From: an uncultured Desulfobulbaceae bacterium
Lineage (GTDB): Bacteria > Desulfobacterota > Desulfobulbia > Desulfobulbales > CALZHT01
Reading direction: 5' to 3'
Assembly: GCA_945787445.1 (NCBI GenBank)
Contig: CALZHT010000023.1
Span: forward strand, 1-63,804
DNA length: 63,804 bases
A program made the translations under genes and the position numbers. Position 1 is the first letter of the stretch; each line of letters opens with the position of its first letter. The notes beneath the pieces were generated by a model, which searched no databases, was not told the DNA's origin, and saw only the letters and a list, made by a program, of their open reading frames with translations. Below, piece after piece: positions 1-63,804 of the stretch.

Positions 1-2
1 AT

Positions 3-326
3 GGTTTTGGCGATAGAGATACCGATGGTGACGGCAGTGATGATGACGATGACAATCCGCAGGCGCCTCCCGCCGGTCCGGACGCCATCCTTGATGATGA
101 TATTCCGAATTTCGGGTTGGATCTGCGGGATGGCGCTGGTGAGGATTTTGCCAGCGGCCCTGTTGGGAGAAACGGCATTTATGAAGTCTTCTATAACGTG
201 GCTGAGGACTATCCCATGCCCAATACGAAATCCATCAAAGTGTATGTGAAATGGACTACCAAGGGCACCGGCGCTTTTCGAGACCGCTGGATTTCCATGC
301 AAACTTTGAAAGAAATGGTGAAATGA
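3..326 (+). CDS. C-terminal part of PilV-like type IV pilus minor pilin/modification protein (5' truncated)
   Basis: Open from the window edge to TGA at 324-326, so the N-terminus with its prepilin peptidase site is outside the window. The visible 107 residues start with an Asp-rich, repeat-like stretch (GDRDTDGDGSDDDDD) and end in a segment with the pattern YNVAEDYPMPNTKSIKVYVKW followed by RDRWISMQTLKE, which matches my memory of PilV-type minor pilin C-termini (W/V-rich strand, then an S-x-x-T-x-K ending). The stop overlaps the ATG of the PilX-like gene (ATGA), so the two are translationally coupled. PilW is the main alternative because it often sits just before pilX. The acidic run could bind calcium, but that is inference. 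Confidence 0.6.
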   Translation, partial: GFGDRDTDGDGSDDDDDNPQAPPAGPDAILDDDIPNFGLDLRDGAGEDFASGPVGRNGIYEVFYNVAEDYPMPNTKSIKVYVKWTTKGTGAFRDRWISMQTLKEMVK

Positions 327-943
327 TGGAAAAGCAACTCCTGGTCAATAATCAGAGGGGCTCCGTGTTAAACGTCGCGCTCCTCATCTTGATTCTGGTC
401 ACCCTGATCGTCGTTTTTCTGAACAGATCGAGCACCACGGACGTCAAGATCGCGGCCAACATCAAGTCAGAACAGACAAATTTTTATCGGGCTGACAGCG
501 GCGTGGACGCCGGTTCCGAGGTGCTGGAGCAGAATTTCAACTGCTCCATGGGATTCTCGGCAAACTATCCTGTCGGTGCCCCAATTCACCGGAGGATAGG
601 AGATATGCTGATCGATCAGAATTCTCTGGAAATGGCATACAGCACGGTCATGGTGGCACCGGCCACCGACACGACGAGAACCATGTACATGCCATATGAT
701 TATGCCGCAGGGGCGCCCCACACTAATTTAAGCATCGGGCCGGTTGATATTGACCTCATGGATGAGATCATAAGCGATGAAATGCATGCCGGGTATGAGG
801 GCTTGGGTATAGGCCAAACCGGCGGAATGCGGTTGGGCTACGATATATATTCCACCCGGGTCGGTTTAAACAACAGCGCCAAGACCATATGGCTGCGATG
901 GATTCATATTGTCGGTATGGAAGGTGAGTGTGTCTATTATTAA
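323..943 (+). CDS. pilX: PilX-like type IV pilus assembly minor pilin
   Basis: 206 residues from the ATG that overlaps the upstream stop. The N-terminus reads RGSVLNVALLILILVTLIVV, a hydrophobic helix after a short basic leader, followed by SSTTDVKIAANIKSEQTNFYRADSGVDAGSE. This is the PilX N-terminal signature (hydrophobic helix, T-x-x-x-I-A-N, F-x-A-x-x-G-x-x-A). Minor pilins of this kind prime pilus assembly together with PilY1 in the inner membrane. An open frame continues upstream of 323, but the coupled ATG gives the expected pilin leader. PilY1 begins 70 bases downstream. The remainder of the protein is variable and not recognisable beyond the family. Confidence 0.75.
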   Translation: MMEKQLLVNNQRGSVLNVALLILILVTLIVVFLNRSSTTDVKIAANIKSEQTNFYRADSGVDAGSEVLEQNFNCSMGFSANYPVGAPIHRRIGDMLIDQNSLEMAYSTVMVAPATDTTRTMYMPYDYAAGAPHTNLSIGPVDIDLMDEIISDEMHAGYEGLGIGQTGGMRLGYDIYSTRVGLNNSAKTIWLRWIHIVGMEGECVYY

Positions 944-1013
944 CGGGTAAATGAAGACTTCAAGCAATCTCGGATATTGAGGTTGAAGGGATTAAATAAC
1001 AGGAGGTGGCATC

Positions 1014-4000
1014 ATGACACGTTTACGGAAAAGGCTTTCGATTTTCTTTTCTGTTGTATCTCTTTGTGCACTGGGCAGCGTATATGTGCCTGCTGCCCAT
1101 GGCAACGCCTGCTCGGAAGGGGTGGCATATCCTCCCTTTCTGGCAGAAGGGGTTGATCCGAACCTGCTCATGATCATCGACAATTCAGCCAGTATGTATG
1201 ACATGGCCTATGTGCCTGAAGTGGCTTCGCAACAGGGCTATTGTTATGATGATTCCTATATCCTGAGCACGGCAGCGGCGCCGGCCTGGGCAAACGGCGC
1301 CGTGTATGCGGCCGGTGCCATGGTCAGCAGCGGCGGTTCGATGTATAGAACGGCAGCCGGCGGTACCGCAAGTGGAACCAGCGTTGCCGATGACACCGGC
1401 GTAACGGACTGGGAAGAGGTGCCGTCAGGGTATGTCGGCTATTTCGATACAGGACAATGGTATGTATACGATGCCGGAGATGATGAGTTTGAGGTGACCT
1501 CCTCAGCATCCGCTGACTGTAACGCCGCCGCAGGGACAAAATACAGCAATGTCGACCTGTGCATAAAAATCGACGAGACTGCAACCCCAAAGCAGGTGGA
1601 ATATTTTGCCGCCAGCGGCAGATTCCTCAACTGGGCCGCCTCCTCAAAGTTTGATATTGAGAAAAAGGTGCTCACCGGCGGCAAACATGACGGTTCTCAT
1701 CTCATCCTCGAATCCCGCGGTTGTATGAACAAGACCTTTATCAAGCAGACCGCGGTAACGGACTCCGGCGGCGCCACCAGCTATTTGACCCTGGGTGTTA
1801 TTGCGGAAAACGATGCGTTGTCAACGAATTTGACCAAGATCGAAATCTATGCGGTTACCGCAGGCGGTTTTCAGGCTGATGATTGCCAGAAGGCCATAGA
1901 TGAGTTTGCCGACCCCGGCGGCGGCAGCTTGGGCACCATAAAATCCCTCACCACCTCCTGTCTGGGCACCGGCGCCGGCATGGCCTCCCATACCGCCTTT
2001 AACCATATCATGCAGGAATGCTGGTATTTTAACAAACACGGTAATTTTCAACCGGGCAGCGGCACAGTCAACTCCATGAAGAACGACTGCGAGGATGTCT
2101 ACAACGCCAAAAATCCGCCCAAGCCGCCAACACCCGATGAAGCGACTTATATAGCGCAATATGCACCGGATGCCCAGAAGGCAGTTGATATCTGCTACGG
2201 CGTGTATGGCTCGAGCCAAGGGTATGTGGGGCGCTGCTGGGAGCCCACCTATGCAGCAGGGAGCGGCACGGTATGTACCCCGGATGCCTGTACGCCGGGG
2301 ACGGATGTGCCCACGGAAAATCTGGTAGATCCAGGCTCAGATACCCATGCGTCACCATTCTGTAACTCAGGATCCAGCACCTGGTATTACTGCAACGGCA
2401 ACTATAATGCCTCGAAGGGGACCTGTAAGGGTAGCCCGGGGCGTTGGGAGGTTAAAGAGACCTGCGGCCCTGTGGTAGGCGGCTCCACCATAAGTTCGGT
2501 GGACTGGACCGACGATGCTCCGGGGAACTACACTGAAAGCGGTTTGTTTACAGACGCGGATGATTGTGTGGACCAGTCGATCAGAAAATATTGCGGCAAT
2601 GTGGTTGATCCTGAGGTGGTCGACCCGACCGATGCCATGAGCGCCTCCGGCACTACCTATAATGTGCCGGCAATCTTGATGGATTCCGCCATTGACTCGC
2701 AGTTGGGTGATCCGTTGATATCCATGAAGGGGCTGGTCCAAGTAAATACCACACCCACAGGTCTTTTGCATGACTATCAAAATGAAATCCGCATGGGCTC
2801 CATGGCATTTAACGCCGGTTCCTATTCGGAATGCGCATCAATTGAAAAGCCTGTCGGCAGCGGCAGGTATGTCGCCAATATGTATGACTGCCTCCTGGAC
2901 AAAGGCTTGGCCATTACCGCTGCTTCAGCCCCGGACCCGGCCCAGCGCGACGGCGCCCATATAGTGAACTATATCGGCAAAGGGGCCACCCATTTCGACC
3001 AGCTGGTCACCGGCATCAACAACATCGCGGCCGATGCCTGGACGCCCACGGCCGAGGCCTATTTCAATGCCATCGGCTTTTATACCCAGAATACCGGCCT
3101 CAGGTTTGATGCGAGCGACTGCATCATGGACCAAGATTTTGCTTCCTATCCTGCCTGGGCGTCAAACACTGTGTATGGGGCCGATGCCATTGTCCACGAT
3201 TTCATGACCAACAAGTTGTATATTACCTATGACGGTGGGACATCGAGCCAATTTCTGCCGGATGGGGCAACGCCGGCAACGGAACTTTCCCACGATACAG
3301 CGGTCTTATGGCAGCCCATTGATCCGGTAACCGCCTATTGCCAGAAAAATAATATTCTCATCCTGACCGACGGCGCCTCAACCGCAGACCAGCATGCCGA
3401 CATGGTAAGCCTGGCCAACAGCGGCGCGGCCCAGGACGAGGGCGCTGCCGACGCCCCCTATGGCTGCGGCAGCCTGACAGGCTCCACCCTGTTGGATGAC
3501 CTGGCATATTATGCCTATAATGCCTCTATCTATCCTTCGGCAAACTTCCTGGATGAAAACAACCTGCCGGTAACCGGGGATAATATTAAACTATATATTG
3601 TTGCCACCGGTACGTTGCGGTCCAATGTGACCAACCCGGCCGAATGTGATTCTGAGTCACAGCTCACCGAAGCTGCGGAAAACGGCTATGACCTTGATGC
3701 TTCCAGCAATCCCTTGGGCCAGCTCTATAAGGCTGAAAATCCGGAAAGGCTGGAAGAAGAGCTGCGCAAGGTATTTAACGATATCAGGGCCGGTCTGGCT
3801 TCCGGGTCCGCTTCCTCGGTTATTTCGTCATCCCGGAGCGGTGAGGGCGCGGTGTACCAGGCCATTTTCTGGCCGCGCTTTGCCAGTGAAACCGTGACCT
3901 GGATCGGGGATGTCCATTCCCTGCAGGTCGGCGCTGCCGGGGTCATGCATGAGGACACCAATGGCAATAGGACATTTGATCCGGCCGTTGATGAGGAAGT

Positions 4001-6437
4001 CGTGCTCTTTTTTGATGAGAATCTGGGCAGGACACGGGCATGTAACGGCGGGATCGATCCTACTACCGGCGCCTGCCTGGGAACCACCAAGGAAATAAAC
4101 GAAGTGCATTACCTGTGGTCGGCGGCGGAATGGCTCTCCGAGGTGGCGCCGAATCCGAGCAGCGCGAATTTCGATATCATCAGCAACCGGGGCGCCTATA
4201 TTTCCAATGAGAGGAAGCGGTTGGTCTATTTCTGGAATGACCTGGACAATGACGGTATCGTGGACGGCGCTGAGGCCATGCCCTTTGAATCGGGCACCGA
4301 TTGGGAAAATTTGGCGGTTGACGCCTCCCGCGCTCCGGTGCCGCTTGACTTCGGTGTGGACAGCAATGCGGAAGTTGACGCGATTATTGAATGGATCAGG
4401 GGACTTGATGATCCGGCCAATCCTGCTCTCAGGTCACGGCAGAGGAACTTCAGTTTCGATCCTGATTGGGACTGGGCTATAGATCCTACACCCCCTGCTA
4501 TAACCTGGCGGTTGGCTGATGTGGTGCATTCCACTCCGATGACCGTTACCCGGCCGCAGGAAAATTTCCATAATATCTATCGGGATAGGAGCTATGCCCC
4601 TTTTGCCGCCCGCCATAATAAGCGCAGGCATATGATTTATTTCGGCAGCAACGGCGGCACCCTGCATGGAGTAAACGGCGGTTTCTATGACGAAACAGCC
4701 AAGACATTTTGTCTTACCGAGGACTGCAGAATAGAAAACAGCGGCGGTACATTAACCGCTGTCGGCGAAGATGTTCCGGAACTTGGCGCCGAGATGTGGG
4801 CCTATGTCCCCTATAACCTCCTGCCGCACCTGAAATGTCTGATGGACCCCAACTACAAGCATAAGTTTTACGTAGATTTGCGGCCCCGCATCTTTGATGC
4901 GAAGATATTCGATGCAGAAGCTGCATGTGCTGCCAATCCCCTGGATGCTGCCTGTATCCATCCCAACGGCTGGGGAACCATCATGGTGGTCGGCATGAAG
5001 TTCGGCGGTGCCCCCATTGACGCCAACACCATAGACGGCGACGGCGACGGTGCAGCGGATATGGCGGCCGATAATCGCAAATTTGTTTCCTCCTATATCA
5101 TATTTGACATAACCAATCCGGAAGCCTCCCCGGTGTTACTGGGTGAGTTGACCGCCAATGCATCTACGGCGAATATGGGCTATACGACAGCCATACCCAC
5201 CATTGCCTCCATGAAAGACTCCACCGATCAATACTGGTATCTGATCATGGGTAGCGGGCCGACCGATACCGACGGAACAAGCGGCCAGCCTGCCAAGGTA
5301 GCGGTTTTCCCGCTGGCGGATTTGAATCCCTCCTCGCCCGGAGCGTTCCGGATTCCGGAAGGGGCCCCGGCCGCAGGGAACGAGGTCGGCCGCTTTGAGC
5401 TAACCGATGGCAACAGCTTTACCACCGGCATGGTGGCCTCTGATTTTGATTTGGTGTCGAGAAATCCCGAATATAAAACCGACGCCGTCTATTTCGGCAC
5501 GGTGAGCGGCGGCTGGGGCAACTGGGGAGGCAAGCTCTACCGGTTGATAACCAGGGACGTTGATGCAAACAACATTCAGCTGCTCAGGCTTCCCCATGAG
5601 TGGAGCAGTATTGTCAATCCCAATCCCAAGGTATTGTTTAATGCAGGAAAACCCATTACCGGAGATCCTTCATCCGGTACCGACATATACGACAACAAAT
5701 GGGTTTATTTCGGCACCGGGCGTTTCCTGCACCGCAATGACAAACTTGATTTCAGCAGCAATGCTCTACAATCCTTTTACGGCATCAAGGAACCACGGCA
5801 CTGGGTCAGCGGCGCAGGCTGTGAGGGCTTTTTTACCTGGGATGAGGTTGAAATTCCCTCAACCGCCCCTGCCACAGATCCGGGTGATTTGGGCCTTGAA
5901 AAGGTTGACGGCATCAGTGTGGAAGCTGGGACCGGTAATTTGACACCGAACGCTCCGAGTGGTGCCGCCACCTTTGATGATCTCAAGTCGTATATTCTGG
6001 GTGATACAGCCCATTGCGCCGGTGGGGCCAATCATGGCACCGACGGCTGGTACAGGGATTTTACTGCAACAGGGCACGAACGCGAGCGTTCTCTGGGTAA
6101 ATCCCTGATCATGGGCGGACTGGTTATTTTTACCACCTATCAGCCATTTGAGAATATCTGTTTGCCTGAAGGGCTGAGTTATATGTACGGCCTGGATTTT
6201 GCCACCGGTACGGCATATAAGGAGCCGGTGTTTGACGATGATTACACAAAACCGGTTGAAGATCATAAAAAGCTGGGCCGCGGTTTGTCGGTACGGCCCA
6301 ATCTCCATGCCGGCGATGAACTGTCGGCTTTTGCCCAGACAAGTACTGGGGCGATTGTTAAAATCGCCGTGCCGAACCCGCCTGCCGGAAGTTCAAGTGT
6401 CACCACCGGCCGGGATTTCTGGAAAGAACTCGATTAA
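1014..6437 (+). CDS. pilY1: PilY1-type pilus tip/adhesin protein
   Basis: 1807 residues; start chosen from AGGAGGTG at about 1001-1008 and a clear signal peptide (residues 1-30, basic start then SIFFSVVSLCALGSVYVPAAHG). Residues 49-60 carry a von Willebrand A-like MIDAS (IIDNSAS, D56-x-S58-x-S60). The C-terminal third from about residue 1170 (VVHSTPMTV, HMIYFGSNGGTLHGVNGG) is the PilY1 beta-propeller. Asp-rich loops resembling Ca2+ sites lie near residue 1076 (DLDNDGIVDG) and 1341 (DGDGDGAADM). The protein is large for the family (usually about 1000-1700) and its N-terminal half is rich in Cys. PilY1 sits at the pilus tip, promotes extension and can act in adhesion and surface sensing. It follows the PilV- and PilX-like genes and ends at a strong hairpin. 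Confidence 0.9.
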   Translation: MTRLRKRLSIFFSVVSLCALGSVYVPAAHGNACSEGVAYPPFLAEGVDPNLLMIIDNSASMYDMAYVPEVASQQGYCYDDSYILSTAAAPAWANGAVYAAGAMVSSGGSMYRTAAGGTASGTSVADDTGVTDWEEVPSGYVGYFDTGQWYVYDAGDDEFEVTSSASADCNAAAGTKYSNVDLCIKIDETATPKQVEYFAASGRFLNWAASSKFDIEKKVLTGGKHDGSHLILESRGCMNKTFIKQTAVTDSGGATSYLTLGVIAENDALSTNLTKIEIYAVTAGGFQADDCQKAIDEFADPGGGSLGTIKSLTTSCLGTGAGMASHTAFNHIMQECWYFNKHGNFQPGSGTVNSMKNDCEDVYNAKNPPKPPTPDEATYIAQYAPDAQKAVDICYGVYGSSQGYVGRCWEPTYAAGSGTVCTPDACTPGTDVPTENLVDPGSDTHASPFCNSGSSTWYYCNGNYNASKGTCKGSPGRWEVKETCGPVVGGSTISSVDWTDDAPGNYTESGLFTDADDCVDQSIRKYCGNVVDPEVVDPTDAMSASGTTYNVPAILMDSAIDSQLGDPLISMKGLVQVNTTPTGLLHDYQNEIRMGSMAFNAGSYSECASIEKPVGSGRYVANMYDCLLDKGLAITAASAPDPAQRDGAHIVNYIGKGATHFDQLVTGINNIAADAWTPTAEAYFNAIGFYTQNTGLRFDASDCIMDQDFASYPAWASNTVYGADAIVHDFMTNKLYITYDGGTSSQFLPDGATPATELSHDTAVLWQPIDPVTAYCQKNNILILTDGASTADQHADMVSLANSGAAQDEGAADAPYGCGSLTGSTLLDDLAYYAYNASIYPSANFLDENNLPVTGDNIKLYIVATGTLRSNVTNPAECDSESQLTEAAENGYDLDASSNPLGQLYKAENPERLEEELRKVFNDIRAGLASGSASSVISSSRSGEGAVYQAIFWPRFASETVTWIGDVHSLQVGAAGVMHEDTNGNRTFDPAVDEEVVLFFDENLGRTRACNGGIDPTTGACLGTTKEINEVHYLWSAAEWLSEVAPNPSSANFDIISNRGAYISNERKRLVYFWNDLDNDGIVDGAEAMPFESGTDWENLAVDASRAPVPLDFGVDSNAEVDAIIEWIRGLDDPANPALRSRQRNFSFDPDWDWAIDPTPPAITWRLADVVHSTPMTVTRPQENFHNIYRDRSYAPFAARHNKRRHMIYFGSNGGTLHGVNGGFYDETAKTFCLTEDCRIENSGGTLTAVGEDVPELGAEMWAYVPYNLLPHLKCLMDPNYKHKFYVDLRPRIFDAKIFDAEAACAANPLDAACIHPNGWGTIMVVGMKFGGAPIDANTIDGDGDGAADMAADNRKFVSSYIIFDITNPEASPVLLGELTANASTANMGYTTAIPTIASMKDSTDQYWYLIMGSGPTDTDGTSGQPAKVAVFPLADLNPSSPGAFRIPEGAPAAGNEVGRFELTDGNSFTTGMVASDFDLVSRNPEYKTDAVYFGTVSGGWGNWGGKLYRLITRDVDANNIQLLRLPHEWSSIVNPNPKVLFNAGKPITGDPSSGTDIYDNKWVYFGTGRFLHRNDKLDFSSNALQSFYGIKEPRHWVSGAGCEGFFTWDEVEIPSTAPATDPGDLGLEKVDGISVEAGTGNLTPNAPSGAATFDDLKSYILGDTAHCAGGANHGTDGWYRDFTATGHERERSLGKSLIMGGLVIFTTYQPFENICLPEGLSYMYGLDFATGTAYKEPVFDDDYTKPVEDHKKLGRGLSVRPNLHAGDELSAFAQTSTGAIVKIAVPNPPAGSSSVTTGRDFWKELD

Positions 6438-6465
6438 TAAGTGTAAAGAGAAACGTAACGTATCT

Positions 6466-6500
6466 GACTGCGCCGCCAACTTTGGCGGCGCAGTCATTTT
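6466..6500 (+). terminator. Rho-independent terminator after pilY1
   Basis: Perfect 12-bp arms GACTGCGCCGCC / GGCGGCGCAGTC around a short loop, followed by ATTTTGT. It lies 28 bases after the pilY1 stop. Confidence 0.85.
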
Positions 6501-6572
6501 GTCCACGGATTTATTGGGGAATGGAGGATAAATAGTGTACACTATAAGGAGTTCGCGTACATGTCCCAGAGT

Positions 6573-6701
6573 GCTAATACCAACTTGCATTCAAAGAGAT
6601 AACGAGGCGGCAAGGAGGAGGCTCCGGAGGCGTATATGAAATACGTCGAGGACGCCGACGACGCAGCCAGCAATGCTAGAATTTGAATTCGATTTGGTAT
6701 A
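6573..6701. repeat. Palindromic intergenic element with nested hairpin
   Basis: Ends form an imperfect inverted repeat (CTAATACCAACTTGCATTCAAA at the left, TTTGAATTCGATTTGGTAT at the right). The GC-rich centre contains CGTAT-ATGAA-ATACG. No protein is encoded. The core (CGGAGGCGTA...TACGTCG) resembles the centre of the element at 46302-46503. Probably a MITE/REP-like mobile repeat; it lies just upstream of the PilB/GspE start and ends in its leader. Confidence 0.55.
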
Positions 6702-6718
6702 ACAAGGAACCATGAGAT

Positions 6719-8551
6719 ATGCCGACCATAATTGCACAGCATAACCAGAACGGCCAAATGGCCAATACGTATCTGGATGATGAAACCTACCTGTTGAATC
6801 TCCTGGCCAAGGACAAACTGATTTCTTCCCAGCAGCGCAAGCTCATCACCATGAAGAAAAAGCAGCAGGAGAATCTGTTGCGCAAAAGAACTAGAGGTAA
6901 AAAGGGTTCCGGCATCACACCCACTTTGGTAGATATTATTGCTTCGATGAATCTTGAAATTCCCGGAGCACAGGGGGAATTCCTGAGCGAAGAGCGCATC
7001 ATGCGGGCCATTGCCGACGATCTCTGCCTGCCTTTCAAAAAGCTCGATCCCCTGGAACTCAATCTCGAAATCGTCACCAAGACCATCCCCCGCTCATTTG
7101 CCCTCAAATATCATCTGCTGCCGTTCGCCATGGCCAACGGCGTTCTGGAGGTTGCCCTCTGCGAGCCGGAAAACCGTTGTGTGCTCGAAGAAATCGAACG
7201 GGTCAATCAGGTCAAGGTCAAGCCCTATATCAGCACCAAGACCGACATCCACAAGATGCTCGCAGAATTTTTCGGCTTCCAGACCTCTATTTCGGCGGCG
7301 GAAAACCACCTGGCCGGTCCCTCGGTTGATATCAGCAACCTTGAGCAGTATGTGCAGATTTCCTCCACCAAGGAAATCACCTCTTCGGACCAGAATATCA
7401 AGGCGGCGGTGGACCATCTTTTCAACTACGCTTTTGAACAGCGGGCCAGCGATATTCATATCGAGCCCAAACGGACCGAGAGTCTGGTGCGTTTACGGAT
7501 TGACGGTGTTTTGCATACTATTTACAAACTGCCCAAGGTTGTGCATTCGGCCATTGTTTCACGGGTCAAGACCCTGTCGCGCCTCGATATTGCCGAAAAG
7601 AGGCGGCCGCAGGACGGCAGGATCAAGGTCGACCGGGACGGCAAGGAAGCGGAAATCCGGGTCTCCACCATCCCGGTATCATTCGGCGAAAAGGCGGTGC
7701 TGCGTATCCTTGACCCGGATATTCTTTTTCAGAATTTATCGTTGATCGGCTTTTCCGAGCGGGACTTACAGGTATATCAGGATTTCATGCATAAACCACA
7801 CGGCATTGTCTTGGTGACCGGTCCCACCGGCAGCGGCAAATCCACCACCCTCTATTCCACCCTGAAGAATATTGCCACCCCGGAGAAAAACGTCATCACC
7901 ATTGAAGATCCCGTGGAAATGGTGCATGAAGAATTCAACCAGATATCGGTGCAGCCCCAGGTTGATGTCACCTTTTCAACCATCCTCCGCAACATCCTGC
8001 GCCAGGACCCGGACATCATCATGATCGGTGAGATCCGTGACCTGGATACGGCGGTGAATGCCATTCAGGCTGCCCTTACCGGACATCTGGTGTTCTCGAC
8101 CCTGCATACCAATGATGCGGTTACTTCCATCAGCCGGTTGATTGATCTAGGGGCCCAGCCCTTTCTGATCGGCTCAACCCTGCTGGGCGCCATGGCGCAG
8201 CGCTTGGTGCGGACCAATTGCCCGGATTGCCTGGAAACCTTTACCATGACTGCCGAAGAATTACAGGGCTTCGGCTTTCCCATCACCGAGACCGGGGAGA
8301 TTGAACTGCAGCGGGGCAAAGGGTGTCGCCAGTGCCGTGGTACCGGATATTTAGGGCGGTGCGGTATTTTTGAGATATTCCCCATGTCGGACAAGCTCAA
8401 GAAAATGGTGAGCAATATGGAGGCCGAAGCCGAGATCCGTAAGGCAGCCATTGAAGAAGGTATGACACCCTTGAAGGAAGACGCCTGGCAAAAGGTGAAA
8501 AAAGGGATCACTACCTTTGATGAAGCGTTACGGATTACCGGCATGGCGTAA
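6719..8551 (+). CDS. PilB/GspE-family type IV pilus or type II secretion assembly ATPase
   Basis: 610 residues. The N-terminal MshEN/T2SSE_N region (about residues 20-195) is followed by the hexameric ATPase domain: Walker A GPTGSGKS at 368-375, Asp and Walker B boxes (GEIRDLDTA), and His box (STLHTNDA). A zinc tetracysteine CPDC at 501-504 and CRQC at 536-539 is intact. It powers polymerisation of pilins at the inner membrane. The position after the pilin cluster favours a pilus role (PilB), but the sequence alone does not separate PilB from GspE. The start is ATG with AAGGA about 12 bases upstream. Preceded by its own intergenic repeat, so it is likely a separate transcript from pilY1; a terminator follows. 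Confidence 0.9.
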   Translation: MPTIIAQHNQNGQMANTYLDDETYLLNLLAKDKLISSQQRKLITMKKKQQENLLRKRTRGKKGSGITPTLVDIIASMNLEIPGAQGEFLSEERIMRAIADDLCLPFKKLDPLELNLEIVTKTIPRSFALKYHLLPFAMANGVLEVALCEPENRCVLEEIERVNQVKVKPYISTKTDIHKMLAEFFGFQTSISAAENHLAGPSVDISNLEQYVQISSTKEITSSDQNIKAAVDHLFNYAFEQRASDIHIEPKRTESLVRLRIDGVLHTIYKLPKVVHSAIVSRVKTLSRLDIAEKRRPQDGRIKVDRDGKEAEIRVSTIPVSFGEKAVLRILDPDILFQNLSLIGFSERDLQVYQDFMHKPHGIVLVTGPTGSGKSTTLYSTLKNIATPEKNVITIEDPVEMVHEEFNQISVQPQVDVTFSTILRNILRQDPDIIMIGEIRDLDTAVNAIQAALTGHLVFSTLHTNDAVTSISRLIDLGAQPFLIGSTLLGAMAQRLVRTNCPDCLETFTMTAEELQGFGFPITETGEIELQRGKGCRQCRGTGYLGRCGIFEIFPMSDKLKKMVSNMEAEAEIRKAAIEEGMTPLKEDAWQKVKKGITTFDEALRITGMA

Positions 8552-8634
8552 GGTGCATGGGCGTTTTGCCACGAGCTTCTTGGCAAAATGTGAAAAATAC
8601 AGTAGAGTAATTTCCTGATGCAAATGGATTACCT

Positions 8635-8672
8635 ATCCCTTGCTTCGCATAAGAGGCAAGGGATTTTTTATT
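8635..8672 (+). terminator. Rho-independent terminator after pilB/gspE
   Basis: Arms ATCCCTTGCTTC / GAGGCAAGGGAT around a short loop followed by six T residues and ATT. Confidence 0.85.
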
Positions 8673-8710
8673 GTTCCTTCGCGCTATTACCCAGTATATT
8701 GTACAAATAC

Positions 8711-8772
8711 CTAGTTACCATCCGCACAGTCACGAATGTGGAGGATGCTGGAACACGTTGTCTCCAATTTGG
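8711..8772. repeat. Partial copy of the 46302-46503 repeat family
   Basis: This about 62-bp stretch matches the reverse complement of 46440-46500 (shared blocks CTAGTTA..CCATCCG, GTGGAGGATGCTGGAACA, TTG-TCTCCAATT). It is half of that palindromic element and lies in the 305-base gap between the ATPase gene and smpB. Apart from this and the terminator the gap shows nothing else. Confidence 0.7.
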
Positions 8773-8856
8773 AACTACGTAATAATATAGAAATCGAGGC
8801 AGCATCCTGCTTCGGTTTGATTGATTTCTTTTCCGGTTGGGAAGAGGTTGTTTGCA

Positions 8857-9312
8857 GTGGCGGAAAAAGTAGTCTGTACCAATAAAAAAGCGTATCACGA
8901 TTACCATATAGTGGAAGTGATTGAAGCCGGCATGGTCCTTCTGGGGCCTGAGGTGAAATCCCTGCGCGCCGGCCGCGCCAACCTGAAAGACGGCTATGCG
9001 CAGATTAAGAACAACGAGGTGTATCTGCATAATGTGCACATCTCTCCCTACTCCCATGCCACCCATTTTTCACCGGAGCCGCGCCGGGTGCGTAAACTGC
9101 TATTAAATGCCAAGGAAATCAAGAAACTCATCGGCAAAGTGAAGGAAAAAGGATTTGCCTTAATACCGTTAAAGATTTATTTTAAAGGTACAGGGAAGGC
9201 TAAAGTTGCTCTCGGCCTTGCCAAAGGCAAGAGACTGTACGACAAACGTGCTGATTTAAAGAAAAAAGAAACGGATCGCGACATGGAGCGCGCCATCAGA
9301 AAATACAGATAA
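8857..9312 (+). CDS. smpB: SsrA-binding protein SmpB
   Basis: 151 residues. SmpB binds tmRNA and delivers it to stalled ribosomes for trans-translation. Recognisable blocks are [63 protein letters not shown], and the basic C-terminal tail ending [10 protein letters not shown]. The start is GTG at 8857 because GGAAGAGG lies 9 bases upstream and the length then fits the family; an in-frame TTG at 8821 would add 12 residues without a better ribosome site. The stop is immediately followed by the tmRNA gene, so the two partners of the rescue pathway are adjacent. Confidence 0.97.
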
Positions 9313-9313
9313 A

Positions 9314-9670
9314 GGGGGCGAAACGGATTCGACGGGGATACAAAAACTTGAGCTGCATGCCGAGGTTTCTATCTGCTCGTTAAACAGGTAGAGATAAATA
9401 TAGTCGCAGACGACTATGCATATGCTGTGGCTGCATAAATAGCCACCGTTCTTCTCCGTTATTCCTGCGGACGGAGAAAGAGCGCCGTTTAGCGGGATAG
9501 CCTTTTGGACGCTTCCGCAGGCCAAAGGGCGAAACAAAATGCGGGATAGCGCCAACCGCCTCCTGTCCTGGGAAAGCCAAGGCGCGATAAGCAATCAAAC
9601 AGGAATATGCATGTAGACGCTTGAGCGGGCGTATTTTCGGACGCGGGTTCGACTCCCGCCGCCTCCACCA
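9314..9670 (+). ncRNA. ssrA: Transfer-messenger RNA (tmRNA)
   Basis: 357 nt. The 5' end GGGGGCGAAACGGATTCGACGGGG and the 3' end with T-arm GCGGGTTCGACTCCCGC and acceptor strand CGCCTCC-ACCA pair as a tRNA-Ala-like domain; CCA is encoded. The tag reading frame GCA GAC GAC TAT GCA TAT GCT GTG GCT GCA TAA (9406-9438) encodes ADDYAYAVAA, ending in the usual hydrophobic degron. It starts one base after the smpB stop. The RNA rescues stalled ribosomes and tags the nascent peptide for proteolysis. Confidence 0.97.
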
Positions 9671-9681
9671 ATTATATATTC

Positions 9682-9720
9682 AAGCCTCTTGTTATTTCAC
9701 ATGATCAGGGGCCTTTTTTC
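9682..9720 (+). terminator. Probable terminator after ssrA
   Basis: AAGCCTCTTG and CAGGGGCCT form a stem with one mismatch and G-U pairs, followed by six T residues. Confidence 0.6.
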
Positions 9721-9792
9721 GTTTAGCCTGAATCGGAATTCTTCAGAAACTGGAAAATACCTTGCTCGAAACCATATCCTGAATATTTTTGG

Positions 9793-9820
9793 TTGAATAT
9801 TAGTATCACAAAGGTATAAT
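9793..9820 (+). promoter_or_regulatory. Sigma-70-type promoter of brnTA
   Basis: TTGAAT (9793-9798), 16-base spacer, TATAAT (9815-9820), 9 bases before the brnT ATG. The very short leader would let BrnA/BrnT autoregulate by covering this site, as is known for BrnTA operons. Confidence 0.65.
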
Positions 9821-9829
9821 TATTATATT

Positions 9830-10075
9830 ATGGAATTTGAGTTTGACGCTGAGAAATCTAGTGTCAATCAGAAAAAACATGGAATCGATTTTATCGAAGC
9901 GCAGGCACTTTGGGAGGATCCCGATTTATTGGAAATACCTGCTAAAACCATTGATGAGCCGAGATTCTTAGTTGTTGGAAAAATTGAAGGAAAACCCTGG
10001 TACCGCAGCGAAATTATCAGGATCATATCTGTGCGCAGGCCAAGAGATGAGGAGGTTGAGTTGTATGAAAGCTAA
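9830..10075 (+). CDS. brnT: BrnT-family toxin, apparently shortened internally
   Basis: 81 residues. The start FEFDAEKSSVNQKKHGIDF and the block DEPRFLVVGKIEGKPW are typical of BrnT (DUF497) ribonuclease toxins, and the end IRIISVRRPRDEEVELYES matches the family tail. Between GKPW and YRSEIIRIIS, about five residues of the usual W-S-A-x-I-T-Y-R strand are absent, so one core beta strand is probably broken. It overlaps brnA by 11 bases. BrnT cleaves RNA and is neutralised by BrnA. The frame is open and the family call is firm, but activity is doubtful because of the missing strand. Locus AT content is higher than in the flanking genes, consistent with transfer. Confidence 0.85.
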   Translation: MEFEFDAEKSSVNQKKHGIDFIEAQALWEDPDLLEIPAKTIDEPRFLVVGKIEGKPWYRSEIIRIISVRRPRDEEVELYES

Positions 10076-10292
10076 AGATTTGGACAAGAAATTTGATGAA
10101 GGAGAAGGCATAATTAAGCATCTCGACCTTTCCAAGGCCAAAAGGCCTGAGCAAGAACAAAAAAGAGTTAATGTTGATTTTCCATTATGGATGATACATT
10201 CGTTAGATAAGGAAGCAAAGCGTCTCGGAGTACCACGACAATCAATTATCAAGGTCTGGATTGCTGAAAGATTGCAGAAAATTGCAGTCTAA
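10065..10292 (+). CDS. brnA: BrnA-type antitoxin (ribbon-helix-helix)
   Basis: 75 residues from the ATG at 10065, which overlaps the end of brnT. The C-terminal half (KRVNVDFPLWMIHSLDKEAK, RLGVPRQSIIKVWIAERLQK) is an RHH/CopG-like DNA-binding fold as in BrnA antitoxins. Antitoxins of this type bind the toxin and repress their own operon. No stop or frameshift is seen. GGAGG lies just upstream (10050-10055) for translation. Confidence 0.85.
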   Translation: MKAKDLDKKFDEGEGIIKHLDLSKAKRPEQEQKRVNVDFPLWMIHSLDKEAKRLGVPRQSIIKVWIAERLQKIAV

Positions 10293-10471
10293 ATGGATTC
10301 CTGTTTTGTTTATAAAGAAAGCAAAATTCAGGGGAAAGTAACTAGGGACTGTTCTAAATCCTACCGGTCTCTTCAATATCCTAGAAAAATTTCAGGCCGA
10401 CTCAGTACCTCTTCCGCAGGCAAGGCGTGAATCCCCTGGCCCAAAGAATAGGTCTTGCCACCAGCACAACC

Positions 10472-11872
10472 CTATTGCTGGATCTCCACCTCATACTCTT
10501 TGATCTTGCTGAGGAGAGATGGAAAGCTTATCTCCAGCAGCTCCGCCGCTTTGCTGCGATTGCCGTCTGTTGCCTTCAGAGCTTTCTCGATCAAGCGTTT
10601 TTCCCAAACTTTCTTGGCCCCTTTCAACGAATAGCCACTGAACATGTCATTAATAGTGCCGGCGGCCGGATACGTTTTTAGTTCCTCCGGGAAATATTCA
10701 GGCTGCAACACGTTGCTTTCGGCCAGGACCATGGCACGCTCGATGACATTTTCCAGCTCGCGGATATTGCCCGGCCATTGGTATTTCAACAGGAGAGCCA
10801 TGGCTGCTGGCGCAATATCCTCCATGTTTTTGCCCATTTTTTCATTGAACTTGTCAACAAAGCACTTGGCCAGCAGCGGTATGTCTTCCACGCGCTCACG
10901 CAGCGGCGGCAGCTTGATGGGCATGACATTGAGACGGTAAAAGAGGTCTTCTCTGAATCTGTAGTTTTTGATTTCCTCCTCCAGGTTTTTTGAGGTTGCC
11001 GCAATCACTCTGACATCGACAATCCGTGTTTCGTTTGTCCCCAGGGGCCGTATTTCATTTTCCTGCAGGACGCGGAGCAGTTTGACCTGCAGGGACAGGG
11101 GGAGTTCCCCGGCCTCATCGAGAAAAATCGTGCCCTGATCCGCTTCTTCGAACAAACCTTTTTTGTCCTTGTCCGCCCCGGTGAACGCCCCTTTTTTAAA
11201 ACCGAACAGCTCACTTTCCAGAAGATTTTCAGGAATGCCACCGCAATTCACCGGGACAAAGGGTTTGTCAGCCCGCTCGCCGCTGAAATGGATGGCTTTG
11301 GCCATGAGTTCCTTGCCGGTGCCGGACTCGCCGGTCACCAGCACAGTGGTATTATAGTCTGACACCTTGCGGGCCAGGGCAAATACCCCCTGCATGGCCT
11401 TGCTTTTCGCCGTCATAGTGCCGAAGTTGTAGTTTTCACGGATATTTTCGATCTGCGACCGGAGTTGGATGTTTTCTCTTCGTAAACTTTCCCTTTCTTC
11501 CGCCTTTTTCAGGGTAAGAAGAACTTCATCCGGTTTAAACGGTTTGGAGATAAAATCGTAGGCTCCTTCCTTCATGGCTGCAATGGCCATGTCGATGGTG
11601 CCGTATGCCGACATCATGATGACCGTTGAATTGACGATTAAATCTTTAGCTGCCTGTAAAAATTCCATGCCGTTCATGGCCGGCATTTTCACATCGCAGA
11701 GAATGTAATCGTAATAATGTTCCTTGGTCTTCTGGAGGCCTTGTTTGCCGTCTTCGGCCAATTCAACTTCATAGCCGGCCTGTTCGGCCAGAACGGAAAG
11801 CATGTGGCGCATGTTTTCTTCATCATCCATGATCAGAATCTTGTGTTGCGCAGGATATGTAGTTTTTTTCAT
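10472..11872 (-). CDS. Sigma-54-dependent two-component response regulator (NtrC family)
   Basis: 466 residues: receiver domain with MDDEE at 15-19, phospho-acceptor D60 (LCDVKMP) and K110; AAA+ domain with Walker A GESGTGKE at 181-188 and the sigma-54 contact loop GAFTGA at 228-233; and a C-terminal Fis-type helix-turn-helix (NRSKAAELLEISFPSLLSKI). It activates RNA polymerase-sigma-54 at enhancer-dependent promoters. Its start overlaps the end of the kinase gene by 4 bases, so the two are co-translated and are cognate partners. The proximity to pilus genes suggests a PilS/PilR-like role, but this is inference only; the target genes are not shown by the sequence. Confidence 0.92.
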   Translation of the reverse strand: MKKTTYPAQHKILIMDDEENMRHMLSVLAEQAGYEVELAEDGKQGLQKTKEHYYDYILCDVKMPAMNGMEFLQAAKDLIVNSTVIMMSAYGTIDMAIAAMKEGAYDFISKPFKPDEVLLTLKKAEERESLRRENIQLRSQIENIRENYNFGTMTAKSKAMQGVFALARKVSDYNTTVLVTGESGTGKELMAKAIHFSGERADKPFVPVNCGGIPENLLESELFGFKKGAFTGADKDKKGLFEEADQGTIFLDEAGELPLSLQVKLLRVLQENEIRPLGTNETRIVDVRVIAATSKNLEEEIKNYRFREDLFYRLNVMPIKLPPLRERVEDIPLLAKCFVDKFNEKMGKNMEDIAPAAMALLLKYQWPGNIRELENVIERAMVLAESNVLQPEYFPEELKTYPAAGTINDMFSGYSLKGAKKVWEKRLIEKALKATDGNRSKAAELLEISFPSLLSKIKEYEVEIQQ

Positions 11873-13431
11873 GAGATATTCCGGAATTCCTGTTTTTGCC
11901 TTTTTTCTTGAGTGTCAGGGAGGGGCAAATGGATGGTAAAGGTGGTGCCTTTCCCTGGTGCGCTTTCCGCCCTTATCCGGCCGCCCAGACTGTCGATGAT
12001 CATGTAACATATTGACAGCCCAAGACCTGTTCCTTTCCCTGGTTCTTTGGTGGTATAGAACGGATCAAAGATGACGCCCAGCAATTCTTCATCGATACCC
12101 GGACCGTTGTCGGAAAAGAGTATGGTGAGATTTTTTTGGTTTGATGATGCCTCAATTTCTGTCTTGATAACTATTATGCCATCTGCTTTGTCTTTGACGG
12201 CTGCAATTGCATCGGAGGCGTTAATCATCAGGTTAATAAAGACCTGCCGCAGCTGGTTCGGGTCGGCCGCGATGATATCGGACTCTGCGGTAAGGGAGAG
12301 CTCAATACCAATACTTGCGGTGAGCGGCTGAATGGATAGAATATTTTTTACATCTTCAATCACGGTGTGCACGGAAACCGATTGGATGACATCATCACTG
12401 GAGCGGGAAAAATCGAGCAGCTGTCTGATGATCACATTTATTCTGTTTATTTCGTTTTCCGCTCTCCTGATGAAATCCTTTTTCTGACCATCCTCGAGAT
12501 TGTCTTGTTTCAACAGGTCAAAATACCCCAGAACTATGCCGATGGGATTGCCTATCTCATGGGCTATACCGGCAGAAAGCCGGCCGATGGAGGCCAGTTT
12601 TTCAGCACAGATTATTTCATTCTGGGCCTTTCGCAACTCCTGATTCGTCTGTTCAAGCGAATTGACCGTGGACCGCAATCTGATTTTGTCCTGATTAATA
12701 CGATGGAGCATTTGGTTGAGCGACCGGGAAAGCATACCGAATTCGTTGTCTTTTTTTTCGGGGAAAAAACTCAGAAACTCTTCAGCTGTAAAGGTTTCGG
12801 TCCTGGCCATAAGCTTGTTGATCGGTCTGATGAAGATCTTGTGGAAACGGAAAAAGCCCAATACGGTCAAGACGCATATATTGATAAAGAAGTAGACCAC
12901 CAAAACCTGCCGTGAATCGCGAAGGGTTTGATAGATGTTCTCAAGCGACACTGCGATGCTTATGCATCCCGATACAGCAGCTTTTTCTATAAAAGGAACC
13001 GAAATCAGGGCATATTTGTTTTGGGCCCATAAAAAATCCCAGGTTGAACCTGCAAACCCGGTGGCAATTTCTTTAGATGTTATGGAATCGGAGGCATTTT
13101 GGTCTAAATATTGTGCTATGGAACAATCGTTGCCGTCCATGTACGTCTGATTGAGGTTCTGTTCAAAAACAGCCACGCACGAAGCTTTCGCCTCACTCAT
13201 AAGCCTCCTGATTTCTCCTTTCTCTCTGCTGCTTATTTTTGCGAGACCAGTGGGCGTTTGCCTTAGAATCGATTGAATTGATGAGATAAGAAGATAGCCT
13301 TTTGAAATTTCCTGCTTCAAGAGATTGTTGCGCTCAATGCCGAGCATGACAAAAGCGATGAGCAGCATGGAAATGGCCAGCAGGATGGCAAGATCTATGA
13401 TGATATGTATTTTCAGTCCCCGTCTATACAT
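11869..13431 (-). CDS. Membrane sensor histidine kinase (NtrB-like)
   Basis: 520 residues. TM1 about 10-32, periplasmic sensor region about 33-173, TM2 about 174-196, then HAMP-like linker and coiled coil, HisKA with the phospho-acceptor His291 in LSAGIAHEIGNPIGIV, and a HATPase domain with N box (LINASDA), G1 (DNGPGI) and G2 (GKGTGLGLSI). The HEIGNP box is typical of kinases that partner NtrC-type regulators. Its last 4 bases overlap the downstream regulator. The ligand sensed by the periplasmic segment is not recognisable. Confidence 0.9.
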   Translation of the reverse strand: MYRRGLKIHIIIDLAILLAISMLLIAFVMLGIERNNLLKQEISKGYLLISSIQSILRQTPTGLAKISSREKGEIRRLMSEAKASCVAVFEQNLNQTYMDGNDCSIAQYLDQNASDSITSKEIATGFAGSTWDFLWAQNKYALISVPFIEKAAVSGCISIAVSLENIYQTLRDSRQVLVVYFFINICVLTVLGFFRFHKIFIRPINKLMARTETFTAEEFLSFFPEKKDNEFGMLSRSLNQMLHRINQDKIRLRSTVNSLEQTNQELRKAQNEIICAEKLASIGRLSAGIAHEIGNPIGIVLGYFDLLKQDNLEDGQKKDFIRRAENEINRINVIIRQLLDFSRSSDDVIQSVSVHTVIEDVKNILSIQPLTASIGIELSLTAESDIIAADPNQLRQVFINLMINASDAIAAVKDKADGIIVIKTEIEASSNQKNLTILFSDNGPGIDEELLGVIFDPFYTTKEPGKGTGLGLSICYMIIDSLGGRIRAESAPGKGTTFTIHLPLPDTQEKRQKQEFRNIS

Positions 13432-13735
13432 AAATCAAGAAACTACCCAGAGGTATGGCTCTTGCACATTCGGCCACAGGTGGAATGGGAATCGTTGGGT
13501 TTTGGTATGGAAGCAATACGTATCCTTACGCCTGTTTTTTTTGCCTTACGGTATTTCGCTATTCAGAAGATAAGCCTCTATTTCCATTATAGATAAGTTG
13601 ATGGAAAAGTCCATGAATGCCTGAAGCAGCGCGAATTATTGTCGAGGTAAGGTGGGAATGCATTTATATTATGCACATTATGGATTAACCGTTGCCCGGT
13701 TGCGTATAGGGTAAATTGTCAGACCGTGAACGGGT
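13432..13735. other. 304-base gap upstream of the kinase gene
   Basis: Lies between the start of the kinase gene and the end of the broken mscS-like gene, both on the minus strand. It should contain the kinase promoter, but I see no convincing -35/-10 or -24/-12 pair, no RNA gene and no convincing reading frame. Confidence 0.5.
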
Positions 13736-14341
13736 TTATTTTTCCTTCCCTTTTGGTAAAACCAAGGGCTTGCTCAGTATATGCTGGCTCAGACTTTCCG
13801 TGTTCTCTCCCGGTTTGCAGCGCAGCGTTTTCTGGAAAAAGATGTTGTTGGGGATTTGGGTCTGTACGGGATTGCCTGGTGAATCCTGATGTTCTTCCAA
13901 GGTGGTGAACATAATATTGAAACTGACAACCTTGCCCTTCAGGCCGCTGCCGCCGACCGGTTCCACCACTTCTATTACACAACCAATCTGGAAATGCCGG
14001 AAAATCATGAGAACCAGCGCGCAGAGCATGTTGCTTAATATGGACCACACCGCGATGAAACCAATGGCCACCATCCCGGCAATGGTCAGCAGGCCCGCCA
14101 TAATATTGGTCACCTTCACCCCGGAATGCTGGAGAATCTAAATAAGAATTACTATTATGATGGCCCATTTAACAATTTTTTTTGATATGGCAAAGACGGG
14201 CTGCGGGATTAATTCATTATCCGCCAAGGACTTGAGGCCCCGTTTGATAATATAATAGGCCGTCATGCCCAGGAGGATCAGGATTGCAATGCCAATGGCC
14301 TTGGAACCCTATTGGGAAAGATTTTCTGTGGGAAATTGCAA
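13736..14341 (-). pseudogene. MscS-family mechanosensitive channel gene interrupted by two in-frame TAG codons
   Basis: One continuous 202-codon frame runs from a TTG at 14341 (AGAGGTGA just upstream) to TAA at 13736-13738 and aligns with the N-terminal helices, pore helix and beta domain of small MscS channels (MAGLLTIAGMVAIGFIAVWS, MLCALVLMIFRHFQIGCVIEV, FTTLEE, QTQIPNNIFF). It is broken by TAG at 14309-14311 and TAG at 14138-14140, where Trp or Leu codons would be expected. TAG is used as the normal terminator by several intact genes here (flgG, flgA, ppiD, mobA), so recoding is unlikely. An ATG- or GTG-started remnant from about 14119 could still be translated but would lack the first transmembrane helices. 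Confidence 0.75.
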
Positions 14342-14433
14342 GGTGTCACCTCTTTAAGTCGCATACGGTGTTGTTAGGTATTGTTGTAATCATTTTTTAA
14401 AGTAGCATTATTTCCTCAGGTTCGTCAAAAAAT

Positions 14434-14538
14434 GTAAGCGATTACAGGGCACGGCATCTGCTTTGACATCGGCCCATTCGTATACTGATGTAAAGCGAAC
14501 ACGCCTCTTTCGCGCCGCCCCACCCTGTAATCGCTTAC
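14434..14538. repeat. Inverted repeat of 16-bp perfect arms
   Basis: GTAAGCGATTACAGGG at 14434-14449 and its exact complement CCCTGTAATCGCTTAC at 14523-14538 flank about 73 bases of non-coding sequence. MITE- or REP-like; lies in the 460-base gap upstream of the second kinase gene. Confidence 0.75.
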
Positions 14539-14715
14539 TGGTTCTAGGGAAGCAGCGCTAGCCCTTGGTGGCTTGCCCCGTGATTGGTTAAAAAATGAAC
14601 ATTTCGTGCAGACGGACACGCCGCCTCTGCAACATGCTGTGTATAAGTTGTTGTGTTATCATGACAAAGTTTTATATTAAAGGGTAAGGTTCTGTTTAAC
14701 TTCAAGAATTGAAGC

Positions 14716-14770
14716 TCCCCGCGGCCCCGATTAAGCGGGATTTCCGCTTCGCTACAACAAGCCGCGGGGA
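14716..14770. repeat. Hairpin repeat (TCCCCGCGG arms) related to 45702-45740
   Basis: Arms TCCCCGCGG / CCGCGGGGA enclose a block (AAGCGGGATTTCCGCTTCGC, then TACAACAAGCC) that recurs with few changes at 45702-45740 after fliW. Dispersed non-coding repeat; it could act as a processing or attenuation hairpin. Confidence 0.6.
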
Positions 14771-14801
14771 ATGCGCTCGTTGATCGTGTTCATGGTGATA
14801 G

Positions 14802-16406
14802 ATGGAAAACGTACAACGTAAACTTGGCAACTATATTATTGCGGCCTTTATTGTAAATGTTTTTGCAATAATGAGCATCGGCGGTATCTGTATACTGATG
14901 GTTAAGGACATGGTCCATAACATCAACAAGCTGGAAGCGGAAAGTGAAAATGTTGCCAAGGCCGATGATATTAATAATACAATCCATAATATGATTTTTT
15001 CAATTCATCACGCAATCATTGAAACAGATAAATATCACTTGATCTATGCAATAGATATTGTTGAGGATGTAGCCGATGAGATTGCCATATATAAGGCCCA
15101 TGAAGAATATGGCGACGAACAACATAATAAGGAAGAAGTCGTCATCTTAACAGAAATTCAAGAGAATCTGACGGGGTTGAAAAACGAACTTGATGGAATC
15201 TACCAGCAATTCACCGAAGAAGGATTTATTGAAAAAACAGATCTGCGCAAGCTGGAAAGGTTTGGCAATTCCGTCCAGAATCTTACCGGCGAAATCAACA
15301 AGATCCACTTTGCAATAATCGCCAACAAGGTGCAGGATTCTTATGAAAAGATGTATTTCATCCTCTTTCTGTACATAGTTTCGTCAGTGGTGGGCATCAT
15401 GGCATCAGTGGTGGGATACCTTGTATTAACCCGGAATACGGTGGTTCCGATTAAGAGGCTGGCAAAAGCCACCCGCAAAGTCGCTGCCGGAGATCTTTCC
15501 GTACGGGTTGATACCAGATCTGTGACCGAAATCGGCTCGCTGTATGAATCCTTCAACGTGATGACCGAAAAACTCGAGGAGCATGAGAAGCGGAGGGAAG
15601 AATTTAAAAAGGAGTTGGAAAAGCAGGTGCTGGAAAGGACAAAAGAACTCCGCGCAGCCAATGAATCACTGAAGAAAGCACAGGCTGACCTGATCAGGAT
15701 GGAAAAAATCGCCACCCTGGGACAGATTGCCACCACGGTGAATCACGAAATAAAAACCCCGCTGAATTCGCTCTATATGAACCTGCAGCTTCTCGCAAAA
15801 AAAATCCGCAAGTATGAAGGGTGCGTTGATGAAGAGGCGTACGCCAATATGCTTTCTACTGCATCGATCATTGATCGTGAAATTGTCCGCATCAGCGGCA
15901 TATTGGAAGAATTTGTCAAGTATGCCCGTTTTGCTCCGCCTGATCTTCACAAAGGAGATATTAACAATCTGCTGCAGAATATTACCGGTCTGGTGGCCCA
16001 GAGCGCCAAGGAAGCTCAGGTGGAAATCAAGCTTTCCGTGGCCGATGCCATTGGATCCGTCATGCTCGATGAGAAGAAGATGACCCAGGCGCTGCTAAAT
16101 TTGTGTGTCAACGCCATCCATGCCATGCCGGACGGCGGCACCTTGACGTTGGAGAGCAGGGCTACGGATGATAAGGTGTTTGTGAGGGTTGCCGATACAG
16201 GAGGCGGCATTGCGCCGGAAGACCTGGAGAATATATTTAATCCCTTCTTCACCAAAAAGGAGGGCGGCCTCGGCTTCGGCCTGGCAATTGTGCAACGAAT
16301 CATTGAAGACCATAAAGGGCGGATAACCTGTCAGAGCAGAGTAGGGGAATATACTGAATTCCTCATCGAGCTGCCGGCCGGGGAATTCGACACAGAGAAC
16401 GAGTAA
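14802..16406 (+). CDS. Membrane sensor histidine kinase with helical periplasmic domain
   Basis: 534 residues: TM1 about 11-33, a mostly helical periplasmic domain about 34-185 (four-helix-bundle-like, rich in Glu and Ile), TM2 about 186-209, HAMP about 210-262, a coiled coil to about 300, HisKA with His315 (TTVNHEIKTPLNSLY), and HATPase with N box (LCVNAIHAMP), G1 (DTGGGI) and G2 (GLGFGLAIV). It autophosphorylates and passes phosphate to the regulator encoded immediately downstream, whose ATG overlaps its stop (TAATG). The sensed signal is unknown. No promoter is obvious in the repeat-bearing leader. Confidence 0.9.
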   Translation: MENVQRKLGNYIIAAFIVNVFAIMSIGGICILMVKDMVHNINKLEAESENVAKADDINNTIHNMIFSIHHAIIETDKYHLIYAIDIVEDVADEIAIYKAHEEYGDEQHNKEEVVILTEIQENLTGLKNELDGIYQQFTEEGFIEKTDLRKLERFGNSVQNLTGEINKIHFAIIANKVQDSYEKMYFILFLYIVSSVVGIMASVVGYLVLTRNTVVPIKRLAKATRKVAAGDLSVRVDTRSVTEIGSLYESFNVMTEKLEEHEKRREEFKKELEKQVLERTKELRAANESLKKAQADLIRMEKIATLGQIATTVNHEIKTPLNSLYMNLQLLAKKIRKYEGCVDEEAYANMLSTASIIDREIVRISGILEEFVKYARFAPPDLHKGDINNLLQNITGLVAQSAKEAQVEIKLSVADAIGSVMLDEKKMTQALLNLCVNAIHAMPDGGTLTLESRATDDKVFVRVADTGGGIAPEDLENIFNPFFTKKEGGLGFGLAIVQRIIEDHKGRITCQSRVGEYTEFLIELPAGEFDTENE

Positions 16407-17758
16407 TGCATCGCATGCAGAACGTAACAGTTTTGGTGGTTGATGATGATGCCATGACCAGGCAGACCCTTTCCATTGCCTTGGCGGATGACTATGAAAC
16501 AGTAACCGCTAAGGACGGCAGGGAGGCCTTGGACCTCTTCACCAGGGAGGATATCGACATCATTCTTTCAGATTTGGATATGCCCGGCATGAGCGGCATT
16601 GAGCTGCTCGAGGAGATAAGCAAATCCGAATCCGCCCCGCCGGTGATCATCATCACGGGACAGGGCACCATTGAATCGGCGGTGCAGGCCATGAAGCTCG
16701 GGGCTTATGATTTTGTCACCAAGCCGGTAAATATCGACCGCTTGATGCTGTTGATTGAAAAGACCCTGGAAAATAAGCGTCTAAAGGAAGAAAACGTCCG
16801 TCTCAAACAGAAGATCAGGGAAAGCTATCCGGACCTTAATCTGATCGGCGCCTCGCCGGAAATGAAAAAGATCACCGACCTTGCTCTGCAGGTGGCCTCC
16901 ACCAAGGCAACCGTGCTCATCGAGGGCGAAAGCGGCACCGGCAAAGAACTGGTGACCAACATCATCCATTATAACAGCCCGGTGGCGGACGGCCCCTTTA
17001 TTAAAATGAATTGCTCGGCCTTTGCCGAAGGAGTGCTTGAATCCGAGCTTTTCGGCCATGAAAAAGGGGCGTTTACCGGCGCCGTGGCCACGAAAAAGGG
17101 GAGGTTCGAGCTTGCCGATGGCGGTACCTTGTTCCTTGACGAAGTCGGGGAGATGCCGCCATCCATCCAGGTCAAACTTCTCAGGTTTCTGCAGGAAAAG
17201 GAGTTTGAACGGGTAGGCGGCAGCAAGACCTTGAAGGTGGATGTGCGCATCATTTCAGCAACAAACAAAAAGCTCGAAGACCTGGTCAAAGAAGGGACCT
17301 TCCGGGACGACCTCTACTACCGGCTCCGAGTGGTAAAGATCGAAGTGCCGCCGCTCCGCAAAAGAAAACAGGATATCGAGCCGCTGGTGGTCAATTTTAT
17401 CCGGAAATTTTCCCATCTGCACGGCAAACCGATCAAGGGGCTTTCCGACGAGGTGATGCATCTCATGAAAGGGTATAACTGGCCGGGCAATATTCGCGAA
17501 CTGATCAACTGCATCGAAAGCTCGGTGGTCATGTCACGATCAGACATTATCGATATTGACGTCATCCCGGAATATCTGACCTACCGGACCATTGACGCTG
17601 ATACGGACATGGAAGGCGGCCTGCTCCAGGACATGGAAAGAAAGACCATTGCCGAGGTTCTGAACGAAAGCGGCGGCGACAAGACCAAGGCTGCCAAGCG
17701 TCTTGGTATAGGCTTGCGCACCCTGTACCGCAAGATAGAAAAATACGGCCTCGATTGA
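16406..17758 (+). CDS. Sigma-54-dependent response regulator (NtrC family)
   Basis: 450 residues: receiver domain with DDD at 13-15, phospho-acceptor D56 (LSDLDMP) and K106; a short linker; AAA+ domain with Walker A GESGTGK at 174-180 and GAFTGA at 221-226; Fis-type HTH at the C-terminus (GDKTKAAKRLGIGLRTLYRK). Intact sigma-54 contact loop and arginine-finger region indicate an active enhancer-binding protein. It overlaps the kinase gene by one base and is its likely partner. Its targets are unknown; the sigma-54 promoters at 24819, 34079 and 37368 in this window are conceivable but untested. Confidence 0.92.
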   Translation: MHRMQNVTVLVVDDDAMTRQTLSIALADDYETVTAKDGREALDLFTREDIDIILSDLDMPGMSGIELLEEISKSESAPPVIIITGQGTIESAVQAMKLGAYDFVTKPVNIDRLMLLIEKTLENKRLKEENVRLKQKIRESYPDLNLIGASPEMKKITDLALQVASTKATVLIEGESGTGKELVTNIIHYNSPVADGPFIKMNCSAFAEGVLESELFGHEKGAFTGAVATKKGRFELADGGTLFLDEVGEMPPSIQVKLLRFLQEKEFERVGGSKTLKVDVRIISATNKKLEDLVKEGTFRDDLYYRLRVVKIEVPPLRKRKQDIEPLVVNFIRKFSHLHGKPIKGLSDEVMHLMKGYNWPGNIRELINCIESSVVMSRSDIIDIDVIPEYLTYRTIDADTDMEGGLLQDMERKTIAEVLNESGGDKTKAAKRLGIGLRTLYRKIEKYGLD

Positions 17759-17774
17759 TCCCAGCCATCGCTTC

Positions 17775-19673
17775 ATGTCTCTCATTAGCTTACAGAATAT
17801 AACCCTAAGTTTTGGCGGCCTGCCAATACTACAACAGATCAACCTTCAGGTTGAACCAGGGGAACGGGTCTGTCTGGTTGGTCGTAATGGCGAAGGTAAA
17901 TCTTCCCTTATGAAATTGATTGCCGGGGACCTTAAACCAGACAGCGGCAACATTATTCGACAACAGGGACTCCTTGTTGCTCGCCTTAGTCAGGATGTAC
18001 AGTTGGATCTTAACGGCTCGGTATTTGAGGTTGTTGCCGGCGGACTCGGTGAATTACAGAAACTTCTTACCCTATACCATGATATTTCGGTGCGTTTACG
18101 TTCTGGCGGACCCGAAAATCTGCTAACGGAAATGGAAACCGTGCAACACCAACTGGAAACCGCAGGCGGCTGGCAGGCTCAACAACGTGTGGAGTCAGTT
18201 ATCTCTCGTCTTCAGTTGAAGGTGGATTCAAATTTTTTAACGCTATCCGGCGGTATGAAAAGAAGAGCTTTACTGGCTCGGGCATTGGTGGGCGATCCGG
18301 ATCTTTTACTCCTTGATGAGCCTACCAACCATCTTGATATCGATGCCATAACCTGGCTGGAAGCATTTTTGTTAAACACGAACATCTCCCTTTTATTTGT
18401 GACCCATGACCGGATGCTTCTCAGAAAACTTGCGACCCGTATTATTGATCTCGACAGAGGTTGTCTTACAAGCTGGCCTGGCGATTATGATACATATCTT
18501 AGACGAAAAGCAGAAACACTCGCAGCCGAGGTATCCCAGCAGACTCGTTTCGATAAAAAACTTGCCCAAGAGGAAATATGGATACGCCAAGGGATCAAAG
18601 CCAGGCGTACCAGAAATGAGGGAAGGGTTCGAGCCCTTGTCGAAATGCGCAAAGAACATAGGGCTCGGCAGGAAATAGTCGGTCGTGCCCATATGCAAAT
18701 CCAGGAAGCAGTGCCATCGGGAAAACTTGTTGCAGAGGTAAAAGGGGTTACATTCGGCTATGATGATACAATAATTATCCAAAACTTTTCCACCACAATT
18801 CTGCGTGGCGACAGAGTTGGCATTATCGGGCCCAATGGTTCCGGCAAAACCACCCTGCTTCGGCTGTTGCTTGGCGATCTTGAGCCGCAACAAGGATCAG
18901 TCAGGCTCGGAACTAACCTTGAAGCCGCCTATTTTGACCAGCATCGGGCTCTGCTTGATGAAAATGATACGGTCATCAATAATGTCGGAGAAGGCAACGA
19001 CATGCTGACTATTAATGGCCGAGAGAAGCATATCATTGGCTATATGCAAGATTTTCTTTTCACCCCGGATCGGGCACGTTCACCAGTCCGAATACTTTCC
19101 GGCGGAGAGCGAAATCGGTTGCTTTTGGCTAAGCTTTTTACAAAGCCTGCTAATATCTTGGTGCTGGACGAACCAACAAATGACCTAGACGCCGAGACCA
19201 TGGAGCTCTTGGAGGACCTGCTTTTTGAATACAAAGGCACGGTTCTTCTTGTCAGTCACGACCGTGCATTTCTGAATAATGTAATCACTTCCACTTTTGT
19301 TTTTGAGGAAGAAGGCAAGGTACAGGAATATGCTGGAGGCTATGATGACTGGCTTATACAACGACCGGCAGAGATAACAGAGACAAAACCTGCGCCTGAA
19401 AAGAAAATAAAAAAGAAACTAAAGCCTCTGGGGCCGAGAAAAGTCACATTCAAAGAAGCACGCGAACTGGAGAGTCTGCCACAAAAAATTGAGGCTATGG
19501 AAACTGAACAGCAGGAAATTTATAACTCCATGGCAGATCCTTCATTCTACCGGCAGCAAAGCGCACTCATTAGTCAAGCCAAGGCAAGAATTGAAGAACT
19601 GGAACATTCTCTTGCCATAGCATATGAGCGATGGGAGGAACTGGAAGCAATCAATCCAAATGGCAAAAAATAA
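17775..19673 (+). CDS. uup: ABC-F ATPase, Uup type
   Basis: 632 residues with two ABC domains and no membrane segments. Walker A sites are GRNGEGKSS and GPNGSGKTT; signatures are LSGGMKRRALLARAL and LSGGERNRLLLAKLF; Walker B regions are LLLDEPTNHLDI and LVLDEPTNDLDA. A charged linker between the domains and a Lys/Glu-rich C-terminal coiled coil (about 545-625) fit Uup. ABC-F proteins act on ribosomes; Uup also affects transposon excision and branched DNA. It starts 17 bases after the response regulator and may be read with it, though base composition is more AT-rich than that of the regulator. Confidence 0.88.
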   Translation: MSLISLQNITLSFGGLPILQQINLQVEPGERVCLVGRNGEGKSSLMKLIAGDLKPDSGNIIRQQGLLVARLSQDVQLDLNGSVFEVVAGGLGELQKLLTLYHDISVRLRSGGPENLLTEMETVQHQLETAGGWQAQQRVESVISRLQLKVDSNFLTLSGGMKRRALLARALVGDPDLLLLDEPTNHLDIDAITWLEAFLLNTNISLLFVTHDRMLLRKLATRIIDLDRGCLTSWPGDYDTYLRRKAETLAAEVSQQTRFDKKLAQEEIWIRQGIKARRTRNEGRVRALVEMRKEHRARQEIVGRAHMQIQEAVPSGKLVAEVKGVTFGYDDTIIIQNFSTTILRGDRVGIIGPNGSGKTTLLRLLLGDLEPQQGSVRLGTNLEAAYFDQHRALLDENDTVINNVGEGNDMLTINGREKHIIGYMQDFLFTPDRARSPVRILSGGERNRLLLAKLFTKPANILVLDEPTNDLDAETMELLEDLLFEYKGTVLLVSHDRAFLNNVITSTFVFEEEGKVQEYAGGYDDWLIQRPAEITETKPAPEKKIKKKLKPLGPRKVTFKEARELESLPQKIEAMETEQQEIYNSMADPSFYRQQSALISQAKARIEELEHSLAIAYERWEELEAINPNGKK

Positions 19674-19833
19674 TTTTTAGTAGATGTTGAACCTCGTTAA
19701 TTATACCTCACAAAGGGTATTATATTATTTACTATGGAAATATACATTTATTCACTAACTGATGAATTCACAAAGTGAAAAAAGAAAATGACTTTTTCTC
19801 CATACTCCTTAGGCGATGTAAAGAACAATTTTT

Positions 19834-20313
19834 ATGGATGAACTCATGCTATTTACGGATGGAAGTGTGAACACGCAGTCAAATATTGGGTATGGGGCTT
19901 ACCTTGCTGTGTCTGAACGTGGACTTTCGTTGGATTCGTTGAGGACGCGCGTGAAAGTGAGGAGATTTGAGCATACGTCTTCAACGAAACTGGAATTGCA
20001 GACTTTATTGTGGGCGCTAAGCGATATTCAAGCATTGGGGAAAAAGGTGACTGTGTATACGGATTCTCAAAACATCATGGGTTTACCGGAAAGGCGTGAT
20101 CGGTTTGAGCAATATGATTATCGTTCAAAGAAAAAAAAGCGGTTCAATAATTATGAGTTGTATCAGGAATTTTATAGAATGACCGATCAGTTTGATTGTG
20201 AATTTGTTAAAGTGCGTGGACATCGGGTATCGGATCAAAAAGATGATATTGATAGGCTTTTTACCCTTGTGGATAGAGCTTCAAGGAATGCGCTGCGAAG
20301 AGATAATCGCTGA
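19834..20313 (+). CDS. rnhA: Ribonuclease HI
   Basis: 159 residues. The RNase H catalytic set is visible: D9 in LFTDGSV, E54 in TKLELQ, D77 in VYTDSQN, H130 in KVRGHR and D147 in LVDRASRNAL. It removes RNA from RNA-DNA hybrids. An insertion rich in Lys (RSKKKKR, about 97-103) precedes the last helices, which is a basic protrusion-like region. No good ribosome site precedes the ATG at 19834; an in-frame ATG at 19846 would give MLFTDGS and is also plausible. The 160-base gap upstream is AT-rich and carries no other feature. Confidence 0.88.
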   Translation: MDELMLFTDGSVNTQSNIGYGAYLAVSERGLSLDSLRTRVKVRRFEHTSSTKLELQTLLWALSDIQALGKKVTVYTDSQNIMGLPERRDRFEQYDYRSKKKKRFNNYELYQEFYRMTDQFDCEFVKVRGHRVSDQKDDIDRLFTLVDRASRNALRRDNR

Positions 20314-20353
20314 CCTGGACCAGGCGCTGTGAAATTACGAGGAAAAACCTGAG

Positions 20354-21133
20354 ATGAAGGAGCCGGCCGGCAAGACCTACTCTCTTACCGAGAGTGGCAA
20401 ATATTATGAATATATTGCCGAACAGGTCGACAAACTGTGTTTGCATAAATATGATTTGCAGTCGCTGGATAAGCTTCTAGCCGAACGTATTGCAAATGAC
20501 TTGCCGTTTGCCGGCAACCATGAGGCTTTTGAAGCCATGTTTGCCCCGATTTCCGAAGAAATCGCCGCTGTTTTCACGCCGCAATTGCCTGCGTTTCTTA
20601 AGGCCCTGCCGCCTGAACACCAAGACAATGAAACGTTCACCATTTCAGAGAGAGGGTATCACCTGAGGATGCTGCATATTGAAGTCATGAACCGGGTGAT
20701 GCGGCATGACTTTCATAAAGCGAAAAACAAAGTGGTGATCCTGCCCCATTGCCTGCGTGATTTTCGGGAGGAGGTTTGCCAATTCAAGCCCGGGGATGTG
20801 GATTATGTCTGCCGTGGCTGCACGGAAGAATGTTATATAAACCAGACCGGCTCGTGGCTCAGCCAATATCCGGAATACCATCTCTATATCGCCGTGGAGC
20901 GTGACCTAGAAAAAGTCTTCGAGCTGGCCCGGCAGCGATATGAGGACACGGCTCTTTTGGGAGTGGCTTGCGTGCCTGAACTCTATCAGGGAATGCGTCT
21001 TGCCAGGAAAATGGGAATCCCGGCCCAGGGAGTCCTGCTTAACTACAACCGATGCCAACGTTGGATGGGAGTCGCCCATTTCACCTCTTTTAACTTGAAA
21101 CAGTTACAAATGATTGTCGACCCGGATTTTTAG
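20354..21133 (+). CDS. DUF116 family protein
   Basis: 259 residues. The C-terminal two thirds carry the DUF116 pattern: LPHCLRDF, a Cys cluster (EEVCQFKPGDVDYVCRGCTE, then CY), then GVACVPELYQGMRLARKMGI-PAQGVLLNY. The clustered cysteines could bind a metal or Fe-S centre, but the function of the family is not established. The N-terminal about 100 residues are helical and family-specific. An ACGAGGA ribosome site lies about 10 bases upstream. The TAG stop is inside the palindrome at 21130-21196. Confidence 0.8.
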   Translation: MKEPAGKTYSLTESGKYYEYIAEQVDKLCLHKYDLQSLDKLLAERIANDLPFAGNHEAFEAMFAPISEEIAAVFTPQLPAFLKALPPEHQDNETFTISERGYHLRMLHIEVMNRVMRHDFHKAKNKVVILPHCLRDFREEVCQFKPGDVDYVCRGCTEECYINQTGSWLSQYPEYHLYIAVERDLEKVFELARQRYEDTALLGVACVPELYQGMRLARKMGIPAQGVLLNYNRCQRWMGVAHFTSFNLKQLQMIVDPDF

Positions 21134-21196
21134 TTGTCGCGAAACCCACCACTTCTAGTGGTGGCCACTTCTAGTGGTGGGTTTCGCGACAACTAA
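21130..21196. repeat. Perfect long palindrome at the end of the DUF116 gene
   Basis: TTAGTTGTCGCGAAACCCAC continues into CACT and is matched by its exact complement ending at 21196; arms are 24 bp. The middle holds two direct copies of CCACTTCTAGTGGTGG. No T-run follows on either strand, so it is not a standard terminator; a cruciform or MITE-like insertion is more likely. Confidence 0.8.
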
Positions 21197-21358
21197 AATG
21201 TTAGCTAAAGAACTCATAACCATCAAGTAAGCCGGTGAATTTGGTGTCAGGCTGGGTATTTAGGTGTTTGAGGAAGTATAGACTGTTGAATTGTTGGAGT
21301 ACCGGGGACATTCACGTAATCATAGTTTGTCCTGGAGAACAAGTATCACGCTTCTCTT

Positions 21359-21551
21359 TGATGAAATCGTAAAAAATACGATTTGTCTGCTACGCGAACG
21401 TGTTGACCACCTTGATTTCTTGCGATGAAACAGGCGAAAAGTTCAGCCAGGATTTCCTGCAAAGCTATTGCCAGTTCATCGTTGTATTACGTTGTAACTA
21501 GTTGAAATTACATGGCACGTTAACCTCTTTCCTGCTTTTTGCGGGATCATC
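21359..21551 (+). repeat. Dispersed 193-bp repeat, copy 1
   Basis: Nearly identical along its length to 52185-52379 and related to the internally deleted inverted copy at 45846-45946. It begins TTGATGAAATCGTAAAAAAT and ends around GGGATCATC. It does not keep an open frame between copies, so it is non-coding. The 582-base gap 21134-21715 otherwise shows only the palindrome at its left end. Confidence 0.85.
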
Positions 21552-21715
21552 ATCTTTGGTTTTTCAAGGCCAAAATGGTTTACATTTCCATTATGACCAT
21601 GCCCGATTTGGGGTATGATCAGATATCCCGTAGAGGTAAAAACAGAAAAACATATCTTTACAACAGAATTGGTCCTACTGATCGAAAAAAGAAAGGATTT
21701 TCTATCAGTTAAAAA

Positions 21716-22165
21716 ATGCGTCTCATCGTTCTTGGCAGCGGAACCTGTGTTCCTTCGTTATCTCGCAACGCCCCCGGCTACCTGCTTGTCACTGATGACT
21801 TTCAGGTGCTGGTCGATTGCGGCGAAGGGACCATGAAACAATTGTTGCATGCCGGATTTTCCTTTCAGGATATCGATGCTGTTTTTCTCAGCCATTATCA
21901 TCCAGACCATGTGAGCGGCCTGCTGCCGCTACTCCACGCCCTGAAAAGCTCTCCTGGCTTTGTGCGCCGAAAGTACCTGCAGGTGGCCGGCCATCTTATT
22001 CCGCGGGAATGCGGCCTGATTGGTGAGCGGGCCGGGGTGAAAAAAATAGTGCTGACCCACATGTATCCCTCGCCTTTTCCTGATGACGTTCGGGTGCGGC
22101 AGTGCAGGGAAGTGTATACTGGCCAAGTTCTTCTGGCCGAGGACCTGATGGAGGTGGTCGTCTGA
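21716..22165 (+). pseudogene. RNase Z-like metallo-beta-lactamase gene with internal in-frame deletion
   Basis: 149 codons remain of a family that is usually about 250. The N-terminal part is normal: RLIVLGSGTCVPSL, then the metal motif H60-Y-H-P-D64-H65. After LQVAG (about residue 91) the frame jumps directly to HLIPRECGLIGERAGVKKIV-LTHMYP, which normally follows 80-90 residues later. The central metal ligands (the His and Asp of the third and fourth motifs) are therefore gone, while the last His (LTH115) and the family's normal C-terminus LLAEDLMEVVV are kept. The product would probably fold poorly or lack activity. The frame itself is undamaged. Its stop overlaps the next ATG. Confidence 0.75.
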
Positions 22166-22335
22166 TGCCGACACCACCCCGTTATCTCGTCCTGCCTGCC
22201 GCCGGCCTCGGCACTCGCATGCGGCCGGTGAATTCCCTTGTACCCAAAGAGCTTCTGCCCCTTGGCGGTAAGCCGGTAATCCAGTATGCGTTGGATGAGG
22301 CGGTGAACGTCAACATCCATGAAATCCCGTCTTAA
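22165..22335 (+). pseudogene. N-terminal stub of a GalU-like UTP-glucose-1-phosphate uridylyltransferase
   Basis: 56 residues from an ATG coupled to the preceding stop (TGATG). They contain the nucleotide-binding loop LPAAGLGTRMRPVNSLVPKE followed by LLPLGGKPVIQYALDEAV, the standard GalU/nucleotidyltransferase start, and then end at TAA where the family needs about 230 further residues. Nothing downstream to 22458 resembles the rest. A large deletion or replacement has removed it. Intact GalU makes UDP-glucose; this stub cannot. Confidence 0.8.
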
Positions 22336-22458
22336 AATAATGGATTTTCATGGTATAACGGCGCCGGGCTGAACCTTTGCTTGACCCTTTTTTGCAGCCA
22401 TCTGCCTTAAAAGGTAGACAAAACACAAAAAGCCCTTTTATCAACGAGTATTCATATA

Positions 22459-23658
22459 TTAAAAACCAAGCACATTTTTTGGATCGTTTGAAAAAAACAT
22501 ATCAAGGGGAATACCTCCTGAACCGATGATCACTGGGACGGCTTCCGGATATGTTGCGCAGAATTTTTGCATACCCTTTGTTTTTTCAGGCCTTCCGGTT
22601 TTCACCTCAATGACAATTATTTTCCTTGGATTCTCCACAACAAAGTCAACCTCATCATGTCGTTGCCGCCAGTAATAAACAGAATATGGAAAACCGGAAA
22701 AGCTGCTGAGCAAGTGAGCCCCAACCGCGTTTTCAACCAACCTGCCTCTCCAGCTCAAATCTGTTTTTGATTTTGCTAAAGAAAATCCGGTCACCGCAGT
22801 GATAAGGGCATTATCCCAGAGTATAAGCTTGGGACTGCTCCCCTTTTTTGCTAAGGTGCCTTTTTTGTATTGTTCCAGTCCGGACAGCAAAAAGGCCGCT
22901 TCCAACAATTTGACATAATGCGCCAGTGTGGTTGTGTTCCCTGCGTCATGCAGTTGGCCGAGCATTTTGTTATACGATAGAATTTGTGCCGGATGACCAC
23001 AGGCAAGCAAAAACAGGTGTCTCAATAAAGCCGGTTTGGTAACCTTTTGCAGCTGGAGTACATCCTTTGCAAGCACTGTTTCAATCAGCGAATCAGTCAC
23101 ATACTGCCTCCAGATTTTTTCATCCACAGCGAGCTGGGCTGCCCCGGGATACCCCCCGAAATGGAGCCACATATTGAAATCCCATCCAAAAGCGCTTGCC
23201 ATTTCTTTCATGCTCCAGTGGGTACACCGGTAGAGAAAAAAACGGCCGGCGAGACTTTCTGAAACACCCTTTTGGATGAGCAATGACGATGAGCCAAGCA
23301 GAAGTACCTGTATTTTACTATAATGTTGAATAGTATGATCCCACAGGAACTTCACAGTTTCACTCCAGCCCTGAACTTTCTGTATTTCATCCAGAATAAG
23401 AAGGACTTCTTTTTTTTCTGTTTCTGCTGACGAAAAAGCACGTTCCCAATGGCCTCTTATCCACTCTGGACCAGGTGGCAAGGGCTGATCGGCAGAAGCA
23501 TTGATTACCGGACCTTTCCATTTCTCTGCAACTTGTAAAGCCGCGGTCGTTTTACCGATCTGACGAGGTCCGATAATAATATGGAGAAGCTTTTTCGGCA
23601 TTTTCATGCCTGCCAGTATTTCCTGGACAATGCTTCTTTCAAATGGATATTGTTCCAT
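22459..23658 (-). CDS. AAA ATPase with C-terminal DUF4143 domain
   Basis: 399 residues. The N-terminal ATPase domain has Walker A GPRQIGKT at 30-37 and Walker B LLILDEIQKV. The central part (SLAGRFFLYRCTHWSMKE, GGYPGA) and the C-terminal DUF4143 region with a nuclease-like strand HDEVDFVVE-x-IIVIEVKTG are typical of the AAA_14/DUF4143 family. The E-V-D and E-V-K motifs resemble PD-(D/E)XK folds. The cellular role of the family is not settled; members are often mobile accessory genes. It stands alone, facing the decayed genes. No ribosome site is evident before the ATG. Confidence 0.85.
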   Translation of the reverse strand: MEQYPFERSIVQEILAGMKMPKKLLHIIIGPRQIGKTTAALQVAEKWKGPVINASADQPLPPGPEWIRGHWERAFSSAETEKKEVLLILDEIQKVQGWSETVKFLWDHTIQHYSKIQVLLLGSSSLLIQKGVSESLAGRFFLYRCTHWSMKEMASAFGWDFNMWLHFGGYPGAAQLAVDEKIWRQYVTDSLIETVLAKDVLQLQKVTKPALLRHLFLLACGHPAQILSYNKMLGQLHDAGNTTTLAHYVKLLEAAFLLSGLEQYKKGTLAKKGSSPKLILWDNALITAVTGFSLAKSKTDLSWRGRLVENAVGAHLLSSFSGFPYSVYYWRQRHDEVDFVVENPRKIIVIEVKTGRPEKTKGMQKFCATYPEAVPVIIGSGGIPLDMFFSNDPKNVLGF

Positions 23659-24170
23659 AGCTGTAACAACTTGGTACTGTTAAAAAATATTTCGATTTCT
23701 ACATTTTACGCAGCAGATGAGTAATTTTACTCAATCGGTTGCTTGATAACAAGAAAAAAATATAACTATCTCGGACTTTTCATGAGGTGAGAGCACTTAC
23801 GATTCGCGAAAGTCATGTCAGGTGTCAGGCATGACTTTTGGTTGTTTGAAGAGGTTAAGAATTAAGAATTTGAATGAGTTTAGTTGAAGAATCAAGCACC
23901 TGGCATGCTCGCTCGCAGATGTATTCTTTCTCCCTCCAACTTAATCACATGTCTCATCCTTTCTGAAATCCGAGGTTTTATCTCCTTGCGGAGTTCTTCA
24001 TAGGGTTAGAAGAATCAGTGATTTCAAGAACAACGAGAATCCGTGCTGTTTTCTGATTCTCTGCTGAAGCGCATTTTTCACCGCACCGCACTTTACCCAT
24101 GAATGAACAACCTCCGGATCGATACAGTAAATCATCTGTTTGCGCTGATTTGCAGGAAAGGGATTGCAAT
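23659..24170. other. Long gap with a hairpin and possible gene relic
   Basis: A perfect 9-bp hairpin (AAAGTCATG / CATGACTTT) lies at 23809-23838. On the minus strand, 23890-24003 reads as YEELRKEIKPRISERMRHVI followed by about 15 more residues and a stop, with protein-like composition but no start, so it may be the tail of a lost gene. Nothing else is evident. Confidence 0.35.
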
Positions 24171-24216
24171 AAAAAAAGCCTGTGGTGACGGAAAGTCCAA
24201 TTCCGCCAACACAGGC
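24171..24216 (-). terminator. Terminator of the small membrane protein operon
   Basis: On the minus strand AGCCTGTG ... CCACAGGCT forms a stem followed by seven T residues and ATT. It closes the two-gene unit that starts at the sigma-54 promoter 24819-24834. Confidence 0.8.
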
Positions 24217-24252
24217 TATATATATTCAAATAGAAAGGAAGGAAAAAAAGTT

Positions 24253-24471
24253 TTACATGCCAACTGCGCTGAACCAGCCTTTGATAACCTCAATCGGTCC
24301 GGCGCTTACCATTGCGGCAACCAGAGAGACAGCGGCCCACAATCCGACGAAAGCTGCAGCGCCGGTCATGACAGCCAAAACACCTTTGCTTGCAGCATCC
24401 ACAGCCGCATTGCTGGTTGCGATTTCACTTGTCCTGGTCTTGGTGGTGTTTTTTGTCATCGTTGTGTTCAT
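24253..24471 (-). CDS. Small single-span membrane protein, second of a paralogous pair
   Basis: 72 residues. A polar Thr/Ala-rich N-terminus (1-28) is followed by one hydrophobic segment (about 31-56, GVLAVMTGAAAFVGLWAAVS then LVAAMV) and a short tail SAGPIEVIKGWFSAVGM. It shares with the upstream gene the pattern S-K-G, GLWAA, A-M-x-S-x-GP, K-x-W-x-S-A, so the two arose by duplication. AGGAGG lies just before the ATG, so translation is credible despite the size. I do not recognise a named family; the role is unknown. Inner-membrane location is predicted from the single helix. Confidence 0.75.
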   Translation of the reverse strand: MNTTMTKNTTKTRTSEIATSNAAVDAASKGVLAVMTGAAAFVGLWAAVSLVAAMVSAGPIEVIKGWFSAVGM

Positions 24472-24516
24472 CGTAGCCTCCTGTTCGATTGTCTCTTTTG
24501 GTTGTTTGTCTTTTGC

Positions 24517-24750
24517 TTATATTCCAGTTATTGCTGAAATCCAGTTTTTCAATAAATTAACCGGCCCGTCACTCATCATGGCCGTAAGGAAGTAGAGCGC
24601 AGCCCACAGTCCGATAACTCCCGAAACAATACCCATGGCATACAGGCTGCCTTTGGAAACAGAATCAATGCCGGCTTGAATATTTTCATGTTCATTTGTC
24701 CCGGCTTGCTCCTTTGTTCTGGTTTTTGCTGCTGCGATTTCCGTATTCAT
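24517..24750 (-). CDS. Small single-span membrane protein, first of a paralogous pair
   Basis: 77 residues. The N-terminus (1-33) is charged; one membrane span follows (about 36-60, LYAMGIVSGVIGLWAALYFL); the tail is TAMMSDGPVNLLKNWISAITGI. It aligns without gaps over the span and tail with the downstream gene. GGGGAG precedes the ATG. It is the promoter-proximal gene of a two-gene unit with a sigma-54-type promoter about 70 bases upstream and a terminator after the second gene. No family name can be given. An auxiliary subunit of a membrane complex or a stress peptide are both conceivable. Confidence 0.75.
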   Translation of the reverse strand: MNTEIAAAKTRTKEQAGTNEHENIQAGIDSVSKGSLYAMGIVSGVIGLWAALYFLTAMMSDGPVNLLKNWISAITGI

Positions 24751-24818
24751 GATCTTTCTCCCCAGGTAAACGATAACTCTCTCACATATTTTCTATTTGT
24801 CTTTTGGTTACTGGTATA

Positions 24819-24834
24819 TGCCAATACTGTGCCA
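24819..24834 (-). promoter_or_regulatory. Sigma-54 promoter of the small membrane protein pair
   Basis: Minus-strand TGGCACAGTATTGGCA: TGGCAC and GCA at the -24/-12 spacing, with one change (TG for TT) from TGGCAC-N5-TTGCA. The predicted start lies about 57 bases before the ATG at 24750. Confidence 0.75.
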
Positions 24835-24930
24835 AGTTTTTTTATATAATAAAATTAAATAGTTGAGGAGATGAAGGCACGTTGGGTCTGCCAATATGAC
24901 ATGGATTTTTGCCATTTTGGCAAAATGAGA

Positions 24931-25554
24931 TCAACCGGCAAGTATGCTGTGGGCAAAGGATATTATCGGCAGAATGATTTTTTGGATAGTACCGGTATAG
25001 AAGAGGACAAGCAGAATGATAAACCCGAACCGCTCCATTTTTGCAAAAGCCACGGCAAGGTCATGGGGTAGCAGGTTTAACAGGATTTTGCTGCCGTCCA
25101 GGGGTGGGATTGGGATCAGGTTGAATATTGCCAGGATGATGTTTATCCAGACGGAGGCTTCAAGCATTATCCCGAAGGGCAAAATGAAGTACCTGGGAAG
25201 AAAAGGACTTAAAAGAATGATAAGTTTTATGATAAGAGCACTGGCCACAGCCAGGAGGAGGTTGGCTCCCGGCCCTGCCAGGGAAACCCACAGGGTGTCG
25301 CGCTGGGGATTTTTAAAGTATGCCGGATTTATCGGCACAGGCTTGGCCCACCCGATTTTCATGATGAAAAAACAAATGGTGCCGATGGGATCGAGATGCT
25401 TGAGGGGATTGAGAGTAAGCCTCCCTTGGCTTTTTGCCGTGGGGTCGCCAAGGCGGTATGCCACATAACCGTGGGATACTTCATGCACGGTAAGGGCCAG
25501 CAGAAATGGCGGGCCAAGAATGGCGATTTCCTGGATGAGTTTTGCAATGTTCAT
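24931..25554 (-). CDS. Site-2-protease-like M50 membrane metalloprotease
   Basis: 207 residues with several membrane spans. The zinc motif H24-E-V-S-H28 lies in the first hydrophobic region, followed by GHxAxxxGDPTAK-type family text (YRLGDPTAKSQGRLTLNPLK) and the third zinc ligand Asp in IPIPPLDGSKIL. This is the compact M50B form without PDZ domain. Its start overlaps the stop of the tRNA nucleotidyltransferase fusion gene by 4 bases, so the pair is co-translated. Substrates are unknown. Confidence 0.88.
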   Translation of the reverse strand: MNIAKLIQEIAILGPPFLLALTVHEVSHGYVAYRLGDPTAKSQGRLTLNPLKHLDPIGTICFFIMKIGWAKPVPINPAYFKNPQRDTLWVSLAGPGANLLLAVASALIIKLIILLSPFLPRYFILPFGIMLEASVWINIILAIFNLIPIPPLDGSKILLNLLPHDLAVAFAKMERFGFIILLVLFYTGTIQKIILPIISFAHSILAG

Positions 25555-28220
25555 GAGGCGGCAGCTGTTTTCGGGCTTTTCGAGGTGTATTTTCCCAGAG
25601 GATAATGTTGGTTGATAAAATGAATTTCATCCTCACGGCTATGGATGAAGCCATCCAGGGTTGCTTCAAGAAGGTGGTTAAGGATGGTGCGGTAGATGGG
25701 CCCCGGTGGATACCCCATTTCTTTTATCTTTGCACCAGTGGTTTTTGGTTTAATAGTGCGGAGGCTTGTGACATAAAGCGATATTGCTTTTTTGGCCGAC
25801 TTTTTCCTGGTCACTCCCATGAGGAACAGGATGGCCTCAGGACTGAGATCATGCAGGAGCCAATAGATTTCGCTCGGCCGCAGCGGGGTGCGGCGGCGGA
25901 ATTCTTTCTCAATCTTATACACCTGACCCTTTTCCTTCAGCAACTGCTGGATAAAGCGCTCCGGCACTTCAAAGCGGTTGCAGAAAGTAACCATCTCTCT
26001 GAACGGGATTTTGAAGGTAAGGGCATGTAAATATACAAGCCATTGGTTGCAAGGCTCGCTAAGATATAGCAATTTGTGCCAGGCCACGGCCCGGTGGGTT
26101 GCCTCAAGAACCTCTTTCAGTTTTACGTCAAGTTTGAGTTTGGTATTTAAAAACTTTAAGAGGCCGAACTGTTCCATGCGTCTGATGGCGGGCAGTGGAT
26201 TTTCTTCGGAAAGGATCAGTTTGAGTTCCCCGAAAAAACGGCGGCCGGAAAAGCGGTTGAATAGATCCATCTTTACCGCGTTCTTGATGAGTTTCGTGGT
26301 GTGTTTTCCAATATTGAAACCCATTCGTTGTTCAAGGCGAATGGCCCGGAAAATGCGGGTTGGGTCCTCCACAAAGCTTAAGTTATGGAGGATTCGTATT
26401 TGTCTGTCTTTGAGATCATTCTGGCAGTTGAAAAAATCAACCAGGGTGCCGAATTGATCCGGATTCAAGTGTATTGCCATGGCGTTGATGGTAAAATCAC
26501 GGCGGTAGAGGTCCAGTTTTATGGAAGAGAGTTCAACCGTCGGCATGGCCGCAGGATATTCGTAGTATTCAAGCCGTGCGGTGGCAACATCTATTTTAAA
26601 GCCATCCGGTCGTATCACCACTGCTGTGTTGAATTTTTCATGGGTCCTGACCTGGCCGCCCAGGTGTTCGGCAAGTTTTTTTGCATAATCTATTCCATCG
26701 CCTTCAATAACAATATCCAGGTCGAGATTTTCTTCATGCAGAAGCACGTCACGCACAAAGCCGCCAACTGCATAGGCGGTATAGCCGTTTTGTAGGGCAA
26801 CCTCACCGATGCGCTTGAGCAGGATAATCACCTCCTTTGGCAATGTTTCAACAAGTATGTTATTGACATTCCTGTTGCGTTCGGCAGAGGGGTACTCTTC
26901 TTTACTGACCATATGTTTGGGGCGATGGGCCGGATCATTGATGAGCAGATTGAGCAGGTCGGTCCTGGTGATAACACCCTTGATGCCGTCATCATCCACG
27001 ACAGGCAAAAAGCGTTGCCGGTGACCGATAATCAGGTCTTCAATGTCGGCAAGGGTAGCTGTGGACGGCAGGGAGATAAAGTCGGTTGTCATATATTCGG
27101 AAACCGGCAGATCCCCTAAGCCATGGAAAATGGCCTTTTCCACTACCCTCCTTGAGATAATGCCCTGCATATCCCTTTTTTCCTTGAGAACCGGGAGCAC
27201 AGTGATGTTATATCGGGTGAGGATCTGGTTGGCCTCTCTGATGGGAACCTCGGCGTCAACCGATATGACGGGTGAAGACATGAGGTCTTTGGCAATATTT
27301 GAGGGACGCACATGTTTGTGGAGCAGCTTGATGAGTTTTTCTTCCGCCTCGATGAGGGTCATATCCTTAATGGTGGCAGACGCTGCCGATGCATGACCGC
27401 CGCCCCCGAAATCCAGGGCGATCTTCCCGACATTGACCTCAGGGATCCGGCTTCTGGCGATAAGGTAGAGCCTACCGTCCATGCGGGCCAGCGCGAACAG
27501 GGTGTTGAGGTTTTCCATTACCATGAAGCGCCGGACCAGCAGAGCGAATTCATCTACATATTCCTTAAGCGATATTTTGGCGACTACAATATCAATTCCC
27601 TGGATTGAGTATGTTGTCGCTTGCCGGATAAGGTCATGGAGCAAGCCGACCTCATGGGCGGTCAGTTCCTGGGATATGAACTGGCCGACTTTATGGAGAT
27701 CAGCCCCTTGCTGGAGCAGCCAGGACATGGCGGTAAGGTCGTCAGGTGTTGTGGTGTCAAAGGTGAAAGAGCCGGTGTCTTCGTGCAGGGCCATGGCCAT
27801 CAGAGTGGCCTCGTCCGGATTTATCACCATATTCCTTTCCCGGAATATCTCGGTGAAAATGGTGGTGGTTGAACCAACCGGTCTGATTACCTCCAGGTCC
27901 CCCTTGATGTCACCCGGCGCAACAGGATGATGGTCGTAAATGTGGACCTCCAGGCCTGGATTTTTCAGACACTTGGCAAAATTGCCAATCCGTCTTGGTT
28001 GTCTTGTATCGACCAGAATCAACCGTTTTATCTGGTCGAGCGGGATATTTTTCTGACGCTGGAAATCATAGAAGTGAATGGAATCCACAAAGAAGGCCCG
28101 GAGGTTTTTTTCCTGGGACCCTGAAAATGCCAGAACAGCATCCGGGTAAAGCTTTTTTGCCATGACCATGGAGGCCATGCCATCGAAATCTGCATTAAGG
28201 TGGGTGGTGATTACTTCCAT
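25551..28220 (-). CDS. DHH phosphoesterase - CBS pair - tRNA nucleotidyltransferase fusion
   Basis: 889 residues. Residues 1-310: DHH/DHHA1 phosphoesterase with HLNADFDG (7-14) and YDHHPV (95-100) metal motifs and the glycine-rich GGGGHASAAS. About 310-430: two CBS domains (LMSSPVISVDAEVPIREANQ and MTTDFISLPSTATLADIE). About 465-700: class II nucleotidyltransferase head AYAVGGFVRDVLL with catalytic DLDIV, then the RNA-binding neck and body. Such fusions are known in deltaproteobacteria, Aquifex and cyanobacteria, where the transferase part can be a CCA- or A-adding enzyme for tRNA 3' ends. The DHH part may act on oligoribonucleotides and the CBS pair may bind adenine nucleotides. Followed by the M50 gene. 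Confidence 0.92.
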   Translation of the reverse strand: MEVITTHLNADFDGMASMVMAKKLYPDAVLAFSGSQEKNLRAFFVDSIHFYDFQRQKNIPLDQIKRLILVDTRQPRRIGNFAKCLKNPGLEVHIYDHHPVAPGDIKGDLEVIRPVGSTTTIFTEIFRERNMVINPDEATLMAMALHEDTGSFTFDTTTPDDLTAMSWLLQQGADLHKVGQFISQELTAHEVGLLHDLIRQATTYSIQGIDIVVAKISLKEYVDEFALLVRRFMVMENLNTLFALARMDGRLYLIARSRIPEVNVGKIALDFGGGGHASAASATIKDMTLIEAEEKLIKLLHKHVRPSNIAKDLMSSPVISVDAEVPIREANQILTRYNITVLPVLKEKRDMQGIISRRVVEKAIFHGLGDLPVSEYMTTDFISLPSTATLADIEDLIIGHRQRFLPVVDDDGIKGVITRTDLLNLLINDPAHRPKHMVSKEEYPSAERNRNVNNILVETLPKEVIILLKRIGEVALQNGYTAYAVGGFVRDVLLHEENLDLDIVIEGDGIDYAKKLAEHLGGQVRTHEKFNTAVVIRPDGFKIDVATARLEYYEYPAAMPTVELSSIKLDLYRRDFTINAMAIHLNPDQFGTLVDFFNCQNDLKDRQIRILHNLSFVEDPTRIFRAIRLEQRMGFNIGKHTTKLIKNAVKMDLFNRFSGRRFFGELKLILSEENPLPAIRRMEQFGLLKFLNTKLKLDVKLKEVLEATHRAVAWHKLLYLSEPCNQWLVYLHALTFKIPFREMVTFCNRFEVPERFIQQLLKEKGQVYKIEKEFRRRTPLRPSEIYWLLHDLSPEAILFLMGVTRKKSAKKAISLYVTSLRTIKPKTTGAKIKEMGYPPGPIYRTILNHLLEATLDGFIHSREDEIHFINQHYPLGKYTSKSPKTAAAS

Positions 28221-28334
28221 ATTTTATGCCGTCAATATCAGCAAAGGATAGATGTTACACAGTAACCGATTACCAAGAGCTACCTACAAAGTAAACCAAT
28301 CTAATTCGGCAGACAATGTAAACCTTCAGCGGTA

Positions 28335-29255
28335 TTACTTGCCCCTGGGATGAAATTGCTGATGGATGGCCTTGAGTCGGCCGCTGTCCACATGGGTATA
28401 AATCTGGGTGGTAGCTATGTCGGTGTGGCCGAGCATGAGCTGCACCGAGCGCAGGTCCGCACCATGTTCCAGAAGATGGGTGGCAAAAGAATGCCTGAGG
28501 ACATGAGGGCTTATCTTTTTTCTGATGCCGACAGCAAAGACGGTTTCCTGGATAATCTGCCAGAAACGCAAGCGGCTCATAGCTTTGCCGCTGCGGGTCA
28601 CAAAGAGGTAATCGCTGGTTTTTCCCTTAAGCAATTTCGGCCGTCCGTTCCTGATAAACGTTTCAATGTGCTCTTTAGAAACCTCACCAAACGGTACCAG
28701 CCGTTCCTTGCTGCCTTTTCCCAATACCCGTACATGCCCTGCAGTGAGATTCAGGCCGGCAATCGGCAGTTTAACAAGCTCCGATACCCGCAGTCCTGTA
28801 GCGTAGAGCAGATGAAGCATGGCCTGATTGCGGGTTGACAAAGGCGAACCATCTTTGCTCCCGTCAAGGAGCAAGGTTACTTCAGGGATAGTGAGAACTT
28901 TAGGCAGTATCCTCCGTGGTTTCGGCAGGTCCACAATTGCACACGGGTCTTCTTCAATTATTTTTTCTGCCAACATGAATCGGAAAAAGGCGCGCAAGGT
29001 CGAAACTCGCCTGGAATTGCTGCGATTGGAAATGCCCTTTTTGCTGCACTGGCTAAGATAGTCTCTGATATGCTGGGTGGTTATATCTTTGGTTGACTGG
29101 ATTTTTTTACCGGCGAGGAAAAGGAAAAAGGATTCAAGGTCGGAATGGTATGCTTTCAGGGTGTTGGCAGCCAAACGGCGTTCTGCCGCAAGGTAATGAA
29201 GAAAATGATCGAGCAGGGGCAGAAAATCAGGCGTAATGGCTGGACCGGCAGGCAA
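28335..29255 (-). CDS. xerD: Tyrosine recombinase XerD
   Basis: 306 residues. SAM-like N-terminal core-binding domain (FLHYLAAERRLAANTLKAYH) and catalytic domain with R156 (ATGLRVSEL), the GKGSKERLVPF hairpin, H250-x-x-R253 (HVLRHSFATHLL), H276 (LGH) and Y285 (QIYTHV). XerD with XerC resolves chromosome dimers at dif near the terminus. The start is TTG at 29255, supported by GAAGGA six bases upstream. The length and motifs fit the housekeeping enzyme rather than a phage or integron integrase. No dif site was recognised in this window. Confidence 0.92.
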   Translation of the reverse strand: MPAGPAITPDFLPLLDHFLHYLAAERRLAANTLKAYHSDLESFFLFLAGKKIQSTKDITTQHIRDYLSQCSKKGISNRSNSRRVSTLRAFFRFMLAEKIIEEDPCAIVDLPKPRRILPKVLTIPEVTLLLDGSKDGSPLSTRNQAMLHLLYATGLRVSELVKLPIAGLNLTAGHVRVLGKGSKERLVPFGEVSKEHIETFIRNGRPKLLKGKTSDYLFVTRSGKAMSRLRFWQIIQETVFAVGIRKKISPHVLRHSFATHLLEHGADLRSVQLMLGHTDIATTQIYTHVDSGRLKAIHQQFHPRGK

Positions 29256-29374
29256 TTTTTTTCCTTCGGTATTTACGCAGCGAGCGAATTTCCTTCAGTA
29301 TATCGGGGAAAAAGAGAACCTTTTATTTAAAAGGGGCTGCAGGGAGTTTCAAATCTGTTTGCCGTATCTATAAT

Positions 29375-29414
29375 AAAAAAAGCCTTTTCCCGTTTACGAA
29401 AAAGGGAAAAGGCT
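29375..29414 (-). terminator. Strong terminator after rpsU
   Basis: Stem AGCCTTTTCCC / GGGAAAAGGCT followed on the minus strand by seven T residues. Confidence 0.9.
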
Positions 29415-29438
29415 TGTAGTAACGGGGCATGCAAAGAA

Positions 29439-29636
29439 TTAGCCTTCCCTTTCCATGCGCATCTGTAATTTGCGAATCTTTCTTTTTGCTTCAGCCTGTT
29501 TGCGGCGGCGTTTGGCGCTTGGTTTTTCATAGTATTCCCGGCGTTTTAATTCCTTTTTGATGCCGTCGAGCTGGAGTTTCTTTTTAAGTAACCTTAAGGC
29601 CTGTTCAATGTCTCCTTTTACTTCAACTTCAATCAT
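29439..29636 (-). CDS. rpsU: 30S ribosomal protein S21
   Basis: 65 residues, the usual size. MIEVEVKGDIEQALRLLKKK is the normal start, followed by KRREYYEKPSAKRRRK and a highly basic tail. S21 binds the 30S platform near the Shine-Dalgarno helix. TTGGAG is the ribosome site ahead of the ATG. The gene is monocistronic, bounded by a strong terminator. Upstream is an AT-rich leader of about 200 bases before glcD. Confidence 0.96.
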   Translation of the reverse strand: MIEVEVKGDIEQALRLLKKKLQLDGIKKELKRREYYEKPSAKRRRKQAEAKRKIRKLQMRMEREG

Positions 29637-29838
29637 GGTTGCTCCAATATAATGTTTAGCGAGAAACTCTTTAACAATATGTTACAAAATATAATTACAT
29701 AAAATAAATAAATATTATACCCATGGCCATGGTATCCGCTATCCGCACTGGCCATTCCAAAAGCGGAATTGCAAAACCAAGCAATTGATAATTTTCTTGC
29801 GGGCAAACTATCTTTATAAGGGAAAAATAGTGATTTTG

Positions 29839-31251
29839 TCAATTGTTTTTTCCGCTGGATTGTTCAGGAAATATTTTTCCCGGATTCAAAATGTTTTTCG
29901 GATCAAAGAGTTTTTTCAGGTTCCGCATTACAGAGAGTGCTGTCTCATCCAGTTCAAGAGGAAGATAATCCGCCTTGGTTATGCCGACCCCATGCTCGCC
30001 CGACAACGTGCCGGAAAGGCGAAGAACCTCTGCAAACAATCTTTTTTTGGCAATATCTGCGTTTTCTTTTTCCAGAGAATTTTCCCGGTCCAGCATGATG
30101 TTCACGTGGATGTTGCCATCGCCGGCATGGCCAAAGGTAAAGATGGTTATTCCCAGTTCTACGGACAATAGCTCGGTAAAGGCAACCAGATCAGGGATTT
30201 TGGTGCGGGGAACCACCACATCCTCGTTTATTTTATGAGGTTTGAGCTCAAAGGACGCCGGTGAAATGGAGCGCCGGGCTGACCAGAGAGCTTCCGCTTC
30301 TTTTTCGTTTGTGGCCCTCTGCACGCCGATAAGCCCTGGTTCAGCCTGGAGAAACTTCATGAGCCTGTCACTCTGCAGGGCAACGGTCTGTGCATCGCCA
30401 TCCACCTCTATCAGCAAAAGTGCTTTCGTGCCGGTAGGGAGAGGGTTTGGCAAAAATGTGGATACAATGTGCAAGGCGGTTTTGTCCATGAACTCGAGGG
30501 TGCAGGGTTGATGCGAGGAGAGGATTCTTGCGACAAGAGATGTTGCCTGTTGCATACTTGCCGTTGAGACCTGAAACGTTGCGCGGCAAGCCGGATGGGG
30601 CAGCAGCTTGAGGATAATTTTGGTTAGTATACCCAGGGTGCCTTCCGAGCCCACGAAAAGGCGGGTCAGATCGTAGCCAACCACGCCTTTTGCTGTTTTT
30701 ACTCCTGTATTGAGAATTCTGCCGTCAGGAAGGACCACCTCGAGCCCCAGGGTATAATCACGCGTAACCCCGTATTTGACCGCACTGGCACCTCCGGCGC
30801 ATTCGGCGACATTGCCGCCAATAGTGCAAAATTTAAAGCTTGAAGGATCAGGGGGATAAAAAAGACCTGATTTTTTTGCCTCTTCCTTCAGATGTCCTGT
30901 TATGACGCCGGGTTCCACAACAGCGACCTGGTTATATTTATCAATTTCCAGAATCCGGTTAAGCCGGGTGAGTACCATGACCAGTCCACCTTTGACCGGT
31001 AAAGCGCCGCCGGTCATGCCGGTGCCGGCTCCCCTGGGAACCACGACAATAGAAGATGCGTCTGCAAGCTGCAATATGGAGCTGATTTCCTGAGAGGAGC
31101 CTGGAAAGATGACAGCATCCGGGATGTATTCCTGGGCAGTGGAGTCATATGAATAGCAGAGCAGGTCCTCCCGGGCAGTGGTCAGATTTTGTGGGCCGAC
31201 AATGACAGCAAGTTTTTTTAGGATGTCCGAGGGTACCTGATTATCGGTCAT
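29839..31251 (-). CDS. glcD: FAD-linked oxidase of the GlcD/D-lactate dehydrogenase family
   Basis: 470 residues. FAD-binding PCMH domain with VPRGAGTGMTGGALPVKGGL and the pattern GGNVAECAGGASAVKYGVTRD, then the C-terminal FAD-oxidase domain with GHAGDGNIHVN and GTLSGEHGVGITKADYL. These enzymes oxidise glycolate, D-lactate or other 2-hydroxy acids and pass electrons through a partner Fe-S subunit to the quinone pool. No GlcE/GlcF-like partner is adjacent in this window, so the substrate is open; D-lactate is as likely as glycolate. Start ATG at 31251 has no strong ribosome site. Confidence 0.88.
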   Translation of the reverse strand: MTDNQVPSDILKKLAVIVGPQNLTTAREDLLCYSYDSTAQEYIPDAVIFPGSSQEISSILQLADASSIVVVPRGAGTGMTGGALPVKGGLVMVLTRLNRILEIDKYNQVAVVEPGVITGHLKEEAKKSGLFYPPDPSSFKFCTIGGNVAECAGGASAVKYGVTRDYTLGLEVVLPDGRILNTGVKTAKGVVGYDLTRLFVGSEGTLGILTKIILKLLPHPACRATFQVSTASMQQATSLVARILSSHQPCTLEFMDKTALHIVSTFLPNPLPTGTKALLLIEVDGDAQTVALQSDRLMKFLQAEPGLIGVQRATNEKEAEALWSARRSISPASFELKPHKINEDVVVPRTKIPDLVAFTELLSVELGITIFTFGHAGDGNIHVNIMLDRENSLEKENADIAKKRLFAEVLRLSGTLSGEHGVGITKADYLPLELDETALSVMRNLKKLFDPKNILNPGKIFPEQSSGKNN

Positions 31252-31468
31252 AATTGGAGTGGAATAGAGTATGTAGTATTATTCGAAGTATTGGCTGTAG
31301 TGTTTCAAATATCAATGAGCCATTGCGAATTTTCAAAAAAATCGTTACGTTTCGGCCGGTTTCAATTATAAACGCCTTGCAGGAAGACTGCAATACGCTA
31401 TGGTTGTCAAAGATAGTTCAACCTACTCTATTAGAAATTATTAACATATATTTTTTATAGTGAAGCAA

Positions 31469-32404
31469 ATGGCTGAAAAGAAGTTATGTGTCGCCCTCCT
31501 TGCCGGCGGCAAATCCGGTGAGCGAGAAGTTTCTTTAAAAGGTGCTGAAGAAGTTGGCAGGGCCTTGGATTCTCAACAATATTCTGTAAGGAGCTATGAT
31601 CCTGCCACGGATATGGCGCGATTGGCAGCCGAGGCAGGAGAAATAGATGTGGCCTTTGTGCTCTTGCACGGGAAATATGGAGAGGATGGCACCGTGCAGG
31701 GATTCCTCGATCTGCTGGGCATACCATACCAGGGCGCCGGCGTCCTGGGCAGCGCCGTGGCTATGGATAAAGATATTGCTAAAATTCTTTACAGAAATGC
31801 CGGACTCCGCGTGCCTGATTGGGTCATGGCTATTCCTGACGATGCGACCCGACCTGACCGGATACTGGAAATTCTTGAACTTCCATTGGTGATAAAGCCA
31901 GTACGGCAGGGATCGAGTCTTGGCATGTCCATCGCCCACACTCCCGATGAATTGGCCAAGGGAGTTGGTCTGGCTTTTTCCCATGACACCGAGGTCATGG
32001 TTGAGCAATATGTCGCTGGCAGGGAAATAACCGGAGGGGTTTTGGGTAATGACAATTTAACGGCACTGCCACTAGTTGAAATTATTCCCGGGGATTCGTA
32101 TACATTTTTTGACTATGAAGCGAAGTACAAACCTGGGGCGACAAAGGAAATTTGCCCGGCAGATCTTGATACAAACCTTGCCAGCAGGGCCCAGCAAGCG
32201 GCTATCAAAGCCCATAAGGCTTTGAAGCTCAGAGGATACAGCCGCACCGACATGATTGTTTGTGGAGATGATATTTTTATTTTGGAAACAAACACCATTC
32301 CGGGGATGACCCCCACAAGCCTGTTGCCCCAAGCTGCCGAAGCCTATGGCTTTTCATTTTCATCCCTGCTTGACAGACTGATTGCGCTTGCCATGGAAAA
32401 ATAG
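31469..32404 (+). CDS. ddl: D-alanine-D-alanine ligase
   Basis: About 311 residues. ATP-grasp ligase making the D-Ala-D-Ala dipeptide for peptidoglycan. LLAGGKSGEREVSLKGAEEV is the N-terminal loop, VFVLLHGKYGEDGTVQG-type text (FVLLHGKYGEDGTVQGFLDL) follows, then VKPVRQGSSLGMS in the ATP-grasp region, and VCGDDIFILETNTIPGMTPT with the metal-binding E and N. ATG at 31469 gives MAEKKLCVALLAGG; an in-frame GTG at 31460 would add three residues. Neither has a clear ribosome site. Upstream AT-rich leader about 215 bases. Confidence 0.95.
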   Translation: MAEKKLCVALLAGGKSGEREVSLKGAEEVGRALDSQQYSVRSYDPATDMARLAAEAGEIDVAFVLLHGKYGEDGTVQGFLDLLGIPYQGAGVLGSAVAMDKDIAKILYRNAGLRVPDWVMAIPDDATRPDRILEILELPLVIKPVRQGSSLGMSIAHTPDELAKGVGLAFSHDTEVMVEQYVAGREITGGVLGNDNLTALPLVEIIPGDSYTFFDYEAKYKPGATKEICPADLDTNLASRAQQAAIKAHKALKLRGYSRTDMIVCGDDIFILETNTIPGMTPTSLLPQAAEAYGFSFSSLLDRLIALAMEK

Positions 32405-32457
32405 AAGATGTGAGACCATCTTGAAAACCTGATTTACGAGTTTAGGATACATACGGT

Positions 32458-33153
32458 CTACAGTTGTATAGGCAGGCTACGGATGATTTTTATTGTATGC
32501 GGCTGGACATCAGCCTGGTAAACAAGGATTTTCACCCCCTGACCGTGCACTTGCGCCAGGGTTTCGCCATAGAGCGGATCTATGTGGCGTGCCGGAGCAA
32601 AACAGTGAGCATCCATGCGCTGCACGCAAAAAAATATCACCGCTTCATGTCCTGCCTGTTTAAGGGCCAGTAGTTCCAACAGGTGCTTTTTCCCTCTTGC
32701 CGTCACAGCATCCGGAAACATGGCCATGCCGTTTTCAGCAAGCGTACAGTTCTTTACTTCAATATATATGGAGGCGGTGTTCTTGACAAGCATGAGATCA
32801 AGCCTGCTTTTTGCAGACACTTTCACTTCAGTGCGGATTGCGTCAACCTTGCCTATCTCTTTGATTCTCTCTTTTTCTATGGCTTCTTTGACCAGTATGT
32901 TGGTGAGGGTTGTGTTTACCCCGACCCAGACCTTGCCGACTTTGATCATTTCCAAGGTGTGCAGGTATTTTCTGGACGGGTTGTCCGAGGCGGAGAGCAT
33001 TACCGGAAGACCAGGTCCATTGCAGCCGCGCATGCTCCCGGAGTTGGGACAATGGACAGTAATGGTCTTACCGTCCGGCAGCTCAACGTCAGCCAGAAAA
33101 CGTTTATAGCGCCGGATGAGGATTGCCGCTTGCAATGACTGCTTGAATTTCAT
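32458..33153 (-). CDS. sfsA: SfsA family protein (sugar fermentation stimulation)
   Basis: 231 residues from the ATG at 33153, giving MKFKQSLQAAILIRRYKRFL, the normal SfsA start; an open frame extends 37 codons upstream but without family similarity. Core motifs: TVHCPNSGSMRGC, KVSAKSRLDLML, IYIEVKNCTLAENG-x-AMFPDAVTARGKKHL, IFFCVQR. SfsA has a nuclease-like fold with the R-D ... E-V-K motif; its biological role is unclear although it was described as a DNA-binding protein in enterobacteria. It stands alone, convergent with ddl. Confidence 0.93.
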   Translation of the reverse strand: MKFKQSLQAAILIRRYKRFLADVELPDGKTITVHCPNSGSMRGCNGPGLPVMLSASDNPSRKYLHTLEMIKVGKVWVGVNTTLTNILVKEAIEKERIKEIGKVDAIRTEVKVSAKSRLDLMLVKNTASIYIEVKNCTLAENGMAMFPDAVTARGKKHLLELLALKQAGHEAVIFFCVQRMDAHCFAPARHIDPLYGETLAQVHGQGVKILVYQADVQPHTIKIIRSLPIQL

Positions 33154-33263
33154 GAATTTTTTCGATATACCGGTTAGGTGACATGATACAATATCAGAAC
33201 TCTTGGCCCCATGACGTAATATTGAGGAGATAGAGGGACCCTTTAGGAAATTGCTAGATACCA

Positions 33264-33373
33264 AGTTAAGTGCCTAAAGTGCACTAAAGTTCGAAGTGCC
33301 TATAGGTAAAGGATATCTGATAAAATAAGGACATTAACTTTAGGCACTTAAGGCACTTCGAACTTTAGGCACT
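33264..33373. repeat. Palindromic element built from AAGTGCCTAAAGTT units
   Basis: Left arm GTTAAGTGCCTAAAGTGCAC plus TAAAGTTCGAAGTGCC pairs with the right arm GGCACTTCGAACTTTAGGCA and TAACTTTAGGCACTTAAGGC. About 110 bases, non-coding, AT-rich centre. Occupies most of the gap between sfsA and the fhlB-like gene. Confidence 0.75.
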
Positions 33374-33459
33374 CTTACGGGCATTATCATTGTCAATGCT
33401 GTATCATTGTAAAATCCTCGAATTCAGGAAATTTGAATTTACATACCAATGAAAGAAAT

Positions 33460-33750
33460 ATGACTGATAAAAAGGATTCCGACAAGAAAAGATCCAAAAA
33501 ACAGGCAGTCGCCTTGCGGTATGATCAGGAGATAGAAGCCGCGCCGACTATTGTGGGCAAAGGAGGCGGGGTGATTGCCGAACGAATCATGGAGCTTGCA
33601 AAGGAGCATGGCATCCCCATACATGAGGATGGAGACCTGGTGGAGATCCTTTCCCGTCTCGACCTTCAAGAGGAGATCCCTCCATCAACCTATCTTGTTG
33701 TCGCAGAAATTCTTGCCTTCGTATACCGCACCAACGAAAAGTTCAAATAG
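33460..33750 (+). CDS. Stand-alone FlhB C-terminal-domain protein (FhlB-like)
   Basis: 96 residues. After a Lys-rich start the protein reads AVALRYDQEIEAAPTIVGKG, AERIMELAKEHGIPIHEDGD and IPPSTYLVVAEILAFVY, which is the cytoplasmic domain of the flagellar export switch FlhB. The autocleavage NPTH motif and the membrane part are absent. Such FhlB proteins can replace the released C-terminal half of FlhB during hook-to-filament substrate switching. ATG at 33460 is the first in-frame methionine; the ribosome site is weak. It precedes the flagellar rod operon but is separated from it by 379 bases and a sigma-54 promoter. Confidence 0.88.
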   Translation: MTDKKDSDKKRSKKQAVALRYDQEIEAAPTIVGKGGGVIAERIMELAKEHGIPIHEDGDLVEILSRLDLQEEIPPSTYLVVAEILAFVYRTNEKFK

Positions 33751-34078
33751 TAATATCTCTTTTTGACCACGATCAGCGAGCCTATATGTCCAAGGGAGCA
33801 TAAGTGCTTTTCTTGCCATTGCGGGAAGCTTCAATGATGGGAAAAAAATGCCCACTTGGAATCCTTCCTGGATTTGTATACAACCCGGGTGGATAGGCCG
33901 CCGACCAATATCATAATAAAACAAACTGTAAAAGGCGCCAATAGTCCACTCCAACGCGCGGCAAAATGACGATCTATACCGCGAGTTTCCCATTCCAGTC
34001 ATTTCCTTGTGAATTATTAAAAAATTATCGGGCAAGAAAAATATTTCAAGAAATAGCCATTTGGGGGCTGGTCTGTGG
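33751..34078. other. Gap upstream of flgF
   Basis: No gene or RNA recognised. The right end leads into the sigma-54 promoter at 34079. A minus-strand reading with the words VGIFFPSL here and VGIFFPPV at 37225-37260 is shared between the leaders of both sigma-54 flagellar promoters, but the similarity is too short to call a gene. Confidence 0.4.
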
Positions 34079-34095
34079 TGGCACATAAATTGCTT
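34079..34095 (+). promoter_or_regulatory. Sigma-54 promoter of flgFGAH
   Basis: TGGCAC-ATAAA-TTGCTT, a perfect -24/-12 match with GG and GC 12 bases apart; predicted start about 25 bases before the flgF ATG. Confidence 0.9.
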
Positions 34096-34129
34096 TTAAA
34101 TCTGAAACAAGTTTTTGAAGAGGAGCTGT

Positions 34130-34858
34130 ATGAATATATTGAACAAACTTGGCATGATCGAAAGTGTTGAAACGCTGCTTGCCCAGGAACGCCGCATGAC
34201 GCAGCTGACCAACAACCTGGCTAATGCTGATACTGCAGGGTACAAGAAGGAGAAGGTCACCTTCTGGGAAATGGTGTATGCCAGCAGTCATGGGCCGCGG
34301 GTCGGCAAAGCTTTGCACCCTTTGGTTAATCATGATCAGGGGCCTGCCAAGGTGACTGGAAATCCCCTTGATCTGGCCATCAACGGCGATGGTTTTTTCA
34401 GGATCCAGACGCCTGAGGGCATTCGCTATACACGGGATGGAAATTTTCACCTCAATGATCAAGGGCAGATGACCACTACAAACGGCGACCTTCTCATGGG
34501 CCAGGGTGGCACCATCACCATTGCAGGGGATGAGGTCGACATTTCCAAAGAGGGCCGGATTTTTGTGGATGGCCAGCAGGTTGATCAGGTGGCAATTGTT
34601 ACCTTTGAATCCTTTGAAAGCCTGGAAAAAATAGGACAAAATCTATTCCAGGCCAATGGGGAGGACGGGCAGGAAATAGAAGCCGAGGACTATGAAATCA
34701 AACAGGGTTTTGTCGAAGCTTCCAATGTGAACACAATGAGCGAAATGACAGAAATGATTGATTTGTTGAGGAATTATGAAGCGCAACAAAAAGTCATTCA
34801 GACCATTGATGACATGGATGATCAGGCGATCAGAAGAGTCGGAAATTTGACACGGTAA
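34130..34858 (+). CDS. flgF: Flagellar basal-body rod protein FlgF
   Basis: 242 residues from ATG at 34130 with GAAGAGGAG just upstream. N-terminal rod signature RMTQLTNNLANADTAGYKKE, central NPLDLAINGDGFFRIQTPEG and RYTRDGNFHLNDQGQ, C-terminal EASNVNTMSEMTEMIDLLRN-YEAQQKVIQ. FlgF is a proximal rod component of about 250 residues; the protein is shorter than FlgG next door and has the FlgF-type body, which separates the two. First gene after a sigma-54 promoter, so it belongs to the middle class of the flagellar hierarchy. Followed by flgG after 43 bases. Confidence 0.93.
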   Translation: MNILNKLGMIESVETLLAQERRMTQLTNNLANADTAGYKKEKVTFWEMVYASSHGPRVGKALHPLVNHDQGPAKVTGNPLDLAINGDGFFRIQTPEGIRYTRDGNFHLNDQGQMTTTNGDLLMGQGGTITIAGDEVDISKEGRIFVDGQQVDQVAIVTFESFESLEKIGQNLFQANGEDGQEIEAEDYEIKQGFVEASNVNTMSEMTEMIDLLRNYEAQQKVIQTIDDMDDQAIRRVGNLTR

Positions 34859-34901
34859 CTGCATTTATTGACAGATGTAAACATTAAAAAAGGAAATCAC
34901 T

Positions 34902-35684
34902 ATGATCCGCTCACTTTTTTCTGCGCGTACCGGCATGTTGGGGCAGGAACTCCAGCTCGATACCATTTCGAATAACTTGGCCAATGTAAACACCTCAGGT
35001 TTTAAGCGAAGCAGGACCCAGTTTGAAGATCTTTTTTATCAGACCATTCGTCAGGTCGGGGCAGAAACATCTGAAGGAGGCCAGATACCGACAGGCATTC
35101 AGGTCGGCATGGGGGTAAGGCCCACAGCAGTCCAAAAAATATTTACCCAGGGAGATTTTGTCCAGACCAGCAATGAACTGGATTGGGCCATAGAGGGAAA
35201 CGGCTTTTTCAAAATAGTTCGTCAAGGGGAAGATTTTTTTACCAGGGCAGGTACATTCAAGCTCGATGGTGATGGCTTTGTTGTCACCCCCAACGGCGAT
35301 AGATTGCAGCCTGAGTTTGCCGTGCCTACAGAGACTGCCTCCATAAGCATTGATGCCGGCGGATTGCTGGTTGCCTTGGATGCCAACCAGAACACCTTGG
35401 CATCCGTACAAATTACCCTGCATAAATTTATCAATCCGGGCGGGCTGAGTAGTCAGGGATCCAATCTCTTTCAATCCACTGAAGCCTCTGGTGAACCGGA
35501 GGAAGCAAATCCGGGAACGGAAGGCTTGGGAACCATAGCGCAGGGATTTCTAGAAAATTCAAATGTTGATGTTACAGAGGAACTGGTCAATCTGATCATC
35601 ACCCAACGGGCTTTTGAAGTAAACTCCAAGGCCATCCAAACGGCGGATCAGCTCCTTGAGATCGCTAACTCCTTGGTGCGCTAG
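34902..35684 (+). CDS. flgG: Flagellar distal rod protein FlgG
   Basis: 260 residues, exactly the usual size. IRSLFSARTGMLGQELQLDT and SNNLANVNTSGFKRSRTQFE at the N-terminus; NELDWAIEGNGFFKI in the body; GFLENSNVDVTEELVNLIIT-QRAFEVNSKAIQTADQ at the C-terminus. FlgG forms the distal rod that passes through the P and L rings. AAAGGA precedes the ATG. Part of the flgF-G-A-H run; the TAG stop is a normal use of TAG as terminator here. Confidence 0.97.
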   Translation: MIRSLFSARTGMLGQELQLDTISNNLANVNTSGFKRSRTQFEDLFYQTIRQVGAETSEGGQIPTGIQVGMGVRPTAVQKIFTQGDFVQTSNELDWAIEGNGFFKIVRQGEDFFTRAGTFKLDGDGFVVTPNGDRLQPEFAVPTETASISIDAGGLLVALDANQNTLASVQITLHKFINPGGLSSQGSNLFQSTEASGEPEEANPGTEGLGTIAQGFLENSNVDVTEELVNLIITQRAFEVNSKAIQTADQLLEIANSLVR

Positions 35685-35695
35685 GAGGGAGTCTG

Positions 35696-36433
35696 GTGAG
35701 GATTGCCTGTTTGGGAGCAGCGCAAATCTTGGTGCTTTTTCTGGTGCTTGCTGTTTTGCCGCCTATGACACATGCTTCTGCTCAACAAAGGACAGTTGTA
35801 GGCAAAGACAGATTGGTAAATATTTTTACGGATTTACTTGTGGAAAAAGCATCCTGGCCGCGTAATGATCTGAAAATAACCGGTTTTGATGCTGTCCCCG
35901 AGACTCTCGTATTGCCTGCCGGCAAATTGTCCTTCCACCCGGTTCATGAAATTCAGGCCAACCATCTCGGCCGGAATGTCGTGGTAATTGAGGTATTGGT
36001 AGATGGCCGGATTCAAGAAAAAGTAAAAATGAGCGGTGACCTGAGGCTCCTTGGGGATGTGTGCTATACAACACGAAAAATGCGCCGCCATACCGTACTG
36101 ACAAAGAACGATATTACCGTTATGCGGGGTGATATTACCATGCTAGGTTCAAATCTGGTTAGTGATCCTCGTGAGGCAGGCGGCAAAATCCTCCGGACTT
36201 CACTCCAGGCCGGCGCAATTCTTTATAAAAATATGTTGGATTCTCCACCACTGGTGGAACGAGGCGACCTTGTCACAATTGTAGCCCGATCAGGGCCTTT
36301 ACAGGTTACCACTCCCGGGGAGGCCAGGCAGTCGGGTGCCAAAGGCGACAGGGTGCGGGTCAAGAACCTGATGAGCAGAAAGGAAATCCATGCCCGGGTT
36401 CTTGATACCGGCTCCGTGGAGGTAGTGTTTTAG
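35696..36433 (+). CDS. flgA: Flagellar P-ring assembly chaperone FlgA
   Basis: 245 residues. GTG start chosen because GGAGGG lies 7 bases upstream and it gives a signal peptide (RIACLGAAQILVLFLVLAVL ... HASA). The C-terminal SAF-type region has LTKNDITVMRGDITMLGSN and the family end RVRVKNLMSRKEIHARVLDT. FlgA is a periplasmic chaperone for FlgI. It lies 11 bases after flgG and before flgH, in the standard order of many deltaproteobacteria. Confidence 0.93.
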   Translation: MRIACLGAAQILVLFLVLAVLPPMTHASAQQRTVVGKDRLVNIFTDLLVEKASWPRNDLKITGFDAVPETLVLPAGKLSFHPVHEIQANHLGRNVVVIEVLVDGRIQEKVKMSGDLRLLGDVCYTTRKMRRHTVLTKNDITVMRGDITMLGSNLVSDPREAGGKILRTSLQAGAILYKNMLDSPPLVERGDLVTIVARSGPLQVTTPGEARQSGAKGDRVRVKNLMSRKEIHARVLDTGSVEVVF

Positions 36434-36462
36434 CAAAGCACCGCTTTGCAGGAGGATGAACA

Positions 36463-37179
36463 ATGGTGAGCAACCTTCTTTTTTGCATTATTATCACATT
36501 ATTTCTTCTGTGCAGCTGCACGGCAGGAAGTTCTGGTGTCCGGCAATCCCGGGAGACTCCTCAGATTCCCGCTAAATTCAGTATGGAGCGACCGGAGTCC
36601 AGGGAGACAGCTTCTCAGGAAGGATCAATCTATAATCAATATGTATCCATGGATCTTTACCAGGATAGCAGGGCGAGGAAAGTAGGTGATATAGTGCTGG
36701 TGCAGATCGTTGAATCATCAAGCGGTACCAAGAAGGCCTCCACGAAAACGGAAAGGGAGTCAAATATTTCAGGAGGGGTTTCAGCACTTTTCGGCATAGA
36801 AAAGTGGTTGAGCGACAAGAACCGCAATTTTACTCCTTCAGCAACTTCCTTAAAGGCTGACCTGCAAAATGATTTTGAAGGAAAAGGTGAGACCAAACGG
36901 GACAGCACGGTGACGGCAACTCTATCTGCCCGGGTGATTGACGAAACCATGGACGGCAACCTGGTAATCAGGGGGTACCGTGAGGTCCAGGTTAACAGTG
37001 AGACCCAGTATTTGATCCTGTCAGGTATTGTCAGGCCGCAGGATATATCGCAGGATAATTCCATCTTATCTTCATATTTGGCAGATGCCCGTATTGAGTA
37101 TAGCGGAAAAGGTGTGGTAAGCGAAAAACAGCAACCCGGCTGGCTTGCCAGGTCCATCGATGTCCTGTGGCCATTTTAA
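36463..37179 (+). CDS. flgH: Flagellar L-ring lipoprotein FlgH
   Basis: 238 residues. Lipoprotein signal peptide with lipobox LLCSC19 and an AGGAGG ribosome site. Core SMDLYQDSRARKVGDIVLVQ, the KGxGxTKRDSTVTATLSARV-type strand (GKGETKRDSTVTATLSARVI) and GNLVIRGYREVQVNSETQYL, ending near the usual VRPQDIS and DARIEYSGKGVVSE. FlgH forms the L ring in the outer membrane, which fits a Gram-negative host. Last gene of the first sigma-54 unit; a 273-base gap with another sigma-54 promoter follows. Confidence 0.96.
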   Translation: MVSNLLFCIIITLFLLCSCTAGSSGVRQSRETPQIPAKFSMERPESRETASQEGSIYNQYVSMDLYQDSRARKVGDIVLVQIVESSSGTKKASTKTERESNISGGVSALFGIEKWLSDKNRNFTPSATSLKADLQNDFEGKGETKRDSTVTATLSARVIDETMDGNLVIRGYREVQVNSETQYLILSGIVRPQDISQDNSILSSYLADARIEYSGKGVVSEKQQPGWLARSIDVLWPF

Positions 37180-37367
37180 AATTTCATAATCTCATGACTT
37201 ATGGCCTGTTCTGCAACCCACAGGTGGGAAAAAAATGCCGACATGAACCAGGTCCGTATCATTGTAAACAAATTTACGTTTCTGCCAAACAACGAGTTTC
37301 CCTGTAACATTTAGAATATACAGATGATTTTCATGAGTATCTGAAGCTTTCCTTCGTTTCATGGCAA

Positions 37368-37384
37368 TGGCACCTAACTTGCTA
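37368..37384 (+). promoter_or_regulatory. Sigma-54 promoter of flgIJNKL
   Basis: TGGCAC-CTAAC-TTGCTA, a perfect -24/-12 element, about 70 bases before the flgI ATG. The remaining gap 37180-37367 shows no recognisable gene. Confidence 0.9.
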
Positions 37385-37452
37385 ATAGAAGAGAATAACA
37401 TTTATCGATTGGGCGCAAGGAATGGAATTTAAATTGATCTGGAGATACAACC

Positions 37453-38565
37453 ATGGGTGAAAAGGCAACATCTGGATGCAGTGGGTTTATGAGCAGGATG
37501 GCATTAATAGCCTTTCTGTTCATGATAGTTGCCATGTGGCCTTTTTCTGATGCCGAGGCCGCCCGGGTTAAAGACCTGGCGTCAATCAAGGGAGTGCGGA
37601 ATAATCAGCTCATTGGCTATGGCCTGGTGGTAGGGCTGAATGGGACAGGCGATGGCAGACAGGCCTCCTTTACCATTCAGGGCCTCAAAAACATGCTCGA
37701 AAATATGGGAATTCACGTTGATGAGGGCTCCATCAAAGTGAAAAATACCGCCGGCGTTGTGGTAAGCGCTGTTCTGCCCCCTTTTGTCAAGGTCGGCCAG
37801 ACAATAGACGTGACAATTTCTTCTCTGGGCGACTGCTCATCCCTGGAAGGCGGTACCTTGCTGGTTACACCGCTAAAAGGATTGGATGGGAAAGTATATG
37901 CCATTGCTCAAGGTGCCGTAAGCATAGGAGGCTTTGAAACTCCCGCTTCATTTGGGAGCCGAAAAACTCACCTTACAGTGGCCCGTATTCCCAGTGGCGC
38001 AACCATAGAAAAGGAAGTTCCCGTTTCTTTTGCCGGCAAGCAGGAAATTACCATCAGCCTTAATATTCCTGATTTTACTACGGTTTCACGGATGGTTGAT
38101 GCCATTGATTCATTTCTTGGCGGTGAATATGCAGAGGCTCTGGACGGGGCCACGGTTGTGATCGGGATTCCGGAGCACTATGCCAAGAAGGAAGTCGCCC
38201 TATTATCAGCCCTTGAAAATATTCATATTACTCCGGATGGTCCGGCCAAGGTGGTGATGGATGAACGAACCGGTACCGTTGTCATGGGAAAAAATGTCAA
38301 GATCACGCAGCTGGCCCTGTCCCATGGCAATCTGAGCCTGCAGGTCAGCCCTCAACAACGGGGGACGCCCCCTTCATTCATAGACAATGAAAACATTTCA
38401 GCCCGGGATGAGGAAAACCGGTTAGTGAAAATGGCAGAAGGGGCCACCTTGGGAGAGGTGGTGCGGGCCCTTAATTCAGTAGGAGTCACGCCAAGGGATT
38501 TGATTGCAATCCTGCAGTCCATCAAGGCATCAGGAGCATTGCAGGCGGAACTTGAAATCATTTAA
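37453..38565 (+). CDS. flgI: Flagellar P-ring protein FlgI
   Basis: 370 residues. Signal peptide (MALIAFLFMIVAMWPFSDAEA region) then the hallmark RVKDLASIKGVRNNQLIGYG, LVVGLNGTGDG, GTLLVTPLKGLDGKVYAIAQ, GAVSIGG, VVMDERTGTVVMGKNVKI, and the end LNSVGVTPRDLIAILQSIKA. FlgI builds the P ring in the peptidoglycan layer with help from FlgA. First gene after the second sigma-54 promoter; followed 18 bases later by flgJ. Confidence 0.97.
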   Translation: MGEKATSGCSGFMSRMALIAFLFMIVAMWPFSDAEAARVKDLASIKGVRNNQLIGYGLVVGLNGTGDGRQASFTIQGLKNMLENMGIHVDEGSIKVKNTAGVVVSAVLPPFVKVGQTIDVTISSLGDCSSLEGGTLLVTPLKGLDGKVYAIAQGAVSIGGFETPASFGSRKTHLTVARIPSGATIEKEVPVSFAGKQEITISLNIPDFTTVSRMVDAIDSFLGGEYAEALDGATVVIGIPEHYAKKEVALLSALENIHITPDGPAKVVMDERTGTVVMGKNVKITQLALSHGNLSLQVSPQQRGTPPSFIDNENISARDEENRLVKMAEGATLGEVVRALNSVGVTPRDLIAILQSIKASGALQAELEII

Positions 38566-38583
38566 AAATATGAAGGTGAGATT

Positions 38584-38898
38584 GTGGAGGTAAATAATTC
38601 AGCAGCAATAGAACTTAAGGAGAATTCCTTATCTGCCGATACTATTAAGGAGGAGAAATTGCGCCAGGCCTGTGCTGAATTTGAGGCCATCCTGTTGCAG
38701 CAGATGCTTAAGGTAATGCGGAACAGTGTTACGAAAAGCGAATTATTTGATGGCGGTTTTCAGGAGGAGATCTGCCAATCCATGCAGGATCAGGAAATCG
38801 CGAAGCAAATGGCCATAGGCAGAGGTATGGGCATCGGAGAATACTTGTATCGGCAAATATCTGGACAGCACCTATCAACAATTAAAAAACAGGCATAA
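38584..38898 (+). CDS. flgJ: Flagellar rod-binding protein FlgJ (N-terminal domain only)
   Basis: 104 residues. GTG start with AAGGTGA upstream. The rod-binding domain is present: LRQACAEFEAILLQQMLKVM, DGGFQEEICQSMQDQEIAKQ, MAIGRGMGIGEYLYRQ. The peptidoglycan hydrolase domain of enterobacterial FlgJ is absent, which is usual in this group; a separate lytic enzyme must open the wall. It acts as the rod cap scaffold. Position between flgI and flgN supports the call. Confidence 0.92.
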   Translation: MEVNNSAAIELKENSLSADTIKEEKLRQACAEFEAILLQQMLKVMRNSVTKSELFDGGFQEEICQSMQDQEIAKQMAIGRGMGIGEYLYRQISGQHLSTIKKQA

Positions 38899-38900
38899 AG

Positions 38901-39419
38901 ATGAGTAATCAGATTAAGGGCACCAATACAATTCCCAAAAAGCTGTTTGATATCCTTGAGATGGAAATCAAACTTTCCAATGATCTGCTTGCAATCATCA
39001 AAGACGAAAAGAAAGCTTTAGTTGATGTGGATCTTGAGGCATTGGTGAGTCTCAGCAGCAGGAAGGAAAACCAGCTGCAAAGAATTCAGATGTATGACGA
39101 ATCCCTCCAGGTACTGATGAGGAAGACGGTCAATGCTCCTGAGGCGGAAAATATAAACTTGTCAGCCATAAAGCACCTGGCCGGCAATGATGAGGAGGCT
39201 GAAAGGCTTGAAGGATGCCGTGCAAACCTTTCGAATTTACGGCAGGAAATTATCGACGGCAATCTATTCAATAAAAGGTTTGCATCAGATACCTTGGGTT
39301 ATCTCAGTGATGCCATTTCCCTCATTACCGGCGCTATCCATGAACATTCCCTTTACAGCCAAAAAGGGAATACCGCAAACGGTTCCAAAAGCCCAGCGTT
39401 AATCAGCAGAGAGGTTTGA
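38901..39419 (+). CDS. flgN: FlgN-type flagellar export chaperone
   Basis: 172 residues, almost entirely helical and charged, starting two bases after flgJ. The block LFDILEMEIKLSNDLLAIIK and LVSLSSRKENQLQRIQMYDE fits FlgN, the cytoplasmic chaperone that delivers the hook-filament junction proteins FlgK and FlgL, which are encoded directly downstream. The C-terminal part (LYSQKGNTANGSKSPA) is disordered-looking. The stop is one base before the flgK ATG, so translation is coupled. Confidence 0.85.
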   Translation: MSNQIKGTNTIPKKLFDILEMEIKLSNDLLAIIKDEKKALVDVDLEALVSLSSRKENQLQRIQMYDESLQVLMRKTVNAPEAENINLSAIKHLAGNDEEAERLEGCRANLSNLRQEIIDGNLFNKRFASDTLGYLSDAISLITGAIHEHSLYSQKGNTANGSKSPALISREV

Positions 39420-39420
39420 T

Positions 39421-41919
39421 ATGGCAGGCATTTCTCATGTGTTGAATATTGCCAAGGAAGCCCTCCTGACCCATCAGGTCTCGGTACAGGTTGCTTCCCA
39501 TAATGTGGCCAATGTTGATACACCCGGTTACACAAGACAGACACTCGGTTTGACTACTCCATTACCTTCGCCGTCCTTGGTGGGCAATATCGGCGGCGGC
39601 GTAAAGGGAGAGAGTATTTCGCGCAAATATGATCGATTCATGACCCAGAGGATCATGGATCAGTATTCCCTGTTGAGCAGCCTGGAATCACAGGAACAAT
39701 CGATGCGGGTCGTGGAAACAATCTTTAATGAGGCTACCGGACTTGGACTGAATGATCTCATGTCGCAATTTTGGGAAAGCTGGCAGAATGTGGCCAATAA
39801 TCCTGAAATTGTCTCCGCCCGTCAGACCGTTGTCCAGCAAGGACTTCTTATTATTGATCAATTACAGCACATGAACTCAGAAATAGCTGAGGCGAAATAC
39901 AATATTACATTGAGCCTGGATCAGGCGATGGATGAAGTGAATACCATCACAAGCCAGATTGCTGATTTGAATTTGAAAATCTCATCATCGGAAACGCAAG
40001 CCAATCAAGCGAATGATCTGCGCGACCGAAGAGATTTGTTGGTACAGGAACTTTCCAAACATCTCGATATTACATATTTTGAAGATATATCAGGTGGTTA
40101 TACTGTCATGCTGCCGGACGGCCATTCCATTGTGGATGATACGGATAATTGGGACCTGGCCTGGCTTGACAACAAGCTTTATTGGCTCAGTGAAAAGTCG
40201 GACGGCACCCAAACGCAGGTCGAAGTTGCTGAAGCCTCTGAAATCGGCGGAAGAATAGGCGGCTGGCTCGAAACGCGAGCGCAGCTTATTGAAGGTGATC
40301 CCAACAATTATCTGGGCAAACTGGATGCATTTACCAATTCCTTGATTCGGGAAATAAACCAGCAACATTCCCAAGGTGTCGGCATGGTTTCTTTTGCAGA
40401 CGGGCTTGTGGGAACGGAAATCGCTGCAAATACGGCGCTTCTCACTGGAACGATTGATGCGGCTACTGCAACGGATACAATTGGCGAAAATATTCTCAAG
40501 ATAAATAACCGTCAGGTGGGTGAAATTGCAGGGGCAGCCGCAATGCAAGGCCTGGCAATGGGGAAGGCCTATAACGCGGTTACTGCCATAAACAACGCCA
40601 TTACCGGCGTTCGGGCAAATTTAACCACCTTGGTGGCGGGGAATGCTGTGGCGGTCATGCCGGATGCGAGCACCATCTCCTTTGACGTTAACGGCATCAA
40701 TGTTTCCTATACTGTTGATTATGGAGGCAGCGGCGACAATGTGGCTGCGACCTTTGCAGCCAATCTCGTGGCTGCCATTGATTCTGCCATTTCTGCCAAT
40801 AATGCAGATCCAACCATCCCTATTGACATGTCACTGGATGCCGTTGTCGGTGATGGCACCAATGGCGGTGCCATAGATTCCGTTGTTCTCCGAAACACCA
40901 ATCAAGGAGATGAATCACAGATAGTGATCAGTAATATTGTTTCAGTGCCACCCGGCCTGGAGACCAGTATGGGACTCACCGCAGGAACCTACACACCTGA
41001 CGCCACCCATAATACAGGCGAAATCGCACTTTTTTCAGACAAAGAATTTATGGTTGAGGCCGGGCCTGACGATACGTATCTTACCGAGCTTGGCATGGGA
41101 GGAGGAGTTCATCCGGACGATGTTCCCAATGACGGCAAGTTTCAATATGGGTTTGATAACGGTGGAATTCAATACGCTTTAGAGGGATATAAATTTGCAG
41201 ATCAGCTGGCAACTGACGGCGGCAGCTTCGATATATGGTTTTACAATTCTGACGGGACACTTCCTCTGCCTCAGCCGGTAACTGTATCCATAGAGCGAGC
41301 ATATACACTGCAGGATGTTGTGAATGCCATCAATGTATCGGTTACTAATGCAAGTGGCGGGGCTGCTTGGCTGGCTGCTTCGATCCAGGAAAACAAGATC
41401 GTTATGACTCCTGATACGTCACACACCTTTGCGTTAGCAAACGACGCCTCAAATTTTCTCCAGGTGGCAGGAATTAATACACTGTTTACCGGGTATAATG
41501 CCGGGACCCTTGGGATCAACGAGACTGTGCAAAATAATCTTGAGTATATGGCCGCCGGAACTGTTACCACCAGAGGCGAGATATTCCGCGGCGACAATAC
41601 CAATGCCTTAAACATCATCAATATTCAGTATGATGAGAATGTTGTATTTACCGGCGGCTCTACCAATACATTGGATGACTTCTACAGCTCCCTGGTTGGC
41701 GAAATCGGTATACGGAGCAAAAGTGTCATTCAAAACCGAGAATTCCATGCCTTGGTTCTCGACCAGTTACAGGAGCTGCGTGATGCAACCTCGGGCGTGT
41801 CCGTGGACGAAGAGATGGCAAACCTGATCAAATTTCAGCATGCATACGCTGCAGCAGCCAAGCTTGTGACTACTGCGGACGAAATGTTCATGTCTTTACT
41901 GGATTCCTTGAGACGATAA
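39421..41919 (+). CDS. flgK: Flagellar hook-associated protein 1 FlgK, enlarged
   Basis: 832 residues, clearly longer than the usual 450-650. Normal D0/D1 ends: SHVLNIAKEALLTHQVSVQV, ASHNVANVDTPGYTRQTLGL, and C-terminal SGVSVDEEMANLIKFQHAYA with AAAKLVTTADEMFMSLLDSL. Residues about 358-577 are an inserted, Ala/Asn/Gly-rich beta-type module (GLAMGKAYNAVTAINN, NTISFDVNG-like text, VVGDGTNGGAIDSVVLRNTN) that is homologous to residues about 189-391 of FlgL; a second shared segment is 602-692 (SFDIWF ... ASNFLQVAGINTLF). FlgK forms the first junction ring between hook and filament. The extra domains should face outward. Confidence 0.93.
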   Translation: MAGISHVLNIAKEALLTHQVSVQVASHNVANVDTPGYTRQTLGLTTPLPSPSLVGNIGGGVKGESISRKYDRFMTQRIMDQYSLLSSLESQEQSMRVVETIFNEATGLGLNDLMSQFWESWQNVANNPEIVSARQTVVQQGLLIIDQLQHMNSEIAEAKYNITLSLDQAMDEVNTITSQIADLNLKISSSETQANQANDLRDRRDLLVQELSKHLDITYFEDISGGYTVMLPDGHSIVDDTDNWDLAWLDNKLYWLSEKSDGTQTQVEVAEASEIGGRIGGWLETRAQLIEGDPNNYLGKLDAFTNSLIREINQQHSQGVGMVSFADGLVGTEIAANTALLTGTIDAATATDTIGENILKINNRQVGEIAGAAAMQGLAMGKAYNAVTAINNAITGVRANLTTLVAGNAVAVMPDASTISFDVNGINVSYTVDYGGSGDNVAATFAANLVAAIDSAISANNADPTIPIDMSLDAVVGDGTNGGAIDSVVLRNTNQGDESQIVISNIVSVPPGLETSMGLTAGTYTPDATHNTGEIALFSDKEFMVEAGPDDTYLTELGMGGGVHPDDVPNDGKFQYGFDNGGIQYALEGYKFADQLATDGGSFDIWFYNSDGTLPLPQPVTVSIERAYTLQDVVNAINVSVTNASGGAAWLAASIQENKIVMTPDTSHTFALANDASNFLQVAGINTLFTGYNAGTLGINETVQNNLEYMAAGTVTTRGEIFRGDNTNALNIINIQYDENVVFTGGSTNTLDDFYSSLVGEIGIRSKSVIQNREFHALVLDQLQELRDATSGVSVDEEMANLIKFQHAYAAAAKLVTTADEMFMSLLDSLRR

Positions 41920-41929
41920 GAGGTGTATA

Positions 41930-44542
41930 ATGCGAACTACGGTGTCAAGCCTTTATCGTAATATTATCACCAACCTGAACAGCCTTTCTGCTGACCTGCT
42001 CCAAATAAACAACAAGATTTCTTCAGGGAAAAACATGTCCAAGATAAGCGACGAGCCGCTTAATCTGGTAAGTGCCCTGGGATTTCGTAGTGACCTGTCC
42101 GAAATCAATCAGTTTAAGGAGAATATTACCTATGGTGATAGCTTGATTACCGGGGCTGAAAGTTCTCTTTCCAAAATAAAAGAGCAGATAATGCGTGCCA
42201 AGGAGCTCAACATCCAGAGCATCAATGGCACACTCACGCCGCAAGATTTGGACAACATGGCTTTTGAGGTTCGAAACCTGCTTGAAGAATCGGTGACCTT
42301 GGCTAACACGCAGCTTAACGGGAAATTTATTTTTGGCGGCTACCGGACCACGGGCTACAACAATGTGGAACCAAAGCCCTTTCTCCTGGATCAAATAGAT
42401 GGATACCGGATTAATGGCGTGAATCTTGGAACTATGGACAGCGGACTGACTGGAACCGTAACAAACGCTGCCATACCTGCCGGTGCTCTGGAGATAAATG
42501 GCAATGCCATTGGAGGTATAGGGGGTGGCGTCATAACGGCTGGCCTGAATATGGGAAAGGCCGCTAATGCCAGGACAGCCTTGAATGCAGCGGACCCGAC
42601 CGTTACGGCAACCCTTACAACTTTATATGCAGGGGGGCCGACAGCAGCTTCGGCAGCGGCTAATACCATTTCTTTTGATATGAATGGGATTACTGTTACT
42701 GCAGCAATTCCAGGCGGCACAGGAGCCGGCGGCGTGGCAGGATTAGTAGCCGCAGCAGTTAACTCCATCAGCGATCAGACCGGAGTACAGGCAACTGTGG
42801 GCGATAACACCAACGGTGGTGCTCCTGATTCCATTGTGTTAACGAATATGCTGGCAGGTGATGAATCGGCCATTACCATAACGAACCTGACGGAAACTGC
42901 TCCTGGGCTTAGCGGTTTGGCTAATGGCACGTACTCTATTGCGTTGGATCCTCTCTCAAATACAGGCCAGATTACAATTTCATCTTCTGCTTCCTTCATG
43001 ATGACGAGTCCCATAGGAGATGACTCCATTTTACAGGAGTTGGGGTTGGGCGGTGGTGGCATTGGCTTTGCTGATGAGGCCAATGACGGCGAGTTGATCT
43101 TTGGAACTCGTTTGGCGGCAAATTCGCTGACAATCAATGGTTATGCAATACCACCTGCCATCGATGATGGAATTTCAACAAGCTATTCTGATATTTCCGC
43201 TGCAGCCAAGGCTAATGCCATCAATTCCGTGGAGACAGTGACCCAGGTTACTGCCAATGTGGTCCCTGTCTATCGGATTGCACAGGGTGCTGTTGAAGCA
43301 GGCACAATGGATTTAGGCGATCTTATTATCAATGGTGTGGATATTATTACAGCCCCGACCGCTATTTCCTTGTCTGACAATGATAACGCCCTTCTCAGTG
43401 CAATCAATGCACAACAAACAATCACGGGGATTGCCGCGAGTCGCGACGCGACAGGCCGCATTGTGTTGAGCGCCACAGATGGAAGGAATTTGCATATCCA
43501 AACATCGGCAAATGGTGAGAGGATCACCCATCTCAATGGCGGGATTCCAGCCACACCCCAGAGCAGGGTGTATTTTGGGGACATTCAGCTTGTGTCCGGC
43601 AGCAGATTTGTCCTGGATACGACGCCCACTGTGAATTTTGAGCCTGGTCTTGCAGCACTTGGCATGGCTGGAGGCGGGGCGGTGACCGGGGAGTCGAATG
43701 ACACAGCAGGAGACGGCCATATCACAGTACAAAACATCAATGAGCGGGAAGGGGAAGTTCGATACACAGGCGATCGCTTTAATGAGATAGAAATCAAGGT
43801 CGGACAGAGAAGTACTTTGGCAGTGAGCATGAATGGTCAGGATGCCCTCATGAACACCGGGGTATTCAGCACCCTGCAGAATTTCGAAGATTACCTGCGG
43901 GGCCAGAATTATACCGCTGTTGTCGGTACCTATGAAGCAAGCAATACAGGCGCCACACTTGATAGCGGCAACACTGGTTTGGAGCTTGCTGATGAAATTA
44001 CAACCGGTTCATTTGCTGTTACAGTGACTGATCATGACTATTATCCGCCAATAGATCTCACCATTAACATTGCGGTAGATCCTGCCGTTGATACTCCAGC
44101 GAGTATTGCGCAGAAAATTAATGGGGTGCCCGGGCTTACGGCCTCATGGAACAGTGATGGCTTTCTGGAAATCCGCAGCATTGATCCAGACCGGTATACC
44201 TGTGTCATGCAAGGTGATACGAGCAATTTTTTAAGGGCGGCAGGAGTAACACCATCAGACATGCAGATTTATTCCCTGAGCCAGTCACTTGCTGATATGG
44301 ATCAGGCCATGGATGATCTCACCAAGCAAATTTCAGATTTCGGTGCGCGGGCAAATCGCATAGAAGTCCAGCGTCAAATATATATCGATCTCGAAGTCAC
44401 CACATCAGAAAGCCTTTCTGATGTTGAAGATACAGACATGATCAAAGCCTTGATGGATTTAAAGACCAAGGAGATTGCTTACGAAGCCGCATTGTCTGCC
44501 GCCGCTAAGACGATGCAGTTAAGTCTTGTAGACTTTCTATAA
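41930..44542 (+). CDS. flgL: Flagellar hook-associated protein 3 FlgL, greatly enlarged
   Basis: 870 residues against a usual 300-420. D0/D1 ends are intact: [40 protein letters not shown], and the C-terminal [24 protein letters not shown] and [20 protein letters not shown]. Between them lie surface modules: residues about 189-391 match the FlgK insertion ([45 protein letters not shown]), and 694-777 match FlgK 602-692 ([11 protein letters not shown]). AAGAGGTG precedes the ATG. FlgL joins FlgK to the flagellin filament. Confidence 0.93.
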
Positions 44543-44657
44543 GAGTCGCTATTATATTGTGATTCCAGGCAGAAGGTCGAGGGGCAGGGCAAATGAATCC
44601 GGAGTATCGCATGCTTCCCGAAGGGTAGGAAGAGAAAGGCAAAGCCAGGGAGGGCTA

Positions 44658-44900
44658 ATGCTCATTCTAACAAGGAAGATCGGCGAAGCCATTGCCATAA
44701 ATGACAACATTACGATTAAAGTGTTGGAGATTAGAGGCGGGCAAGTGAAGCTGGGGATTGAAGCCCCAAGTTATGTGGCGGTGCATCGGGAAGAAATTTA
44801 CCATAAATTACTTGAGGAAAATATTCGGGCCGCTGCAGAAGCACCTGAAGATCTGACGGCTGTTGCAGAAGCTTTGGGCAGTAAAAAAGAAAAGCCCTGA
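44658..44900 (+). CDS. csrA: Carbon storage/translation regulator CsrA
   Basis: 80 residues. [37 protein letters not shown], then [12 protein letters not shown], is a classical CsrA; R44-type RNA contact (HREE) is present. GGAGGG sits 3 bases before the ATG. CsrA binds GGA motifs near ribosome sites, including the flagellin leader, and is antagonised by FliW, encoded next. The C-terminal extension (about 20 residues, Ala/Glu-rich) is slightly longer than in Gammaproteobacteria and fits the CsrA type controlled by FliW. Confidence 0.97.
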
Positions 44901-45191
44901 GGAATTTTTCTGCTTAGTATGCAAATTGGGAGTACAGGAGGCTGTCAGAAAAAATGGTGGAAGCTTTCAGCCAATAAAATACTATGAATACAAAGTCGCA
45001 GTCAAGAGCAATCTTTGTCCCTCTCAATGGGGGATTGAACTGAATTGACTGTATGGTGTGCTCTTTTCCGCAGTATTTCGTATGTACACTTCCGGTGCCT
45101 TTTCCTAGCTGCCTCGCTATCTTTTTGAATGCAACTCTACACCGGTGAAAGGCGCTTTTATATTAAGCAGGAGTATAACGAGGGTGATTTT

Positions 45192-45689
45192 ATGGTAATA
45201 GAGGAACCAGCAATGTCTCAATCAGCCAATACCCTTGAGCAGGATAAAAAGGATACGTTGAATATTCAGACAAGCAGATTTGGTGAAATATCCATTTCCA
45301 GGAATACGATAATCACCATGACCAGTCCTTTTCTGGGATTCCCAAGCTCAAAAAGGTTTGTGCTGCTACCTCATGGTCCACAGTCTCCGTTTATGTGGCT
45401 GCAATCAGTTGATGAGCCTCATCTTGCTTTTGTGGTTATTCACCCCTCAATTATTAGCCAAGATTTCAACCCAGATATCTCGAAACAGATAAAGGATGAA
45501 TTGCGCGCCGCGCATGATAATGAAATAGATCTGCTCCTTATTTTGACTATTCCAAAAGATGATCCTCAAGGCATGACGGCAAACCTTCTTGCTCCGGTGA
45601 TGATTAATCCAAAAGCAAAACTTGGCAGGCAGACTCTTTTAGATCCGCTGAAATATGAGTGCTGCTGGCCGGTATTTTCAGAAGAATGA
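45192..45689 (+). CDS. fliW: Flagellar assembly factor FliW
   Basis: 165 residues from the ATG at 45192, preceded by GAGGGTGA; an in-frame ATG at 45129 lacks such a site. Blocks IQTSRFGEISISRNTIITM-x-PFLGFPSSKRFVLLPHG, SPFMWLQSVDEPHLAFVVI and MTANLLAPVMINPKAKLGRQ are FliW hallmarks. FliW binds CsrA and flagellin and so couples flagellin translation to its secretion. It follows csrA as expected. A 291-base gap (44901-45191) separates the two and shows nothing further. Confidence 0.95.
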   Translation: MVIEEPAMSQSANTLEQDKKDTLNIQTSRFGEISISRNTIITMTSPFLGFPSSKRFVLLPHGPQSPFMWLQSVDEPHLAFVVIHPSIISQDFNPDISKQIKDELRAAHDNEIDLLLILTIPKDDPQGMTANLLAPVMINPKAKLGRQTLLDPLKYECCWPVFSEE

Positions 45690-45701
45690 ATTTTCCCGTT
45701 G

Positions 45702-45740
45702 TCCCGGATTAGCGGGATTTCTGCTTCGCTACAACAAGCC
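45702..45740. repeat. Copy of the 14716-14770 repeat
   Basis: AGCGGGATTTCTGCTTCGCT then ACAACAAGCC matches 14730-14763 with a few changes. Non-coding; lies between fliW and its terminator. Confidence 0.6.
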
Positions 45741-45781
45741 TCGAGATAGTGAAACCTTAAAACAGAATAAAAAAAGAGCAT

Positions 45782-45813
45782 AAAAAAAGCGGCTCATTGA
45801 GCCGCTTTTTTTA
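45782..45813. terminator. Bidirectional terminator between fliW and flgM
   Basis: AGCGGCTCA / TGAGCCGCT stem with an A-run before and a T-run after, so it can stop transcription from both fliW and flgM sides. Confidence 0.92.
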
Positions 45814-45845
45814 TTATGTTTTGTTAGCTGCAAAATTAAATATGA

Positions 45846-45946
45846 TAATCCCTCAAAAAGTCGGGAAGGCGGTTAACGTGCCATGTAATTTCAAGTAATT
45901 ACAAGGTAATACATCGATGAAATCGTATTGTTTACGATTTCATCAA
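45846..45946 (-). repeat. Dispersed repeat, copy 3 (inverted, internally deleted)
   Basis: Its reverse complement starts GATGAAATCGTAAACAATAC, then joins directly to TTCATCGATGTATTAC and continues to ACATGGCACGTTAAC, as in 52185-52379 but lacking about 95 central bases. It abuts the flgM stop codon: the TTGATG start of the repeat supplies the TGA. Confidence 0.8.
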
Positions 45947-46251
45947 ATATTGTCGGAGAGCAGGCTGATCAGCATTTTATCAGCGACCTTGCGTGAATCA
46001 ACAGAATAGGTCCCTTGCTCAATTTGTTCTTTGAGGGCTTGCACCTTTTCAGTCCGAATATCCGGGGTTTCCGTCAAAACTTCCTTGATTTTTTGGACAT
46101 CCAGGGATCCGGTGGACAGTTCCACCCGGTCGGTTACCTTAGCCTCAGCTTGTTTTGGAGAAGCCGGTGCAGTAGAGGGATTTTCTTTGGATTGCTTTAT
46201 CTGAGCATTGCTGTCAGATTTAATATGGGAAAAAAGGTTTGTGAGTTTCAT
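45943..46251 (-). CDS. flgM: Anti-sigma-28 factor FlgM
   Basis: 102 residues. The N-terminal half is polar and disordered-looking; the C-terminal half has DRVELSTGSLDVQKIKEVLT, PDIRTEKVQALKEQIEQGTY and SVDSRKVADKMLISLLSD, the sigma-28 binding region of FlgM. FlgM holds FliA until it is exported through the finished hook. It is transcribed toward fliW across a shared terminator, so it is outside the flgI-fliW unit. The stop codon lies at the edge of a dispersed repeat. Confidence 0.92.
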   Translation of the reverse strand: MKLTNLFSHIKSDSNAQIKQSKENPSTAPASPKQAEAKVTDRVELSTGSLDVQKIKEVLTETPDIRTEKVQALKEQIEQGTYSVDSRKVADKMLISLLSDNI

Positions 46252-46301
46252 GAGTTATATTCCCCGGACCATTCGGATTTACGCTCCATTTTGTTGAATA
46301 C

Positions 46302-46503
46302 CTAACTAGTTTCCATCCGGAAACGCCCCTTTTTCGAAATCTCTGCGTCGATCTGCGGAATTGCTTGTGCGACGTACTCGAGTACGTCTCCGCCCAATTC
46401 CTTGATTTCCTTGACCTTTCGCAAAATTGTCAATTTCCGAATTGGAAACAACTTGTTCCAGCATCCTCCAAGTCTGTGACTTTCCGGATGGGAACTAACT
46501 AGT
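46302..46503. repeat. About 200-bp palindromic element
   Basis: Terminal inverted repeats CTAACTAGTTTCCATCCGGA (left) and TCCGGATGGGAACTAACTAG (right) enclose a core with the palindrome ACGTACTCGAGTACGT near 46380. A partial copy of its right half is at 8711-8772. No coding. The rest of the 554-base gap before polA shows only AT-rich sequence. Confidence 0.85.
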
Positions 46504-46805
46504 AGAAATTTTCCTAATAATCATATCGGTCAGATATGACATAATCTTAAATCAAAATACGTTTTTTGCAAAAAATATTTTTGCCAGACAAAATTTCCTA
46601 CTATATCCAATAGTTGATGGAATCGTAAAAAGTCCTTTTTTGCCAAAGAGGGCGCAGAGGGTATAGAGTAAAATCTTATTCTTCAATTCCTTATTTTGGT
46701 TAACTCGTTGTTCTTTGAGGTGAATTCCTAGTTTTTAGGAGCAAATCAACAACAAGCCTTGATGACAAAATTGCCAAATCGTTACCATGCTGTTACAATC
46801 CCAGG

Positions 46806-49478
46806 ATGCAGCAGCCACTATATATCATTGACGGAAGCGCCTATATTTATCGGGCCTATCACGCCATTGGTCCTCTTTCCAACAAAGATGGGCTCCCAAC
46901 CCATGCTGTTTTCGGATTTACCAATATCCTTTTGCGGGTTATTCGGGAAAAAAGGCCTCAATATATTGCCTTGGCCTTTGATGCGCGAGGACCGAATTTT
47001 CGGCATGAGATTTACCCAAATTACAAGGCAAACAGGCCGCCCATGCCCGAAGATCTTGTCATCCAAATTCCATATATTAAAGATATTGTAAAAGCATACA
47101 ATATCCTGAGCCTGGAACAGGGAGGTGTTGAGGCGGATGACATCATTGCCTCTGCAGCACGTGCTTTCCAGGAGCAAGACTTTCCTGTCGTGGTAGTATC
47201 AGGCGACAAAGATCTTTACCAGCTTGTTTCCAGCAAGGTAAAGCTTTGGGACCCCATGAACGACAGGATTTATGATCCTGATGCTGTGCAAAAGAAATAT
47301 AATGTAAGTGCCTCGCAATTAACTGATTTTTTCGCCCTAATTGGCGACAGTTCCGACAATGTGCCTGGTGTTGCAGGGATCGGGCCAAAAACAGCGGACA
47401 AACTCATTAACCAATTCGGAACACTTGATGACCTCTATACCAATCTGGACAAGCTGGATAAGCCGAAGCTGAGAGATAAACTTACTGCTGAGAAAGAACG
47501 GGCCTTTATGTCCCGTGAACTCATCTCATTAAAGGATGATGTGCATATTCCCACAGAAATTAATGACTATGCCTTCACCCAACCTGATGAAGACAAATTA
47601 CGGGAGATCTTTACAAACCTGGGTTTCTCCCGGCTTATCAAAAGTGAGCTGTCGTTTAAAGAATTGCCTAAAAAAGGGTTCAAGCTTGTCAACACCAGAG
47701 AGGAGCTGCTGCATTTAATAGAAAAATTAAAAAAGGCTTCCATCGTTGTTTTGGATACTGAAACCACCTCCCTCGATCCTTTGTCTGCAGATCTGGTGGG
47801 CCTTTCTGTCTGTGTCGACAAGGAAAATTCCTTTTATATCCCCACAGGGCATAAAACTGATGACGGAAATCTGCGCGCGAAACAGCTGCCTTTGTCAGAA
47901 GTCCTGGAAGCACTTCGGCCTTTTTTGGTGAATGCAGAAATTCCTAAACTTTGCCATAACTTGAAATATGATTATGCGGTTCTGCAGAACCATGGAATAA
48001 TCTTGGCCGGCATCCTGTGGGATAGTATGATCGCTTCCTATCTCATTGATCCCTCAAGAAGAACACACAAACTTGATGATCTGAGCGAAAAATATTTAGA
48101 ACGGCGGCTCACCACCTACGAGCAGGTAACCAAGAAAGATAAGCGGGCAGACGGTTTTGCCTATGTTGCCCTGGAAGATGCAAAAAAATATTCGTGTGAG
48201 GATGTGCATGCCACCCTGCTTCTCTGGGAGATCCTCCGACCCAAATTAGAAGAGTTTGAGCTATGGCATTTATTTGCCGAAGTGGAAATGGAGCTGGTGC
48301 CTATTCTGGCTGAGATGGAGAGGACAGGCATACTTGTTGACCTGGACATCCTCAAGCAAATGTCGGAAGAATTCAGCGAGCAGATTGATGACCTTGAACA
48401 GGAGATATTCAGACTTGCCGGCCAAGAATTTAATGTCAGTTCGCCACGCCAGCTGGGGGAGATTCTTTTTGAAAAGCTCAATCTTCCCCAGGGCCGAAAG
48501 ACCAAAACCGGATATTCCACTGATGTCAAAGTCCTTGAAAAGCTGAGCCTTTACCATGATCTGCCGGCAGCGGTGATAGCGTACCGGAACCTCAAGAAAT
48601 TGAAATCTACCTATGTGGATAAGCTGCAGGAAATGATCCATCCCCGAACCGGAAGGGTGCATACCTCCTTTAACCAGACGGTCACTGCCACGGGGCGGCT
48701 CAGCAGCAGCAACCCGAATTTGCAGAATATTCCGATCCGAACACCAGAAGGCCAAAGGATACGGGAGGCTTTTATTGCTGCGCCGGGACATCTTTTCCTG
48801 GCTGCTGATTATTCGCAGATTGATTTACGGGTGCTGGCTCATTATTCTCAGGATGGCGCTCTTGTTGCTGCATTTCGTGCCGGCAAGGATATCCATAGTC
48901 AGACGGCTGCTGAGATTTTTAATGTAAATTCGGATTTTGTCACCGGCCAAATGCGGCGGGTCGCAAAGACCATCAATTTCGGCATTGTCTACGGCATGAG
49001 CGCCTTTGGCTTGGCGAGCCAGCTCAATTTGAGCCGCAAAGAGGCAAAGACCTTTATTGATAGATATTTCGGACATTTTGCCGGGGTGAAAAGTTTCATG
49101 GAGGCAATTGTCAGTCAAGCACGAGAGGATCGATTCGTCACTACCTTATTGAACAGGAGACGAATGCTGCCCGATATCAAAAGCCCCAACAAGAACAGCA
49201 GGGAATTTGCCGAACGAACTGCAATAAATACGCCGATTCAAGGGACTGCAGCTGACATTATAAAGCTTGCCACCATAAAAACCGTTAATAATCTTAAACA
49301 GCATGGTCTGAGTGCTAAACTTCTGCTGCAAATTCATGACGAACTGGTGTTTGAGGTTCCTGAAAAGAAAATTGAACAAGCCGCCAATGTGGTTAAAGAG
49401 GACATGGAAAAAGTAATGCCCCTTGACGTGCCATTGATCGTCAATATATCAACCGGCAAGAATCTGGCGGAATTGTGA
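46806..49478 (+). CDS. polA: DNA polymerase I
   Basis: 890 residues with all three domains. 5' nuclease about 1-290 (YIIDGSAYIYRAYHA, VVSGDKDLYQLVS, GIGPKTADKLI); 3'-5' exonuclease about 310-490 with VLDTETTSLDP (D and E present), LCHNLKYDY and YSCEDVHA; polymerase domain with SSSNPNLQNIPIRTPEGQRI, DYSQIDLRVLAHYS, RRVAKTINFGIVYGMSAFGL and QIHDELVFEVP. The proofreading site thus appears intact. Repairs DNA and removes Okazaki primers. No strong ribosome site before the ATG. Monocistronic in this context. Confidence 0.97.
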   Translation: MQQPLYIIDGSAYIYRAYHAIGPLSNKDGLPTHAVFGFTNILLRVIREKRPQYIALAFDARGPNFRHEIYPNYKANRPPMPEDLVIQIPYIKDIVKAYNILSLEQGGVEADDIIASAARAFQEQDFPVVVVSGDKDLYQLVSSKVKLWDPMNDRIYDPDAVQKKYNVSASQLTDFFALIGDSSDNVPGVAGIGPKTADKLINQFGTLDDLYTNLDKLDKPKLRDKLTAEKERAFMSRELISLKDDVHIPTEINDYAFTQPDEDKLREIFTNLGFSRLIKSELSFKELPKKGFKLVNTREELLHLIEKLKKASIVVLDTETTSLDPLSADLVGLSVCVDKENSFYIPTGHKTDDGNLRAKQLPLSEVLEALRPFLVNAEIPKLCHNLKYDYAVLQNHGIILAGILWDSMIASYLIDPSRRTHKLDDLSEKYLERRLTTYEQVTKKDKRADGFAYVALEDAKKYSCEDVHATLLLWEILRPKLEEFELWHLFAEVEMELVPILAEMERTGILVDLDILKQMSEEFSEQIDDLEQEIFRLAGQEFNVSSPRQLGEILFEKLNLPQGRKTKTGYSTDVKVLEKLSLYHDLPAAVIAYRNLKKLKSTYVDKLQEMIHPRTGRVHTSFNQTVTATGRLSSSNPNLQNIPIRTPEGQRIREAFIAAPGHLFLAADYSQIDLRVLAHYSQDGALVAAFRAGKDIHSQTAAEIFNVNSDFVTGQMRRVAKTINFGIVYGMSAFGLASQLNLSRKEAKTFIDRYFGHFAGVKSFMEAIVSQAREDRFVTTLLNRRRMLPDIKSPNKNSREFAERTAINTPIQGTAADIIKLATIKTVNNLKQHGLSAKLLLQIHDELVFEVPEKKIEQAANVVKEDMEKVMPLDVPLIVNISTGKNLAEL

Positions 49479-49793
49479 TGGTTATTATTGTAACAGCTGC
49501 CAAGGGAGATAAATCTTCTTCATATCCTCCTGCTTGATCAAAAAAGAGGTTATTAGGGGATTGCGGACCATTAAAATGTTGACTGCATGTAATAAAAAAC
49601 TTACCATAGCCTCCTTGATTACAATGGCCGTATTGAGAACGGCTGCACAAAAATGATGATCCTTTAAAAAGGAGGGGAAAAGGCATATGCCGGATGCTTT
49701 TAAGGGATTACGCATGGTACCTCGAAAAATTAATAGCTTCTGCGACTTCGATAAAAAATAACACCGGTTCCGCTGTAAGGGAGAAATAAACCT
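49479..49793. other. 315-base gap between polA and ppiD with possible tiny reading frames
   Basis: No RNA or repeat recognised. A 24-codon frame at 49687-49761 (MPDAFKGLRMVPRKINSFCD) follows AAGGAGGGG and could be a leader peptide for ppiD, but nothing beyond the ribosome-like site supports it. Confidence 0.3.
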
Positions 49794-51680
49794 ATGCTTG
49801 ATCTTTTACGCAGAAAGGCGCAATCGCCATATCTGCAAGCAACAGTAATTATAATTATCCTTGTCTTCGTGTTTTGGGGTGTTGGGGTCAATCGCGGCAC
49901 CAGTCCGAATATTGTGGCCAAGGTCAATGATGACATTGTTTCCTATGAAGAATATCAAAGAGCCTACGACAGGCTCTATAATCAGCTTCGGGACCAGTTC
50001 GGCGGCAATGTGCCGGACGCATTGGTTAAAAACCTGAATATGAAAAATCAGGTCGTGGATCAGCTGGTCCAACAGGTCTTGCTCAAGCAGGGGGCCATGG
50101 ACATGGGAATACGGGTAAGCGATGACGAACTGCGTCAAAAGATACAGGAAATGGAGGCCTTCAGGAATAATGAGGCCTTTGATGTGGGTTTGTATCGCGA
50201 AATCCTCACCAGTTCCAGGATTACACCAACGGACTTTGAAAGCGGAGTAAAGACGGATCTCCTTTCCGGAAAAGTCCTTGACCATTTTTCCAGATTCGTG
50301 AAGGTTGGGCCTTCGGAGCTTAAAGAACGCTTTGCTTTTGATAACGAGGAGTATCAGTTTGATTACGCAGTTTTAAATGCATCGGAGTATGAAAAGAAGG
50401 TACAATTCTCCGATAAAGATATTGATACGTTTTTTGATGAAAACAAGGATAATTATCAAACACAACCTCAATATAAACTCAAATATGTTTCCTTCCCTTT
50501 TGCAGAGATTTCGACTGAAGACCTTACAGATGATGAAATTAAGGATTACTACCAGAAAAATATTACCAGGTACCTTATTCCTGAAGAGCGCAGAGCAAGA
50601 CATATTCTGTTAAAAAGCGGTCCAGGAGATGCAGATGAGCAGGTGGCGGAAAAAAGAAAGAAAGCGGAAGAAATCCTTGCCAAAATAAAGAAGGGGGAGG
50701 ATTTTGCTGAACTTGCCAAAAAACATTCAGAAGACACCTCAGCAAAAAAAGGAGGGGACCTGGGTTTCTTTTCCAGGGGCCAGATGGTCAAGCCCTTTGA
50801 GGATGCTGTCTTTTCTTTGCAACAGGGGGAAGTCAGCGATATCGTGAACACTTCTTTTGGATTTCATTTAATCAAGCTCGAAGAAATTACACCCGCATCC
50901 ACACGGCCTCTGGACAAAGTCCGCAAGGGCATCGAGAATCAGTTGGTCAAGGAACAGGGCAAGAACATTGCCTTAAAAAAAGCGAATCAAGCCTATGAAA
51001 AAATTATCCTGGCCGGAAGTATTGATAAATATGGCGAAGCAGGAGAGACTGAGATTAAAGAGACGGATTACTTCGCGCAAGAATCCCCCCCGAAAGCGCT
51101 GGCAAACGATCCGGTCTTCGTCAAAACCGCCTTCTTATTGCGTAAAGGCGAACTCAGTTCCCTGGCGCAAACGGGCAAGGGCTATGTGATCATATACGTG
51201 GCAGATGAAAAAGAACCGCAAATTCCTGCGCTTGCTGAGGTGAAGAAGCGGGTTGAAGAGGATTATCGGCAGGAACAATCGATACAGATGGCTAAAGAGC
51301 GGGCCGAGCAGCTATTGGCAGACCTTAAAGATGGCGCCTCTTTTCAAGAGAAAGCCAAAAAGATTGGATCTACAGTCAAAAAGACCGGATTTATTTCACG
51401 AAGGTCTCTTGGTTCAACGGATCTGCCAGTGCCGATATTTGAAAACGCTTTTACCCTAACGTCTGAGCAGCCTTTTCCGGAAGAGATCGGGGCGAGCGGT
51501 GAAGCCTTCTATGTTTATGCTTTTGCGGAAAAGAAAGATCCTGATCCAAAGCTTTTTGATGAAAAACAAGCAGAATACAAAGAGCAGATCATGCAGGAAA
51601 ACAAGACGGCATTGCTAGATTCCTGGATCAGGCAAATGCGGCAGCGGGCCGAGATAACTATTAACCAGCAGTTTTTATAG
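49794..51680 (+). CDS. ppiD: PpiD-like membrane-anchored periplasmic peptidyl-prolyl isomerase
   Basis: 628 residues. A short cytoplasmic start (MLDLLRRKAQSPYLQ), one span (ATVIIIILVFVFWGVGV), then the SurA_N/PpiD chaperone domain (IVAKVNDDIVSYEEYQRAYD), a parvulin domain about 265-360 (RRARHILLKS, AELAKKHSEDTSAKKGGDLG, GQMVKPFEDAVFSL, GFHLIKLEEI) and a second, degenerate rotamase-like region further on. It assists folding of outer-membrane and secreted proteins at the periplasmic face. AAGGGAGA precedes the ATG. Length matches PpiD (about 620). Confidence 0.92.
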   Translation: MLDLLRRKAQSPYLQATVIIIILVFVFWGVGVNRGTSPNIVAKVNDDIVSYEEYQRAYDRLYNQLRDQFGGNVPDALVKNLNMKNQVVDQLVQQVLLKQGAMDMGIRVSDDELRQKIQEMEAFRNNEAFDVGLYREILTSSRITPTDFESGVKTDLLSGKVLDHFSRFVKVGPSELKERFAFDNEEYQFDYAVLNASEYEKKVQFSDKDIDTFFDENKDNYQTQPQYKLKYVSFPFAEISTEDLTDDEIKDYYQKNITRYLIPEERRARHILLKSGPGDADEQVAEKRKKAEEILAKIKKGEDFAELAKKHSEDTSAKKGGDLGFFSRGQMVKPFEDAVFSLQQGEVSDIVNTSFGFHLIKLEEITPASTRPLDKVRKGIENQLVKEQGKNIALKKANQAYEKIILAGSIDKYGEAGETEIKETDYFAQESPPKALANDPVFVKTAFLLRKGELSSLAQTGKGYVIIYVADEKEPQIPALAEVKKRVEEDYRQEQSIQMAKERAEQLLADLKDGASFQEKAKKIGSTVKKTGFISRRSLGSTDLPVPIFENAFTLTSEQPFPEEIGASGEAFYVYAFAEKKDPDPKLFDEKQAEYKEQIMQENKTALLDSWIRQMRQRAEITINQQFL

Positions 51681-51745
51681 ATAGCGCAAATTGAGGTAAC
51701 CTGTCGCTTTTTTGATATAGTGAAAAGTAAATGTGTTGTAGGGAT

Positions 51746-52063
51746 TCATGGGTCTGCCTTTCCCCATAAGGGATCGTTTCCGAAGCGATCGAGCCACCAT
51801 TCTTCTGCATCCTGAGTGGTATTTTGGTCTGGGATGAGAGGGATATCGTACTGGCTGCAATAATTCAATAAGAGATGGTATGCGTTTGCTAGCTCTTGCA
51901 TTTTGTCACTGGCACTGCCCTTGTTTTTTTCAGATGCAACATCAGGATGGTGTTTTTTAGATAACTGCCTGAATGCCCTTTTTATCTCAATGATCGATGC
52001 CCGGTCACTGAGTCCCAAAAGCATCTTCGCTCTAGCAATGTTTTCCCATTCTTGTTTTTTCAC
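51746..52063 (-). CDS. Small J-domain protein
   Basis: 105 residues from GTG at 52063, chosen because AAGAGG lies 8 bases upstream; another GTG at 52093 lacks a site. J domain: ARAKMLLGLSDRASIIEIKR-AFRQLSKKHHPDV with the HPD motif, ending YHLLLNYC. A short tail contains EEWWLDRFGNDPLWG. There is no zinc-finger or substrate-binding domain, so this is a class C co-chaperone that would stimulate a DnaK ATPase for a specific client. Client unknown. It is convergent with ppiD, which also acts in folding, though in another compartment. Confidence 0.85.
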   Translation of the reverse strand: MKKQEWENIARAKMLLGLSDRASIIEIKRAFRQLSKKHHPDVASEKNKGSASDKMQELANAYHLLLNYCSQYDIPLIPDQNTTQDAEEWWLDRFGNDPLWGKADP

Positions 52064-52184
52064 CAGATTGGCCTCTTGCCGAAAAAATAACACTCGGTTG
52101 TTGTTTTTGCTTTCTTAAAAAGGCTAGCCTTGCCTTGCCAGAATAGTATCATACTATTAAAGATGAATTATTTTTTCATCAACA

Positions 52185-52379
52185 TTGATGAAATCGCAAA
52201 AATTACGATTTGTCTGCTACGCGGACGTGTTGACCACCTTGATTTCTTGCGATGAAACAGGCGAAAAGTTCAGCCGGAATTTCCTGCAAAGCTATTGCCA
52301 GTTCATCGATGTATTACGCTGTAACAAGTTGCAATTACATGGCACGTTAACCACTTTCCCGCCTTTTCGGGGGATCGTC
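52185..52379 (+). repeat. Dispersed 195-bp repeat, copy 2
   Basis: Nearly identical to 21359-21551 (shared TTTGTCTGCTACGCG, GTGTTGACCACCTTGATTTC, TTGCGATGAAACAGGCGAAA, GCAAAGCTATTGCCAGTTCA). The 474-base gap around it (52064-52567) contains nothing else convincing. Confidence 0.85.
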
Positions 52380-52567
52380 AAAATTGATGGTTGACAATAC
52401 TATGTTTGTCGCAGGAAATTCAATTCCCAATATTTCCGGATTTACGCACATAAACCGGCTAAAACTCACCGGCGAGTTTGATTTGCGTTTGACAGAATAT
52501 TGCATGGATAATTATGCTTATGATTATTCAAGATGGAAGAATTTTAATTCATTCAAAGGGGGAGCGG

Positions 52568-52909
52568 ATGTCTGACAATTGTATCTTCTGCAAAATAATT
52601 AAGGGAGAGATTCCTGCGAAAAAACTCTATGAAGACGATGATGTTTTCGCATTTTGGGATATAAATCCGGTAGCGCCCAAACATTTTCTTGTTGTTCCCA
52701 AAAAACATGTCAGCGCACCATCGTCCGCTGGGCAGGAAGATGACCCACTCATCGGTACAGTGCTGCGTACCGGCAGCAGACTTGCCAAAGAAAATGGATT
52801 GGAACACTTTCGGTTCGTGATGAACAATGGCGAAGAGGCGGGACAGACGGTCTTCCACATTCATTTACACGTGATGGGCGGCAGAACCATGAATTGGCCG
52901 CCAGGTTAA
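52568..52909 (+). CDS. HIT family protein (HinT-like)
   Basis: 113 residues from ATG at 52568, preceded by AAAGGGGGAG. CIFCKIIKGEIPAKKLYEDD is the normal HinT start with its two Cys; the nucleotidyl-hydrolase triad is HIHLHVMGG with preceding NNGEEAGQTVF. HinT enzymes hydrolyse adenosine phosphoramidates and acyl-adenylates. An in-frame upstream start at 52514 would add residues not seen in the family. Followed by mobB after 57 bases. Confidence 0.95.
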   Translation: MSDNCIFCKIIKGEIPAKKLYEDDDVFAFWDINPVAPKHFLVVPKKHVSAPSSAGQEDDPLIGTVLRTGSRLAKENGLEHFRFVMNNGEEAGQTVFHIHLHVMGGRTMNWPPG

Positions 52910-52966
52910 AATGGCCAAGGTCCAATTCTGGATAATTATCCTCATAAGTAATTGGCGTAAGGTGAC

Positions 52967-53494
52967 ATGGTGAGAGATTTTATAGTGCCTGTTGTTTCAT
53001 TGGTCGGCAGATCCGGGAGCGGCAAAACCACCTTGCTTGAACAACTTATTCGAGAATTGAAAAGCAAGGGCTACAAAGTCGGTACGATCAAACATCACGT
53101 CCATGAATTTGCCATGGACACTCCCGGAAAAGATACATGGCGGCATAAACAGGCTGGGGCCAAGGTGGTTGCCTTGTCCTCGCCAACAGGTTTGGGTGTT
53201 ATCCGTGATACCGAGGAGGACACCCCCCTTGAGGAGCTGGTTGAGAAATATTTTTATGATGTAGATCTCATCCTCACCGAAGGCTATAAGCATGCTGCTG
53301 CACCCAAAATTGAAATATTTCGTGCGGCTGTCCATGAAAAAACCTTAGAGAACAGGGATAATACCTGGATTGCCATGGTGAGCGATGCCGCTGTTGCCAA
53401 AGATTTGCCAAGGTTTTCTCTGAGCGATGTGAAAGGACTGGCGGATTTTCTGATCGCGCGCTTTGTTCATAGGGATCCGGAGGTATTCGCCTGA
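52967..53494 (+). CDS. mobB: Molybdopterin-guanine dinucleotide biosynthesis adapter MobB
   Basis: 175 residues. P-loop GRSGSGKTTLLEQL, the family motif VGTIKHHVHEFAMDTPGKDT-WRHKQAGA, and LILTEGYKHAAAPKIEIFR. MobB is a GTP-binding helper in the conversion of Mo-molybdopterin to MGD. It is followed by mobA, so the MGD step is encoded here as a pair; this points to molybdenum or tungsten oxidoreductases in the organism, such as formate dehydrogenases. Confidence 0.93.
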   Translation: MVRDFIVPVVSLVGRSGSGKTTLLEQLIRELKSKGYKVGTIKHHVHEFAMDTPGKDTWRHKQAGAKVVALSSPTGLGVIRDTEEDTPLEELVEKYFYDVDLILTEGYKHAAAPKIEIFRAAVHEKTLENRDNTWIAMVSDAAVAKDLPRFSLSDVKGLADFLIARFVHRDPEVFA

Positions 53495-53538
53495 ACACAA
53501 GGTAAGTAAATGGTTAACCCACTTTCCAATAATTATCA

Positions 53539-54189
53539 ATGCCAGACGGGCAGGAATCTATACTCCTTGCAACTCTTTTGGGCACTGCCATGAATTCTGG
53601 AATTCCGAAGATTATCAATACAGCAGGAGTTGTTTTGGCTGGGGGGGAAAGCAAAAGGTTTGGCTCAAACAAAGCATTTGCCTTGCTGGATGGAATTCCC
53701 CTGGTTGAACATGTTGTGGGTGTGATCAGTAGTATTTTTCGGACCTGCGTGCTTGTCACCAATACTCCTGAACAATTCGCTTATCTCAATGTGCCCATGA
53801 TCGGAGATCTGTATCACAATGCGGGGCCGCTCGCTGGTATTCATGCTGCCCTGACCACAATCGAAGAACCAGCCGCATTTGTTGCAGGCTGTGACATGCC
53901 GTTTTTAGAGGAAAAAGTTATTAGATATTTGCAGGCCGTGGCTTCCGGTTGGGATGTAGTGATACCGTGGCTTGCAAACGGACCGGAACCAATCTGTGCG
54001 GTGTATCATAAGAGTGCCTTGCCGGTGATTAAGACAAGCCTGGAAAATGGCGGAAACAAGATCAGTGATATTTTTGACCGCCTCCGCGTCAGGAGAGTTA
54101 CTGAATCAGAAATTTTAGCCTTAGTACCAAACCTTTCTTCCTTTCGCAATATCAACTACCAAGAAGATCTCAATAATTCCAGGAATTAG
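53539..54189 (+). CDS. mobA: Molybdenum cofactor guanylyltransferase MobA
   Basis: 216 residues from ATG at 53539; an ATG at 53590 gives MNSGIPKIINTAGVVLAGGE and is equally plausible, since neither has a good ribosome site. GVVLAGGESKRFGSNKAF is the GTP-binding loop; GPLAGIHAAL and FVAGCDMPFL are the next family motifs with the metal-binding Asp. MobA transfers GMP to Mo-molybdopterin. The first Arg-Met of the family loop is replaced by Arg-Phe, which occurs in homologues. Located 45 bases after mobB. Confidence 0.92.
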   Translation: MPDGQESILLATLLGTAMNSGIPKIINTAGVVLAGGESKRFGSNKAFALLDGIPLVEHVVGVISSIFRTCVLVTNTPEQFAYLNVPMIGDLYHNAGPLAGIHAALTTIEEPAAFVAGCDMPFLEEKVIRYLQAVASGWDVVIPWLANGPEPICAVYHKSALPVIKTSLENGGNKISDIFDRLRVRRVTESEILALVPNLSSFRNINYQEDLNNSRN

Positions 54190-54251
54190 GTGTAAAGGAT
54201 GCTCCTGAATCAGTGACGGCAAATGATTCTGACAGTGTCCTAGGGCTAGTT

Positions 54252-54629
54252 CTATTTATCGCGCAGCAGGTGAGGGCTGCTTTCGGAGCCGTGCGGATTA
54301 TGGCATTTAAGACAAATTGTTTTTTCGGTGGAATGTTGGGTACCTGTACCTGCTGAATGGCAGGTAATGCAGAGATTTCCGTTTTTTAATGTAAATTTAC
54401 CGGCTCTATCCGCCGTGCAAGTTGGGTTGGCAGGGCGATGACACATAACACATCCATTGCCGGCATATTGCTCAGCCGCAATTGGGCCGTGTATATATTT
54501 GGTTTTTGATAGTTTTTGGTGGCAAGCGCCATTTAAACAGGTCTTTGCAAGGGACGCTGTTGGAAAGAAAAAAATGGCTAAGGAAAGAACAAGAAAATAA
54601 CGCAGGGACTTACGTGATTTGCTAATCAT
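54252..54629 (-). CDS. Small periplasmic tetraheme cytochrome c
   Basis: 125 residues with a Sec signal (YFLVLSLAIFFFPTASLA). Four heme c sites: C31-x4-C36-H37 (CLNGACH), C60-x2-C63-H64 (CVMCH), C87-x2-C90-H91 (CITCH) and C106-x2-C109-H110 (CLKCH). Additional His at 48, 99, 113 and 120 can serve as second axial ligands, so all hemes may be bis-His and low potential. The last two sites fit the paired CXXCH arrangement. The CX4CH spacing recalls cytochrome c3. A soluble electron carrier in the periplasm is the simplest role; no redox partner is next to it. Confidence 0.88.
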   Translation of the reverse strand: MISKSRKSLRYFLVLSLAIFFFPTASLAKTCLNGACHQKLSKTKYIHGPIAAEQYAGNGCVMCHRPANPTCTADRAGKFTLKNGNLCITCHSAGTGTQHSTEKTICLKCHNPHGSESSPHLLRDK

Positions 54630-54897
54630 ATCTCCTCAGAATTGTTAAGAAATTTAAATGTTTTGAGTTTGTTCATTTCAAGTCACGATTGATTACAATG
54701 GATGGCTGGTGCTGTCAAGGCTAAAGTGGTTACCCGGGTTTATTCCTTCACGATATGGTTTTTGGGGATCCTCAAAACCTGAATATTGGAAAGATTATAT
54801 CATACTTTTTGATGCAAATCTTGATTTATCTAGGTGGGCATGATAGATAACCGGTGTCGTGATTTTATGCTTTTGGAACATTATTTTCATTCATTGA

Positions 54898-56184
<1,287 letters not shown>

Positions 56185-56435
56185 CAACCTGGTTGACTCT
56201 GTCAAGTAGCTAATTTTCCTTGTTCCAGGATTACGGGGACATTGCAGCCGAGCGACAACTCCAGCGCATGGCCTATTTTCGCCGCTCAACCGCGGATCTT
56301 ACATGAACCAAAATCGTTTTCCCCTTAGAATAAGATCCATCATTTAATGCAATTTTCCTTTTTTATTATATAGTTACCTGCTTTAAACCATTATGGCCTC
56401 ATCAGGTCGACAAAAGTTAAATTACTCTATTGCTG

Positions 56436-56870
56436 TTAGGGTGGCCTGATTAGTTTGTTTACAATTAAGCCAAAAAAACTACCCTCCTTTACCGATTGAT
56501 AGTGCCACCCTAGGTGGACACGGCAATTGGCGCAAATGGCAAATCTCCAATTGAAACCAGGAAACCAAGTAAATTCATAAGTCGGTTTTCCATAAACAGT
56601 ACATCCTTGAGCTATAGCAAAACAGCCAATATTATAAATAATACCCTCTGGATTATAGTATGTGTGGCCATGTTTTCCTTTAACTTCAATTGTCTCGGGT
56701 TCAGATGTAATTTCGTGTTGGCAGTATCTGCAGAGAATCAGCCAGGATTTTTCAGTTTCCCCTTCACGATTATCAAGATCCTTTAGGGTTTGATCGATCC
56801 TTTTGTTGTTTAAGCTTTTTAGGAAGTAAGGTGGCGAGGATTGCTGGTGTGTTTGGGAGTAAGTAAACAC
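56436..56870 (-). CDS. Single-domain CULT (cereblon-like, thalidomide-binding fold) protein
   Basis: 144 residues from a GTG. After a polar N-terminus the CULT domain spans about 44-140: zinc ligands C47-x2-C50 and C113-x2-C116; YYNPEGIIYNIGCFAIAQGC; and the tri-tryptophan pocket W102 (EFTWFPG), W108 (FNWRFA) and W122 (HLGWHY), ending SFFGLIVNKL. Every aromatic-cage and zinc position of the family is present. In cereblon this cage binds thalidomide-type ligands and C-terminal cyclic imides; in bacteria the domain occurs alone and its natural ligand is not settled. There is no signal peptide, so it is cytosolic. It stands alone with its own promoter; neighbours give no functional hint. Confidence 0.87.
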   Translation of the reverse strand: MFTYSQTHQQSSPPYFLKSLNNKRIDQTLKDLDNREGETEKSWLILCRYCQHEITSEPETIEVKGKHGHTYYNPEGIIYNIGCFAIAQGCTVYGKPTYEFTWFPGFNWRFAICANCRVHLGWHYQSVKEGSFFGLIVNKLIRPP

Positions 56871-56906
56871 TATTCTACCAGATGTGAAAGGTATCTTTTA
56901 TTGGCT

Positions 56907-56934
56907 AAATAACTACACATGTTACTATGTCAAG
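56907..56934 (-). promoter_or_regulatory. Sigma-70-type promoter of the CULT gene
   Basis: Minus strand TTGACA (56934-56929), 16-base spacer, TATTTA (56912-56907), about 37 bases before the GTG start. Confidence 0.5.
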
Positions 56935-57094
56935 GAGTAACGGTAATTTCAAGAACCAAGTGAAAAGAATAATAACTGTGGTGGGATTGATTTTTAGTAA
57001 GTGGGTGGCTGTTGAAGAAGTGAAAAATCAGGTATAAGGTATAAAGTCGTTATATTAACAAACAAAACCCCTTGAAGTAAATTAAAGTAATATT

Positions 57095-57544
57095 TCAGGT
57101 ACTGGCAACTACTTTGGAGCTCTCTACTTTTGCTTTTTGGGGACCTGCCACAACGCTGAGCTTTTGCTCACAGGAATGAATTTCACCATTCAAGCTTGCG
57201 CCGGACTCAACAGTAAGATCTGTGGTTTCGAGTCTGCCATTGACTTTGGTCGGCTTTTTAGCATAGAATTTTTCAGCCTTTATATTCCCTTTTACATCTC
57301 CCTGACAAATAACGGTTCCAGAAATTATGTCACCTTCAATGGTCGCAGTTTCACTGAGGATCAGGTATTCACCTTTGATATTACCCTCGATTTTGCCGTC
57401 AATGCGTGCTTTCCCTTTAAAGGTAATGTCACCGACAATGGTCATCCCTTGATCAATGATACTTGAGATGGCCTCTTTATCGGTGGATTTTGAGACTGGC
57501 TGGTCAATTCCAATTCCATCTTCGTCTTTTTTGAAGAGACTCAT
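57095..57544 (-). CDS. Bactofilin
   Basis: 149 residues. The central DUF583 beta-helix has repeating hydrophobic/glycine steps: GMTIVGDITFKGKARIDGKI-EGNIKGEYLILSETATIEGD, then VICQGDVKGNIKAEKFYA. Polar tails flank it. Bactofilins polymerise without nucleotide into filaments on the inner membrane and place cell-wall enzymes. GAGGGTGA precedes the ATG, and the gene lies 6 bases after an M23 peptidase gene in one unit, the pairing known from cell-shape systems. Confidence 0.93.
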   Translation of the reverse strand: MSLFKKDEDGIGIDQPVSKSTDKEAISSIIDQGMTIVGDITFKGKARIDGKIEGNIKGEYLILSETATIEGDIISGTVICQGDVKGNIKAEKFYAKKPTKVNGRLETTDLTVESGASLNGEIHSCEQKLSVVAGPQKAKVESSKVVAST

Positions 57545-57550
57545 ACTGTT

Positions 57551-58459
57551 TCACCCTCTTTTGTGTTTATCCGTTTTGTTTGCTGCCATTGATTTTTTTA
57601 ACAGTCTGCCGATATTCATAAATTTATAAGGATTTATCACTTTGTTTTTATGGATCAGTTCGTAATGGACATGGGGACCGGTACTTCTGCCGCTGCTGCC
57701 GAGAAGGGCAACCACCTGTCCTCTGGTAATTTTTTGGCCTCTTTTAACCAGAATTTTTTTCAAATGGCCGAATTTTGTCTTGAAGCCATTTTGATGGTTA
57801 ATTACTAGGTACCACCCGTATCCATTGTTATAACCGCGTTGAGACACCACGCCATCGGCCGTTGCTTTTATCTTGGTGCCTCTTTTACCTCGAATATCAA
57901 CACCCTCATGGAATGCCGGTTTTTTCTTTAAGGGATCAATTCGCCTGCCGAATTTGGATGAGATAGATCCGGCGACCGGGACTCCTAAAGGTATGGACTG
58001 GATGGTTTCAACATAGCGTCCAGCCTTAAATAAAAGATCATCATGGTTTTGATTGTCAAGGCTCGTATAGGGTCCACCGCTGTGGTCAGGACTTTCCTTT
58101 GTTTTTATGTCAACACCTACAGTTGTGAGAATCGATTCAATTAGTTTGCTCTTTTGATTCAGTTCGCTTACCGCATCGTTGAGCAATGCTTCCTTTTCTT
58201 GGTTAAGAGCAACTAACTGTTCTTCAAGGCCAAGATTTTTGCTGTGCGTCTGGGATAAATCTTTTTCCAAGGTTACAACCGTTGTTCTCATTTTGGCACT
58301 TTTAAACATGTAATTTATACAGGTAAGGCTCATGATAGTGAGCACAAGCAAAAAAGCACAAGTACATTGGAGGGTGAGAATAAAATTCTTTTTTATAAAG
58401 ACAAAGGATTTAGGCTGTCCTTCTTCACTCGTGATAATAATATGGAGCTTTTTATCCAT
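57551..58459 (-). CDS. M23 (LytM-type) peptidoglycan endopeptidase with membrane anchor and coiled coil
   Basis: 302 residues. One N-terminal span (about 24-48, FILTLQCTCAFLLVLTIMSL), a coiled coil about 58-110 and the M23 domain about 175-285 with zinc motif H-E-G-V-D (FHEGVDIRGKRGTKIKATAD), GHLKKILVKRGQKITRGQVV and HVHYE. All catalytic His and Asp are present, so it should cleave peptide cross-links. Immediate coupling with bactofilin suggests a shape or curvature role like Csd1/CcmA. The start ATG at 58459 follows an AT-rich region. Confidence 0.92.
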   Translation of the reverse strand: MDKKLHIIITSEEGQPKSFVFIKKNFILTLQCTCAFLLVLTIMSLTCINYMFKSAKMRTTVVTLEKDLSQTHSKNLGLEEQLVALNQEKEALLNDAVSELNQKSKLIESILTTVGVDIKTKESPDHSGGPYTSLDNQNHDDLLFKAGRYVETIQSIPLGVPVAGSISSKFGRRIDPLKKKPAFHEGVDIRGKRGTKIKATADGVVSQRGYNNGYGWYLVINHQNGFKTKFGHLKKILVKRGQKITRGQVVALLGSSGRSTGPHVHYELIHKNKVINPYKFMNIGRLLKKSMAANKTDKHKRG

Positions 58460-58892
58460 GCGGTATCAACCATTTGGAGAGTTTAGCGGCCCAATTGAGG
58501 CATGTTTTTATGCGGCCCAAAGAAGTGAGTTGTTATCGTGTAAAAGTGTAACCACCTATATATTAGAATACTAGTATGAAAATTCAAAGTCAATATTGGG
58601 AGGCTCTTTGCAGGAATGGTCTTTACTTCATATTCTATGAATTAATTAAATTTTATATTTATTTCATATAGTTATGTGTTTCGGCAGTGTTTGTGAGCAT
58701 TATTGCTTCTTTAAAAATGTGAAAAATTCACATTATTAGTTTCGGCGTGGCAATGAAACTGTGTAAAAAAAAGTTAAGGTATGGCACCTTTGATTTGCTC
58801 GATATTACTTTTTAGAAGACTTCAGGATGAAAAAAATTGAAAATTATCTTTTTTATTAATATGTTGTTTGTTTTTCTAACAAACAAGTTGCA
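58460..58892. other. 433-base divergent gap between the M23 gene and queC
   Basis: AT-rich. It should hold promoters for both directions. TTGTTTGTTTTTCTAACAAAC at 58863-58885 forms a small hairpin just before queC. A TGGCAC at 58783 has the wrong spacing for sigma-54. No preQ1 riboswitch pattern was seen. Confidence 0.45.
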
Positions 58893-59615
58893 ATGATGAA
58901 AACAGAAAAAGAAGAAAATAAAGCTGTTGTTCTGTTGAGCGGCGGATTAGATTCCACAACGGTTCTGGCTATTGCCAGATCTGAGGGATATAGTACATAT
59001 TGCTTGAGCTTTGCCTATGGCCAGCGCCAGCTTGTTGAGTTGGATAAGGCCAGGCAGAGCTCTACAATTTTGGGATGCAAAAAGCACCTTATACTTAATG
59101 TGGAGATTGATAAAATCGGGGGATCAGCCCTCACCGGTAGCATCGATGTGCCGAAAGACAGGACGATGGAAGACATGGAAAGCTCTATCCCCGTTACCTA
59201 TGTTCCAGCCCGGAATACAATTTTTTTAGCCTATGCCACCGCCTGGGCTGAAGTGATAGGTGCGCGGGATATATTTCTCGGGGTAAATAATCTTGATTAC
59301 AGCGGCTATCCAGATTGTCGTCCTGAATTCCTGACCGCCTTTGAAAAAACAGCAAACCTTGGAACAAGAGCTGGGATTGAAGGCAGGAATCATTTCACTA
59401 TCCATGCACCCCTTATGTATCTCAATAAAAAAGAAATAATTGTAAAGGGCTTATCCCTTGGGGTTGACTATACTTCCACCCACAGTTGTTATGATCCTGA
59501 TCAGGACGGGTTGCCTTGCGGCAGATGTGACGCCTGTCAACTCCGATTAAAAGGTTTTGCTGAAGCAGGATTTAATGACCCTCTGACCTATCAGCCGATA
59601 AATAAGGACAAATGA
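58893..59615 (+). CDS. queC: 7-cyano-7-deazaguanine synthase QueC
   Basis: 240 residues. PP-loop VVLLSGGLDSTTVLAIARSE, family motifs TYVPARNTIFLAYATAWAEV, FLGVNNLDYSGYPDCRPEFL and the zinc site HSCYDPDQDGLPCGRCDACQ (four Cys with C-x2-C-x2-C). QueC converts 7-carboxy-7-deazaguanine to preQ0 for queuosine. The stop overlaps the nagZ start by 4 bases. Start may be either of two adjacent ATG codons. Confidence 0.96.
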   Translation: MMKTEKEENKAVVLLSGGLDSTTVLAIARSEGYSTYCLSFAYGQRQLVELDKARQSSTILGCKKHLILNVEIDKIGGSALTGSIDVPKDRTMEDMESSIPVTYVPARNTIFLAYATAWAEVIGARDIFLGVNNLDYSGYPDCRPEFLTAFEKTANLGTRAGIEGRNHFTIHAPLMYLNKKEIIVKGLSLGVDYTSTHSCYDPDQDGLPCGRCDACQLRLKGFAEAGFNDPLTYQPINKDK

Positions 59616-60628
59616 ACACTTTTTCACCCAATTCCAATTTTCAAAGCCTAGGCCGATTATTTATGATTGGGCTACCAGGACTTGAGCTTGATCCTTCAAC
59701 CATGGGCTTGGTCAGCGAGAATCATATCACGAATTTTATTCTTTTTAAAAGGAATATTAAAAGCCCTGACCAGGTACGAAGCCTTTGTGAAAGTCTGGCG
59801 TCTTTCTGCGCCGGCCAGGGGCTCGGTCATCCTTTGATAGCTATTGATCAGGAAGGAGGGACGGTCAAACGATTGCCCCCTCCTTTTACCCAATTTGCCG
59901 GGGCGCGGGAGTTGGCATGTTCCTCCGACCCCAATAAGGAGATTCTCTCCTTTGCCAGAACCACGGCGAGAGAACTCAAAGGGGTGGGGATTAATATGGA
60001 TCTTACACCGGTGTTGGACATATGCCCCGCAAATCAAGAATTTTTTATGGAGTCCCGATCTTACGGCGATAACCCGGCGATTGTTGCGGAATGGGGAGGG
60101 CTGGTGATTAAGGAGATGCAGAAGGAAGGCATTGTGACTTGCGCAAAGCATTTCCCAGGGCTTGGAGCCGCAGTTCTTGATCCCCATTTGCAGTTACCCA
60201 CTGTTGCTAAGGATCTGGAAGAGCTTAGTGCTTTTGACCTTTTGCCGTTCAAAGAAGCAATAGCATGCGGTGTTGGCGCAATCATGACATCCCATACAAT
60301 ATATTCCGGAGTGGACCCTGAGTTTCCCGCTACCTTATCTAAAAAAATAATTACTGGAATTTTGAGAACCTCTTTATCATATAATGGTCTTATAATTACT
60401 GATGATCTCGAAATGGGGGCAATTGAAAACGAGATATCAGTGGAACAGGCGGCTGTTAATGCCTTCCTAGCCGGGGTAGATATGTTGCTGATCTGCCATG
60501 ATCATGACAAGATTGAGAGGGCCTATGGGGAAATGACCCAAGCTCTATCAGACGGAAGGATACCAAGTGAACGCATAGATGCATCCTTCAAAAGGGTGGA
60601 AGCTCTTTGTTCTCGGTTTGCTGGATAG
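59612..60628 (+). CDS. nagZ: Beta-N-acetylhexosaminidase NagZ (GH3)
   Basis: 338 residues. GH3 motifs: LIAIDQEGGTVKRLPPPFTQ, NMDLTPVLDI, CAKHFPGLGAAVLDPHLQLP (K-H-F-P-G with the catalytic His/Asp loop) and the nucleophile in LIITDDLEMGAI. It removes GlcNAc from anhydro-muropeptides in cell-wall recycling. AAGGA precedes the ATG within the end of queC. The usual loop sequence K-H-F-P-G-H-G is K-H-F-P-G-L-G here, so the loop His of NagZ is a Leu; activity may be altered. Confidence 0.92.
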   Translation: MNTFSPNSNFQSLGRLFMIGLPGLELDPSTMGLVSENHITNFILFKRNIKSPDQVRSLCESLASFCAGQGLGHPLIAIDQEGGTVKRLPPPFTQFAGARELACSSDPNKEILSFARTTARELKGVGINMDLTPVLDICPANQEFFMESRSYGDNPAIVAEWGGLVIKEMQKEGIVTCAKHFPGLGAAVLDPHLQLPTVAKDLEELSAFDLLPFKEAIACGVGAIMTSHTIYSGVDPEFPATLSKKIITGILRTSLSYNGLIITDDLEMGAIENEISVEQAAVNAFLAGVDMLLICHDHDKIERAYGEMTQALSDGRIPSERIDASFKRVEALCSRFAG

Positions 60629-60816
60629 TCTCAGACAGGGCTGTTATTGCTTTAAAAGTCTGGTATTATATTTGCCTTGCATATCACAAAATCATGGGTA
60701 TATTACTTCGTTTTTTTGTAGTACGATAAATTTAGGAGAGCTTGTTCCCTTCTCCATAAGGTGCCCAGGACATGCATATCCTGGGGCAATTGATAATTTT
60801 TTCATGGAGGGTGTAT

Positions 60817-61353
60817 ATGGAAGTTCAGATTGAATCCCGAAATGTAGAATTGCGGAAAACGTGGCAGGATAAAATTGAGGACGAAAAGGAGCGATTGAAC
60901 CGGCATCATCCTGGCCTAGTCCATAATCTTCGCATCAGCATCGAAGGGACTTCACACCACAAAGAAGGTGGTTTTGAACTCCGGATTGTGGCCTCAGTAC
61001 CAAATGATACCGTTGTCGTGAAACGGAAAGGGGAGACGGTCAAACCGCTTCTGGTTGATGCTTTTGATAAACTCGGACTTAAGTTAAAAGAGCTGCAGCG
61101 TAAAAAGCGACAAACTTTCAAAGCTCCTGAAGGCAGCCGGACAAACAGCAGAGAAGGAGTGATAAAAAAGCTTTTTCCCTTTGAATCATATGGCTTTATT
61201 ATGACCCCTGAGGGGCAGGAGGTTTATTTCCATGAAAACGCCTTGAAGGATCTAGAGATGGATAAACTTACCGAAGGTGATCCCGTGCGTTTCGGGGAAG
61301 GTGAAGGTGATAAGGGACCGAGCGCGGCTTGGGTCAAGATAATGGCGAAATAG
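60817..61353 (+). CDS. Ribosome hibernation factor-like domain fused to cold-shock domain
   Basis: 178 residues from the ATG at 60817, which has GGAGGGTG upstream. Residues 1-105 resemble the HPF/RaiA (sigma-54 modulation protein) fold: MEVQIESRNVELRKTWQDKI, LRISIEGTSHHKEGGFELRI and DAFDKLGLKLKEL. Residues about 113-178 form a cold-shock/S1-like domain: GVIKKLFPFESYGFIMTPEG-QEVYFHENAL and LTEGDPVRFGEGEGDKGPSA. The first domain would sit at the decoding centre, the second would bind RNA. Both are compact and intact. It likely acts on ribosomes under stress; no specific name is assigned. Confidence 0.85.
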   Translation: MEVQIESRNVELRKTWQDKIEDEKERLNRHHPGLVHNLRISIEGTSHHKEGGFELRIVASVPNDTVVVKRKGETVKPLLVDAFDKLGLKLKELQRKKRQTFKAPEGSRTNSREGVIKKLFPFESYGFIMTPEGQEVYFHENALKDLEMDKLTEGDPVRFGEGEGDKGPSAAWVKIMAK

Positions 61354-61385
61354 TATATAATTCTATTGTAAATTTTTAACCTGGT

Positions 61386-62480
61386 ATGGAGTTGTTGCAG
61401 CAGATAGACATTGGTCCTGAGTATCTTGAAGAGGGTGAGGACCTTGTTTTAGAGAGGATTGCTGAGGTCAAAAAAGAGCTCAGCGAAAAACTCTTGATCC
61501 TGGGACATCATTATCAACAAGAGTCTGTCTTTCAATTCGCAGATGTTACTGGCGACTCTTTGAAGCTTGCTAAAAAAGCAGCCGAGTCTAAAGACAAACA
61601 ATATATTGTCTTTTGCGGTGTGCATTTTATGGCTGAATCTGCTGATATTCTGACCTCTGACAAACAGATTGTTGTTTTGCCGGATCTCAGGGCCGGTTGT
61701 CCCATGGCCGACATGGCCTCTGCGGACGATGTCGAATGGGCCTGGCAGGAGCTTGAAGAGGTTACTGGCGGCAGTAGAATCATACCAATCACCTATGTCA
61801 ATTCTTCTGCCAAAATTAAGGCATTTGTCGGCCCAAAAGGGGGCTCGGTCTGCACATCTTCCAATGCTGAACGGGTCCTTTCCTGGGCCTTTTCCCAAGG
61901 AGACAAAGTCTTTTTCTTCCCGGATGAGCATCTTGGCCGGAATTCCGCCTATGCTTTGGGAATTCCTGAAAATGAGGTTGTCGTGTGGAAAAGGGGAAAA
62001 CGGTTGGGCAATAATGACCCCGAACAACTCAAGAAGGCAAAGGTCATTTTATGGGACGGCTATTGCACCGTCCACATGCAATTCAAGGCCTCGCATGTTA
62101 CCATGTGGCGCGAGAAAGAACCAGATATCAGGATAATTGTCCACCCCGAATGCCGGCACGAGGTGGTAAAGCTTGCTGACCATTACGGCTCCACTGAATC
62201 AATCATCCAGACCGTCAACAATTCCCCTGGCGCTTCTAAATGGGCAATTGGCACGGAAATCAATTTGGTTAACCGGCTGAATAAACAAAACCCCGATAAG
62301 GAAATCCATTCGCTGTCACCTTTTCAATGCTTGTGCTCTACCATGTATCGCATAAAGCCCAGCTACCTCCTGTGGGTTCTTGAAAACCTTAAACATGGCA
62401 GAATTGTTAATCAAATTACCGTTGATCCAGAGACAGCATCGTTTGCTAAGATTGCCCTTGACCGGATGCTGAAGATCTGA
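61386..62480 (+). CDS. nadA: Quinolinate synthase NadA
   Basis: 364 residues. The three pseudo-symmetric domains with Fe-S ligands are visible: DLRAGCPMADMA, IVHPECRHEV and FQCLCSTMYRI; HHYQQESVFQFADVTGDSLK and GGSVCTSSNAERVLSWAF are family blocks. NadA condenses iminoaspartate and dihydroxyacetone phosphate to quinolinate for NAD. The [4Fe-4S] cluster is oxygen-sensitive, in keeping with an anaerobe. Followed 18 bases later by a cysteine desulfurase gene that could supply sulfur. No nadB or nadC is visible here. Confidence 0.96.
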   Translation: MELLQQIDIGPEYLEEGEDLVLERIAEVKKELSEKLLILGHHYQQESVFQFADVTGDSLKLAKKAAESKDKQYIVFCGVHFMAESADILTSDKQIVVLPDLRAGCPMADMASADDVEWAWQELEEVTGGSRIIPITYVNSSAKIKAFVGPKGGSVCTSSNAERVLSWAFSQGDKVFFFPDEHLGRNSAYALGIPENEVVVWKRGKRLGNNDPEQLKKAKVILWDGYCTVHMQFKASHVTMWREKEPDIRIIVHPECRHEVVKLADHYGSTESIIQTVNNSPGASKWAIGTEINLVNRLNKQNPDKEIHSLSPFQCLCSTMYRIKPSYLLWVLENLKHGRIVNQITVDPETASFAKIALDRMLKI

Positions 62481-62498
62481 AACCGGAAAGTCGGTAAT

Positions 62499-63644
62499 AT
62501 GAAAATATATTTTGACAACAATGCCACCACCCCGGTAGATCAAGCAGTCAAAGTAGCAATGCTTCCCTATTTGGAAGACCGGTTCGGCAATCCTTCAAGC
62601 GGGCACCGATTTGGCGAGGCGGCGCGAAATGGCGTGGAAGCAGCGCGTGAACAAGTTGCAGGCCTTCTTCACTGCCACCCCAAGAGACTGATATTTACCA
62701 GTGGTGGCTCAGAATCCAACAATCTGGCGATTTACAGTGCCGTATCCGCATATCCGGACAAGAAACATATCATCGCCTCTCAAGTGGAACATGCCTCGGT
62801 GCTCCTGCCGCTGCAATACCTTGCAAATAAAGGTTATGAGATTGAATTGCTGCCGGTAAGCCGGCATGGTGGCCTGGATCTGGATGTGCTGGCTGCTGCT
62901 ATTCGTCCTGACACGGTTTTAGTTTCTTTGATGGGTGCAAACAATGAAACGGGTGTAGTCTGGCCGGTGGAAGCGATAGGCGGTATCTGCAAGGAAAAAA
63001 GAGTGCTGTTCCATTGTGACGCTGTGCAGTTGATTGGGAAGATGGTTCTTGACCTGTCAGATCTTCCGGTGGATTATCTCTCGGTTGCCGGCCATAAACT
63101 CCATGGCCCCAAAGGGGTGGGGGCCTTGTATGGTAAACGTACTGCACCGATTACTCCATTAATATTGGGAGCAGGGCAGGAAAACGGCCTTCGGGCAGGT
63201 ACTGAGAATGTGCAAGGCATAGTAGGTCTTGGTAAGGCATGTGAGCTGGCAGGGCAGGCCGTGGTTGAATATGGGCAAAAAATTTCTCAATTGCGCGACC
63301 ATATCGAGCGTACCATCTATGATACGATTCAGGATGCAATGATTAATGGCCAAGACCAGGCACGGCTCGCCAACACATTGAACATTAGCTTCAGAAACTG
63401 CTCCTCAGCTGCCATGATCCAGGAGCTTGATGAAAAAGGCATTGCCGTATCAGCCCATTCTGCCTGCCAGAGCGGTGACCTTGATCCTTCCCATGTTCTT
63501 CTTGCGATGAAAATACCAGAAGAGTATCTACACGGCACCCTCCGCATAAGCTTGAGCAGGATGAGCACTATGGATGAAGTGGAATCCTTTATTTCCATTT
63601 TGCCAAAGCTGGTGAAAAAATCCCGCCTCGGCCTCGCCGTCTGA
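62499..63644 (+). CDS. Cysteine desulfurase, NifS/IscS family
   Basis: 381 residues. MKIYFDNNATTPVDQAVKVA, LIFTSGGSESNNLAI, HVEHASVLLP-type text (SQVEHASVLLPLQYLANKGY), the PLP-lysine loop SVAGHKLHGPKGVGALY, and the catalytic Cys loop SAHSACQSGDLDPSHVL. It is closer to the NifS/IscS group I form. It provides sulfane sulfur for Fe-S clusters. The position after nadA (18-base gap) suggests maturation of the NadA cluster, an arrangement known in some bacteria; it could equally be the general enzyme. It cannot be assigned to nifS or iscS by sequence alone. Confidence 0.92.
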   Translation: MKIYFDNNATTPVDQAVKVAMLPYLEDRFGNPSSGHRFGEAARNGVEAAREQVAGLLHCHPKRLIFTSGGSESNNLAIYSAVSAYPDKKHIIASQVEHASVLLPLQYLANKGYEIELLPVSRHGGLDLDVLAAAIRPDTVLVSLMGANNETGVVWPVEAIGGICKEKRVLFHCDAVQLIGKMVLDLSDLPVDYLSVAGHKLHGPKGVGALYGKRTAPITPLILGAGQENGLRAGTENVQGIVGLGKACELAGQAVVEYGQKISQLRDHIERTIYDTIQDAMINGQDQARLANTLNISFRNCSSAAMIQELDEKGIAVSAHSACQSGDLDPSHVLLAMKIPEEYLHGTLRISLSRMSTMDEVESFISILPKLVKKSRLGLAV

Positions 63645-63681
63645 CAAACCATTCCAGTATAAGCATATCTTTAGGTATATC

Positions 63682-63804
63682 TTAGCATCCTTCGTCAACA
63701 CTTATAAATTCGAGATCAGGCAAGACAAGACAGGTGAGTCTTCCCCCGAAGACGGCGCCGGTATCTATGCCTATTTTGTTGGGGGCAATGATTGGTTCTG
63801 ATGA
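63682..63804 (-). CDS. C-terminal end of a metallophosphoesterase/protein phosphatase (5' truncated)
   Basis: Open on the minus strand from the window edge to TAA at 63682-63684, 40 residues. NKIGIDTGAVFGGRLTCLVL then PDLEFISV is the conserved end of PrpA/ApaH-like serine/threonine phosphatases (I-D-T-G-A-x-x-G-G-x-L-T). The catalytic part lies outside the window. It is convergent with the desulfurase gene. Confidence 0.75.
   Translation of the reverse strand, partial: SSEPIIAPNKIGIDTGAVFGGRLTCLVLPDLEFISVDEGC

Follow-up and report, generated by a model that had tools for sequence, protein, structure and literature searches.

A bacterial CULT-domain protein from an uncultured Desulfobulbaceae genome and the conserved N-terminal motif of its relatives

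Thalidomide-type drugs and degraders act on the pocket of the CULT domain, the thalidomide-binding domain of cereblon, and what purpose this domain served ancestrally is a standing question. A family of bacterial proteins that consist of a single CULT domain, found mainly in delta-proteobacteria, has been known since 2015 (PMC4287342), and the member used for crystal structures is MsCI4 ('cereblon isoform 4', MGR_0879) of Magnetospirillum gryphiswaldense, which binds both thalidomide and uridine in a pocket that folds upon ligand binding (PMC4449219). Human cereblon recognises C-terminal cyclic imides, which arise through the action of PCMT1 on C-terminal Asn or from backbone cleavage (PMC11974815), and its N-terminal extension lies folded along the binding site, with which it is proposed to fold (PMC4449219). 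Cyclised imide protein ends and uridine-like molecules are the candidate ligands in this literature, with which the sequence-only reading of the DNA described here agrees in regarding the natural ligand of the bacterial proteins as unsettled (PMC4449219, PMC4287342, PMC11974815).

We report the analysis of a CULT gene in a window of 63,804 nucleotides (the whole stretch of DNA that was analysed) from an uncultured Desulfobulbaceae bacterium. The gene occupies exactly positions 56436-56870 and encodes 144 residues, as first proposed, to which we add the strand, left unstated at the time: it lies on the minus strand, and the plus strand of the same interval contains stops. Its 144 codons run from a GTG at 56870 to a stop at 56436-56438, within a frame that is open over 153 codons from stop to stop. 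This start is plausible, if unproven, since the GTG is the sole ATG, GTG or TTG in the first 66 codons of the reading frame, so that no ATG is available, and no clear Shine-Dalgarno site precedes it. The gene is the only CULT copy in the source genome. The suggestion that it has its own promoter is not borne out, as the region holds 6 promoter-like sites against 3.4 ± 1.5 in shuffled sequences; one minus-strand site of this kind lies upstream of the gene (56952-56924). No terminator-like site was found, and a bactofilin gene ends 224 nt upstream on the same strand.

The encoded protein is a single-domain member of the CULT family and the resemblance is not due to chance, for the sequence search, the invariant residues, the AlphaFold model and the Foldseek comparison all agree. 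A phmmer search against the sequences of the PDB, in which bacterial single-domain CULT proteins dominate the matches, finds MsCI4 with an E-value of 2.1e-26 and human cereblon with one of about 5e-13. The domain spans residues 44-144 (56439-56741, minus strand), which AlphaFold, with a model made from 51 sequences, predicts at a pLDDT above 92. Foldseek places MsCI4-ligand complexes first (with thalidomide, with deoxyuridine, 4v31, and with glutarimides) and cereblon next, with TM-scores of 0.86-0.93 over the target and an rmsd of 1.0-2.0 Å, and the top matches are all MsCI4 or cereblon. Both the phmmer search and the predicted fold uphold the original assignment to CULT.

The residues that define the domain are all present where they were first placed. 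Two CxxC motifs supply the zinc ligands C47 (56730-56732) and C50 (56721-56723), C113 (56532-56534) and C116 (56523-56525), and the cage is formed by W102 (56565-56567), W108 (56547-56549) and W122 (56505-56507), which correspond to W380, W386 and W400 of the human protein, W102 being placed also by the MsCI4 alignment; all are encoded on the minus strand. Each of the seven is retained in 195 of 195 relatives sharing less than 95% identity. The protein has one further tryptophan, W43. Among the other pocket residues, N73 and P74 are invariant in the same set, F100 is phenylalanine in 167 of the 195 and the position of Y124 is occupied by F or Y in every one, so that the pocket as a whole (N73, P74, F100, W102, W108, W122 and Y124) is conserved or mostly conservatively replaced. 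Such conservation of the cysteines, the tryptophans and their neighbours indicates that the pocket is under strong constraint.

Relatives are numerous. We found CULT in 124 of the 258 genomes of the window's order and in 39 of 395 genomes drawn from across the phylum, using an alignment as the query, which was needed because a scan of the genome contigs with a single sequence found nothing. A single-motif scan of GTDB 220 gave at least 375 encoding stretches from several phyla; the 80 of these kept for taxonomy include Desulfobacterota, Nitrospirota, Acidobacteria, Spirochaetes, SAR324, Aminicenantes and Gammaproteobacteria. No CULT relatives were found among viral contigs, phages and plasmids, and accordingly nothing points to an origin of the gene in phages or plasmids. 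A quick tree, in which few forks are resolved, places the window protein together with a single member of its own family, with that of one other genome of the order and with an acidobacterial sequence, and, because the remaining families of the order fall elsewhere, simple vertical descent is undemonstrated. The function is evidently dispensable, since half of the order is without CULT. Nearly all other genomes of the order that have the gene carry one copy, whereas one (G618) has three, on contigs C309, C301 and C283, some of which may be foreign because that genome shows 7% contamination. A further CULT-like protein (L215, genome G132) is very divergent, with a branch length above 4 and a different N-terminus, and its function may differ. 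The sequence-only reading had presented the window protein as a good case for finding the ancestral role; with hundreds of members and a description dating from 2015 (PMC4287342), this copy has no such special claim. It is an ordinary member of a known family, and its interest lies in the conserved N-terminal arm.

The first 43 residues form an arm that was absent from the sequence-only reading and that qualifies any description of the protein as 'entirely' single-domain. It carries the motif YFLK (residues Y15-F16-L17-K18, 56817-56828, minus strand), which begins 32 residues ahead of C47, the first of the zinc cysteines, and is followed by a low-confidence charged linker (residues 19-43, 56742-56816, minus strand). 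In the family the motif takes the form of two or three hydrophobic residues and then Arg or Lys; the residues of the linker that follows are poorly conserved and acidic, with a family mean of 26% D/E. A first, unbiased motif search gave likelihoods only slightly above those of shuffled sequences and picked up mainly the acidic linker, and it is a targeted test on held-out sequences and a test of spacing that settle the reality of the motif. In the former, the strict motif was present in 21 of 46 sequences less than 70% identical to the discovery set, against a mean of 3.4 and a maximum of 10 in 1000 shuffles. In the latter, made on 76 sequences of less than 60% identity with distances counted from the first zinc cysteine, a relaxed motif was found in the interval from -38 to -25 in 54 cases, and in control intervals of equal width in 2 and 11. 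The distance from the start of the motif to that cysteine has a median of 32 residues (interquartile range 31-34), and the motif is conserved at near-constant spacing in most bacterial relatives. In many of these the CULT gene lies against a cobA-hemD fusion (uroporphyrinogen-III methyltransferase/synthase), and an artefact of that overlap was considered as an origin of the motif and rejected: in the sequences lacking that neighbour the motif occurs in 23 of 36, against 4.8 (maximum 13) in shuffles, and of 46 cases there are 45 in which the stop codon of hemD precedes the motif. We found no description of this element in the literature searched, the coverage of which was incomplete.

The neighbours of the gene in the window, a convergent serS downstream and genes for a bactofilin and an M23 peptidase upstream, say nothing of its function; the last two are adjacent on the minus strand at 57095-58459. 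A survey of 129 non-redundant loci, of the kind that had been suggested, shows cobA-hemD as a recurrent neighbour in relatives; the close relatives of the window protein have different neighbours again. Genes for proteases or repair enzymes are not repeatedly found beside CULT. Three such cases were each seen once and for that reason carry little weight: in a MAG of a spirochaete, CULT overlaps the 3' part of pcm (protein-L-isoaspartate O-methyltransferase, PCMT, PF01135; L082:9229-10327), the type of enzyme that forms the cyclic-imide degron of cereblon in humans, in an Aminicenantes MAG genes for TldD and a TldE/PmbA-type metallopeptidase lie directly upstream (L113:3134-6554), and in an acidobacterial MAG the C-terminus of a ClpA/ClpB-type protein converges on the CULT gene (L072:2957-3809). 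Separately, a SurA/PpiD-like peptidyl-prolyl isomerase is encoded at 49794-51680 of the window, on the opposite strand and about 5 kb from CULT; in 28 of the 129 loci a member of this family is found a few genes away from CULT, possibly as a remnant of an old synteny.

The reading that we favour, tentatively and at a little short of an even chance, is that of a cytoplasmic, zinc-pinned CULT reader of C-terminal cyclic imides with a ligand-coupled N-terminal arm. The three-tryptophan cage of the beta-tent would bind a ring presenting a -CO-NH-CO- edge, the likeliest physiological ligand being a C-terminal aspartimide or glutarimide on aged, cleaved or PCMT-modified proteins. If the protein behaves as MsCI4 and human cereblon do, binding would fold the pocket hairpin, and the hydrophobic-basic arm on its acidic linker might report or use the ligand-bound state. 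It might do so by packing on the CULT domain, as the extension at the N-terminus of human cereblon does, or by binding a partner, for instance an AAA+ protease or a chaperone. The whole would amount to a minimal reader of damaged protein ends. Consistent with this are the match to MsCI4 in sequence and fold, the conservation of the pocket, the recognition of imides by human cereblon, the overlap with pcm in the spirochaete locus, the tightly spaced motif of the arm, the folding extension of human cereblon and the presence of ClpX and Lon-sized proteins in the source genome. Counting against it are the absence of a recurring protease or repair neighbour and the dispensability of the function. 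The necessary chemistry is available, as 257 of the 258 genomes of the order, the source genome included, have a match to the PCMT family; being near-universal, it does not discriminate between readings, and co-occurrence with PCMT was rejected as a useful test of function. We infer the class of the ligand in bacteria from the close relatives, and what the arm does and what binding leads to are inferences as well; the likeness of the arm to the human extension is an analogy, not a demonstrated homology. In both AlphaFold runs the arm is unstructured and of low confidence (residues 1-43, pLDDT 58-68), a state compatible both with a docking peptide and with an arm that becomes ordered only when ligand is bound, and the predictions give no support for a specific docking of the arm.

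Cyclic-imide ends are not the sole candidate for the ligand, because MsCI4 also binds uridine. The protein might instead sense or buffer a free metabolite with an imide edge, such as uridine or uracil, deoxyuridine, dihydrouracil or hydantoin, for instance in the metabolism of pyrimidines or of nucleic-acid damage. The affinity of MsCI4 for uridine is comparable to that for thalidomide (PMC4449219), a deoxyuridine complex has been solved (4v31), and the high conservation of the cage has been argued to indicate a widespread ligand (PMC4287342). The authors of the MsCI4 work, however, found no biological context for the binding of uridine (PMC4449219), no pyrimidine gene family is prominent among the recurrent neighbours in the 129 neighbourhoods, and the abundance of uracil and uridine would, at a modest affinity, be expected to keep the pocket always filled. 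On balance we consider a metabolite sensor unlikely, if still worth weighing.

The arm itself suggests a second alternative, in which the motif is an adaptor tail that docks to ClpX, Lon or ClpA and delivers imide-tagged proteins, making the protein a bacterial counterpart of cereblon in its ligase role. The architecture, a substrate-binding domain followed through an acidic linker to a short conserved hydrophobic-basic peptide, has the appearance of such an adaptor, the source genome encodes ClpX and four Lon-sized proteins with LON domains, and the ClpA/ClpB-type and TldD/TldE genes noted above point in the same direction. Against this, an intramolecular arm would account at least as well for the near-constant length of the linker, the neighbouring genes are single cases and the likeness to adaptors of the SspB type is a general one; the adaptor function is again rather improbable. 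The four Lon-sized genes have open frames of 788-847 aa on contigs C81, C5, C82 and C28, and the copy on C81 is close to clpX. A 'split cereblon' with a separate LON-domain partner was also sought in the source genome and rejected, the frames there being only of Lon-protease size.

The survey is the source of a third alternative, a role in tetrapyrrole (sirohaem/haem) metabolism through control of HemD/CobA, say, or through the binding of an imide from tetrapyrrole breakdown. In 56 of the 129 loci (among them L067, L073, L076, L089, L092 and L138-L212) CULT is the gene directly downstream of the cobA-hemD fusion, shares its strand and in many cases overlaps it, with hemC or adk further upstream, and the haem enzyme UROD is a substrate of human cereblon. 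Yet the window's order is the only one in which this arrangement was observed, and there it sits inside a larger syntenic block with unrelated conserved neighbours (a SNF2 helicase, PpiD and homoserine dehydrogenase), and it is absent from the window, whose genome has cobA-hemD on another contig, and from the other phyla examined. Plain synteny explains these facts, and we take the adjacency to be mainly a matter of lineage, which leaves a tetrapyrrole role a distinctly poor prospect. Long open frames that contain CULT (L046, 601 aa) were considered as fusions of the domain and set aside, CULT being in frame there with the end of cobA-hemD.

A zinc protein of the Yippee/Mis18 or MsrB kind that does not recognise imides is very improbable indeed, for the Pfam Yippee-Mis18 match (PF03226) that would suggest it is weak (18.2 bits, E 0.0028) and below the curated gathering cut-off of 26.6 bits, the CULT-specific HLGW, NP and WFxGxxW motifs are complete alongside the cage, and every one of the closest solved structures is of cereblon or of MsCI4. 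With a match below its cut-off, Pfam alone would leave the protein unnamed; it found no other domain in the 144 residues, and NCBIfam gave no match.

Returning to the imide reader with its arm, a more general proposal is that the bacterial CULT proteins are two-part receptors, an imide-binding domain joined to an arm of fixed spacing through which ligand binding is coupled to a partner protein; this partner would probably be a protease or a chaperone. We offer this as a rather unlikely speculation; if true, the function of cereblon in reading a cyclised end and handing the protein over for degradation would predate the eukaryotic ubiquitin system. Most bacterial members share an N-terminal element that is missing from the protein used for the crystal structures, and, should the arm be important for function, the bacterial model in present use is a protein without it, and the natural ligand and the partner would be better sought with a full member. 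The conserved arm could in this way help to reveal what the bacterial CULT proteins do.

Comparison with the known systems places the window protein closest to MsCI4, with which it shares the single CULT domain, the two CxxC motifs and the three-tryptophan cage, and whose further pocket residues align with its F100, Y124 and N73-P74. The two differ at the N-terminus, where about 23 residues precede the first zinc cysteine of MsCI4 (residue 44 of the window protein aligns with chain residue 21) against 46 here, too few for MsCI4 to carry a motif that lies 31-34 residues upstream in most relatives. Human cereblon has the domain, cage and zinc site in common with the window protein, which is without its LON domain, DDB1-binding region and ubiquitin ligase context and has Phe100 at the position of human His378. 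The Yippee/Mis18 proteins have a related beta-tent fold with two CxxC motifs, and the window protein belongs with CULT instead. The C-terminal tail of SspB tethers that adaptor to ClpX, and SspB and other adaptors of AAA+ proteases resemble the window protein only in how they may work, through a binding domain, an acidic linker and a short hydrophobic-basic peptide; they have no homology to it, and in the window protein the peptide is N-terminal and the length of the linker nearly fixed.
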